A stretch of 40,537 bases of DNA from Sulfuriferula sp. (GTDB lineage Bacteria > Pseudomonadota > Gammaproteobacteria > Burkholderiales > Sulfuriferulaceae), in contig JABFSE010000034.1 of assembly GCA_013140765.1 (NCBI GenBank), forward strand, positions 1 to 40,537, in the 5' to 3' direction. The notes under the pieces are model-generated. The model made no database searches, had not been told where the DNA came from, and worked only from the letters and a program-made list of their open reading frames with translations. The first letter of the stretch is position 1; each line of letters starts with the position of its first letter. Position numbers and translations under genes: made by a program. This document shows positions 1 to 40,537 of the stretch, in pieces.

Positions 1-80
1 TCCCGAACAGGGCCGTGAAACGAGACTGCGCCAATGATAGTGTGGATTACCCATGTGAAAGTAGGTCATCGTCAGACTCC
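1..80 (+). rRNA. rrf: 5S ribosomal RNA, 3' part
   Basis: The first 80 bases match the 3' two-thirds of bacterial 5S rRNA. The conserved CCGAAC loop, GTGAAACG, GATAGTGTGG and CATGTGAAAGTAGG blocks occur in the right order. The 5' part lies outside the window. It is followed at once by a strong terminator, so this is the distal end of an rRNA operon. The exact 3' end is estimated. Confidence 0.93.
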
Positions 81-88
81 CCATAACA

Positions 89-122
89 AAAACCCCCATC
101 CGAAATTCGGTGGGGGTTTTTT
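89..122 (+). terminator. Rho-independent terminator of the rRNA operon
   Basis: AACCCCCA and TGGGGGTT form a G/C-rich stem around an inner CCG/CGG pairing, followed by a run of seven T. It lies about 10 bases after the 5S end. It also faces the end of the minus-strand tcdA gene at 193. Confidence 0.9.
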
Positions 123-192
123 ATTGCCCGATCTTCGCGAAAATAACTAAAATTGAGATAATGCTGACCTAACGAGCGTCAGGCTATGGCAG

Positions 193-942
193 CTATTCTA
201 ATATATCTGTTGTGCTGTTTGTTAGTAATAACCTGCGTATCACTTCGCCAGCGAGCATGAGTCCGAACAGCGGTGGCATGTAGCTAATAGTACCATTCAC
301 TGCGCGTGCGCGGCCTGGTCCGTCAACGGCAACGGGTGGTAGTGGGTCTGCGGGTTGTTCGTCTGAATAAACGGTCAATATGCCTTTGCGTATGCCTAAT
401 TTGTGCAAGCGTTTGCGCATAATGCGAGCTAATGGGCACATTTCGGTTTTGCTGATGTCGGCTAATTTTATCTTGGCCGGGTCTAGTCGATTGCCCGCGC
501 CCATGCTCGATGCCACATTTAAGCCGCGTTGTAGGCTGGTGGCTACTAAGGCGACTTTGCAATTGAGTGAGTCTATGCAGTCTATGACATAATCTACATC
601 GGCGGGTACGTAGTCAAGCATGTTTTCTGTACTTAAAAATACTTGATGCGTAGTCAGTTCGCAGGCTGGGTTAATGTTGCGTATGCGCTCTCGCATCAGC
701 TCAATTTTGGCTAATCCGACTGTGGATAATAGCGCGGGCAATTGGCGATTGATGTTGCTGGCGGCGACGTGGTCATGGTCAACCAAAGTGAGCTTGCCTA
801 CCCCCGCACGCGCTAAGGCTTCCGCACAATAGGAGCCTACGCCGCCCAAGCCTGCGACAAACACGTGTTTGTTAGCTAATAGCTGTATGCCAGTTGCGCC
901 GATTAGAATTTCGGTGCGTTCAAATTGTGCGGGTGTCGTCAT
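193..942 (-). CDS. tcdA: tRNA threonylcarbamoyladenosine dehydratase
   Basis: This 249-residue protein is of the ThiF/MoeB/E1-like superfamily. The nucleotide-binding segment GLGGVGSYCAEALARAG is at about residues 31-47, followed by VDHDHVAASNINRQ. The family (CsdL/TcdA) uses ATP to cyclise t6A37 in tRNA to ct6A, and its length and C-terminal EVIRRLL fit better than the MoeB or ThiF branches. The start overlaps the hemW stop by 4 bp, so it is the last gene of the rph-rdgB-hemW-tcdA run. A MoeB-like role is possible but less likely. Confidence 0.88.
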   Translation of the reverse strand: MTTPAQFERTEILIGATGIQLLANKHVFVAGLGGVGSYCAEALARAGVGKLTLVDHDHVAASNINRQLPALLSTVGLAKIELMRERIRNINPACELTTHQVFLSTENMLDYVPADVDYVIDCIDSLNCKVALVATSLQRGLNVASSMGAGNRLDPAKIKLADISKTEMCPLARIMRKRLHKLGIRKGILTVYSDEQPADPLPPVAVDGPGRARAVNGTISYMPPLFGLMLAGEVIRRLLLTNSTTDILE

Positions 943-2102
943 GTTGTCGGTAAGAATAAAGCCAGTAAGTCGTTGAGGAAGCGTTGCCCGAGTGCGGTAG
1001 GCATGATGTGTTTGTAATCGCGGCTGATTAAACCTTGTGCTTCTGCGGTATTGAGCTGTTGTTGTATCGCGGTAATGGGCAAGCCTGTGCGCTCGGTGAA
1101 TAGGCTAATATCAAAACCATTTGTTAAACGTAGCGCGTTCATCATGAATTCAAACGCGCGTTCGGCTGGCGTGATGATGTTTTCCAGCTGTACTGGCGTG
1201 CCTGCCAGTGCTTGCTCCATATAGTCACGCGGATGTTTGTGGCGCATTTGGCGAATGATGCGGTCATGAAATGACAATTTGCTATGTGCGCCTGCGCCTA
1301 TGCCCAGGTAATCACCAAATTGCCAATAATTAAGATTATGTCGCGCCCTACGTTGCGGTTGCGCGAAAGCGGAAGTTTCGTAATGTTGATAGCCTGCTTG
1401 CGCTAATGTCGTTTCTATCATGATTTGCATGTCGGCGGATAAGTCGTCGTCAGGCAAATTGGGCGGCTGGTGATGGAACGGTGTGTTCGGCTCTAGCGTC
1501 AGGTGGTAGCACGACAAATGCGGCGGCGCGTAATTTAGCGCGGTGTTAATGTCTAGTTGCGCCTGCGTTAGGGTTTGATTCGGTAGCGCGTACATTAAAT
1601 CCAGATTGTAATTGTCAAAAGTGGTGGCGGCAATTTCTATCGCGCGATGGGCTTCTTTATCATCGTGGATGCGACCTAGTTGTTGTAAGTGCTGTGCGTT
1701 AAAGCTCTGTATGCCTAGCGATAGGCGATTGATACCTGCTGATTTGAATTCGCTAAACTTAGTTGCTTCTACCGTACCTGGGTTGGCTTCTAGGGTGACT
1801 TCGGCGAAGAAATCCAGTTTTAACAAACTGCGTACTGTGGTGAGTATGCTATCTATACCCTCACCCGAAAACAGGCTGGGTGTGCCGCCGCCAAAGAAAA
1901 TGCTGTGGATGCCGCGTCCCCAGATGAGCGGTAACGCGCTTTCTAAATCGCGGCTTAATGCTGCTATATAGTGTTGTTCAGGTATCGTTTCGCGTGCCGT
2001 GTGTGAGTTAAAGTCGCAATAGGGACATTTTTTCACGCACCACGGAATATGAATGTACAGCGAGAGCGGCGGCAGTGCGCTGAGATTATGGTGTAATGGC
2101 AT
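939..2102 (-). CDS. hemW: Radical SAM heme chaperone HemW
   Basis: A 387-residue radical SAM protein. The cluster motif CVKKCPYCDF (C-x3-C-x2-C) is at about residues 22-31 and GGGTPS follows at about 71. The HemW C-terminal region (AFEFMMNALRL, then a winged-helix-like end) is present. HemW is related to oxygen-independent coproporphyrinogen oxidase HemN, but the family is known to bind and transfer heme rather than act as the oxidase. It overlaps rdgB by 17 bp and tcdA by 4 bp, indicating a translationally coupled operon. Confidence 0.9.
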   Translation of the reverse strand: MPLHHNLSALPPLSLYIHIPWCVKKCPYCDFNSHTARETIPEQHYIAALSRDLESALPLIWGRGIHSIFFGGGTPSLFSGEGIDSILTTVRSLLKLDFFAEVTLEANPGTVEATKFSEFKSAGINRLSLGIQSFNAQHLQQLGRIHDDKEAHRAIEIAATTFDNYNLDLMYALPNQTLTQAQLDINTALNYAPPHLSCYHLTLEPNTPFHHQPPNLPDDDLSADMQIMIETTLAQAGYQHYETSAFAQPQRRARHNLNYWQFGDYLGIGAGAHSKLSFHDRIIRQMRHKHPRDYMEQALAGTPVQLENIITPAERAFEFMMNALRLTNGFDISLFTERTGLPITAIQQQLNTAEAQGLISRDYKHIMPTALGQRFLNDLLALFLPTT

Positions 2103-2685
2103 GGGTGTTTTGGAGTTGTGCGATGAGCTGAGTGAGTGCTTGCCCGCGATGACTGAGCGCGTCTTTTTCTGCGCTGGATAATTCAGCGGCAGTTTTATTT
2201 AACGCGGGTATGAAAAAATGCGGGTCATAGCCAAAGCCAGCTTCACCACGAGGGGTGTCAATGATTTCACCATACCAACGACCTTCGGCAATGAGTGGCT
2301 GTGGGTCATCGGCATGACGTAAATAAACCATCATGCAGTAGTAATAAGCCTCACGTTGCGGGTTGCCTGCCAAAGCGGCGATGAGCTTGGCATTATTGCG
2401 TTGATCAGATTTAGGCTCGCCTGCAAAGCGGGCAGAATGCACGCCAGGTGAGCCGCCTAGTGCGGTTACGCAGATGCCTGAGTCGTCAGCGAGTGCTGGC
2501 AAGCCTGTTAATTTAGCGGCATGACGGGCTTTGGTGATGCAGTTTTCAATAAAAGTGGGGTGCGGCTCTTCGGCTTCGGGCACGTTGTAGTGTGATTGCG
2601 GCTGTGCTTCACAGCCTAGCGGCGCAAGTAAGCGATTTATTTCACGTAGTTTGCCCGCATTGTTGCTGGCAATGACAATGTTCAT
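2086..2685 (-). CDS. rdgB: XTP/dITP pyrophosphatase (RdgB/HAM1)
   Basis: A 199-residue protein with the HAM1/RdgB signature. [10 protein letters not shown] at the N-terminus binds the triphosphate, ADDSGI holds the catalytic acid near residue 66, and GYDPHF and SHRGQAL follow. The enzyme removes non-canonical purine nucleotides (ITP, dITP, XTP) by hydrolysis to the monophosphate. It overlaps rph upstream by 4 bp (ATGA) and hemW downstream by 17 bp. Length is typical of the family. Confidence 0.93.
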
Positions 2686-3395
2686 GCGAGAGCCTGATGT
2701 TGTAGCGCGATAAGTTGCTGTATGCCATGCTCGGCTAAATCCAGCATGGCGTTTAGCTCGCTGCGATTGTAAGTTGCGCCCTCAGCCGTGCCTTGCACCT
2801 CTATCATGCCGCCGCTACCTGTCATGACTACATTCATATCAGTATCGCATTCTGAGTCTTCAGCGTAATCCAAATCCAAAACGGGTATGCCTTGGTAGAT
2901 GCCGACAGAAATCGCGGCGACAAAATCGCGTATTGGCGATGTGGATAATTTACCTTGTTGCAAGAGCAAGTTAATCGCATCGTGCGCGGCGACAAATGCG
3001 CCTGTGATAGATGCGGTGCGCGTGCCGCCGTCGGCTTGGATAACATCACAATCTATGTGTAAAGTGCGCTCGCCTAAAGCGTGTAAATCCACTGCCGCCC
3101 GTAGCGACCGACCGATTAAACGCTGTATCTCTTGCGTGCGTCCAGACTGTTTACCTCGCGCCGCTTCTCTATCCATGCGGGTGCTGGTAGAACGCGGCAA
3201 CATGCCATATTCTGCTGTTAGCCAGCCTTGATTTTTGCCTTTGAGAAAACCAGGTGCTTTTTCTTCTATGCTGGCGGTGCAGATAACATGGGTGTCGCCA
3301 CAGCGTATCAATACCGAGCCTTCAGCATGTTTAGTGTAATGGCGGGTGATATGAATATCGCGGAGTTGATTGTTTAATCGCTGGCTGGGGCGCAT
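2682..3395 (-). CDS. rph: Ribonuclease PH
   Basis: A 237-residue phosphorolytic 3'-5' exoribonuclease that trims the 3' ends of tRNA precursors. It begins MRPSQR, with the conserved phosphate-binding segment around [11 protein letters not shown] and [21 protein letters not shown] (about residues 64-96) and the [12 protein letters not shown] motif at about 113. A clear AAGGA lies 6 bases before the ATG. Full length, with no sign of the frameshift known in some E. coli strains. The rph-rdgB-hemW order is common in betaproteobacteria. Confidence 0.95.
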
Positions 3396-3403
3396 GAGTG
3401 TCC

Positions 3404-4312
3404 TTAACGGTTGCTGTCAGAAAATTTCTTAATGGTGTTTTGTATTTCGGCAATGGCGCGTTCTACCTCATCTTCTGCTAAGTCAGCAGGGGTGGGGGTG
3501 AATTCATCCATTTTGGTGGTGAACGTGTTAATAGGCATGGCCACGGTTGATACCGACTGGCCGTCATTGGTATCGTCAGCTTCCCAAGTCATGGCAATGG
3601 CTGATAAATTATCGCCATGCTTACCTGCGCGGAGCTCGGCGTGATCCATGAGAAACTCAACCGCACGTGCGAGGGGAAAGGTGCGTAGCGTGGTCGCAAT
3701 CTGCTCTGTGGTCAACATGCCCCATAAGCCATCCGTACACATTAAAATAGAATCACGTTCGGCTAATGGCATAGGGCGCGACATTTCAATTTCGGGCACT
3801 AAATAGCCACCTAGGCAATTATAAACCTTGTTGCGATCTGGATGTGTTTTCATCTCATCTTCGGTAATCAAGCCGTCATCACACAATTGCTGTACGCTGG
3901 AGTGGTCATGCGTGCGGGCGACTAGCCCGTTGTCGCTAAAGAGATAAAGGCGTGAATCACCAACGTGTGCCCACCATACCGTATCATCCTGTATCACACA
4001 GGCGACACACGTCGTGTGCGGTGCATCGGGTAGTTTTTCTTTGCTGGTATAGGCGTTAATGGCATCATGCGCACGCTGAATTGCGCCATGTAAAAAGCTC
4101 GCTGGGTCGCGTAACTTAGGGCGAGTGTGTTTTTGGAAGGTTTCGGCTAAGACTTTTACGGTAATCTGCGCCGCAATTTCGCCGTGTAAGTGCCCACCCA
4201 TACCGTCCGCGACCACCATTAGCAAAGCGTCGCGGCTGTAAGAGTAAGCAATGCGATCCTGGTTGTAGCGACGACCGCCTTGACGGCTGGCTTGGTAGAT
4301 AGAAAAGCGCAT
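3404..4312 (-). CDS. PP2C-family protein serine/threonine phosphatase
   Basis: A 302-residue soluble phosphatase of the PPM/PP2C family. Metal-binding motifs are in order: [16 protein letters not shown] (about 34-49), [10 protein letters not shown] (about 115), CTDGLWGML (about 193) and GDNLSAIAM (about 233), supplying the Asp residues of the Mn/Mg centre. About 60 acidic residues follow the catalytic domain. It lies 20 bp downstream of a Ser/Thr kinase on the same strand, forming a likely antagonistic pair. The start is the ATG at 4312; the ribosome site is weak. Confidence 0.9.
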
Positions 4313-4332
4313 ATAAGTTCTCGAGTAGAAAA

Positions 4333-5274
4333 TTAAAAGATGTCTTTGTATAAGGTGTTGCGTATGTTGTCTAACATGCTAGGGGGTTTAATGACTAAAT
4401 CACGGGTTTCCATGATGGCTTTTTGTAGCGAAAATACACTTTGTGGACGCGTGAGATGATCCAGCTGTAAACACTCGTCAACGATAGCGAGCATTTCAGG
4501 CGAGTATTTGCCTTGCCAGGCCTTGCTTGCTGGAATCAACTTGTCATTGAGCAACCGTGTATCTGCCGCGATAGGCGGCCCCCCTGCCAAGCAAGCGTAC
4601 ATCGTCGCGCCTATGCTGTATATATCTGTCCAAGGCCCCATCAGCGTTGGGTCGGTATATTGCTCAGGTGCGGCAAAGCCTGGTGTGTACATGGTCATCA
4701 TTTTTGGTTGCTCTTTGGTCAGCGTTTGCCTAGCAGCACCAAAATCGATGAGCACTGGCGAGCCATCCATGCGGATATAAATGTTGGATGGTTTAATATC
4801 CAGGTGTAATAATTTTTGCGTGTGTACCTCACGTAAGCCGTTGAGCAATTCGGCAAATACTCGACGGATAAAGCTCTCTTTTACATCGCCACGGTGAGAG
4901 CGAATAAACTCCTGCAAGGTTTTGCCGCGCTCATAGCGCATGACCATATAAACGGTATCATTAGCGCGAAAAAAATTCTCCACACGTACCACGTTAGGGT
5001 GCAAAATACGCGCCAATGAGCGACCCTCCTCAAAGAAGAAACGCATACCATAGCGGAATGTTTGCATGTTTTCGTCGGTGATAGGGACAACTAAGTCGTT
5101 GTCGCCACGTTTAACTAAACTACCTGGTAAGTATTCTTTAATGGCAACAGCCTGATCATTGGTATCGTATGCCAAATAGACCAAACTAAAACCGCCGCCG
5201 CCGATTTTACGAACGATACGGTAGTCCATTAACTGGTAACCGTTAGGCAGTGCGTTATTGGGTGGTGTGGTCAT
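4333..5274 (-). CDS. Hanks-type serine/threonine protein kinase
   Basis: A 313-residue cytosolic kinase. The glycine loop IGGGGFSLVYLA, VAIKEYLP (ATP-binding Lys), HLDIKPSNIYI (catalytic loop), DFGAA and GFAAPEQY (activation loop end) are all intact. There is no transmembrane segment or PASTA domain, unlike many bacterial Ser/Thr kinases. The reading frame stays open for 43 further codons upstream to 5403, but that would run through the yicC start region and has no family similarity, so the ATG at 5274 is chosen. It pairs with the PP2C phosphatase immediately downstream. Substrates are unknown. Confidence 0.88.
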   Translation of the reverse strand: MTTPPNNALPNGYQLMDYRIVRKIGGGGFSLVYLAYDTNDQAVAIKEYLPGSLVKRGDNDLVVPITDENMQTFRYGMRFFFEEGRSLARILHPNVVRVENFFRANDTVYMVMRYERGKTLQEFIRSHRGDVKESFIRRVFAELLNGLREVHTQKLLHLDIKPSNIYIRMDGSPVLIDFGAARQTLTKEQPKMMTMYTPGFAAPEQYTDPTLMGPWTDIYSIGATMYACLAGGPPIAADTRLLNDKLIPASKAWQGKYSPEMLAIVDECLQLDHLTRPQSVFSLQKAIMETRDLVIKPPSMLDNIRNTLYKDIF

Positions 5275-5281
5275 GAGTAGT

Positions 5282-5312
5282 ATTATATGTATAGAACAGA
5301 ACCAAAGTGTAA
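5282..5312 (-). promoter_or_regulatory. Candidate promoter of the kinase/phosphatase pair
   Basis: On the minus strand a perfect TATAAT is at 5287-5282 and TTACAC at 5312-5307, with a rather long 19-bp spacer. The predicted start of transcription is about 5275, right at the ATG (5274), so the mRNA would be leaderless or nearly so. No Shine-Dalgarno sequence is seen before that ATG, which fits. Confidence 0.4.
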
Positions 5313-5349
5313 TTTTCGGGATTATCGGACAGAAAGTAAAGGAAGATTT

Positions 5350-6213
5350 GTGATTAGTAGCATGACAGGCTATGCCAGCGCGACATTGAATCAACATGGA
5401 CAAACATTAAGCGTCGATTTACGCACCGTCAACTCGCGTTATTTAGAGTGGCATTTTCGTGCGGGGGACGAGTTTCGTGGGCTAGAATCATCATTACGCG
5501 AGCACGTGCAACGCCATATTACACGCGGAAAATTGGAGTGTCGCATTAGTTTAAGTGCTGCTAATCAAGCCGATAATGCCGCGCAAATTAACGCGCAAGC
5601 ATTAACCGAACTCGCCGACTTGGCACAACAAATTAACGCTAAATTTGCACAAGCAACCCCCTTATCCGTAGCGGAAATTTTGCGCTGGCCTGGCGTATTA
5701 GCCACACCAGCGGCGGGTATAGATTTGCCCGTGGCAACAGCCAGCCTGTTCAACGAAGCATTGGCAGCATTGCAATTAAGCCGACAAGCCGAAGGCGCAA
5801 AACTGGCGGCGCATATTGCTGAACGGCTGGACGCAATAGCAGCGCACATCACGCAAATACAACCGCGTTTGCCGATGATAATGAGCGCGTATCAAGCAAA
5901 AATCCAACAGCGTTTTGCCGAGCTGACAGGGCGCACGGACGATGAGCGAATAACGCAAGAAGTCGCGCTATTCGCACAAAAAATCGACATAGACGAAGAG
6001 CTATCCCGCCTAAACATGCACTTGCAAGCAGTGCGTGACATGCTCAAAAAAGGCGGCGTAGTCGGTAAACGGTTGGATTTTATGATGCAAGAGCTGAACC
6101 GCGAAGCAAATACCTTGGGTGCAAAATCAGTGAGCGTAGAAACCACGCAAGTCGCAATGGAGCTGAAAGTGCTGATAGAGCAAATGCGTGAGCAGATACA
6201 AAATATAGAGTAA
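5350..6213 (+). CDS. yicC: YicC-family endoribonuclease-like protein
   Basis: A 287-residue protein from a GTG start at 5350, the same length as E. coli YicC. It begins V-ISSMTGYASA, the family N-terminus, and ends with the conserved GKRLDFMMQELNREANTLG...VELKVLIEQMREQIQNIE region. AAAGGAAG lies 5 bases before the GTG. An open extension reaches 5287, but it overlaps the divergent kinase promoter and lacks family similarity. YicC proteins are reported endoribonucleases with YicC_N and DUF1732 domains. Usually followed by gmk, which is absent here. Confidence 0.9.
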   Translation: MISSMTGYASATLNQHGQTLSVDLRTVNSRYLEWHFRAGDEFRGLESSLREHVQRHITRGKLECRISLSAANQADNAAQINAQALTELADLAQQINAKFAQATPLSVAEILRWPGVLATPAAGIDLPVATASLFNEALAALQLSRQAEGAKLAAHIAERLDAIAAHITQIQPRLPMIMSAYQAKIQQRFAELTGRTDDERITQEVALFAQKIDIDEELSRLNMHLQAVRDMLKKGGVVGKRLDFMMQELNREANTLGAKSVSVETTQVAMELKVLIEQMREQIQNIE

Positions 6214-6220
6214 GTTTATC

Positions 6221-6248
6221 CTGCTAAATGTGAGTAAACATCTAGCAG
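6221..6248. terminator. Hairpin after yicC
   Basis: CTGCTAAATGT and ACATCTAGCAG can form an 11-bp stem with one mismatch around a 6-base loop, starting 8 bases after the yicC stop. No T-run follows on either strand, so termination is only suggested. Confidence 0.35.
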
Positions 6249-6254
6249 AATAAA

Positions 6255-6285
6255 TCAGGCATTTATTTGGTAAATAAACGCCTGA
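6255..6285. terminator. Long hairpin overlapping the end of the convergent gene
   Basis: TCAGGC-A-TTTATTT and AAATAAA-C-GCCTGA form a 14-bp stem with one A/C mismatch and a GGT loop. It covers the stop codon of the membrane-protein gene ending at 6263. With the hairpin at 6221 it separates the convergent yicC and minus-strand island transcripts. No classic T-tract. Confidence 0.4.
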
Positions 6286-6724
6286 AGTCCACACCATGTC
6301 GGCGTAGATAAAACTGATATACCAGCCCCGCAGCGACGGCGACGCTGACTTCGAGATTAAGGAATATCGCCATCCAGCTTTTCCAGAAGCTCACATTAGA
6401 AAAAGCGGTGCTTTTGCTGGAACCATCGACAAACTCAACTTTGCAACATCCTGTTGTACAATTCCTAACACCACTGGCGTGGTGGTTTCTGCTGACAGAG
6501 GTGCTGTAATCAACGCTGGCAACGGGTTTGTTAAGCGTTTGCGCCCAGCCCTCACAACTGGGCTGAAACCAGAAAGACACTAATCCTAAGTGCATTACAA
6601 CGACCAAAACAGCGACTAAGCCTAATCCACGCAACCAAACGCCGAGCTTGCTACGACCATCAGCGGTCGCAAACCTGGCTTGGAGTTCAGCGATTTTGTC
6701 GAGATTTGGCGGCTGATTATCCAT
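6263..6724 (-). CDS. Two-TM membrane protein of unknown function
   Basis: A 153-residue protein, not recognised. A soluble N-terminus (about 1-28) is followed by a hydrophobic helix (about 30-50, GLGLVAVLVVVMHLGLVSFW), an extracytoplasmic region of about 65 residues with four Cys (CEGW, then CTTGCCKVEF), and a second helix (about 117-137) ending in a basic tail. The Cys cluster between two membrane helices could be disulfide-bonded or bind metal; this is inference. It starts 2 bp after the DUF3617 gene stop, so it belongs to the 7562-6263 operon. Confidence 0.7.
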   Translation of the reverse strand: MDNQPPNLDKIAELQARFATADGRSKLGVWLRGLGLVAVLVVVMHLGLVSFWFQPSCEGWAQTLNKPVASVDYSTSVSRNHHASGVRNCTTGCCKVEFVDGSSKSTAFSNVSFWKSWMAIFLNLEVSVAVAAGLVYQFYLRRHGVDFRRLFTK

Positions 6725-6726
6725 GG

Positions 6727-7278
6727 CTAGTGCTTATGCTTGGCAGATTGTTGTGCTTGTTTGATGAGGTCGTCAAAGTTGACGGTTTGACCATTTCCCA
6801 GTGTCACACCTTCTGATTTAGCATTGGCTTTGCAATCACCGATACGGGTGCTGGTGTTGACCATATCGCCCATCACTTTATTGCCCATTTTCATGGGTTG
6901 GCCATTCACGGTGCTGCGGGCAACAGACTTGATGCTGTTGGCATTCAATTGTGTTACTTCTGTGTGGGTTTTGATGACACCGCTGGTTTTGTCGTTGCAG
7001 ACGCTATCGCTGATATAAGTATTGCCCTGTTTTTGATAAGTGGTTTTGCAATTAGCTTGTTTTTCATAATCAGCGGCTGCTTTTTCACTTTCAGCAATGG
7101 TGGCTGCATCCATACACTGACGTATGCTTTTAACCTTGCCGTCATTGTTAAATCCAGACGACTGCGTTTCCCACAGACCAGGTTTGATTTTAGGGTAATC
7201 AGCAGGAACGGCGGCGACTGCGTTGAGTGCGAATACGCTTAATGCCAGGCTGAGTGCGGTTAATGTATGGCCTTTCAT
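6727..7278 (-). CDS. DUF3617-family periplasmic protein
   Basis: A 183-residue protein from the ATG at 7278, which has GGAG 7 bases upstream and overlaps the previous stop (ATGA). A signal peptide (MKGHTLTALSLALSVFALNAVAA) ends near residue 23. DUF3617 hallmarks follow: IKPGLWET, a first Cys in QCMDAAT, NCKTTYQKQGNTY, and a final IGDC. The open frame extends to 7350, but that part is poorly protein-like and runs through the preceding gene. DUF3617 proteins have no established function. At least three related proteins lie in this island. Confidence 0.8.
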   Translation of the reverse strand: MKGHTLTALSLALSVFALNAVAAVPADYPKIKPGLWETQSSGFNNDGKVKSIRQCMDAATIAESEKAAADYEKQANCKTTYQKQGNTYISDSVCNDKTSGVIKTHTEVTQLNANSIKSVARSTVNGQPMKMGNKVMGDMVNTSTRIGDCKANAKSEGVTLGNGQTVNFDDLIKQAQQSAKHKH

Positions 7279-7562
7279 GGTTTTGCTCCTTGCGTTTTCA
7301 TATTGATGTTTTTTGTCGGGGTGCGTGGCGTACTCATCTTTGCCGCGCAACTGCCTGCGCCACAGCCACCATCTACCTGTTTTTTGATTTTTAACTGCTG
7401 GATTTTGGCGCGTTCGCCACCCTCGGCTGACGTGCTGGCAGGTTGGCTAACAAAGGGATTGGTATCCGCTTCAGTAGATTGTGCGGTTGCGGCGGCAATC
7501 AGGCTGATAGCAAATATGCCTATCATCGCACGCGGAATCGCATCCTGTTGTTCTTGATTCAT
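7275..7562 (-). CDS. Small exported or membrane-anchored protein with a CGAGSC motif
   Basis: A 95-residue protein, not recognised. A hydrophobic segment (about 12-28, AMIGIFAISLIAAATA) serves as signal or anchor. A Ser/Thr-rich linker, a basic segment (AKIQQLKIKKQ) and the two-Cys motif GGCGAGSCAAK at about 66-76 follow. The ATG at 7562 has GAGAGG 9 bases upstream; a TTG at 7571 abuts that site and is less likely. First gene of a three-gene minus-strand operon. The Cys pair resembles small metal- or redox-binding peptides only superficially. Confidence 0.6.
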   Translation of the reverse strand: MNQEQQDAIPRAMIGIFAISLIAAATAQSTEADTNPFVSQPASTSAEGGERAKIQQLKIKKQVDGGCGAGSCAAKMSTPRTPTKNINMKTQGAKP

Positions 7563-7645
7563 AGTGAGCAACCTCTCTGGTATCTTTTTGGATGTGCTTA
7601 TATTAGTTTATTTTGTCCATGGTGTGTGTGCAGGTGATGCAAACT

Positions 7646-7662
7646 CCCCCAACTATGGGGGG
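7646..7662. promoter_or_regulatory. G/C dyad 1 in the divergent promoter gap
   Basis: CCCCC-AACTAT-GGGGGG lies in the 176-bp gap between the minus-strand operon starting at 7562 and the plus-strand operon starting at 7739. It matches two other dyads at 13299 and 15919. Read in the direction of the plus-strand operon it has the same orientation as the others relative to their genes. No convincing -10 is seen at the spacing found for the other two. Confidence 0.6.
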
Positions 7663-7738
7663 AAGTGGTTGCTATGCGGCTAGTTTGGTATTTTTTTGGG
7701 TTAGCATGAGCGTGCTTAATTGAATAGGACTGGGCAGT

Positions 7739-8293
7739 ATGAAGCGTTTGGTACAAATAGCATGGTTGTTGGCATTCAGCGTTTTTTTAGGTGGATGCGA
7801 GACCTTGAGCAAATCGGAATGCGCGGTGGCGGATTGGCGCGGGCTGGGTGTGCAAGATGGTTTGCAAGGTCGCGTCGATACAGCGGCAGATTATTATGAA
7901 TCGTGCACCAAGCATGGCTACAGCGTCGATGTGAATAGCTACCGCGCTGGGCGGCAAGAGGGTTTGCGGCAGTATTGTCGTTATGACAATGCGGTGCGTG
8001 TTGGGCTGGCGGGCAAATCGTATCTGGGCGTGTGTGCGCCGAATATCGACGTGGATTTCCGACGCTTGCAATCAGCAGGCTATCGCGTGTATGAGGCAGA
8101 ACGCCGTTTGGATAAGCTAAAAGCTGAACAACGCGGGTTAGAGCGTGACTTGAGCGATAAAGAAACGCCACCTGCGCAAAAACCGAAGATACGCAGTCGC
8201 TTAGCGCAATTAGACGGTGAATTAAACGATGCGCGAGATGAGTTGGGCTATGCGCGGAGTAAGTTGGATAGGTTGTGGGATAGTTATCGTTAA
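7739..8293 (+). CDS. DUF2799-family lipoprotein
   Basis: A 184-residue lipoprotein. Its signal peptide has the lipobox LGGC with the lipidated Cys at residue 20. The DUF2799 pattern follows: ECAVADWRGLGVQDGLQG, YYESCTKHGYSVDVNSYRAGRQEGLRQYC, and a GKSYLGVCAP segment. The last 60 residues (RVYEAERRLDKLKAEQRGLERDL...) are predicted coiled coil. It heads a five-gene plus-strand operon (7739-11164) with gaps of 6-16 bp. The function of DUF2799 is unknown; outer membrane anchoring is inferred because there is no Asp at +2. Confidence 0.8.
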   Translation: MKRLVQIAWLLAFSVFLGGCETLSKSECAVADWRGLGVQDGLQGRVDTAADYYESCTKHGYSVDVNSYRAGRQEGLRQYCRYDNAVRVGLAGKSYLGVCAPNIDVDFRRLQSAGYRVYEAERRLDKLKAEQRGLERDLSDKETPPAQKPKIRSRLAQLDGELNDARDELGYARSKLDRLWDSYR

Positions 8294-8309
8294 TTGTTAA
8301 GGAGTTGTG

Positions 8310-8684
8310 ATGAAACATAGTTTGATTTTGTTGAGTTTGTTAATGGCAAGTGAAGTGGCGTTGGCAGATGGTCCGCCACCGCCACCACCGCCCGCGCCTG
8401 CGCCAGTGGCAGTAGATGATTCTGTCGGTGTGGGTGGTCCTGGTGTGATGTTGGGGCTGGTGTATAACTTTGGTGGCAATGTGGGCATACAGTTGAATTT
8501 GATGTCTAGTCGCCGTCAGGATAATGGCGTGGTTGCCGCTGGGGTGGCGTATTACCCTAAATCAGCCAATTGGGGCTTGAGTTTGGGCGGTGGCTACAAC
8601 ATGCGTAACAGCACCGCGCTGGTCGGCTGGGATTTCCTCAATCGCACACCGCAAGTGAGCTTTGGCTATTCGGACACTAAATAA
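8310..8684 (+). CDS. Small secreted or outer-membrane protein with a poly-Pro linker
   Basis: A 124-residue protein, not recognised. A signal peptide ends near VALA-DG, followed by a run of seven Pro and APAPVAVDD. The rest alternates small and aromatic residues (GLVYNFGGNVGIQLNLMSS, WGLSLGGGYNM, PQVSFGYSDTK) in a way typical of beta-barrel strands, though only about six strands fit. The ATG at 8310 has AAGGAG 5 bases upstream; an in-frame GTG directly precedes it. Second gene of the operon. Confidence 0.65.
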   Translation: MKHSLILLSLLMASEVALADGPPPPPPPAPAPVAVDDSVGVGGPGVMLGLVYNFGGNVGIQLNLMSSRRQDNGVVAAGVAYYPKSANWGLSLGGGYNMRNSTALVGWDFLNRTPQVSFGYSDTK

Positions 8685-8690
8685 GGAGAG

Positions 8691-9635
8691 ATGGTGAATT
8701 GGGCTAAACAGACTATTATCGCATCCTTGCTGACTGCGTCGCTCGCTGCTGTAGCGGCAGAGCCTGGTAAGGATGTGAGCTATGTCGGGCGTTACGACGG
8801 CGCAAAGATGGAGCTATATAAACAATCTGACTTTGATGAAGTGCGTTTATTAAATCGACCGTTGGATACACGTGGGGGCTTGAGCTCGGCTAATAGCCTG
8901 ACCTTGCAAGGCAAATCCACACGCATTCGTTACGTCGGACCCGCTGGGCGTTCAGCATTGGAAGTCGCAAAAAATTACGAGGCGGGTTTGCAGGCGCAAG
9001 GCTTTGAGGTGTTGTTTAGCTGTGCCTTAGCGCAATGTCTGGCAGATAAAGGTACGGGCTACTATCAGTTCGGCGGCACGATTGATAGCGCGACCAAAAA
9101 TGCAAGTTATCAAAAGGGCTTGCGTTATGAATTAGCGCGGTTACGTCAGCCTAGCGGTGACGTGTATGTGGCGATTACGGTTGGTGAATGGACGGAGCCC
9201 GCGGCACTGGTACAAGTGGTTGAGACCAAGGCGATGGATACCGATAAGCTGGTTTTCCTGGATGCTTCGGCGATGGCAAAAGCCATTGATAAAGACGGGC
9301 GTGTATCGCTATACGGTATTTTATTTGATACCGATAAAGCTGATATCAAAGCCGAATCCAAGCCTACTTTGGCTGAAATTGCAAAATTCATGCAAGCCTA
9401 TCCTAGTGTCAATCTGGTGGTCACAGGGCATACCGATAACCAAGGCAACTTTGATCACAACGTCGATTTATCGCGCCGTCGTGCCGCCGCTGTGGTTGCC
9501 GCTTTGACTGGGCAGTATGGGATTGCATCGGCACGCTTAATCCCTTTTGGCGCGGGCATGGCAGCCCCTGTGGCAAGCAATGCGGCAGAGGCGACACGGA
9601 GAAAAAATCGTCGGGTTGAATTAGTGAAACGTTAA
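8691..9635 (+). CDS. OmpA-family protein with DUF4892-like N-terminus
   Basis: A 314-residue exported protein. The signal peptide ends near AVAAEPG. Residues about 25-190 resemble DUF4892 (YDGAKMELYKQSDF, RIRYVGPAGRSALEVAKNYEAGL, FEVLFSCALAQC). The C-terminal OmpA/MotB domain (about 205-314) has VVTGHTDNQGNFDHN and LSRRRAAAV, with RKNRRVEL at the end, and is expected to bind peptidoglycan. AAGGAG ends only 2 bases before the ATG; a GTG at 8694 (spacing 5) may be the true start. Third gene of the operon. Confidence 0.85.
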   Translation: MVNWAKQTIIASLLTASLAAVAAEPGKDVSYVGRYDGAKMELYKQSDFDEVRLLNRPLDTRGGLSSANSLTLQGKSTRIRYVGPAGRSALEVAKNYEAGLQAQGFEVLFSCALAQCLADKGTGYYQFGGTIDSATKNASYQKGLRYELARLRQPSGDVYVAITVGEWTEPAALVQVVETKAMDTDKLVFLDASAMAKAIDKDGRVSLYGILFDTDKADIKAESKPTLAEIAKFMQAYPSVNLVVTGHTDNQGNFDHNVDLSRRRAAAVVAALTGQYGIASARLIPFGAGMAAPVASNAAEATRRKNRRVELVKR

Positions 9636-9646
9636 GGAGGTAGGTC

Positions 9647-10105
9647 ATGAGCAAATTAGTCGGGTTGATGTTAGTTGCGGTATTGGGGTTGTCTGGCTGC
9701 GCGGGTGGTTTGGGCAGTTCGGATTACAGCCGTGGTCAGGCACGCGCAGGTCAAAACGTAGAAGAAGGCGTAGTGACCAAAGTACGAGTGGTTAAAATTG
9801 AAGGCACTAAAACCCCTATCGGCGCAGGTGCAGGTGGCGCGGTGGGTGGTATTTTGGGTAGCAAAGCTGGGAATGGCACAGGTAGCATCGTCGGCGGCAT
9901 CCTCGGTGGTGTCGCTGGCGGCGTGGCAGGCGCAGGCGCAGAAGAAGTCGTGACGCATCAAAAAGGGCTGGAAATCACGGTGAAACTTGCCAGTGGCCGC
10001 AAAATCGCCGTGACCCAAGCGGCAGATGAAGAGTTCAAAGTGGGCGATAAAGTCGCTGTTTTAGTGGATGGTAGTGGAACTACCCGTGTTACGCACGACG
10101 ATTAG
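9647..10105 (+). CDS. SlyB/Pcp-like glycine-zipper outer-membrane lipoprotein
   Basis: A 152-residue lipoprotein with lipobox LSGC (Cys at residue 18). A Gly/Ala-rich glycine-zipper stretch at about 58-97 (GAGAGGAVGGILGSK, then GGILGGVAGGVAGAGAEE) is followed by a small beta domain (LEITVKLASGRKIAVTQ...VGDKVAVLV). This layout is that of SlyB/Pcp lipoproteins, which are outer-membrane associated and stress responsive in enterobacteria. A strong GGAGG site precedes the ATG. Fourth gene of the exported-protein operon. It is more divergent than housekeeping SlyB, so no symbol is given. Confidence 0.8.
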   Translation: MSKLVGLMLVAVLGLSGCAGGLGSSDYSRGQARAGQNVEEGVVTKVRVVKIEGTKTPIGAGAGGAVGGILGSKAGNGTGSIVGGILGGVAGGVAGAGAEEVVTHQKGLEITVKLASGRKIAVTQAADEEFKVGDKVAVLVDGSGTTRVTHDD

Positions 10106-10114
10106 GGGGAAAAT

Positions 10115-11164
10115 ATGCAAAAAACGTTAAGTGTCATCATCGCTGGATTGGTTTGTAATGTGGCGTATGCCGCGCCAGACGCGCAAAAAGACTGCAAATC
10201 ACCGTATCAATACTTTAGAAAAGCCACCGCAACCGATTATGCTTGCGTGACATCGGAGCGTCCAGCGCAGGTGATAGCAGAAAACACTAATCCAGTAGGC
10301 ACGACACGTATTTTTGGCAATTGTATTTCAGGTTATGTTGAGCGTGGCGTCGATAGCAACGATAAGATCTGTGTGACACAGGCCTCTCATACCCAAGTGT
10401 TAGCAGAAAACGCGGACCAGCCGAATCGTGTCGCCAGCACTGCGCCGTCAGGTGGCGGCACGCCTGCGGGCACGGGTACAGGTGGTCGCCTCCCACCGCT
10501 GGGTAGCGTGCCCGATGGCGTGAAACTTCCGCCAGGCGTTGTTAAACCTGTGGGGCTAGGTAATAACCATCGCATCCCCTCTGTTGGCAAGCTCGTCGAT
10601 AGCGCGAAACCAGATTTATCAGGGTTGATGAAAACGAAAACAGTAACGATTACTGCCGATCAGATTCCAGCCAAAGCGGTTAAATGCGCACAGGTGGATG
10701 GCGCGGATAATCGCGGACCTAGCGTGTTGGTGACGGGGACGGCCATGTTGTGTTTTGCGTATAAGCTCGGAGATAGCGAAATTATCAAACATGACTACAC
10801 CGATACGGTTGATTTGAGCTTTATCAATCCGCATTTCAAGATTTTGCCTATGGGGATTAAGTACATGGTTGCCCGACAAGGCGAGCACAAGGCAAACGGG
10901 GAGTTTCGCTTAATTGATGCGCCTTTTGATAAATCGCTGTATGAAAATAAGAGCAAAGATCAATGGGGTGCAAATGGCGGGGTTTATATTTATGGTAATG
11001 CCAACATGGTGGTGAGCACGAATGCGCTGACGTTGACGCATCCTATGTGGCAGAACCATACTTCGCCTAGCTGGGGTAGTAAGCACAGCAATGAGTTCGT
11101 CACAGGCAGCAGCATCACCATCACAGTAGAAGGTCCTGCTAACGAAGACCCGATTAAGCGTTGA
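10115..11164 (+). CDS. Secreted protein with two Cys-repeat units and a novel C-terminal domain
   Basis: A 349-residue protein with a signal peptide ending near YAA-PD. Two units of the island's short repeat occur at about residues 27-59 (CKSPYQYFRKA...DYACVTSE...ENTN) and 70-101 (CISGYVERG...DKICVTQ...ENAD), each with two Cys and an E-N near the end. A Gly/Pro-rich linker (about 105-160) leads to a C-terminal region of about 180 residues that is not recognised (FAYKLGDSEII, HDYTDTVDLSF, GGVYIYGNANMVV). Last gene of the operon; a strong terminator follows. It shares the repeat with the proteins at 11228 and 11930. Confidence 0.75.
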   Translation: MQKTLSVIIAGLVCNVAYAAPDAQKDCKSPYQYFRKATATDYACVTSERPAQVIAENTNPVGTTRIFGNCISGYVERGVDSNDKICVTQASHTQVLAENADQPNRVASTAPSGGGTPAGTGTGGRLPPLGSVPDGVKLPPGVVKPVGLGNNHRIPSVGKLVDSAKPDLSGLMKTKTVTITADQIPAKAVKCAQVDGADNRGPSVLVTGTAMLCFAYKLGDSEIIKHDYTDTVDLSFINPHFKILPMGIKYMVARQGEHKANGEFRLIDAPFDKSLYENKSKDQWGANGGVYIYGNANMVVSTNALTLTHPMWQNHTSPSWGSKHSNEFVTGSSITITVEGPANEDPIKR

Positions 11165-11180
11165 GTTGGTTGGGTCGATA

Positions 11181-11214
11181 AAAAGCCCGCTATTGAAAGA
11201 TAGCGGGCTTTTTT
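11181..11214. terminator. Bidirectional Rho-independent terminator
   Basis: AAAAAGCCCGCTA and TAGCGGGCTTTTTT form a perfect stem around a short loop (TTGAAAGA region), with A and T tracts on either side. It lies between the convergent plus-strand operon ending at 11164 and the minus-strand gene ending at 11228 and can serve both. Confidence 0.92.
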
Positions 11215-11227
11215 GCGTTGGATGTGT

Positions 11228-11887
11228 TTATGGACGCACTTTGTGGCTGGCGGCTTCGGCGTTTTCTTGCTTGGTGCGTTCGCGTATGTCGCCTGTGACG
11301 CAGACGTGGTCGCTAGGGATGGCTTCGCGCCAGACATAGCCCATGACACAGCTGTCGTTGTCGGATTTTGCGTGTGGGCTGGCCATGCGTGCTTGGCGTT
11401 GGGCGTTATCGGCTTTGGCTTGTTCGCGGCTGACGGGGGTGACGCAGACGTGGTCGTTAGGGTAGGCTTCGCGCCATACATAGCCTTGTTTGCAGGTGTC
11501 AGGACCGTATGGCAATGGTGCGCCGCCGATAGGGCGCGGTGATGGGTCTAGCGGGGTGCGTAATGCTGGCTTGCTGCCTACGCATTTTAATGAGGATATT
11601 TTGTCATTGCCTACTTGCGGGGCTATGCGCTCGATGTTGTCGGCAAAGAGAAGCTCTTCACCCTGGTAACCAGTTCTGTCCCACGCGTGCAATACTGAGC
11701 CGCCTGTGAGTACGACAGAGGATATTTTATTGTCAAAGCCCAGCGATAAAGTTGGCATTTCAGTGCCGTTGGCTAAATCCATGGATTTGCCTGTGTAGTC
11801 GGTATCGGTGTAAACGATGCAGTTAGCTTGTGCGCCAGTGAATGCGCTCAATGCGATAAGGGCTAAGGTGAGTTGCTTGATTTTCAT
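11228..11887 (-). CDS. Secreted beta-gamma-crystallin protein with two Cys-repeat units
   Basis: A 219-residue protein. Signal peptide 1-21 (ends GAQA-NC). Residues 23-102 form a double Greek-key beta-gamma-crystallin domain: YTDTDYTGKSMDL, DNKISS, HAWDRTGYQGEELLF and NDKISS. Both (N/D)(N/D)xxSS calcium-clamp motifs are intact, and Cys 23 and 102 bracket the domain. A Pro-rich linker is followed by two copies of the short repeat at about 132-161 (CKQGYVWREAYPNDHVCVTP) and 180-210. AAAGGA lies before the ATG. Tandem paralogue of the gene at 11930, sharing an identical 26-base start region. Confidence 0.82.
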   Translation of the reverse strand: MKIKQLTLALIALSAFTGAQANCIVYTDTDYTGKSMDLANGTEMPTLSLGFDNKISSVVLTGGSVLHAWDRTGYQGEELLFADNIERIAPQVGNDKISSLKCVGSKPALRTPLDPSPRPIGGAPLPYGPDTCKQGYVWREAYPNDHVCVTPVSREQAKADNAQRQARMASPHAKSDNDSCVMGYVWREAIPSDHVCVTGDIRERTKQENAEAASHKVRP

Positions 11888-11929
11888 GGTAGTTTCCTTT
11901 GGTGGTGGGTAAAAGTGGCTAGTTAAACA

Positions 11930-12721
11930 TTATTGCCAGCGTTCTGCGGCGTGGTTGTTGTCGTCTATCGCTTGCAGGTGGGCGGATTGCGACGCGCAGG
12001 TTTTGTCTATTTCTGCCGCCAATCGCCATACAAATATCGGGCTGGTGCAAGTGCCATCTGCTTTAGTCAACATGCGAGCAGCCTGATTTTCTTGCTGGGT
12101 TTGTGCTTGTATTGCAGGGGTGACGCAGACTTGGTCGCCGCCGTAGGCATTGCGTTTGACGTAGCCTGATTTGCATATCTGCTCCAGTGCTGTTCTATGT
12201 GGTGGGAGTAGTCTATCTATGGGTTTATCCCGTGCCTCATAGTCGTGATTCTCATTGGCGGTGTTGTTAGCGGGGGTGGTGCTCACAGGTGGGCGTGCGG
12301 CAATTTGTATGGGCTTGTCAAACTTCACGCGGGATGGTTTTTGGTACATGTCGGCTTCAGCGCGTGCGGGCGGGATGATTAATTCAACACTAGGGGCGCT
12401 GGCAACGGACATACATTTTAATGACGAAATGTCGTTTGCTTTATCAAGTTGCGGTGTGACTACGCCCGTATTTTGGCGGAAGGTGTAAGCCTTGCCTTGA
12501 TAGTTTGCGTGTTCCCATGCGTATAAGACGGAATCGCTACTGACTTTAATAGATGAGATTTTGTCGTTCCAGTCTTGAAACAGCTGTGGTAGTTCTGTGC
12601 CGTTGTGAATGATGGTGCGATAGCCGTTGTAATAGGCCTGGCTGTAAATCGTGCAATCTGCTTGTGCGCTGGTGATTGCGCCTGCGGTGCATAGGGTGAG
12701 AACGAATTGCTTGATTTTCAT
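11930..12721 (-). CDS. Secreted beta-gamma-crystallin protein with Cys-repeat units, paralogue
   Basis: A 263-residue protein built like its neighbour at 11228. Signal peptide to about residue 21, crystallin domain 23-103 (YSQAYYNGYRT, WNDKISSIKV, YAWEHANYQGKAYTF, ANDISSLKC), a longer linker (about 105-180) and two repeat units at 183-213 (CKSGYVKRNAYGGDQVCVTP) and 225-256, the second degenerate (CTSPIFVWRLA...DKTCASQ). The first calcium clamp is intact; the second has Ala for the first acidic/Asn position. The gap to the paralogue is 42 bp and to the DUF3617-like gene upstream 15 bp, so the three form one operon. Confidence 0.82.
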   Translation of the reverse strand: MKIKQFVLTLCTAGAITSAQADCTIYSQAYYNGYRTIIHNGTELPQLFQDWNDKISSIKVSSDSVLYAWEHANYQGKAYTFRQNTGVVTPQLDKANDISSLKCMSVASAPSVELIIPPARAEADMYQKPSRVKFDKPIQIAARPPVSTTPANNTANENHDYEARDKPIDRLLPPHRTALEQICKSGYVKRNAYGGDQVCVTPAIQAQTQQENQAARMLTKADGTCTSPIFVWRLAAEIDKTCASQSAHLQAIDDNNHAAERWQ

Positions 12722-12736
12722 GGTAGTTTCCTCGTG

Positions 12737-13243
12737 TTAATTAAACTGTTTACGGGTGCGGTCATAAATTTTGCCTGCGTCTGAGCGTGCGCAGGGTTGT
12801 AGCCATTGATGCAGGCTGGTTTCTTGGTTTTGGGCAGTGATTTTGCCCGCGTGATTTTTGGTGGTGAAGGTGTTAATCACTTTGTATGCGGTGACGGGGC
12901 CCGCGCCTGCGCGGATGGGCACGTAAACGGCATGGGTATGGGTGATGCTGGTGCGTGAGTTGCCCATGTCGTCTTCGCAATCTTGATCGGTGGTGATTTG
13001 GTCGCCGGGCATGGCGATATGTGTTTTGCCACAGCCTTCACCTTGCTCGCCTTGTTGTATGTCGCGCCAGAGGTCGGTAAAGGTTTCGCAAATAGCGATG
13101 TCACCTTTAGTGTCAACGCGCCCATTTTTATCAATTGCGCTATGTACCCAGATGCCCGCTTTGATGGGCATGGTGGGGGCGGTGTCACGTGCCAGCGCGG
13201 GGTAGGCGGTGGTGATGGCGATGAGTAAAAGTATGCGTTTCAT
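12737..13243 (-). CDS. DUF3617-like periplasmic protein
   Basis: A 168-residue protein with a signal peptide (MKRILLLIAITTAYPALA) and the DUF3617-type opening PIKAGIWVHSAIDKNGRVD. Cys in AICETFTD, EGCGKTHIAMPGDQITTDQDC and a final PCAR follow. It heads the operon 13243-11228 with both crystallin proteins. Similarity to the family is moderate and rests on the Cys spacing and the GxW opening. Function unknown. A -10-like TACAAT and a G/C dyad lie upstream. Confidence 0.7.
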   Translation of the reverse strand: MKRILLLIAITTAYPALARDTAPTMPIKAGIWVHSAIDKNGRVDTKGDIAICETFTDLWRDIQQGEQGEGCGKTHIAMPGDQITTDQDCEDDMGNSRTSITHTHAVYVPIRAGAGPVTAYKVINTFTTKNHAGKITAQNQETSLHQWLQPCARSDAGKIYDRTRKQFN

Positions 13244-13269
13244 GGTGCGGCTCCGTGTAATGATGCGTT

Positions 13270-13275
13270 ATTGTA
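13270..13275 (-). promoter_or_regulatory. Candidate -10 of the crystallin operon
   Basis: TACAAT reads on the minus strand from 13275 to 13270, giving a predicted transcription start at about 13263, 20 bases before the ATG at 13243. The centre of the G/C dyad at 13299-13314 lies 31 bp upstream of this hexamer, placing it near -43, a usual activator position overlapping a weak -35. Confidence 0.5.
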
Positions 13276-13298
13276 TGCGCTGGATAATTTGGTAATAG

Positions 13299-13314
13299 CC
13301 CCCTAGTTGGGGGG
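13299..13314. promoter_or_regulatory. G/C dyad 2 upstream of the crystallin operon
   Basis: CCCCC-TAGTT-GGGGGG on the plus strand, i.e. AACTA between the arms in the direction of the operon. It overlaps the last bases of the DUF3617-like gene ending at 13303. Same element as at 7646 and 15919. Confidence 0.6.
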
Positions 13315-13770
13315 ATTCGCTGGGCACGCGCCTTGCCATTTATCTTGGCTTATCCATTTTTTAACGCTGGTGCGTTTGGCTGTGCGTCGGGTGAATTTGC
13401 CCTCGCTACGGTAGGCGATGATGCGGTGTTGGCTGTCGTAAGCGGTGGGCGTATAGCGTTTGATGGTGCGCTCGTCTGCGTCTAGGTCAGTGCAGGTGAT
13501 GCTGGCGATGATGGTGTTGCCGTGCCGTTTAACGTGCGGCGAGTAGCAATCGTCGTAATTGTTGAATTCTTCATTCACCTGTTGCCATAAGTCGTGGTCG
13601 GTTGGTGCACTACGGCATTGGCTGTCACGGCTGTCGATAATTTCTCTGTTGTGAAGGTCATACACTTGATGTGACCACCAGCCTGTTTGCATCTGCATGT
13701 TGGGTTCGCTGGCGTGGGCTGTGCTGAAAAGGCTGACCAGCGTCATGATGGCTAGGCTGTATTTATTCAC
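13303..13770 (-). CDS. DUF3617-like periplasmic protein
   Basis: A 155-residue protein from a GTG at 13770 with GGGGAG 7 bases upstream; the stop of the previous gene overlaps by 8 bp. A signal peptide (VNKYSLAIMTLVSLFSTAHA) is followed by QMQTGWWSHQVYDLHNREI, which resembles the opening of the DUF3617-like proteins nearby, and by Cys at SQCRSAPTD, DDCYSPHVK, ITCTD and GACPAN. Third gene of the 15855-13303 operon. The coding end lies inside dyad 2. Confidence 0.6.
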   Translation of the reverse strand: MNKYSLAIMTLVSLFSTAHASEPNMQMQTGWWSHQVYDLHNREIIDSRDSQCRSAPTDHDLWQQVNEEFNNYDDCYSPHVKRHGNTIIASITCTDLDADERTIKRYTPTAYDSQHRIIAYRSEGKFTRRTAKRTSVKKWISQDKWQGACPANPPN

Positions 13771-14296
13771 CAATAATCTCCCCGCGCTGACCGACGCAAT
13801 TACCAATGCGTTCATAACGATAACGTTGCACTTCGGTTTGTTTGCGCCCTGCGATGCTGGTGATGACGGTAAGCTGATATTGCGTTAGTGCTGACGGCTG
13901 GGGGGCGGCAATGGCACTGTCTATGGTGCTGGTGTGGGTGACGGTTTTACTACCTTGGTGGCAAATCTCAGTGTAACCGACGCGCAGATAGCGTAGCTTG
14001 GACGTGGCTTTGAGCAGGGTCTGGGTGAATTTGACAGGCTCACAGCCTTCTTCACCTGAGGTGGCGCGTTCGTGCATAAAGGCTTGCCATTCGGTTTCTT
14101 TAACGCATACTTCTTCGGCGGTACTGTGAGGGTCATCCAGCGCGGTGATTTTCCATGCGCCTGCTTTCATTGGTACGGCGATGGTTAATGGACTGGCTAT
14201 ATTGGGCAATTTTTTTGGGTAACACCCACCTGGCAAAACCGCCTGTGCGCTGGTGTTCGTTAGTATGAGTGTGGCGATAATGAGTGCACGTTTCAT
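13763..14296 (-). CDS. DUF3617-like periplasmic protein
   Basis: A 177-residue protein from the ATG at 14296, which overlaps the previous stop as ATGA. A signal peptide (MKRALIIATLILTNTSAQA) precedes VPMKAGAWKITALDD, then EEVCVKETEWQAF, EEGCEPVKFTQ, TEICHQGSKT and a final GNCVGQ, the same Cys order as its neighbours. An in-frame GTG at 14305 is too close to the AAGG site. Second gene of the operon, coupled on both sides. Function unknown. Confidence 0.65.
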   Translation of the reverse strand: MKRALIIATLILTNTSAQAVLPGGCYPKKLPNIASPLTIAVPMKAGAWKITALDDPHSTAEEVCVKETEWQAFMHERATSGEEGCEPVKFTQTLLKATSKLRYLRVGYTEICHQGSKTVTHTSTIDSAIAAPQPSALTQYQLTVITSIAGRKQTEVQRYRYERIGNCVGQRGEIIGE

Positions 14297-15855
14297 AGTT
14301 GGCACGCCTTAGTGTTGGGGATGGTGATAACTTGTTCTTTGCTGAAAATTTCTTTAGAAAATAGCTCTTTAGGACCGACAAATGGCAACGGGCTGAAGTT
14401 GGTCGCCGCGCCAACATGGGCGGTGGATGACAGTGTGTAACGCGCACATTGCACAATAGAGCCGATAGCCGCCGTGTTGGTGATAGAGGCGACGCTGACA
14501 TGGTCGATGTAGCTCATGATATTGGCGTTGGTAAAGCCGATGCCAAAGCCGACTTTGGGCACCTGTACGCTCACTACCCAGCCTGATACCCCTGGGCTCA
14601 TGGCGGATTTGTCTTCTAGCTCAGGGTCGCCACTGCCGTCGCCGCTGTTGCTGATTTGCCCGTTGCTAAAGCTGGTTTCGCCATTGCCGCTGAAATTGAC
14701 TGTGCCTGAGGTGTGGAGCGCGGCATGTTTGCCGTTTAGCCCGATTTGGACGAGGAAATTAAAGCCGATTTGGGCGACAAAGGGCACGCCGTTGATAATA
14801 ATGGGGATGTTAAAAGTCACTGGTACGTCCATGACTTTGAAATTATGATGGAATGTGCCGTGTTCGTTGCCGAGGCGGGCAATGGCATTGAGACTGACCA
14901 TGCCGCTTAAGTCTTTGAAGTCGGTATTGAGTAGCTGTATTTTGGAATCAACGATGTTGATTTTGCTGCCGATTTTCATTGCGTCATTGCCCGAAATACC
15001 CGCCAAATGGCCGTTTGCTTTCAGGCGTATGTCTATGTCATCGTAACCTTTGCTGAACAGACCTTTGCTCAGGCTGGCGACGGAGTTGACAACTTCTAGC
15101 TCGCCGCTGTCTGCGGTTGCTTTGCCTGTGTCGCCTGCGCCATCGTTAGCCGATTTGCGTACTTCTAAATCAAAGTTGAGCTTGTCGCCATTGATAGCGT
15201 AAGCGACTTCATAGTCAAAATCGCCTGCTTTGCCTGTGTAGGTGTTCGATGGGGTAGGGTCAACTGGTGGCATGTCTGCTTCGTCGTCGCTGTTTGCGGG
15301 TAATTCAGGTGGCGCGTCGGCGTAAGCGGCGTTGATAAACAGGCTACTGGTTGGGTTGGTCACAGGTTTAGGCACGGCATGTGTGCCGATGTAGGCGTGT
15401 TTGAAATTGAGCGGGGTGTTGAATTGAATATCCGCGTCGGTCATGGCTTCGTTTAACGGCACGGCTTGGGTGTGAACCAGCGTGTAGTCGCCTTGTCTTT
15501 GCACGCTGACCACGCGGCGGATGGCGATACCCCAAATAAATAAAATTTTATGGGTACTGAGTTGTGCCAGTACGGGCGCGTTGTTGGCGAATAAGAAATC
15601 AGAGCCGCTACGGTTAATCGCAACTAGTGATTTGATAGCCGCATCACGGCTAACCGCTACTACATCGGGATGCCATTTCACCGCAAATTTAGTCGCGGGC
15701 GTTTCTTCTGCGTCGCGTAGGTAGCTTTGAATTTGGGCTGCTTTTATGCCGTTACTGGTAGATAGCAGGGTGGGTTGGGTGGATGAATGACTGCAAGCAG
15801 TAAGCCATAGCGCGGTCGTGATGGCAAGAGCGGATAAGCGTAAAGGTGTGCGCAT
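14293..15855 (-). CDS. Large lipoprotein of unknown function
   Basis: A 520-residue lipoprotein, not recognised. Lipobox LTAC with the lipidated Cys at residue 21. Residues about 40-150 form one mixed region, about 185-215 is an acidic Pro-rich linker (PPELPANSDDEADMPP), and from about 215 on the sequence is rich in short beta-type segments with many Asp/Asn/Gly (DFDYEVAYAINGDKLNFDLEVRKS, LKANGHLAGISGNDAMKIG), followed by two hydrophobic stretches (VTFNIPIIINGVPFVAQIGF). It suggests a beta-helix or sandwich fold, but that is inference. First gene of the operon down to 13303. Confidence 0.72.
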   Translation of the reverse strand: MRTPLRLSALAITTALWLTACSHSSTQPTLLSTSNGIKAAQIQSYLRDAEETPATKFAVKWHPDVVAVSRDAAIKSLVAINRSGSDFLFANNAPVLAQLSTHKILFIWGIAIRRVVSVQRQGDYTLVHTQAVPLNEAMTDADIQFNTPLNFKHAYIGTHAVPKPVTNPTSSLFINAAYADAPPELPANSDDEADMPPVDPTPSNTYTGKAGDFDYEVAYAINGDKLNFDLEVRKSANDGAGDTGKATADSGELEVVNSVASLSKGLFSKGYDDIDIRLKANGHLAGISGNDAMKIGSKINIVDSKIQLLNTDFKDLSGMVSLNAIARLGNEHGTFHHNFKVMDVPVTFNIPIIINGVPFVAQIGFNFLVQIGLNGKHAALHTSGTVNFSGNGETSFSNGQISNSGDGSGDPELEDKSAMSPGVSGWVVSVQVPKVGFGIGFTNANIMSYIDHVSVASITNTAAIGSIVQCARYTLSSTAHVGAATNFSPLPFVGPKELFSKEIFSKEQVITIPNTKACQL

Positions 15856-15889
15856 GAGTTTGGCTTTCGTTAAGCGTGGCTATGCTGGC

Positions 15890-15895
15890 ATTATA
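15890..15895 (-). promoter_or_regulatory. Candidate -10 of the lipoprotein operon
   Basis: A perfect TATAAT reads on the minus strand from 15895 to 15890; transcription would start at about 15883, 28 bases before the ATG (15855). The dyad centre at 15926 is 31 bp upstream of it, the same spacing as at 13270, and no good -35 hexamer is present. Confidence 0.55.
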
Positions 15896-15918
15896 GTGAG
15901 CAGCGGGCGAGCTAACCC

Positions 15919-15934
15919 CCCCCTAAGTTGGGGG
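15919..15934. promoter_or_regulatory. G/C dyad 3 upstream of the lipoprotein operon
   Basis: CCCCC-TAAGTT-GGGGG, with three further C on the left side (15916-15918). In the direction of the operon the spacer reads AACTTA. Third copy of the island's dyad. It also lies about 90 bp upstream of the plus-strand SemiSWEET gene. Confidence 0.6.
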
Positions 15935-16021
15935 TGTTTAGAGGGCGGCTGTTGATTAAACTGTGCGCATACCCAAGCCGCGCTACAGCGTGTATATTGC
16001 TAGTTTTTAGGGGGAATAGTG

Positions 16022-16288
16022 ATGGCGGCATTGGATATGTTAGGTTTTGTGGCGACGGCGTTTACGACTTCTTCGTTTATTCCGCAGGTGTGGACGACGT
16101 GGAAAACGAAAGATGTGAGTGGTATCTCGTTGCCGACTTATTTGATTATTACGGTGGGGCTATTTTTGTGGCTGTTGTATGGCATTTTTAAGCAGGATGC
16201 GCCGATTATCGTGGCTAATTCAGTCATGACGGTGTTGACCGCGACGATTACGGTGATGAAATTACGTTATGGGAAGTCGGCAAAATGA
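16022..16288 (+). CDS. SemiSWEET family sugar transporter
   Basis: An 88-residue protein with three hydrophobic helices and the PQ-loop motif SSFIPQVWTTWKTKDVSGIS at about residues 17-36, followed by LPTYLIITVGLFLWLLYGIF and VANSVMTVLTATITVMKL. This is the size and layout of bacterial SemiSWEETs, which dimerise to pass sugars across the inner membrane. The ATG at 16022 follows AGGGGGA by 6 bases; a GTG directly precedes it. The stop overlaps the GntR regulator start by 4 bp, implying joint expression. Confidence 0.85.
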   Translation: MAALDMLGFVATAFTTSSFIPQVWTTWKTKDVSGISLPTYLIITVGLFLWLLYGIFKQDAPIIVANSVMTVLTATITVMKLRYGKSAK

Positions 16289-17037
16289 CGCAGGATATTT
16301 TTACCAAGCTCATGCCCGATAGAGGCATTGCCGAGCCTGTTTATCAGCAATTGATGAAGCGCATCGTGGCGTTAATCGCGGCGGGTGAGATTAGTGGTCA
16401 AGACAGTTTGCCGTCAGAACGCTTGTTGGCAGAAAAGCTGTCGTTAAGTCGCACTACGGTGCGGCGTTGCTATACCGAATTACGTGCGCAAAATTTACTT
16501 AGCAGTCAGGGACGGGCTGGCTTTACCGTTAATGATGTGCCTAACTTGCAACCCAAGTTGGGGCGGTTAAAAGGTTTTACTGAAGAGATGAAAGAATTGG
16601 GTTTAACGCCAAGCACGCGCATATTAGAAAGAACCGTGGTCACCGACAGAACGATTGCATCTGTGGTCGGGCGGCCGTCTCACGCGCAGTTTTTGCGGCT
16701 GGTGCGTGTGCGTTGTGGTGACGATGTGCCGCTGTCGCGTGAGGTGGCTTGGTATGATCTCACCAGTGCGCCACAAATAGCGGACTGGGATGTGACTGGC
16801 TCTATTTATGATTATTTGAAAACGGTATGCAATGTGCGCCTAGGTCGTGCCGAACAAACCATAGAGGCGGTCATGAGTAGCGCGGAGGAATCCGCCGTAT
16901 TTGGTTTTGAGCAGTCGTCACCATGTTTGCTGTTTAAGCGTAAAACCTACACTGCCAGCGGGCAAATTGTGGAGTATGTCGAAGGCACGTTCCGTGGCGA
17001 TGCCTATACTTATCACATTGATTTGGGTGTTAGTTAG
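16285..17037 (+). CDS. GntR/HutC-family transcriptional regulator with UTRA domain
   Basis: A 250-residue regulator. The winged helix is at about 17-77 (PVYQQLMKRIVALIAAGEISG...LPSERLLAEKLSLSRTTVRRCYTELRAQNLL), and the UTRA ligand-binding domain spans about 95-245 (FTEEMKELGLTPSTRILERTVV, EQTIEAVMSS, TYTASGQIVEYVEG). HutC-type members usually sense sugar phosphates or amino-acid derivatives. It is coupled to SemiSWEET and overlaps the convergent PfkB kinase by 8 bp, so a sugar or nucleoside regulator is likely. A candidate operator lies at 17996-18031. Confidence 0.88.
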   Translation: MTQDIFTKLMPDRGIAEPVYQQLMKRIVALIAAGEISGQDSLPSERLLAEKLSLSRTTVRRCYTELRAQNLLSSQGRAGFTVNDVPNLQPKLGRLKGFTEEMKELGLTPSTRILERTVVTDRTIASVVGRPSHAQFLRLVRVRCGDDVPLSREVAWYDLTSAPQIADWDVTGSIYDYLKTVCNVRLGRAEQTIEAVMSSAEESAVFGFEQSSPCLLFKRKTYTASGQIVEYVEGTFRGDAYTYHIDLGVS

Positions 17038-17956
17038 ATTGCGTTGCGATGAATTCAGTTATTTGCGTTGGGTACGGTAGCGCGTCAAGTATGCCCTTGC
17101 TGGCGGCGACCCGCGCACCGCAGGCGTTGGCAAGGTGCAGTGTGTGCGCTATGTCGCATTGCTGACTGAGCGCATAAACCAGCCCGCAACCAAACGCATC
17201 ACCCGCGCCTGTGGCATCTATCTGGGTGATGTTGAAAGCAGCTTGGTGATGTATTTCGCCTGATGCGCTGATGCTGATAGCCCCGTGTTCGGCTAAGGTG
17301 ACAATAAGATAAGCGTAAGGATGCGGTAAGGTCGGTAGCTGTGTTAGCCATGTTTGCGCATCCCAATGTTCGGCTGCGGGCAAGGCAAACATTAACGCCG
17401 CTTCGGTTGCATTGACCACAAGCACATCGGTGAGTGCCAGCATTTGCGCTGACGGTGTGCGCCAAGGCGATGGGTTGAGATAAGTCATTGCACCGCGTTG
17501 TTTGCCGATTTCAAAGGCGGCTAAGATAGCGTTGTCGGGTGCTTCAAATTGCGCACACACCCAGTCTAATTGATTCATACTCTGGCATTGCGCCTGCACA
17601 TGTTGCTCGTTAATCAGGGTGTTTGCGCCGTGGTAGGCGGCGAGGAAATTTTTACCATTAGTCGCGATAAAGCCCACGCCGTAGCCAGAGTTAGCGGGTA
17701 GGTCATAAACACCACGCATATCCAAGCCCTCGCTGGTTAAAAATTCACGCGCTGATTTGCCTGCGTTATCCGCGCCTATGCCTAATAGCAGGCGCACCTT
17801 TAAGCCTAATCTATGCAGCCCCACGCCCAAATTCAGCCCTTTGCCACCATGCTCTTGAAATACACCGTGTGCTTGCAATGACTCACCTGCGCTAGGCAAG
17901 CGGTCTAGTTGCATAAAATTAGCATTCATATAGCTACCAATAACTAAGCAATACAC
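17030..17956 (-). CDS. PfkB-family (ribokinase-like) carbohydrate kinase
   Basis: A 308-residue kinase from a GTG at 17956, with AGGGG 7 bases upstream. It has the family opening VIGSYMNANFMQLDRLPSAGESL, the GGKGLNLGVGLHRLG substrate segment (about 37-51), NATEAALMF, and the ATP/catalytic motif DATGAGDAFGCGL (about 262), where the last Asp is the base. The open frame extends to 18004 but the extra 16 residues do not fit the family. Substrate is not evident; ribokinase-like sugars or nucleosides are likely. Convergent with the GntR gene. Confidence 0.86.
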   Translation of the reverse strand: MYCLVIGSYMNANFMQLDRLPSAGESLQAHGVFQEHGGKGLNLGVGLHRLGLKVRLLLGIGADNAGKSAREFLTSEGLDMRGVYDLPANSGYGVGFIATNGKNFLAAYHGANTLINEQHVQAQCQSMNQLDWVCAQFEAPDNAILAAFEIGKQRGAMTYLNPSPWRTPSAQMLALTDVLVVNATEAALMFALPAAEHWDAQTWLTQLPTLPHPYAYLIVTLAEHGAISISASGEIHHQAAFNITQIDATGAGDAFGCGLVYALSQQCDIAHTLHLANACGARVAASKGILDALPYPTQITEFIATQSN

Positions 17957-17995
17957 ATTGTTACCCCTGTGACAAATTGATACAGATAGATATAA

Positions 17996-18031
17996 AAATA
18001 CCATTGCACTGATTGGTATTTGTTTGGTATC
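17996..18031. promoter_or_regulatory. Candidate GntR operator: three ATACCA/TGGTAT elements
   Basis: AAATACCA (17996-18003) and TGGTATTT (18014-18021) form an inverted repeat. A further TTTGGTATC (18023-18031) repeats TTGGTAT at a 10-bp step. They lie in the gap between the divergent PfkB kinase (17956) and LuxR-type gene (18096). TGGT...ACCA arms are typical of HutC-type GntR operators, so the neighbouring regulator is a reasonable candidate. Confidence 0.45.
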
Positions 18032-18095
18032 TTTATGCCTGTGCTGACAAATATCTTACTACAGTCGTCAGCAATGCAACAGGGAGCGAGTCATC

Positions 18096-19184
18096 ATGGT
18101 GAAAAAACATACTCGCAAGTGGGAGCGGCTTAAGTTATGGACGTGTGCGGGGTTGGATATGCCTGTGATCGCGCCTGAGGTATTGCGATTGCTTACCGAG
18201 ATTATTCCTGCGGATGCGGCGTTGCTATATTTAGATGCGACAGATGCGAATACGCCCCCATTTTTTTATCATACGGACAGCCCTGATGCGGTGAGGGCAC
18301 TATTTGCTAATGAGCCTCAGCTATTTCGCGGTGCGCATGATTATAATGTTGGGCATGTTATGCACGCGACTGGTTGGGCTAAGGCAGGGAATTTTTTAAC
18401 CATACCGCGTGCGTATTTTGCCAGTAATACTTATCAGCTATTAGTGCGCGCATCGGGGCATCATCACACCTTGGATGTGCGCCTAGAAGTCGGTGGTAAG
18501 CCTGTGGGTGCGCTGATGTTGTTTCGTGCATCGGGTCTGGCATTTGACGCAGATGATGTCGAGAATATCATGCGTGCGGCACGTTATGTGGAGCACGGTT
18601 TGTCACATTCTGCGCAAACGCAGGGTGATGTGTGGACGCAACGAGATGCGATGATAGTAGCCAGTGAGGATGGTCGTTTATTACATTTGAGCACGCAAGC
18701 GGCGGATTTGTTAAAGCAAATCAGTTTAATGGGCAGTGTAATGACTAGCTCGCAACATTTACCCCCCGTGATGCAGACATTGGTGCGGCAATTGCGTGTT
18801 TCACCTGTGCAGTCTGGTGCGTTACCTGAGCGACGTATTCCCGTCTATGGTGGCTATTTGCATTTACGTGCTTATTGGTTGAATGCCGTTGATGCGCAAG
18901 CAACACAGCGTATGGTTGGCTTTAGTATCAATAAAATTTATCCTAAGCAGGTCGCAATCATGTCGGTATTGTGCGATGCTGATTTAACCCCGCGTGAGGT
19001 CAGCATGGCGCAGTTGTTGATGCAGCATTATGCAGGCAGTGAGATTCGGGCACAGTTAGGTGTAAGCGAGGCGGTTTACCGTGATTGTGTGCGTGCGATT
19101 TATACCAAGCTAGGTATCAATAACCAACGTGATTTACATGGACGTGTGGGCGGCTTGGTAGAGGCGCGTATTATGGCGCATTAG
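18096..19184 (+). CDS. LuxR-type transcriptional regulator with GAF-like sensory region
   Basis: A 362-residue protein. The last 65 residues form a LuxR/FixJ-type helix-turn-helix: LTPREVSMAQLLMQHYAGSEIRAQLGVSEAVYRDCVRAIYTKLGI. The N-terminal 170 residues resemble a GAF-like fold (PADAALLYLDATD, DVRLEVGGKPVGALMLFR), followed by a PAS-like stretch (AMIVASEDGRLLHLS). No receiver domain or conserved Asp. AGGGAGCGA lies before the ATG. It could be an orphan ligand sensor. The stop overlaps the convergent gene at 19171 by 14 bp. Confidence 0.78.
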   Translation: MVKKHTRKWERLKLWTCAGLDMPVIAPEVLRLLTEIIPADAALLYLDATDANTPPFFYHTDSPDAVRALFANEPQLFRGAHDYNVGHVMHATGWAKAGNFLTIPRAYFASNTYQLLVRASGHHHTLDVRLEVGGKPVGALMLFRASGLAFDADDVENIMRAARYVEHGLSHSAQTQGDVWTQRDAMIVASEDGRLLHLSTQAADLLKQISLMGSVMTSSQHLPPVMQTLVRQLRVSPVQSGALPERRIPVYGGYLHLRAYWLNAVDAQATQRMVGFSINKIYPKQVAIMSVLCDADLTPREVSMAQLLMQHYAGSEIRAQLGVSEAVYRDCVRAIYTKLGINNQRDLHGRVGGLVEARIMAH

Positions 19185-20220
19185 GCGTATCAGCCACCCA
19201 TGCCTGTATGAGCGTATAGCTGACTGCTAACACCGCTGGACCAACAAAAATGCCCACCAAACCAAAGCTCAACAAGCCGCCGATTACGCCCGCTAATATC
19301 AGTAGCATGGGTAAATCTGCGCCTTGTTTGATAAGGTAGGGGCGCAATACGCTGTCCAAGCTGGCGACTATCACCATCCACACCAGCAAACCTGCCGCCG
19401 TGGCCGTGTCGCCTTGCCAATATAGCCAGATAGTCGCGGGTAGTAATACAGGCACTACGCCGATTTGCGCTAGGCAGAGCATAAACATCAGCGCGGTGAG
19501 TACGGTCGCAAACGGCACGCCTGCAATTGCCAGCCCTATGCCGCCTAGCAATGCCTGTACGATAGCGGTGACCCCAACCCCCAGAGCCACAGCGCGGATA
19601 GACATGCTGGCAGTCTGTACCACTTGCACACCGCGTTCCCCCGCGAGTCGTCGTGCAAATTGTTTAATGCCCAGCGCCGCTGTTTCGCCATACATAAACA
19701 TCACTGCGGCCAATGCTGTCATCAGCAAAAAATGCGCGAATAGCAAGCCGAAATTCCCCGCCTCAGCCACTAGCCATTTGACCACGACCCCTGCGTAAGG
19801 CGCGGCTTTGCTCGTCATTTCTTGCGCCCCTGTGGCGGCAATGTCTTGCCATGCTTGCGCGGCGTGCGTGCCTATATAGGGTAATTGTGCTAACCAAGTG
19901 GGCGCGGTAGTGGGGATATGCGTCAGTGATTTAGCAGTTTGCGTGATTAAATCGGTGTTTTGCACGATGGTGCTAATCGCTAATGTCAGCGGCACAACAA
20001 ATATCATCACTACCAAACCCGTCATGACCAGCACGGCCAGCCCGCGTTTATGACGCAATCGCGCTTGTAGCTTGAGCATGACTGGCCAAGTGGTGACGAC
20101 TATCATCATTGCCCATATCGTCGCAGGGAGGAGAGGGCGTAATATCCACAAACTCGCCGTCGCCAGCCCAACTATGAAACTAATGCTTAGAATAGTACGC
20201 GTTAAGTCAGTTTTGTGCAT
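19171..20220 (-). CDS. AI-2E transporter family (YdiK/PerM-like) membrane protein
   Basis: A 349-residue inner-membrane protein with seven to eight hydrophobic helices in the family arrangement: a pair at the N-terminus (SISFIVGLATASLWILRPLL, IWAMMIVVTTWPVM), a soluble stretch about 100-160, and the C-terminal cluster ending GVIGGLLSFGLVGIFVGPAVLAVSY. GLVGIFVGP is a family signature. The ATG at 20220 is chosen; the frame is open to 20349 but that part overlaps mutY and is not protein-like. The transported substrate of this branch is unknown. Confidence 0.85.
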   Translation of the reverse strand: MHKTDLTRTILSISFIVGLATASLWILRPLLPATIWAMMIVVTTWPVMLKLQARLRHKRGLAVLVMTGLVVMIFVVPLTLAISTIVQNTDLITQTAKSLTHIPTTAPTWLAQLPYIGTHAAQAWQDIAATGAQEMTSKAAPYAGVVVKWLVAEAGNFGLLFAHFLLMTALAAVMFMYGETAALGIKQFARRLAGERGVQVVQTASMSIRAVALGVGVTAIVQALLGGIGLAIAGVPFATVLTALMFMLCLAQIGVVPVLLPATIWLYWQGDTATAAGLLVWMVIVASLDSVLRPYLIKQGADLPMLLILAGVIGGLLSFGLVGIFVGPAVLAVSYTLIQAWVADTPNAP

Positions 20221-20280
20221 GGTGATGAGTGGGTAGGCAATATAATAGCCATACTGTAAATGATTTAGGATGCTTTGGGT

Positions 20281-21321
20281 ATGACAAGTTTTGCGCATCA
20301 ACTTATCAATTGGCAACAGCAACATGGGCGGCATGATTTGCCTTGGCAAGGTAGCCGCGAGCCTTATCGCGTTTGGCTGTCAGAGATTATGCTACAGCAA
20401 ACGCAGGTGGCGACGGTGATACCGTATTACCAGCGTTTTGTGGCCAGTTTTCCCGATTTGGCGAGTCTGGCGGCGGCGACTCAAGATGAGGTGTTAGCGC
20501 ATTGGAGCGGCTTGGGTTATTACTCGCGGGCACGTAATTTACATGCGGCGGCGCAGAAAATACAGACGGATTTTGGCGGCGAATTTCCGCAAGCGATAAA
20601 TGATATTGTTAGCCTGCCAGGCATAGGTCGCTCAACCGCCGCCGCGATTGCCGCGTTTTGCTTTGGTGCGCGGGCGGCGATACTCGATGGCAATGTGAAA
20701 CGTGTGCTCACTCGCCAGTTTGGTATTGCGGGTTATACGGGCGAGAAGCAAATTGAGACCAAATTATGGGCATTGGCTGAGTCATTATTACCGAATCAGC
20801 AAGTAGATAACTATACCCAAGCCTTGATGGATATGGGCGCGACGTTATGCACGCGTAGCCGTCCACGCTGCGAGGTATGCCCTGTGGCGGCGAGTTGTGC
20901 GGCACTAGCTACGCAACAAGTCGCGACATTACCCACGCCGAAACCGAAAAAAGCCATCCCGCACAAAACCACGCGCATAGTTATTTTGCATCATGCGGGA
21001 CGCATCTGGCTACAGCAACGCCCACCGACAGGCATCTGGGGCGGGCTGTGGAGCTTTCCCGAGCTGGCTATGGATGCCGACGTGCTGGCGACTTGTCGCG
21101 ATGATTGGCAATTGCAAATCGCCAGCGCGTACGAGCTACCCGCTTTTAAGCACGTATTTACCCATTTTAGCCTAATGATTACGCCGCACTGGGTGGACGT
21201 AGTGCGCTTGCCGTTGACGATACAAGATAACGCTGGGCGTTGGTTGAGTATAGTCGATGCGCTACAAGCGGCGATTCCTGCGCCTGTGCGGCAGGTGCTA
21301 GTTGAATTGCAGGCGGCGTAA
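20281..21321 (+). CDS. mutY: A/G-specific adenine DNA glycosylase MutY
   Basis: A 346-residue base-excision repair enzyme that removes A paired with 8-oxoguanine. It has MLQQTQVATVIPYYQRF with the catalytic Glu region, the helix-hairpin-helix LPGIGRSTAAAIAAFCFG, ILDGNVKRVLTR with the catalytic Asp, and the 4Fe-4S motif CTRSRPRCEVCPVAASC (C-x6-C-x2-C-x5-C). A C-terminal NUDIX-like domain for oxoG recognition follows (LQQRPPTGIWGGLWSFPEL). An in-frame TTG lies 6 bases upstream of the ATG. It overlaps the tatD-like gene by one base. Confidence 0.95.
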   Translation: MTSFAHQLINWQQQHGRHDLPWQGSREPYRVWLSEIMLQQTQVATVIPYYQRFVASFPDLASLAAATQDEVLAHWSGLGYYSRARNLHAAAQKIQTDFGGEFPQAINDIVSLPGIGRSTAAAIAAFCFGARAAILDGNVKRVLTRQFGIAGYTGEKQIETKLWALAESLLPNQQVDNYTQALMDMGATLCTRSRPRCEVCPVAASCAALATQQVATLPTPKPKKAIPHKTTRIVILHHAGRIWLQQRPPTGIWGGLWSFPELAMDADVLATCRDDWQLQIASAYELPAFKHVFTHFSLMITPHWVDVVRLPLTIQDNAGRWLSIVDALQAAIPAPVRQVLVELQAA

Positions 21322-22079
21322 TGATAGATACCCATTGCCATTTAGATTTCGCTGATTTTGATGCTGACCGCGTGGCGGTGGTGGCGCGAGTGCAGGCGTT
21401 GGGGGTGACGGCGATTATTGTGCCTGCAGTGAGCGCGGCTAATTTTGCGGCGGTGCAAACAGTGTGTGCGGATTATGCTATCTGTCGCCCCGCATTCGGT
21501 TTACATCCCGTATTCGCTAACCAGCATCAGCCTGCTGATTTACAAGCGTTGCGTGATATTGTTGCCATGCAACGTCCTGTTGCCATTGGCGAAATAGGCT
21601 TGGATTTATTTGTACGTGACGTCGATATGGCGCAGCAGCTTTATTATTTCACCGAACAATTAAAAATCGCCAGTGAATTTGATTTGCCCGTATTGCTGCA
21701 TACCCGCTATGCCAATGATGAAATTATGAAGCAATTGCGCCGATTTAACATCCGTCGCGGCATTGCCCATGCGTTTAATGGTAGTACGCAACAAGCCGAG
21801 GCGTTTATTAAACAGGGTTTCAAACTCGGTTTTGGCGGTGCAATGACTTACACGCGAGCGACTAATCTACGCAAATTAGCCGTAGAATTACCATTGGAGA
21901 GCATCGTACTGGAAACCGACGCGCCCGATATGTCGCCAGCTTGGGCACATGGGCAGCGCAATAGTCCCGAATACATGCCGCAAATTGCACAAGTGCTGGC
22001 AGATTTGCGTGGTGTTAACATCAATGAAGTAATTGCAGCAACAACGCGTACGGCGAATAGCATATTGTGTTTATTTTAA
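21321..22079 (+). CDS. TatD-family metal-dependent hydrolase (DNase)
   Basis: A 252-residue TIM-barrel hydrolase. Metal ligands are visible in DTHCHLDFADFD, EIGLDLF, LLHTRYANDE, HAFNGS and ETDAPDMSP. Most similar in pattern to the YjjV/TatD group, with 3'-5' DNase activity reported for E. coli TatD. It shares a base with the mutY stop (TAATG), so the two are co-translated DNA repair or hydrolase genes. The exact subgroup (YjjV or TatD) is not settled by eye. Confidence 0.9.
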   Translation: MIDTHCHLDFADFDADRVAVVARVQALGVTAIIVPAVSAANFAAVQTVCADYAICRPAFGLHPVFANQHQPADLQALRDIVAMQRPVAIGEIGLDLFVRDVDMAQQLYYFTEQLKIASEFDLPVLLHTRYANDEIMKQLRRFNIRRGIAHAFNGSTQQAEAFIKQGFKLGFGGAMTYTRATNLRKLAVELPLESIVLETDAPDMSPAWAHGQRNSPEYMPQIAQVLADLRGVNINEVIAATTRTANSILCLF

Positions 22080-22124
22080 TTCAACTTATTGAAAAATATA
22101 AATTTTCCGTATAAAGTTAGTAAT

Positions 22125-23114
22125 ATGGAAAATATACCGAAATCTCCGCTCGTTTCACATTTAGGTTTGACAGAAATATCGCTAGATGCGCGGCGGCAAT
22201 ATGTCGATGCGCTAAGTGTGTTCACCGCTTGGGAGGCTGCAGTGCAGCAATGTTTGGAAGTGCGTGGCGGCATGTACTGGAAACGGCAAGCGGGGGTGGA
22301 ATATCTAATTCGTACTTCGCCGCAAAACACACAAAAGAGTCTGGGTGTTAAATCTGATACTACGGTAGCGATTTATCAAAAATTTGTTGATACCAAAGCA
22401 AGTAGGGAGTTAAGGCGTGATGAGTTGGCTCAGGCACTGATTAAGCATCAGCGGTTAAACAGAGCGTTGTTTGTCGGCCGTGCTCCACAGATTTTAGTTG
22501 ATATACTGCAAGGTTTAGCACGTGCCAATTTGGCGGAATACTTTACCGTGGTTGGGACGCATGCTTTGTATGCGTATGAAGCTGCAGCGGGTGTGCAAAT
22601 AGCCTCAGCAGAAGCATTGGCAACGCAGGATGTTGATTTGTTATGGGATACTCGCAAGCGAGTACATTTTGTAACGCAGATGACACGTTTGAATGCCAGC
22701 ATGTTGGGTGTGCTACAAAAGGTTGACCCTACTTTTGAGTTGAGATCCGACCAACGTTATACTGCAGTCAATAGTAAAGGTTTTGAAGTCGATATTATTC
22801 GACGTGAAGCGGGTGATAATGATCCACATCCATTGCGACTTACTGACGATGAAAATGATTTTTCAGCGGTTCAAGCTAAACGGGCAGGTGCGTTGTTAAG
22901 TGCGCCACTTTTTTCTGCCATGATAGTATCGCCTTCTGGTTATATGGCAAGAATGCGCACGATTTCGCCATTGAGTTTTATTCAATTCAAACGGTGGATG
23001 GCAGTGCAAGCTACACGAGACCAGATGAAAACAGGACGTGATATCCTACAAGCTGAGTTGGTTGCGCAGTTGGTAGAAGTTTACCTCCCGCATTTAGTTA
23101 ATCCACAAACATAG
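22125..23114 (+). CDS. GSU2403-family nucleotidyltransferase-fold protein
   Basis: A 329-residue protein with the nucleotidyltransferase-fold core at about 140-190: FTVVGTHALYAYEAAAGV followed by ATQDVDLLWDTRKRV, which supplies the Gly-x-x-Ala and Asp-x-Asp residues. This pattern is that of the GSU2403 family, whose substrate is unknown. The N-terminal third is helical. The ATG at 22125 is taken, since the TTG at 22089 lies in AT-rich sequence. No toxin- or antitoxin-like partner is adjacent. Confidence 0.7.
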   Translation: MENIPKSPLVSHLGLTEISLDARRQYVDALSVFTAWEAAVQQCLEVRGGMYWKRQAGVEYLIRTSPQNTQKSLGVKSDTTVAIYQKFVDTKASRELRRDELAQALIKHQRLNRALFVGRAPQILVDILQGLARANLAEYFTVVGTHALYAYEAAAGVQIASAEALATQDVDLLWDTRKRVHFVTQMTRLNASMLGVLQKVDPTFELRSDQRYTAVNSKGFEVDIIRREAGDNDPHPLRLTDDENDFSAVQAKRAGALLSAPLFSAMIVSPSGYMARMRTISPLSFIQFKRWMAVQATRDQMKTGRDILQAELVAQLVEVYLPHLVNPQT

Positions 23115-23125
23115 AAAGTATCCCG

Positions 23126-23596
23126 ATGGCAGAAAATTTAAGCACGCGCCCCCGCACCTTAGCACCACCGCCTTTGGTTTATGCTACGGGTTTGGGATTA
23201 AGTTGGTGGCTGGAGAAGATTGTGCCCTTAGGTTTTGTTTCCAGCCATGCAGTGCAACAAATTGCCTGGGGGTTGGTGTGGTTAGGATTCGTGCTGATGT
23301 TGTGGGCGGCGGTGACTATTTGGCGGCACAACACGACGGTGAACCCGTATAAAGGCGTATCGAGTTTAGTGACGACAGGGCCGTTTGCGTTTTCGCGCAA
23401 CCCGATTTATCTCGCCGATGTGTTGGTTTATTTGGCAGTAATGGTGCTGATGGGAACGATATGGCCGCTGTTTTTTGCGCCGTTGGTGTGGGTGGTGATG
23501 CGCTATGCGGTTATCGCGCATGAAGAAGCGCATTTAACAGCGAAATTTGGTGATGTTTATACTGCGTATTGCAAGCGCGTGCGGCGTTGGATTTGA
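23126..23596 (+). CDS. PEMT/ICMT-like membrane methyltransferase
   Basis: A 156-residue membrane protein with three to four hydrophobic helices and the isoprenylcysteine/phospholipid methyltransferase motif TTGPFAFSRNPIYLADVL (about 88-105) and the C-terminal EEAHLTAKFGDVYTAYCKRVRRWI. Bacterial members of this family methylate lipids or membrane substrates using S-adenosylmethionine; the substrate here is not known. It follows the nucleotidyltransferase gene by 11 bases. Confidence 0.85.
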   Translation: MAENLSTRPRTLAPPPLVYATGLGLSWWLEKIVPLGFVSSHAVQQIAWGLVWLGFVLMLWAAVTIWRHNTTVNPYKGVSSLVTTGPFAFSRNPIYLADVLVYLAVMVLMGTIWPLFFAPLVWVVMRYAVIAHEEAHLTAKFGDVYTAYCKRVRRWI

Positions 23597-23617
23597 GGGC
23601 GGCATAGTGCCACCCTC
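23595..23617. terminator. Hairpin between convergent methyltransferase and psiF
   Basis: GAGGGCGGCA and TGCCACCCTC form a 10-bp stem with one mismatch and a TAG loop, overlapping the methyltransferase stop codon. No T-run follows, so the terminator role is tentative. Confidence 0.35.
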
Positions 23618-23625
23618 ACACAACT

Positions 23626-23952
23626 TTACTTCATGTTTTCAGGGCCTTTGGCAGACAGGCATGAGCTCATGAATTTTTTGCGCTCGTCACCTTTTTTGCC
23701 ATCAGCAGCTTTGTTGCAACTTGTCATGGCGTTTTGCGGTTTAGCGTCAGCGGCTGGTGCGGTAACTTCAGCAGGTTTGGCTGATAAGCATGATTTCATA
23801 AAGGCTTTGCGTTCATCGCCTTTCAGTGCTTTTGCGGCAGCATCTTTATTACACGTGCCCATTTTTTCTTGCTGTGCGGTTTTAGCAAATGCGCTAACCG
23901 ACATTGCAGATAATACGGCGGACATGACGAGTGCGGCTAAGACTTTATTCAT
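23626..23952 (-). CDS. psiF: PsiF-repeat periplasmic protein
   Basis: A 108-residue protein with a signal peptide ending near AFA-KT and two PsiF repeats: MGTCNKDAAAKALKGDERKAFMKSCLS at about 31-57 and a copy at about 76-101 (SCNKAADGKKGDERKKFMSSCLS), each with a Cys near both ends. The family is named for phosphate-starvation induction in E. coli; its molecular role is unclear. No Pho box was recognised upstream. AGGAGG-like sequence (CTGGAGG) precedes the ATG. Confidence 0.85.
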   Translation of the reverse strand: MNKVLAALVMSAVLSAMSVSAFAKTAQQEKMGTCNKDAAAKALKGDERKAFMKSCLSAKPAEVTAPAADAKPQNAMTSCNKAADGKKGDERKKFMSSCLSAKGPENMK

Positions 23953-24041
23953 AAAACCTCCAGTAAATATATAAAAATGCCGAATAGCTATCCGACATAG
24001 ATAGTATAACGATAGTCAGCGCAATTTTGTTGACACGCTGT

Positions 24042-24923
24042 TTAGCAGACTAATCGCGCCACCGCTTCACGGTACTTATCCGCTGTTTTAGCCGCTACAT
24101 CGGCAGGCAATGCAGGTGCGGGTGCGATCTTATTCCAGCCTGAAGATTCCAGCCAGTCGCGTACAAATTGCTTATCGTAGCTAGGCGGATTTGCCCCCGT
24201 TTTATACCCATCAGCAGGCCAGAAACGCGATGAATCTGGGGTGAGCACCTCGTCGATTAAATGCAGTTTGCCAGTTGCATCGACACCGAATTCAAATTTA
24301 GTATCCGCAATAATAATGCCCTTGGTCAGCGCGTATTCAGCCGCTTGCGTATAAAGTGCGATACTCGCATCACGCACTTGCGCCGCCATAGCCTCACCGA
24401 GCAAAGCCACCGTTTGCGCATAATTGATATTCTCGTCATGGTCGCCGACCGCCGCTTTAGTCGATGGCGTAAATAGCGGCTGTGGTAGCTTCGCCGCCAA
24501 TGCCAACCCCGCAGGCAGGGGAATACCGCACACGCTACCGCTGGACTGATACTCTTTCCAGCCCGAGCCGACCAGATAACCACGCACAATAGACTCTATC
24601 GGCAACGGTTGCAGTCGCTTCACCACCATCGCCCGCCCAGTCACTTGGTCAACCTCGTTCGCCTGCACTACCGATTCAGGTGCGTCGCCCGTTAAATGAT
24701 TAGGCATCACCTTGCCCAGCAAATCAAACCAGAACTGCGAAATCTCCGTGAGCATCAAGCCCTTACCCGCAATCGGCGTAGGCAAAATCACATCAAACGC
24801 CGATAGCCTATCCGTCGCCACCATCAACAGTCGCTCATCATCCACCGCATACAAATCCCGCACCTTACCGCGCGATAATAGTTGCAAAGAAGGAATGTGT
24901 GATTCAAGCAGAGCAGTAGTCAT
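24042..24923 (-). CDS. purC: Phosphoribosylaminoimidazole-succinocarboxamide synthase
   Basis: A 293-residue SAICAR synthetase of the de novo purine pathway, which joins CAIR and aspartate using ATP. The family opening [31 protein letters not shown] is present, as are [20 protein letters not shown] and [16 protein letters not shown]. Length fits the longer, eukaryote-like bacterial form. It is transcribed divergently from purM, 176 bases away. The ribosome site is weak. Confidence 0.95.
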
Positions 24924-25051
24924 GATGTCGCCATATCTAAAACGAAAGCAACATTATACATTTGAACCCGCTGTACGTATATTTATACGGGGTCAGTTCT
25001 AACTTTAATACATTCAACCGCTTACCGCGCCACACCATCATAACATCTATG

Positions 25052-25072
25052 CCTAGAAATCATCTTTCTAGG
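25052..25072. promoter_or_regulatory. Inverted repeat upstream of purM
   Basis: CCTAGAAA-TCATC-TTTCTAGG is a perfect 8-bp inverted repeat directly before TTAAAAT (25073-25079), a candidate -10, and 28 bases before the purM ATG. Position suggests an operator for purM and possibly purC. It does not match the E. coli PurR consensus. Confidence 0.45.
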
Positions 25073-25073
25073 T

Positions 25074-25079
25074 TAAAAT
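25074..25079 (+). promoter_or_regulatory. Candidate -10 of purM
   Basis: TAAAAT within GTTAAAATGTCGTT. The same 14 bases occur before the SAH riboswitch at 38950. Transcription would start near 25086, leaving a leader of only about 14 bases without a Shine-Dalgarno sequence. Confidence 0.4.
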
Positions 25080-25099
25080 GTCGTTAATTAAATCAACGC

Positions 25100-26158
25100 A
25101 TGGAAATCATAGTGACGCTACCGACTCAACCTTCTCTTTCTTATCGTGATGCCGGTGTGGATATTGACGCTGGCGACGCGCTTGTTGACCGTATTAAGCC
25201 TTGGGCGAAGCGCACGATGCGCCCTGAGGTGATGGGGGGCATTGGTGGTTTTGGTGCGCTGATGGGTTTGCCTGAGCGTTATAAGCAGCCTGTGCTGGTG
25301 TCGGGCACGGATGGTGTGGGCACTAAATTAAAGCTGGCTTTTATGCTGGATAAGCATGATACGGTGGGTATCGATTTGGTCGGTATGAGTGTGAACGACA
25401 TTCTGGTGCAGGGTGCTGAACCGCTATTTTTCTTGGATTATTTTGCCTGCGGTAAGCTCGATATAGATACGGCTGAACAAGTTATCAAAGGCATTGCGCA
25501 AGGCTGTGAGCAGGCTGGCTGTGCGTTGATAGGCGGTGAAACAGCCGAAATGCCGGGCATGTATCCTGCGGGCGAGTACGATTTGGCTGGTTTTGCGGTG
25601 GGTGTGGTCGAGCGCACGGCGATTATCGACGGCAGTACCATTTGCCCAGGGGATGCGGTGTTGGGCTTGGCTGCTAGCGGTCCACACTCGAATGGTTATT
25701 CGTTGATTCGTAAAATTATCGAAGTCAGCGGTGTGGATTTGAATAGCGATTTTCACGGTCAGCCATTGCGTGATGTGTTGATGACACCGACGCGTATTTA
25801 TGTGAAGCCGTTGCTGGCGTTGATGGCGACTATGCCTGTTAAGGGTATGGCGCACATCACGGGCGGCGGTTTGACGGGTAATGTGCCGCGCATATTGGCG
25901 GATAATTTAACGGCTGAAATTGACGCAAATAGCTGGGAGCTACCTGCGATATTCCGTTGGTTGCAACAGCACGGCGGTGTGGCGGATGCGGAAATGCACC
26001 GTACTTTCAATTGCGGTATCGGTATGGTGGTGATAGTTGCCGCTGAACAGGCGGCAGCGGCGATGGCGCAACTGAGCGCGGCAGGCGAAACGGTGTATCA
26101 GCTCGGCACGATACGTGCACGCGTAGGCGACGAAGAACAAACCATCATCAATCTTTAA
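25100..26158 (+). CDS. purM: Phosphoribosylformylglycinamidine cyclo-ligase
   Basis: A 352-residue AIR synthetase. Visible motifs are [32 protein letters not shown] (ATP site), [35 protein letters not shown] and [16 protein letters not shown]. It makes the imidazole ring of AIR in purine synthesis. The ATG at 25100 has no ribosome site; a GTG at 25112 has GGAA 6 bases upstream and gives a length (348) closer to E. coli PurM, so it may be the real start. Divergent from purC. Confidence 0.95.
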
Positions 26159-26176
26159 GTATTTAGGAGCAACAAA

Positions 26177-26449
26177 ATGGCACGTACAGTAAACTGCATC
26201 AAATTAGGTCGCGAAGCTGAGGGCATGGATTTTCCGCCTTTGCCAGGTGAGATGGGGCAACGCATTTATGCCAGCGTATCCAAGGAAGCGTGGGCAGGCT
26301 GGTTGCGTCAGCAGACTATGTTAGTGAACGAAAATCGCTTGAATTTAGCCGACATCAAAGCGCGTAAATACTTGATGGAACAAGTTGAAAAATACTTTTT
26401 TGGCGAAGGTGCTGATCAAGTTCAAGGTTACGTACCACCTAGTGCTTAA
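26177..26449 (+). CDS. yggX: Probable Fe(2+)-trafficking protein YggX
   Basis: A 90-residue protein with the YggX pattern: [23 protein letters not shown] with the conserved Cys7, then [22 protein letters not shown] and a C-terminal [15 protein letters not shown]. It is linked to protection of Fe-S proteins and to iron handling in enterobacteria. A clear GGAG lies 6 bases before the ATG. It follows purM by 18 bases and is probably co-transcribed. Confidence 0.95.
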
Positions 26450-26454
26450 ATAAC

Positions 26455-27003
26455 ATGGCACTCCCCGACCGCGTTCAGCAAATCATTATTAGCTACGCGC
26501 CGTTTATCCACGGCGTGGCGACGGCTTGCTTGCAACCTGCGCTTACACATCAATTAGCCCCGATGTTGGCGCAAGCTGAACAACAAGGTTGGGGTAAGCT
26601 GGTGGCGGCGTTGCGTTTGGTGATAGCGGGGCGGCGTGATAGTGGGATTTATGCTGAGTTGGATGCCGATGAGAAGATTATCGTCGAGGCAATTTTGCGC
26701 GGTATTCAAGACCCGACGACGCTACCGAATCCTAATCAGTCGGCTGACCCTAATGCCGCCGCGCCTGGTTTGGCGAGCATGATCCTAGCCAGCGCGGAGG
26801 GCGATGTTGCCGCGTTATCGGCGTTGGCAAATATGGCTGAACAGATGGTAAAAGCGGGTGGCGATATGGCAAAACTGGGTGGCTCCATGCGCCGCATTGT
26901 CAATGGTGAGCGCGATATTGACCTGCTCACGCGCGGTATGAGTGCTAAAGGGCGCGATTTGATGGCAAAGCTGATTGCCGAATTATCCCAACCATCCGCA
27001 TGA
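26455..27003 (+). CDS. Conserved hypothetical protein, cytosolic
   Basis: A 182-residue soluble, mostly helical protein, not recognised beyond a feeling that similar proteins sit near yggX in betaproteobacteria. A central Asn/Pro/Ala linker (LPNPNQSADPNAAAP, about 92-106) separates two helical regions. There is no signal peptide, membrane segment or catalytic motif. It begins 5 bases after the yggX stop with no clear ribosome site, and its stop overlaps the next start as ATGA, so it is translationally coupled on the downstream side. Confidence 0.75.
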   Translation: MALPDRVQQIIISYAPFIHGVATACLQPALTHQLAPMLAQAEQQGWGKLVAALRLVIAGRRDSGIYAELDADEKIIVEAILRGIQDPTTLPNPNQSADPNAAAPGLASMILASAEGDVAALSALANMAEQMVKAGGDMAKLGGSMRRIVNGERDIDLLTRGMSAKGRDLMAKLIAELSQPSA

Positions 27004-27542
27004 TAAATCGAGACGCTGTTATTGCCGACACGCAACACTGGCTGGAACAGGCGGTGATAGGCTTGAATTTATGCCCGTTTGCCAAAGCGGTGCATGTTAA
27101 GCAACAAATCCGTTATGTGGTGAGTAGCGCTAAGACAGAAGCGACTTTGCTGGACGATTTACTGCAAGAAATGGATTTCCTCATGGCGGCTGACTCCGCT
27201 GAAGTCGATACGACCTTGTTGATACATCCTTTAGTATTGACTGATTTTCTCGATTACAACGATTTTCTCGACGTGGCAGACGGCGCAACGGCAGAACCTG
27301 AATTTGATAATGCCTTGCAAATCGCCAGCTTTCATCCGCAATATCAATTTGCCGATACTGATGTGGACGACATCGAAAATTACACTAACCGCTCACCGTA
27401 TCCGATGTTACATATTCTGCGCGAAGACAGCATCGCCCGCGCTGTAGCCGCTTTTCCCGAAGCGAGCGATATTTATGCAAACAACATGGCCACTTTGCGT
27501 AAATTGGGGTTGGCTGGCTGGCAGCGTTTGTTGGCTAAGTAG
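27000..27542 (+). CDS. DUF1415-family protein
   Basis: A 180-residue cytosolic protein matching DUF1415: WLEQAVIGLNLCPFAKAV near the N-terminus with a conserved Cys, TTLLIHPLVLTDFLDYNDFL in the middle, and IASFHPQYQFADTD...NYTNRSPYPMLHILRE. Function is not established. It ends the purM-yggX run and is followed by a strong terminator. Confidence 0.85.
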   Translation: MINRDAVIADTQHWLEQAVIGLNLCPFAKAVHVKQQIRYVVSSAKTEATLLDDLLQEMDFLMAADSAEVDTTLLIHPLVLTDFLDYNDFLDVADGATAEPEFDNALQIASFHPQYQFADTDVDDIENYTNRSPYPMLHILREDSIARAVAAFPEASDIYANNMATLRKLGLAGWQRLLAK

Positions 27543-27552
27543 CTGTTGGATT

Positions 27553-27583
27553 AAAAAGCCAATCATTAGGTGATTGGCTTTTT
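27553..27583. terminator. Bidirectional Rho-independent terminator
   Basis: AAAAAGCCAATCA and TGATTGGCTTTTT are perfectly complementary around TTAGG, with A and T runs on both sides. It lies between the DUF1415 gene (ending 27542) and the convergent yegP (ending 27599). Confidence 0.92.
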
Positions 27584-27598
27584 AGGGTCGGCGTAAAA

Positions 27599-27934
27599 CT
27601 AAACGGTCAAATCAACTATTGCTGCATCAGGTGCATTTTTCTTTACTGATTCGATTCCGTTATCCCGCGCTGCTACGCTTTCATACATTTGGCTTTGACC
27701 AATCACTTGGTGGTTAGCTGCTTTGAGTACAAAATAAGGCTTGTCTGATTTTGATATTAAACGGTCGTAACGTTGATCATCAGCCGCATTTTTCTGTATT
27801 GATGCAATGCCGTTGGTTGCACCAGCTTTGCTTTCATACATCTCTGACTGCATGATGATTTGACCATTTCCTGCCAATAAAGTGAAATGATATTGACCAC
27901 TTTTTGCTAATTTTAATTCGAATTTTCCTGCTAT
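27599..27934 (-). CDS. yegP: YegP-family (DUF1508) protein with an apparent ATA start
   Basis: A 111-residue protein with two DUF1508 repeats (about 1-55 and 56-111): FTLLAGNGQIIMQSEMYESKAGATNGIASI and FVLKAANHQVIGQSQMYESVAARDNGIESV. E. coli YegP is 110 residues and starts MAGWFEL; here the aligned codons read ATA-GCA-GGA-AAA-TTC-GAA-TTA (AGKFEL). AGGAG lies 6 bases before the ATA, and an in-frame TAG lies 9 bases upstream of it. The next possible start is an internal TTG at 27877 that would lose 19 family residues. Possibly an ATA start or a start-codon mutation. Confidence 0.8.
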   Translation of the reverse strand: MAGKFELKLAKSGQYHFTLLAGNGQIIMQSEMYESKAGATNGIASIQKNAADDQRYDRLISKSDKPYFVLKAANHQVIGQSQMYESVAARDNGIESVKKNAPDAAIVDLTV

Positions 27935-28026
27935 GTTGCGCTCCTAGATTTTAGATGGTGAATATGGCGTATTGCCATAGGTGAAATCATACTAAACTTT
28001 ACAGATTTAATGAGGGGATTTCAGAG

Positions 28027-29157
28027 TCACAACGCCGCGCGTATTTGTTGCGCTAATGCCAACGCGGTATTCAAGTCATTATCTATACACGTGAAATGCC
28101 CCATTTTGCGTCCAGGGCGGGGGCTTTGTTTGCCGTATAGGTGTAGCTTGGCTTGCGGGTGTTGCATTAACGCGTCCCAGTTGGGCTGGGTGTCGCCCCA
28201 TGCGTCGCCTAATAAATTTACCATGACGGCTGGGGTGTGCAGTGCGGTTGCGCCTAGCGGGAGGTTGCAGAGGGCGCGGATTTGCATTTCAAATTGGCTG
28301 GATAGACATGCGTCTAAGGTGTAGTGCCCGCTGTTATGCGGGCGCGGGGCGATTTCGTTGACGACTAATTGCCCGCCATTAACAACAAAAAACTCCACTG
28401 CCATGACACCGCAATAATTGAGTTGCTGGGCGATGCGGGTTGCCATGTCACGCGCTTGTGCGCTGAGTGTGTCGGCAACGCGGGCGGGTACGATGCTGAT
28501 GTCGAGTATGCCTGCTTCATGGATGTTTTCAGTGACGGGGTAGATGGCAGTGTCGCCCATTTCATTGCGGCCTAGGACGACGGATAGTTCGCACTCTAAT
28601 GCCAACATGCGTTCTAGCACGCAGGTTTCGCCGCCCATGTTGGCGAACGCGGCTTGTGCGCTGGCGAGATCGGCTACACGTGCCTGACCTTTGCCGTCAT
28701 AGCCAAAACGCGAGACTTTGAGCACAGCGGGAAAGCCGACGCTGTCTGCCGCCGCGATGAAATCATCGGCATGGTTGATGACGGCAAAGGGTGCGGTTTG
28801 CAATCCGTGTTGTTGTAGCCAGGTTTTTTCGGCAACGCGGTTTTGCGCGATTTCTACCGCGTCTGCGCTGGGTTTCACGGGACAGTGTGCGGCTAAATAG
28901 CGCAAAGTGGCGGCGGGTACGTTTTCAAATTCGGTGGTAATTGCGGCGCAGCTTGAGGCCATTTTTGCCAATGCGTCCTTATCCGCGTAATCGGCGCAAA
29001 TGTGCTCATCGGCAAATTGCCCTGCAGGGCTGGCGGTATCGGGGTCTAGCACCATGACGCGGTAGCCCATGGTGCGTGCGGCGATGGTGAACATGCGACC
29101 TAGCTGACCGCCGCCTAACATGCCTAATGTCGCACCTGGTAATATCGTCGTGCTCAT
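28027..29157 (-). CDS. purK: 5-(carboxyamino)imidazole ribonucleotide synthase
   Basis: A 376-residue ATP-grasp enzyme making N5-CAIR from AIR, bicarbonate and ATP. The opening [24 protein letters not shown], the ATP-grasp core ([17 protein letters not shown]), and the conserved [24 protein letters not shown] are all present. Its start overlaps the purE stop by 4 bp, so both steps of the bacterial N5-CAIR branch are made together. Length is typical. Confidence 0.95.
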
Positions 29158-29654
29158 TCTGCCACCAGGTCAGGCAAATCCATCGCTAATACGGTTGCTG
29201 CTTGTTGGGTGCGAAAGTCAGCTAGTTTTTGCGCTAGTTCGGGGTGATCTGCCGCTAACATGGCGACGGCAAATAACGCCGCATTGGCCGCACCTGCTTC
29301 GCCGATAGCGAAAGTTGCCACGGGTATGCCTTTGGGCATTTGCACGATGGACAGCAATGAGTCGATGCCTTTGAGGTATTTGGATGGCACGGGTACGCCT
29401 AATACGGGCACGATGGTTTTTGCCGCTAACATGCCAGGCAGATGCGCTGCGCCGCCAGCCCCTGCGATAATCGCCCGTAAGCCGCGTGTTTGGGCTGTGC
29501 TGGCGTAGTCGAATAATAAATCAGGGGTGCGGTGTGCGGAGACGACTTTAGCCTCAAACGGCACGCCAAATGATTTGAGTATCAGTGCGGCTTGTTGCAT
29601 GATGGGCCAATCGCTGTTGCTACCCATGACGATACCTATTTGTGGTGTGCTCAT
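29154..29654 (-). CDS. purE: N5-carboxyaminoimidazole ribonucleotide mutase
   Basis: A 166-residue class I PurE. It has [32 protein letters not shown] with the catalytic His, and [39 protein letters not shown]. It converts N5-CAIR to CAIR, the substrate of PurC. Overlaps purK by 4 bp. It follows corC by 39 bases on the same strand, where many relatives have lnt instead. Confidence 0.95.
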
Positions 29655-29693
29655 CGTGTTTGTTTGTCAGTGAATTAAAGTGGGGGTATTTTA

Positions 29694-30527
29694 TTATAAC
29701 AAGGCGGCTTGTGCTGATTTTTCCACTAATAGCGTATGCACGCGGCGACTATCGGCACGTAAAATCTCAAATTTGAAGCCGTCAAAGGCAATAGATTCGC
29801 CGCGTTTAGGCAGGTGTCCAAACTGATGTACGACTAGCCCTGCGATGGTGTCGAAATCGCTTTCATCTAATGCGCTCTGCATGTAGGCGTTAAAATCGGT
29901 GATTTCCGTGGTGGCTTTAACGCGGAACTGACCGTGTTGTGCAGGAATAATGTCATCTTCAGCATCGTCAAAATCATATTCGTCTTCAATGTCGCCAACG
30001 ATTTGCTCTAGCACATCCTCGATAGTGACCAAGCCTGCCACGCCGCCGTATTCGTCCACGACTATCGCCATATGGTTGCGGCTGACGCGGAATTCTTTGA
30101 GTAATACATTCAGGCGTTTGGATTCAGGGATAAAGACCGCAGGGCGCAGCATTTCACGTACATGAAAGCTGGATTCGGCGTAATAGCGCAATAAGTCTTT
30201 GGCTAATAATATGCCGATGATGTCGTCTTTGTTTTTATCGAATACAGGAAAGCGCGAGTGCGCGGCTTCGATGGCGGCGGGGATGAATTCATCGGGCGTA
30301 TCGTCTATGTCTATCATGTCGATTTGCGCACGCGGTATCATGATGTCGCGTACTTGGATTTCGGACACTTGCAATACGCCTTCTATCATTGCCAGTGCGT
30401 CGGCATCGAGTAGATTATGCTGGTATGCGCCTTGTAGTATGTCGAGTAGCTCATCTCGCGTTTCGGGTTCTGGGCTGAGTAGTGCGCCTAATCGCTCAAA
30501 CCAGCTGGGTTTAGATGGTTCATCCAT
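29694..30527 (-). CDS. corC: CorC/HlyC-type CBS-domain protein (Mg/Co efflux)
   Basis: A 277-residue soluble protein of the CorC group. A CBS pair is at about 60-180 (VRDIMIPRAQIDMIDIDDTPDEFIPAAIEAAHSRFPVFDKNKDDIIGILLAKDLL, HMAIVVDEYGGVAGLVTIEDVLEQIVGDIEDEYD), followed by the CorC/HlyC C-terminal domain. It lacks the N-terminal CNNM membrane domain. The ATG at 30527 overlaps the ybeY stop by 8 bp; the open frame extends to 30563. In E. coli it takes part in Co/Mg efflux with CorA; other family members have been tied to haemolysis only by name. Confidence 0.9.
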   Translation of the reverse strand: MDEPSKPSWFERLGALLSPEPETRDELLDILQGAYQHNLLDADALAMIEGVLQVSEIQVRDIMIPRAQIDMIDIDDTPDEFIPAAIEAAHSRFPVFDKNKDDIIGILLAKDLLRYYAESSFHVREMLRPAVFIPESKRLNVLLKEFRVSRNHMAIVVDEYGGVAGLVTIEDVLEQIVGDIEDEYDFDDAEDDIIPAQHGQFRVKATTEITDFNAYMQSALDESDFDTIAGLVVHQFGHLPKRGESIAFDGFKFEILRADSRRVHTLLVEKSAQAALL

Positions 30528-31008
30528 GATGCAAGTGCTCCGAGGTTGAATAAGGGTTGGCATAGCCTAGCTTTGCCATGATGTCGATTTCCAGTGCTTC
30601 CATCACGGCGGCCGTCTCATCATCGAGGTGGTCGTAGCCGTGTAAATGCAGCACGCCGTGGACGATTAAATGCGCGTAGTGGGCAATAATATCTTTGCCT
30701 TGCTCCGCCGCTTCACGTGTTACCACGGGCGCACACAATACTAAATCGCCATGCACGCTGGGTTCAGTTTCGTAAACGAACGATAGCACATTGGTCGCGT
30801 AATCTTTATGACGGTAATCTGCGTTGAGTTGCCGCCCTTCGTTTTCATTGACGATGCGCACAGTGGCTTCCATATCGCGCAACATGGCGGCGCGAGCAAA
30901 GCGGATAATATCGGTTCGAGTGGGCGCGTCAGTTGCGCGTGTGCCGCGCTGGACTGAGATAGTCAGGCGCGGCTGGGGTCTTCGGGGTTTGGGGTCAGTG
31001 GGTTGCAT
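30520..31008 (-). CDS. ybeY: Endoribonuclease YbeY
   Basis: A 162-residue single-strand endoribonuclease for 16S rRNA maturation. The zinc motif HLIVHGVLHLHGYDHLDD (H-x3-H-x5-H) is intact, with VRIVNENEGRQLNADYRHKDYATNVLSF before it. The ATG at 31008 is used; a GTG at 31014 is possible. It overlaps the phoH stop and the corC start, as usual for this conserved operon. Confidence 0.95.
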   Translation of the reverse strand: MQPTDPKPRRPQPRLTISVQRGTRATDAPTRTDIIRFARAAMLRDMEATVRIVNENEGRQLNADYRHKDYATNVLSFVYETEPSVHGDLVLCAPVVTREAAEQGKDIIAHYAHLIVHGVLHLHGYDHLDDETAAVMEALEIDIMAKLGYANPYSTSEHLHHG

Positions 31009-31948
31009 TTTCACGGGCTAGGTCACGTTTTTCGTAGGCATTGACGATGCGAGCCACCAATGGGTGGCGCACGATGTCTTCGGATTGGAAATGAGTAAAG
31101 GCGATACCGCGCACATCTTGCAAAATTTCGGCGGCATCAATTAGCCCGCTTTTTTGGTGGCGAGCTAAATCAACTTGCGTTACATCGCCCGTAATCACGG
31201 CCTTAGAGCCAAAGCCGATACGAGTGAGGAACATTTTCATTTGTTCGGGCGTGGTATTTTGCGCTTCGTCGAGGATGATAAAAGCGGCGTTCAGTGTGCG
31301 CCCGCGCATGTAGGCGAGGGGGGCGATTTCTATCGTGCCTCGCTCAAATAGCTTGGTCATTTTGTCTGCGCCCATCAGGTCATACAGCGCATCGTATAAG
31401 GGGCGCAGGTAGGGATCTATTTTTTGGGTTAAGTCACCTGGTAAAAATCCCAGCCGTTCGCCCGCTTCTACCGCTGGGCGTGTGAGGATGATGCGCTTGA
31501 CCAAATCGCGCTCTAACGCGTCAACCGCACTGGCAACGGCGAGAAAAGTTTTGCCCGTACCCGCAGGCCCTACGCCAAAGCTAATGTCATGTGCTTGAAT
31601 TTGTTTGAGGTACTCGACTTGGCGTGGCGTGCGTCCGCGTAAATCACTGCGGCGGGTGTAGAGCTTGGGTGCGCCGTCGGCGAGTTCGTCAGTGGTTTGG
31701 TGGCTTAATTCGACCAAGGCTAATTGCAAATTTTCTAAGGATATGGGCTGATCTGCCTGCTTGTAAAACTGCTGTAATACGTTTTGCGCCAGTCGCATGG
31801 CGTGGGTTGTGCCGCTGATGTGAAAGTGCTCACTGCGGCGACTGATGGTGACGGCCAGTGCGGTTTCAATCTGGCGCAAATTTTCTTCCAGCACGCCGCA
31901 TAAATTAGCGAGCTTGTGATTGTCAACGGGGCTAAAGGTGATTTGCAT
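30995..31948 (-). CDS. ybeZ: PhoH-like ATPase (YbeZ)
   Basis: A 317-residue P-loop ATPase. A KH-like N-terminus (about 1-100) is followed by the PhoH domain: SFGVGPAGTGKTFLAVASAVDAL (Walker A), AVEAGERLGFLPGDLTQKIDPYLRPLYDAL, and FIILDEAQNTTPEQMKMFLTRIGFGSKAVITGD (Walker B). Members interact with YbeY and are implicated in rRNA processing. The start shares one base with the miaB stop. Full length. Confidence 0.95.
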   Translation of the reverse strand: MQITFSPVDNHKLANLCGVLEENLRQIETALAVTISRRSEHFHISGTTHAMRLAQNVLQQFYKQADQPISLENLQLALVELSHQTTDELADGAPKLYTRRSDLRGRTPRQVEYLKQIQAHDISFGVGPAGTGKTFLAVASAVDALERDLVKRIILTRPAVEAGERLGFLPGDLTQKIDPYLRPLYDALYDLMGADKMTKLFERGTIEIAPLAYMRGRTLNAAFIILDEAQNTTPEQMKMFLTRIGFGSKAVITGDVTQVDLARHQKSGLIDAAEILQDVRGIAFTHFQSEDIVRHPLVARIVNAYEKRDLARENATH

Positions 31949-33273
31949 TATGCGCTAACCAATTCGCCACGCAGGCTGTAAGTTTGGGCGGCAGTGATTT
32001 GCACAGTGACCATTTGCGCGATGAGGCTGGCATCGCCGATAAAATGCACGCTGCGATTGTTATCCGTGCGCCCGCTTAATACGCGCTCATCTTTTTTGCT
32101 CACACCCGTCACTAGCACGCGTTGTATGGTGTTGACCATAGCAAAGCTGATGTTGTGTACATGCACATCCACCGCCTCTTTTAACGCTAACAAACGTTCT
32201 TGTTTAACCGCTGGTGATACGTCGTCAGGCAAATCAGCGGCGGGTGTGCCGGGGCGTTTGCTGTAAATAAAGCTGTAGGATGAATCAAAGCCGATGTCGT
32301 CTATCAATTTCATGGTGGCGGCAAAGTCGTCGTCGGTTTCGCCTGGAAAGCCGATAATGAAATCCGATGAAATCACCATATCAGGACGCACTTCGCGTAA
32401 ACGGCGCACGATAGATTTGAATTCCAGTGCGGTATAGCCGCGTTTCATCGCCGCTAGTATGCGGTCTGAGCCCGATTGTACCGGCAGGTGTAACAATGAA
32501 ACCAGCTTGGGCAAACGTGCGTAGCAGTCGATTAAGCGTTGCGTAAATTCGCGTGGGTGGCTGGTGGTAAAGCGTAGCCGTTCCACACCAGGCAGGTCAT
32601 GTACATAATCCAGCAATAGCGCGAAATCCGCCATTTCGCCGTCCGCCATCACGCCGCGATAAGCGTTGACGTTTTGACCGAGTAAATGTATTTCTTTTAC
32701 GCCTTGCGCGGTGAGCTTGCCGATTTCGACCAGTATGTCGTCAAACGGGCGCGATACTTCCTCGCCGCGTGTGTAGGGCACGACGCAGAATGAGCAGTAT
32801 TTGGAACAGCCTTCCATAATCGACACAAAAGCCGCGCCGCCATCGACGCTGGGTTCGGGCAGATTGTCGAATTTTTCGATTTCAGGGAATGAAATGTCCA
32901 GCTGTGGACGACCTGTCTCGCGGCGTTTGGCGAGTAGTTCAGGCAAACGGTGCAGGGTTTGTGGGCCGAATACCACATCGACATACGGCGCACGAGAAAT
33001 GATGGTCGCACCTTCTTGACTGGCGACACAGCCACCCACGCCTATCAGCAAATTGGGATTGGCTGCTTTCAGCTCACGCACGCGCCCGAGATCAGAAAAT
33101 ACTTTTTCTTGCGCTTTCTCGCGCACTGAACAAGTGTTAAACAAAATGACATCCGCCTCAGCAGGGTCGTCCGTCGGCGTTAAGCCCTCGGCATCACGCA
33201 TTACATCCGCCATGATGTCCGAGTCATACTCGTTCATCTGGCAACCAAATGTTTTAATATAGATTTTTTTCAC
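31948..33273 (-). CDS. miaB: tRNA-2-methylthio-N6-dimethylallyladenosine synthase MiaB
   Basis: A 441-residue radical SAM methylthiotransferase with three domains. The N-terminal UPF0004 domain carries the auxiliary cluster Cys in [19 protein letters not shown] and GCVASQEG. The radical SAM motif is [15 protein letters not shown], and a TRAM domain ends the protein. It adds the methylthio group to i6A37 in tRNA. First gene of miaB-phoH-ybeY-corC, in the family's usual order. Confidence 0.96.
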
Positions 33274-33368
33274 AATTTACGCCGCAAAGCGAACACTCAC
33301 GCAAAATTTAACGTAGGGTATTTTAGCATTTTTACGCGTAATCTGCGAATTTGCGCATAGTCATGCGG

Positions 33369-34250
33369 TTAATGTAGCGCGGCATTCCCTTGCAGCTGCA
33401 GCACCATCGCGTCAACAAAAATCCGTACTTTTGCCGACGTATGCCGTCCTTCGCTGTGCAGAATGTGTATCGGCATGGCGGCGGGCTGTTCGCTATCGAG
33501 CAAGGTAGTGAGCGCACCTGTTGCGAGCAGTGCACTGATTTGGTAGGACAGCACGCGGGTGATGCCTAGCCCCTGAACAGCCGCATCTATCGCTGCATCG
33601 TGTGTGGTGACGGCTAGGCGGGGTTGGATTTGCAGGGTGGCGGTGTTGAATTTCCACGTATTGCCCGAATTGCTGGCACTAATCAGCGTATGCCCAGTAA
33701 GCGTATTCAGCGTTTGCGGTGTGCCGTGTTGTGCGAGATATTGCGGCGATGCGCAGAGCACCCGCCGCACTTGTCCCACGCGGACGGTGTTCATGCTTGA
33801 GTCGCTCAGTTCGCCGATACGAACAGCAACATCAACGCCTTCGTCTAGCAGATTAACGACGCGATCTAATAGCAGGGCGGAGATGCTCATGGCAGGATTG
33901 CGTTGCAATAAGCTAATTACGCATGGCAATACAAACATTTTGCCGAATAAAGCAGGGGCAGTAACGGTGAGATGCCCGCGTGGCGTTGCGTTTATCCCCA
34001 TTGCCGTTTCGTCGGCTTCGCTGACAGCATGGATAATCGACTTGACTCGCGCTAAATAATCGTGCCCCGCGTCGGTGATGCGTACATGGCGGGTGGTGCG
34101 TATCAGTAATTTTACCTTGAGCTGGTTTTCCAAAGCAGTCACGGCGCGGGTGACCGCAGGGGGTGACATAGCTAATTGACGCGCCGCCGCTGCGAAACTT
34201 TGTGTTTCCGCAACGGCGACAAATACATTCATGAGCTGGAGCTTGTCCAT
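33369..34250 (-). CDS. LysR-family transcriptional regulator
   Basis: A 293-residue LysR regulator. The helix-turn-helix (about 1-60: MNVFVAVAETQSFAAAARQLAMSPPAVTRAVTALENQLKVKLLIRTTRHVRIT) is followed by a substrate-binding domain typical of the DsdC/AaeR-like branch with SSMNTVRVGQ. The ATG at 34250 is chosen; the frame is open to 34403 but overlaps the divergent gene. It lies divergent from a PNPOx-like gene, 140 bases away, which is the usual layout for a LysR regulator and its target. Confidence 0.9.
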   Translation of the reverse strand: MDKLQLMNVFVAVAETQSFAAAARQLAMSPPAVTRAVTALENQLKVKLLIRTTRHVRITDAGHDYLARVKSIIHAVSEADETAMGINATPRGHLTVTAPALFGKMFVLPCVISLLQRNPAMSISALLLDRVVNLLDEGVDVAVRIGELSDSSMNTVRVGQVRRVLCASPQYLAQHGTPQTLNTLTGHTLISASNSGNTWKFNTATLQIQPRLAVTTHDAAIDAAVQGLGITRVLSYQISALLATGALTTLLDSEQPAAMPIHILHSEGRHTSAKVRIFVDAMVLQLQGNAALH

Positions 34251-34390
34251 TTTTATCGACTTTATTTGCAATAATGTTGAATTTAATGGCTGTATTATTC
34301 CACATTTCGTAATAGTTAATTGCCCATCTTGGCTATTCTCGTGATGTCGTAAATCGGGCAAAGTGTGGGTATATACAAGGAGGTGGGCAG

Positions 34391-34945
34391 ATGAGTGCAT
34401 CAATCAATACGTGGCTACATGAGGGCGAGCAAATCGCTCAAAGCCAATTTGGTGTGGCAGGTTTTTGGGATGTGCATAATTTGCCATCAATGTTGCGCAC
34501 GGCTATCCCGCCTGGCATGGTGACGCTGATAGAGAATCTGCCGTTTTTCTTCATGGCTACTGCCAATGCGCGAGGTGAATGTGATTGCAGTTTTCGTGGG
34601 CGTGAATATGATGTGGCGGGGCGGGCTTATCCGTTGGTTAAAGTGCTAGATAGCCAAACCTTGGTTTTCCCCGATTATAGCGGGAATAAGCTATATAACT
34701 CATTAGGTAACATCCTCGTGAACGGGCATATCGGCATGTTGTTTATGGATTTTCAGTCACGCACGCGGGTGCGGCTGAATGGGCGGGCTGAGGTGATTGA
34801 TAACACCATGAGTTATATTGATATTTTTCCATTAGCACAACGCTATGTGCGTGTAAGTGTGGATCAAGTTTACGGTAATTGTAAAAAGCGGATACCGAGG
34901 ATGGTGCTTGTGCCGTCTGCAGATAGTGAGTTGTATGATGAATAA
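34391..34945 (+). CDS. Pyridoxamine 5'-phosphate oxidase-like flavin-binding protein
   Basis: A 184-residue protein of the split-barrel FMN-binding (PNPOx-like) superfamily. The barrel core shows FFFMATANARGECDCSFRG, LVFPDYSGNKLYNSLGNILVNGHIGMLFMDFQSRTRVRLNGRAEVI, and a C-terminal YVRVSVDQVYGNCKKRIPR, which fits flavin-nucleotide-binding members of about this size. A strong GGAGG site lies 7 bases before the ATG. It starts a run with a GST and an HPP protein, likely under the divergent LysR regulator. Confidence 0.82.
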   Translation: MSASINTWLHEGEQIAQSQFGVAGFWDVHNLPSMLRTAIPPGMVTLIENLPFFFMATANARGECDCSFRGREYDVAGRAYPLVKVLDSQTLVFPDYSGNKLYNSLGNILVNGHIGMLFMDFQSRTRVRLNGRAEVIDNTMSYIDIFPLAQRYVRVSVDQVYGNCKKRIPRMVLVPSADSELYDE

Positions 34946-34955
34946 AGGGGGCGTG

Positions 34956-35579
34956 ATGATGGTGCTATATGAGTTTCCCGTATCGGGTAATTGCCACAAA
35001 GTGCGATTGATGCTGGCTTTGCTGGGTTTGCCGTATCGCAGTGTGGTGTTAAACCGTGAACAGCGCGAGCAAAAGTCCGCTGCGTTTTTGGCGACCAATC
35101 CGTTTGGGCTAGTACCTGTGTTGCAAGATGGTGAACTGGTGTTGCGTGATAGTCAGGCCATATTGGTTTATCTGGCTCAACAATATGGCGGTGCGCACTG
35201 GTGGACAAATGATGCCGCCGATCTCGCGCAGGTGACAGCTTGGCTATCAACGGCGGCGAATGAGGTGACGCGTGGACCGAATGCGTTGCGATTGCTGCAT
35301 AAACTTGGTCGCGCTATTAACGAAACAGAAGCGCAACAAATCACGCACTCGCTATTGGCAATCATGCAAGCGCGACTGGCGCAACATCATTGGCTGGCAC
35401 TGACGCACATCAGCATTGCCGATATTGCCATGTATCCGTATATCGCGTTAGCAGGCGAGGGCGGCGTGCGTGTAGATGATTACCCCGCTGTGACGGCTTG
35501 GCTGGCACGGATACAGGCGTTAGATGGCTATGTGGGGATGGCGGGAATGTGGACAGCGGATGTAGTGGGGGCGCGATAA
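34956..35579 (+). CDS. Glutathione S-transferase
   Basis: A 207-residue GST. The thioredoxin-like N-terminal half has YEFPVSGNCHKVRLMLALLGLPY, NPFGLVPVLQDGELVLRDSQAILVYLAQQYGG, and the helical C-terminal half has HISIADIAMYPYIALA. The ATG at 34956 follows GGGGG by 4 bases; the long upstream extension overlaps the PNPOx-like gene. Conserved residues for glutathione binding (the DSQAI segment) are present. The substrate is unknown; co-expression with a flavin protein points to detoxification. Confidence 0.9.
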   Translation: MMVLYEFPVSGNCHKVRLMLALLGLPYRSVVLNREQREQKSAAFLATNPFGLVPVLQDGELVLRDSQAILVYLAQQYGGAHWWTNDAADLAQVTAWLSTAANEVTRGPNALRLLHKLGRAINETEAQQITHSLLAIMQARLAQHHWLALTHISIADIAMYPYIALAGEGGVRVDDYPAVTAWLARIQALDGYVGMAGMWTADVVGAR

Positions 35580-36088
35580 TGAAATTTTTAGTGAAATTAG
35601 CAGGCGACGGCGCGGCATTGCCAGCGATGGCATCGCGTACCAGCATTTTATTGGCAGGCTTAGGCGGCTTTTTGGCGATAGCCACAGTGGCGGCGTTCAC
35701 GGATTACACCGCGAGTGCTTTATTATTAGGCTCATTCGGTGCATCATGCGTGCTGGTATTTGGCTATCCTGATGTGCCATTTTCTCAGCCTAGAAACGTG
35801 GTTGCGGGGCATTTTATTAGTTCGTTGACGGGCTTGGTTAGTCTCGCGGTGTTCGGTGCGCACTGGTGGGCGGTTGCCTTGGCTGTGAGTTTGGCGATAG
35901 TGCTGATGATGCTCACCCGTACCGTACACCCCCCTGCGGGGTCTAACCCCGTTATCATTTTCTTAACGCAACCCGCATGGGGATTCCTGCTGTTTCCTAC
36001 GCTGATAGGCGCGGTCGTGCTGGTTGTCGTGGCATTGATTTATAACAACGCCACGCGCACGGCAAAATGGCCTAAGTATTGGTTTTAG
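35579..36088 (+). CDS. HPP-family membrane protein
   Basis: A 169-residue inner-membrane protein with four hydrophobic helices and the HPP signature TRTVHPPAGSNPVIIFL at about 113-129, preceded by LLLGSFGASCVLVFGYPDVPFSQPRNVVAGH. Some HPP proteins are reported nitrite transporters in plants and cyanobacteria; the role here is not known. It shares one base with the GST stop (TAATG). The end overlaps the convergent rhodanese by 4 bp. Confidence 0.88.
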   Translation: MKFLVKLAGDGAALPAMASRTSILLAGLGGFLAIATVAAFTDYTASALLLGSFGASCVLVFGYPDVPFSQPRNVVAGHFISSLTGLVSLAVFGAHWWAVALAVSLAIVLMMLTRTVHPPAGSNPVIIFLTQPAWGFLLFPTLIGAVVLVVVALIYNNATRTAKWPKYWF

Positions 36089-36492
36089 GCGGGGTTCAAA
36101 ATAGATTGCAACATTCTATAACCGCCGTGTAAGGAAAACGTGCGTTGGTAGCCTAGCTCGCGGAATAGCTGTGCCGCGTGCAGGCTACGTCGTCCGCTGT
36201 TGCACATGCAAATGAGTATGCAGTCTTGCGCGTAGTGGAGCTTGTTAATCAGTTGCAAAAAGTGCTGTGTGTCTTGCGGGCTGGGGAGGTCGGCATCGAG
36301 CAGCTCTTGCTCGGTTTCGTTGAGCGCGTGCCCCAAAGATTGTTTGAATTGAAATAATGGCAGCGGTATCGCAGTGGCAATTTCGCCTTCTAGTTCCAGC
36401 TCAAATGGTTGGCGTATGTCAATTAAGCAGGCGAGGTTGAGGTTGATTAGCTCTATGGTGCTGGCGGCTGATATTTCCAAAGTATCGTTCAT
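36085..36492 (-). CDS. Rhodanese-like sulfurtransferase domain protein
   Basis: A 135-residue single-domain rhodanese. The active-site loop CNSGRRS (after ILICM) is at about residues 101-107 and holds the catalytic Cys and the Arg of the C-x4-R loop. The CDC25-like N-terminal LIDIRQPFELELEGEIATAIPLPLFQF is present. The ATG at 36492 has no strong ribosome site; an upstream TTG at 36513 lies at the edge of the perfect dyad. It is divergent from the copper receptor gene. Confidence 0.85.
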   Translation of the reverse strand: MNDTLEISAASTIELINLNLACLIDIRQPFELELEGEIATAIPLPLFQFKQSLGHALNETEQELLDADLPSPQDTQHFLQLINKLHYAQDCILICMCNSGRRSLHAAQLFRELGYQRTFSLHGGYRMLQSILNPA

Positions 36493-36515
36493 TTGACGGC
36501 TGGTCTTGTGCAAAA

Positions 36516-36539
36516 CGTTATATTCAATTAAATATAACG
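36516..36539. promoter_or_regulatory. Perfect 9-bp inverted repeat in the rhodanese/copper-receptor gap
   Basis: CGTTATATT-CAATTA-AATATAACG is a perfect dyad, 24 bases after the rhodanese ATG and about 97 bases before the receptor ATG. Such A/T-rich dyads in divergent gaps are commonly repressor operators, often of ArsR- or Rrf2-type proteins. No such regulator gene is adjacent, so its binder is unknown. Confidence 0.55.
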
Positions 36540-36635
36540 ATAAGTCAAGTGATGCTATCCCTGCGACAATTTGTCACATTCCGCTATTTGTCAGCAATCC
36601 GTATATTCGCAGTTTTGTGCGTAAATGGAGTGCTG

Positions 36636-38660
36636 ATGATGTTGAAATATCGCCCATTATGGGTTGCGGTGTGTATGGCTATGCCTGCTGTTGCAGTGGC
36701 TGAGTCTTATCAATTGCCTGATGTGACGGTGGTGGGTAAGTCGGCTGTGATGAGTGGTGCGGCGGTGACTGTTGATGGTTTGGCGAGTGATAATAATCAG
36801 GATTTGGCTGATTTATTAAAGCAAACCGCAGGGGCGGCGGTGGTGCGTAATGGCGCACAAACGGGCATAGTGCAATTGCACGGCTTATTTAATGAACGCG
36901 TCAAAGTGTTGGTGGATGGCATGGATATTACGCCTGCTTGCCCTAATCATATGGATCCGCCGTTGCATTATGCGGCTATTGATAGCACGAACCAGCTTGA
37001 TGTGATTGCGGGGATTACACCTGTTTCACAAGGTGGCGACAGTATCGCGGGGACGGTGATAGTGAAGTCTGCACCTGCGTTATTTACTAAGGATGGCAAG
37101 CTCGCGCCGCAAGTTAGATTACACGCAGGCTATACCAGCGGCAACGATGCGACGAATGTTGGCGCGACTTTAGGGGTGGCTAATCAAACGACCAGCTTCG
37201 GCTATCGTGGTGAGGATATACGTGCGGGTAATTATGTCACCCCGCGCGGCACTGTGGCGGACACAGGTTTCAAAACCACGCGTCATGATATTTACTGGGC
37301 GCATCAAGTTGAATCTGGGCAAATTCGCTTAGATGTCGGTCAGCACAACACTCGCGATGCGGGCACGCCTGCGCTACCTATGGATATGGTTAAGGATGAT
37401 GCGAATAAAGCCAGCTTGAGTTATGTCGGCAATACCGCAGTGGGTGCGGTTGAGGCGCGTGTTTACGTGCATGATATTGACCATCTCATGGATAACTACA
37501 GCTTGCGTCCTAACACTGGGACGAAAGCGTATGCACCAGCGAATAGCAAAAATATAGGCGTGACGTTGAGCAGTAAAGTGGGCAATTTCAAATATGGTGC
37601 GGAATATCTGACCAACGATTTCAATGCCTATTCGCAAGTGCTGGGCGGTGCGCGTAAGGATATGTTTAATAACAGTCGTCGTGACAGGTTCGGGCTGTAC
37701 GGCGAATGGTTGGGCAGCGTTGCGCCAGATTGGACATTATTAGCGGGCGCACGCGCTGACCGTGTGAGCATGAATACCGACGACATTATCTATGGCTACA
37801 GTGCGACTAGCTCCGCTACGCAGTTGGTGCAAACCAATTTCAACGCGCTTGATCATCAACGTACAGATTACAATGTGGATGTAGCTTTGCTGGCTAAATA
37901 TCGCGCCAGCGCGGTACAAAGCTATGAGTTTGGCGTGGCGCGTAAAACGCGTTCACCGAGTATTCTTGAACGCTATTTGTGGTCGTCGCAACAATCCAGC
38001 GCAGGGCAGGCGGATGGTTATAATTACCTAGGTAACATTGACCTCAAGCCTGAAGTATCAAACCAGATCACTGCCGCGACCGAGTGGAAAACGGCTGCCT
38101 GGCAATTCAAGCCTACGCTGTATTACAACCGTGTCACCGATTATATTCAAGGCACATCCACAGGCGTGATTATCAGCGGCAAGCCCGTGTTGCAATATCA
38201 GAACGTTAATGCAGAGCTGTACGGCATCGATTTAGCAACGGATTACGCGATTAGCCCTGCGCTCACGGTGGGCGGTACATTGAGTTATGTGCGCGGCAAG
38301 AATCTGGATAATGGCGATAATCTGTACCGTATCGCGCCGCTGAGTGCGCGTTTGTATGCCGAACAACAAGCGGGTAAATGGACTAACCGAGCGGAGCTTA
38401 ATATCGCCCAACGGCAAAACGATGTGGCGGCTTATAATAAAGAACAGCCGACCAGCGGCTACGCTGTCGTCAATTTGCGTACACGTTGGCAAGCCGATAA
38501 ATCATGGCGCGTATCCGCAGGGGTAGAAAACTTGTTTGACGCGCTCTATTATGATCACTTAGGTGGCATTAACCGCGTATCCAATAGCGTCATTGCCGTG
38601 GGCGGGCAATTGCCAAGTATGGGGCGGTCAGCTTATTTGAGTGTGGATTACGCTTGGTAG
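36636..38660 (+). CDS. TonB-dependent copper receptor, OprC/NosA-like
   Basis: A 674-residue outer-membrane receptor. A signal peptide ends near AVAVAES, followed by the TonB-box-like DVTVVGKS. The plug carries TGIVQLHGLFNERVKVLVDG and then ITPACPNHMDPPLHY, whose Cys and Met (C-x3-M, residues 102 and 106) match the copper-binding pair known in OprC, and GVTPVS-like GGDSIAGTVIVKS. The 22-strand barrel ends with YLSVDYAW. The ATG at 36636 has GGAG 5 bases upstream; the frame is open to 36549. Likely imports or binds copper for the cell. Confidence 0.87.
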   Translation: MMLKYRPLWVAVCMAMPAVAVAESYQLPDVTVVGKSAVMSGAAVTVDGLASDNNQDLADLLKQTAGAAVVRNGAQTGIVQLHGLFNERVKVLVDGMDITPACPNHMDPPLHYAAIDSTNQLDVIAGITPVSQGGDSIAGTVIVKSAPALFTKDGKLAPQVRLHAGYTSGNDATNVGATLGVANQTTSFGYRGEDIRAGNYVTPRGTVADTGFKTTRHDIYWAHQVESGQIRLDVGQHNTRDAGTPALPMDMVKDDANKASLSYVGNTAVGAVEARVYVHDIDHLMDNYSLRPNTGTKAYAPANSKNIGVTLSSKVGNFKYGAEYLTNDFNAYSQVLGGARKDMFNNSRRDRFGLYGEWLGSVAPDWTLLAGARADRVSMNTDDIIYGYSATSSATQLVQTNFNALDHQRTDYNVDVALLAKYRASAVQSYEFGVARKTRSPSILERYLWSSQQSSAGQADGYNYLGNIDLKPEVSNQITAATEWKTAAWQFKPTLYYNRVTDYIQGTSTGVIISGKPVLQYQNVNAELYGIDLATDYAISPALTVGGTLSYVRGKNLDNGDNLYRIAPLSARLYAEQQAGKWTNRAELNIAQRQNDVAAYNKEQPTSGYAVVNLRTRWQADKSWRVSAGVENLFDALYYDHLGGINRVSNSVIAVGGQLPSMGRSAYLSVDYAW

Positions 38661-38951
38661 TGTGCAATTAGCTAATTGTAAGTTTTTGATTGGCTTTATT
38701 TAATAGGGTGTGATGCTATAGTCACGGTCTATTTTTATGCGCTAGTACTTGCTGGATAAGCGGTAGTTCATGAAAAAACTGCCGCTTTAAGGTGAATGGA
38801 TAGACCATCGAGAGTGTCATATTGGTGGTGATTTTCTCTTGATTTATCAACTGTACGGTAGCGGATCTAGCGAGATTGTAAGTTTTGTTAGCGCTGGGAC
38901 GCACGCTGCGCTTTTTGAGTGACTTCACTATACATACCCGCAATACTCCGT
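38661..38951. other. Gene-free gap between copper receptor and met operon
   Basis: About 290 bases without a convincing gene. A perfect 14-bp palindrome CAATTAGCTAATTG lies at 38665-38678, just after the receptor stop. A stem GCGGTAGTT/AACTGCCGC at 38760-38785 followed by TTTAA could be a weak terminator. A 73-codon TTG-start frame on the minus strand (38722-38943) has no ribosome site or family match and is not called. Confidence 0.5.
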
Positions 38952-38957
38952 TAAAAT
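38952..38957 (+). promoter_or_regulatory. Candidate -10 for the SAH riboswitch-metK-ahcY transcript
   Basis: TAAAAT within GTTAAAATGTCGTT, the same 14 bases as before purM. Transcription would start at about 38964, exactly where the riboswitch fold begins. No good -35 is seen at 16-18 bp. Confidence 0.5.
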
Positions 38958-38964
38958 GTCGTTC

Positions 38965-39033
38965 GGTTTGAGGAGCGTTGCGATGGGTTTATCCCGCCAG
39001 GCTCGAACCAGTCTTCACATCAACGGCGCTCAC
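38965..39033 (+). ncRNA. SAH riboswitch
   Basis: The S-adenosylhomocysteine riboswitch core is readable: GAGGAGCGTTGCGA, a short hairpin (GGGTTTATCCC), GCCAGGCTCG and ACGGCGCTCAC. P1 pairs GGTTTGAG (38965-38972) with CTCGAACC (39002-39009); the pseudoknot pairs GAGCG (38973-38977) with CGCTC (39027-39031). It lies 44 bases before the metK start. In this class SAH binding turns expression on. Usually it controls ahcY; here ahcY is the second gene after metK. Confidence 0.92.
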
Positions 39034-39076
39034 GTCTTACTTTTTGGTCAATTATTAACAGAAAGGCGTGGGAACC

Positions 39077-40240
39077 ATGCAAGATTATATTTTCACCTCA
39101 GAATCCGTTTCAGAAGGTCATCCCGACAAAGTCGCTGACCAAATCTCCGATGCCGTATTAGATGCCATTCTTACCCAAGACCCGCACGCACGCGTTGCTT
39201 GCGAGACTTTGGTGACCACGGGCTTAGTCGTTATCGCGGGCGAAATCACTACCCACGCGATGATAGATTACAATCAGATTGCCCGCCAGACGGTGAAGCG
39301 TATTGGTTATGACAGCTCGGACATCGGTTTCGATTACAACACCTGTTCCGTATTGACCACTTTTGGCAAGCAGTCCGCCGACATTGCGCAGGGCGTGAAT
39401 GAAGGCCAAGGGCTGGATTTAGACCAAGGTGCTGGCGATCAAGGCTTGATGTTCGGTTATGCCTGTGACGAAACGCCATCACTCATGCCTATGCCGATTT
39501 ATCTGGCGCATCGTTTGGTTGAGCGTCAGGCTGAATTGCGTAAAGACGGGCGTTTGCCGTGGTTGCGTCCAGATGCTAAATCGCAAGTGTCTATCCGTTA
39601 TGTTGACGGTAAGCCGCAAAGCATAGACACCGTGGTGCTTTCTACCCAGCATCATCCTGATGTTTCCCACGCGCAAATTCAAGAAGCGGTTATCGAAGAA
39701 ATCATCAAGCCCGTGATGCCTGCCGCGATGATGAATGGCGACGTGCGCTATTTGGTGAATCCGACTGGGCGTTTTGTTATCGGCGGCCCTATGGGTGACG
39801 CAGGTTTGACAGGGCGTAAAATCATTGTTGACACCTACGGTGGCGCAGCCCCTCACGGCGGCGGTGCTTTTTCTGGTAAAGACCCTACTAAAGTTGACCG
39901 TTCTGCCGCTTACGCAGGTCGTTATGTGGCGAAAAACATCGTTGCCGCTGGTTTGGCAACCAAGTGCTTAGTCCAAGTGGCATACGCAATTGGCGTGGCG
40001 CGTCCTGTTTCGTTGATGGTCAATACCTTTGGCACAGGCAAAATCAGTGACGAACGCATTGCAAAATTAGTCGAAGCGCATTTTGATTTACGCCCTAAAG
40101 CTATCATCCAAACGCTGAATCTGCTCCGCCCTATTTACACCCGCACCGCGAGTTACGGTCACTTCGGGCGTGATGAGCCAGAATTCACTTGGGAAGCTAT
40201 CGACAAAGCAGAAGAATTAAAGTCTGCCGCTGGTCTATAA
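39077..40240 (+). CDS. metK: S-adenosylmethionine synthase
   Basis: A 387-residue enzyme making S-adenosylmethionine from methionine and ATP. It has [43 protein letters not shown] and [23 protein letters not shown]. The ATG at 39077 gives the usual [11 protein letters not shown] opening; a GTG 9 bases upstream is also open. GAAAGG precedes it. It is controlled by the SAH riboswitch and followed by ahcY after 33 bases. Confidence 0.96.
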
Positions 40241-40249
40241 ATTATTTAG

Positions 40250-40537
<288 letters not shown>

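Follow-up and report, generated by a model that had tools for sequence, protein, structure and literature searches.

The window analysed here, a 40,537-nt stretch of DNA from Sulfuriferula sp. (contig JABFSE010000034.1), contains an island of genes for exported proteins, whose signal-like N-termini were judged by eye. A unit on the plus strand (7739..11164) encodes a DUF2799 lipoprotein-like protein, a small exported protein, an OmpA-domain protein, a glycine-zipper lipoprotein-like protein, and an exported 349-aa protein. Divergent from it runs a minus-strand unit (6263..7571) that includes a DUF3617 exported protein. Two further units lie on the minus strand: 11228..13243, with an exported protein of 168 aa and a related pair of exported beta/gamma-crystallin-like proteins, and 13303..15855, with a 520-aa lipoprotein-like orphan and exported proteins of 180 aa and 170 aa, the last being DUF3617-like with a score below the cut-off. 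Searches for the 520-aa protein in 17 further genomes of the genus (E<=1e-8) and 398 of the order (E<=1e-6) found no match, so that, with this marker, orthologous promoters within the island could not be compared. A scan of genome contigs gave no match to the OmpA-domain protein. Synteny on the yicC side of the window was kept in relatives; window genes beyond that side had no match in the stretches around yicC from three relatives, and therefore no empty site could be drawn.

Three G/C dyads lie before these units, and the first-pass annotation had placed them correctly, each sequence being verified at its position. Dyad 1 (7646..7661, plus strand, CCCCCAACTATGGGGG) lies in the 167-bp gap between the divergent ORF starts at 7571 (minus) and 7739 (plus). 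Dyad 2 (13299..13314, CCCCCCAACTAGGGGG on the minus strand) precedes the 13243 start by about 55 bp. Dyad 3 (15919..15934, CCCCCAACTTAGGGGG on the minus strand), in which the G run extends to 8, precedes the 15855 start by about 63 bp. In the direction of their genes, all three are 16 bp long, have the form C5-N6-G5, and carry the AACT-type spacer that had been claimed for them; the minus strand of dyad 2 carries six C, which allows the reading C5-CAACTA-G5 and the 16-bp length of dyads 1 and 3. From the gene order we infer that each dyad heads one separate transcription unit, although the 13243 unit could alternatively be served by read-through from upstream.

The dyads are rare. A scan of the window for C5-N4-8-G5 gave five overlapping matches at three places, against 0.06 expected, and five matches occurred in none of 100 shuffles. 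No place besides the three dyads was found in the window, which bears out half of the claim that they are confined to promoter gaps of the island; the other half does not hold for dyad 2, which covers the final codons of the gene at 13815-13303, its TAG stop included. Genome-wide, only one extra place was found (C37:938, CCCCCACTGGGGGG). Random occurrence across the genome, which the annotation had set against its own reading, describes the bare shape, which is not commoner than its reverse (6 rows versus 10 control rows per strand, overlaps counted), but not the distribution, since three of the four genomic places fall inside 8.3 kb and have a common spacer. The spacer motif is confined to the island: the tight pattern CCCCN{0,2}AACTN{1,3}GGGG occurred in the 2.175-Mb genome at three places, all in the island and all pointing along the downstream gene, with a reverse control of 0. 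Allowing up to two mismatches to CCCCCAACTNNGGGGG added just two places, both weak (control, 12 rows). Among the matches listed for the 17 remaining genomes of the genus, none was C5-AACT-G5. Elsewhere in the order, the tight pattern was found in 4 of 398 genomes, at one place each: one followed by a T run, two within long ORFs, and one 26 bp before an ORF, with nothing in common when their contexts were compared. These mixed single occurrences, together with the unremarkable count of the bare shape, would fit dyads without function, being either G/C tracts with no relation to one another or a small mobile element in several copies. The clustering and orientation of the window dyads, the fact that their flanks have little in common past about 6 bp, and a like dyad beside homologs of a nearby regulator (below) make such an origin the most improbable of the explanations considered.

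Two of the dyads show a common promoter geometry. A −10 hexamer begins 24 nt past the fourth G, or 23 nt past the 16-mer, at dyad 2 (TACAAT, 13270..13275, minus strand) and at dyad 3 (TATAAT, 15890..15895, minus strand); the equal offset, with the dyad centre at about −43, agrees with what the annotation had proposed for two of the three, and transcription would be predicted to start near 13263 and 15883 on the minus strand. Dyad 1 has no −10 element at this offset, just TAGTTT at 20 or TATTTT at 28. A generic sigma-70 scan listed no promoter at the dyad places (12 in total versus 12.9 in shuffles).

A stem of five G-C pairs is possible at each dyad, so the dyads might instead act in the transcripts, as hairpins that serve as attenuators, terminators, or stability elements. 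Dyad 2 covers the preceding gene's stop codon, a scan for terminators listed a weak stem followed by a T-rich tail just past dyad 1 (7666-7682), and CTTTTT follows one of the foreign tight-pattern matches as well as a looser C5-N6-G5 place in genome G001 (L031 and L007). The dyads were rejected as intrinsic terminators: the G+C stem is not followed by a T run at any of them, and none is in the terminator list. Terminator-like sites in the region are also fewer than in shuffles (11 versus 15.3). In homologous loci, moreover, a −10 motif lies at a fixed 22-24 nt past the dyad (below), which places the dyad upstream of the transcription start. A role in RNA is accordingly very unlikely.

The candidate regulator named by the annotation is a 362-aa protein encoded at 18096..19184 on the plus strand (hereafter 18096), with a GAF domain, a putative PAS-like middle domain, and a C-terminal LuxR-type helix-turn-helix. 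Pfam detected the GAF domain and neither Response_reg nor an autoinducer-binding domain. The region of about 179-283 was read as PAS-like in the structural model by the analyst; a fold search returned weak PAS rows, and Pfam gave no PAS match. Against Pfam GerE, 18096 alone scored 20.2 bits, below the cut-off of 23.5, and two nearest-clade relatives scanned with Pfam had no GerE match. A profile of 27 family members nonetheless matched structures of GerE/NarL type (best E 7.5e-8; NarL 3.1e-6), and the model places four C-terminal helices at 299-309, 314-321, 325-339, and 344-361, as in a four-helix GerE helix-turn-helix; the predicted recognition helix (about 325-339) would carry D330 and R333. 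18096 is the sole family member found in its genome (E<=1e-15 by profile, E<=1e-6 by its own sequence).

Dyads of the same kind accompany homologs of 18096 in other genomes. With a profile of 18096 and the G001 protein, the latter being itself part of the profile, the six best non-own matches in 399 genomes all had C5-N6-G5 just upstream of the regulator gene, and the reverse-order control was 0 in all 16 profile loci. A contig scan yielded 56 loci, including, to judge from the lengths of their contigs, at least four from the profile search; removal of nine partial matches left 47 full-length homologs. C5-N5-7-G5 was present within 260 bp upstream in 25 of these 47 (22 of 41 representatives), in reverse order in none, and in 16 of 18800 random windows of the same loci (0.09%). 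The shorter C4-N5-7-G4 was found in 34/47 homologs and 130/18800 random windows. The best 16-mer within 260 bp had 0 mismatches in 25 homologs, 1 in 14, 2 in 6, and 3 in 2; the chance controls cover the exact C5 and C4 dyads. Thinning the 45 loci with at most two mismatches for similarity left 33. On their divergent side, the −10 motifs peaked 22-23 nt past the dyad, in 17 of the 33 (none of 2000 shifts).

The nearest clade, which comes from a single genus (30 matches; 29 of 62 genomes), repeats this arrangement on the other side of the gene. L159, whose match stops before the helix-turn-helix, was excluded, and 29 loci were examined; the sets also overlap in that loci L065 and L066 reappear as L131 and L133. 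The members are 31-35% identical to 18096, which grouped with them with an SH-aLRT of 100 in a quick tree that carries a long-branch warning. In 26/29 loci, an exact C4-N6-G4 followed the regulator gene at a distance of no more than 200 nt (control, 0/29), and in 23 of those 26 a −10 element lay at offset 24 after G4, the offset of dyads 2 and 3. These shared offsets favor the proposed reading of the dyads as putative activator-type sites near −43, and the dyads beside both sets of homologs likewise point to 18096 as the candidate regulator. The first base past the C run was A in 21 of the 26 nearest-clade sites and in all three window sites, and T in 27/39 sites of the other homolog set, where A occurred twice.

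The recognition helix offers a possible correlate. A dyad was near the gene in 8/9 proteins with Asp at the position of D330 and in 0/9 with Tyr (one extra match was unreadable), a split that is largely one clade versus the rest. Two genomes contain both types, with a dyad at the Asp paralog and none at the Tyr paralogs; L165 is an Asp-type relative without a dyad beside its gene. In the 47-homolog set, the Asp column was partly selected by the search pattern. Of 368 other genomes covered by a class-wide search with the nearest clade, three gave non-own matches, four in all (two Tyr-type, one Asp-type, and one unreadable at the helix); none had a C5 dyad at its locus, and one had C4-N6-G4 inside the coding region.

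18096 itself lies 2.2-10.4 kb from the dyads, with three unrelated genes between, and its own gene has no dyad (the best match has five mismatches upstream and four downstream), unlike most relatives examined, which adjoin theirs. This separation would fit dyads that are operators of another regulator, either a different LuxR/NarL-type protein or the GntR/UTRA protein at 16285, which starts 351 bp from dyad 3. NarL binds a C4/G4 palindrome, TACCCCTAAAGGGGTA, according to the accessible text of PMC4549865. Its C4 and G4 are four bases apart and flanked by TA, whereas those of the window dyads are six apart without TA, and the GntR-type gene adjoins a PQ-loop and a pfkB gene, which gives it the look of a sugar regulator. 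Neither protein would explain why the dyad accompanies the 18096 family in other genomes, or why the nearest clade agrees with the window in the base past the C run and in the −10 offset. We regard another regulator as unlikely, though less so than a hairpin or chance.

Because relatives elsewhere adjoin a like palindrome at an equal promoter distance, the dyads are probably operators of 18096, which would be a GAF-containing LuxR-type activator acting near −43 on a one-locus regulon. 18096 would use its GAF and PAS-like domains to sense a signal, a dimer would bind each 16-bp dyad through the C-terminal helix-turn-helix, and from about −43 it would recruit RNA polymerase to the neighboring exported-protein promoters, serving essentially this one locus. 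The sequence, rarity, orientation, and geometry of the dyads are observed, as is the family's link with a like dyad at an equal promoter offset elsewhere; for binding, activation, the signal, and 18096 as the partner here in place of another protein, we infer from these observations.

More broadly, and with somewhat less confidence, we favor the existence of an undescribed family of stand-alone GAF-PAS-LuxR activators, here mainly from Burkholderiales, with an operator code of its own: C4-5/G4-5 arms six bases apart, centred near −43 and edged by T/A or by A/T depending on the set, with a recognition-helix Asp as the likely determinant of the C/G reading. Each member would act on a single nearby gene or a small number of them, in many cases genes for exported proteins, and the window would hold the most sites seen here, in one local regulon of about four exported-protein units. 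Literature searches found no paper for the exact motif strings or for LuxR with motif terms, nothing on this regulator or motif in Massilia or Sulfuriferula, and, among the PEP-CTERM/LuxR matches listed, nothing to the point apart from the CfaR comparison below. On this reading, three odd palindromes become a testable regulator-operator pair in a family scarcely recognized by Pfam. The simple rule offered, a helix Asp with C/G arms, may predict targets of other unassigned LuxR-type proteins. The suggested theme is a small sensor-activator beside the exported-protein genes it serves, and the pair gives a first handle on the control of an otherwise orphan exported-protein set in a Sulfuriferula relative.

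Among known systems, CsoR/RcnR-type metal repressors, which have C/G-tract operators, were considered as well. AHL-binding LuxR regulators share the LuxR-type helix-turn-helix and the dyad position, the lux box lying near −42.5, and we take the lux box sequence to be unrelated to the window dyads; 18096 was rejected as an AHL-type LuxR, having no autoinducer-binding Pfam domain. NarL/NarP of E. coli are alike in their GerE-type helix-turn-helix dimer and C4/G4 palindrome. The recognition-helix residues of NarL presumably differ from those of 18096, NarL has a receiver domain in place of GAF, and the six-base separation of the arms, found at the window sites and in 26/29 nearest-clade loci, sets both apart from the 7-2-7 site. 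Some of the 7-2-7 sites described in the accessible text of PMC4549865 are positioned a short way upstream of the start region (napF, −40 to −49; yeaR, −38 to −47). Of the named models, the one that scored best across most of the protein was BagY/FevT (NCBIfam NF041232; 26.3 bits for 18096 and 48.3 for the Sulfuriferula multivorans homolog), names that appear in the available part of the bagremycin/ferroverdin gene cluster paper (PMC6692506); 18096 was rejected as a member, its score being far under the curated cut-off of 700. PimM/CfaR of Streptomyces, as described in the accessible portion of PMC4380410, resemble 18096 as stand-alone sensor-plus-LuxR proteins that bind a palindrome of 16 bp at, or a little upstream of, a target promoter's −35 box. 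That portion mentions no GAF domain, which 18096 has, and the consensus it gives, CTVGGGAWWTCCCBAG, runs from G to C, whereas the window sites run the opposite way, from C to G.

The three palindromic dyads reported by the first-pass annotation were confirmed, at the coordinates it gave. Read along the downstream gene, they are CCCCCAACTATGGGGG at 7646 on the plus strand (gene 7739+), CCCCCCAACTAGGGGG at 13299 on the minus strand (gene 13243-), and CCCCCAACTTAGGGGG at 15919, also on the minus strand (gene 15855-). Each spans 16 bp in the form C5-N6-G5, has A as the first non-C base, and carries AACT in the spacer. Their proposed location in promoter gaps held except at site 2, which overlaps the stop codon of the preceding gene. 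A -10 hexamer starts 24 nt past the fourth G at site 2 (TACAAT) and at site 3 (TATAAT), which places the dyad centre near -43, in line with the earlier reading that two of the three sites have such a hexamer; site 1 has none at this offset. A short A-rich stretch was observed 5' of the C run at all three sites (AAACT, 7641-7645; GAAT, 13315-13318; AAACA, 15935-15939, along the gene), and it may extend the operator. Directly past dyad 1, at 7666-7682 on the plus strand, there is a weak stem that resembles a terminator and is followed by a T-rich tail; it may be a chance feature, since the region holds fewer terminator-like sites than shuffled sequences.

The four putative transcription units around the dyads encode products mostly with signal-like N-termini (signal sequences judged by eye), covering the DUF2799, OmpA, glycine-zipper, DUF3617, and beta/gamma-crystallin-like families (several Pfam matches below the cut-off) and a 520-aa orphan. 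Two adjacent beta/gamma-crystallin-like exported proteins (11228-12721) share 87-nt and 59-nt direct repeats and near-identical start regions, and the shared repeats point to a probable tandem duplication. Outside this island, a SAH riboswitch (Rfam RF01057, 62.2 bits) was identified at 38964-39038 on the plus strand, 5' of the ORF at 39068. The island was not found in the relatives searched; therefore, direct conservation of the three sites was not seen.

Whether chance could account for the dyads depends on the form considered. The bare shape C5-N4-8-G5 occurs at four places in the 2.175-Mb source genome, three of them in the island, but is not in itself enriched, since the reversed-order control gave 10 rows per strand genome-wide versus 6. 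The only other place, CCCCCACTGGGGGG (938-951 of locus L006, own-genome contig C37), lacks the AACT spacer and lies downstream of an ORF fragment that we take to be transposase-like. The spacer form CCCCN{0,2}AACTN{1,3}GGGG was found genome-wide only at the three island places (control, 0), and allowing up to two mismatches to the 16-mer added just two weak places (control, 12 rows). Across 399 genomes of Burkholderiales, CCCCCAACTN{1,2}GGGGG occurred at three places in the source genome and at four places in four others, with nine control hits in nine genomes; among the foreign places, two fall inside long ORFs, another is 26 bp away from the ORF that follows it, and the fourth has a T run behind it. 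Three oriented copies within 8.3 kb therefore exceed the background.

The candidate regulator is the 362-aa LuxR-type protein encoded at 18096..19184 on the plus strand (18096). It contains a GAF domain (Pfam, 23.8 bits versus a cut-off of 22.4), and in its structural model (pLDDT 81, pTM 0.77) the middle was read as PAS-like, in front of a LuxR HTH that is divergent. The distance from its gene to the sites is 2.2-10.4 kb, and the gene lacks a dyad of its own, whereas most relatives examined adjoin theirs. The single relative found in the genus (E<=1e-6) shares 24% identity and is from Sulfuriferula multivorans TTN. There, CCCCCTCATGAGGGGG lies between the homolog gene and a divergently oriented one, whose small product carries a signal-like stretch, and TATATT is found 22 nt past the dyad on the small-protein side. 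A profile built from 18096 and this homolog gave 16 matches in 14 of the 399 genomes (E<=1e-15). C5-N6-G5 was directly upstream in the six best non-own matches (S. multivorans included), and the C5 dyad was absent at the nine weaker ones; the reverse-order control was 0 in all 16 loci. Scanning a species-genome collection with six homologs yielded 56 loci, 47 of them full length; the homolog sets from the different searches share some loci and are not independent. Within 500 bp upstream, 25/47 full-length homologs had C5-N5/6-G5 (control, 0), and 22 of 41 representatives kept it. Elsewhere in the 56 loci (793 kb), six further places were found, and of 18800 windows of 270 nt drawn at random from the same loci, 16 contained a dyad. 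On the divergent side of 33 loci, TANNNT most often lay 22 nt (12 loci) or 23 nt (5 loci) past the dyad, a peak reached by 0/2000 shifts; the regulator side showed a weak peak (6 loci at 21-22 nt; 7/2000 shifts).

A quick tree built from 61 proteins (with a long-branch warning) placed 18096 as sister (SH-aLRT 100) to a clade from one genus, which has a match in 29 of its 62 genomes. Two members, L065 and L066, both among the 16 profile matches, share the unusual recognition-helix form of 18096 (AVLRDCVKAVYEK versus AVYRDCVRAIYTK). An exact C4-N6-G4 lies within 200 nt 3' of the regulator gene in 26 of the 29 loci examined (control, 0), and in 23 of the 26 a -10 starts 24 nt past the fourth G, the offset of window sites 2 and 3. 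Of this clade's 26 sites, 21 have A directly past the C run, as do the window sites, whereas in the other homolog set 27 of 39 have T there and 2 have A. A SodC-like ORF (HVHE/HIHE motif) starts within ~130 nt 3' of the regulator gene in 13/30 nearest-clade loci and at 728-790 nt in two more; one was confirmed as Pfam Sod_Cu (E 1.8e-25). At eight other loci, the next ORF has a signal-like N-terminus (5/8) or only a short ORF is present (3/8); these short ORFs have what we take to be a PEP-CTERM-like tail. Genome G409 encodes a second paralog, whose full-length identity to 18096 is 34%; CCCCCTCCTGAAGGGGG, with a seven-base spacer, lies ~75 bp before its start.

Beyond the dyad, the ten divergent-side products scanned were varied: Pfam named four (a DUF4148 protein, a multihaem-cytochrome-like protein, a sensor kinase, and, below the cut-off, a methyltransferase) and gave nothing for six. 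Many of the other divergent-side products looked exported by eye. Small exported proteins are encoded past the dyad at three Burkholderia loci (L083, L086, and L080), that of L083 being a DUF4148 protein. At L075, L076, and L079 (Caballeronia, Burkholderia, and Paraburkholderia), the dyad is degenerate and the divergent neighbour is a 388-398-aa protein, possibly a paralogous regulator, with no Pfam hit in the one scanned. At four loci from Rubrivivax relatives (L108, L109, L111, and L115), the dyad is flanked by the regulator on one side and on the other by a gene with, in the one case scanned, a weakly methyltransferase-like product; the targets are therefore not all exported proteins.

Family members from two whole-genome searches were aligned over the HTH at D330 of 18096 (one match was unreadable). 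A C4-N5-7-G4 dyad was near the gene in 8/9 members with Asp in this column and in 0/9 with Tyr (Fisher p 4e-4, uncorrected for descent); the exception, L165, has Asp and no dyad beside its gene. The column presumably contacts bases, as NarL Val189 does in NarL structures. Asp accepting from cytosine, with the NarL-192 column occupied by Arg or Lys, would hypothetically suit the C/G arms.

The family association, the clade-specific site details, and the fact that no family member other than 18096 was found in its genome link this protein to the dyads. The observed sequences and site geometry, with homolog-linked dyads and the same -10 offset in the nearest clade, support the earlier interpretation of activator-type sites near -43 with 18096 as candidate regulator. 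As to signal, binding, and activation, we infer that the GAF/PAS part most likely senses a signal, upon which a dimer of 18096 would occupy the dyads, immediately 5' of -35, and would turn on the exported-protein units. Judged from sequence, the dyads and 18096 would form a pair of operator and regulator whose general kind, a LuxR-type activator at -43, is known; no description of this operator or of the subfamily was found in the literature searched. The architecture proposed for 18096 matches that of CfaR/PimM, for which the 16-bp palindrome is placed at -35 or immediately 5' of it; site sequence and spacing differ (PMC4380410). Some NarL 7-2-7 sites are comparably placed but differ from the window dyads in sequence and spacing (PMC4549865).
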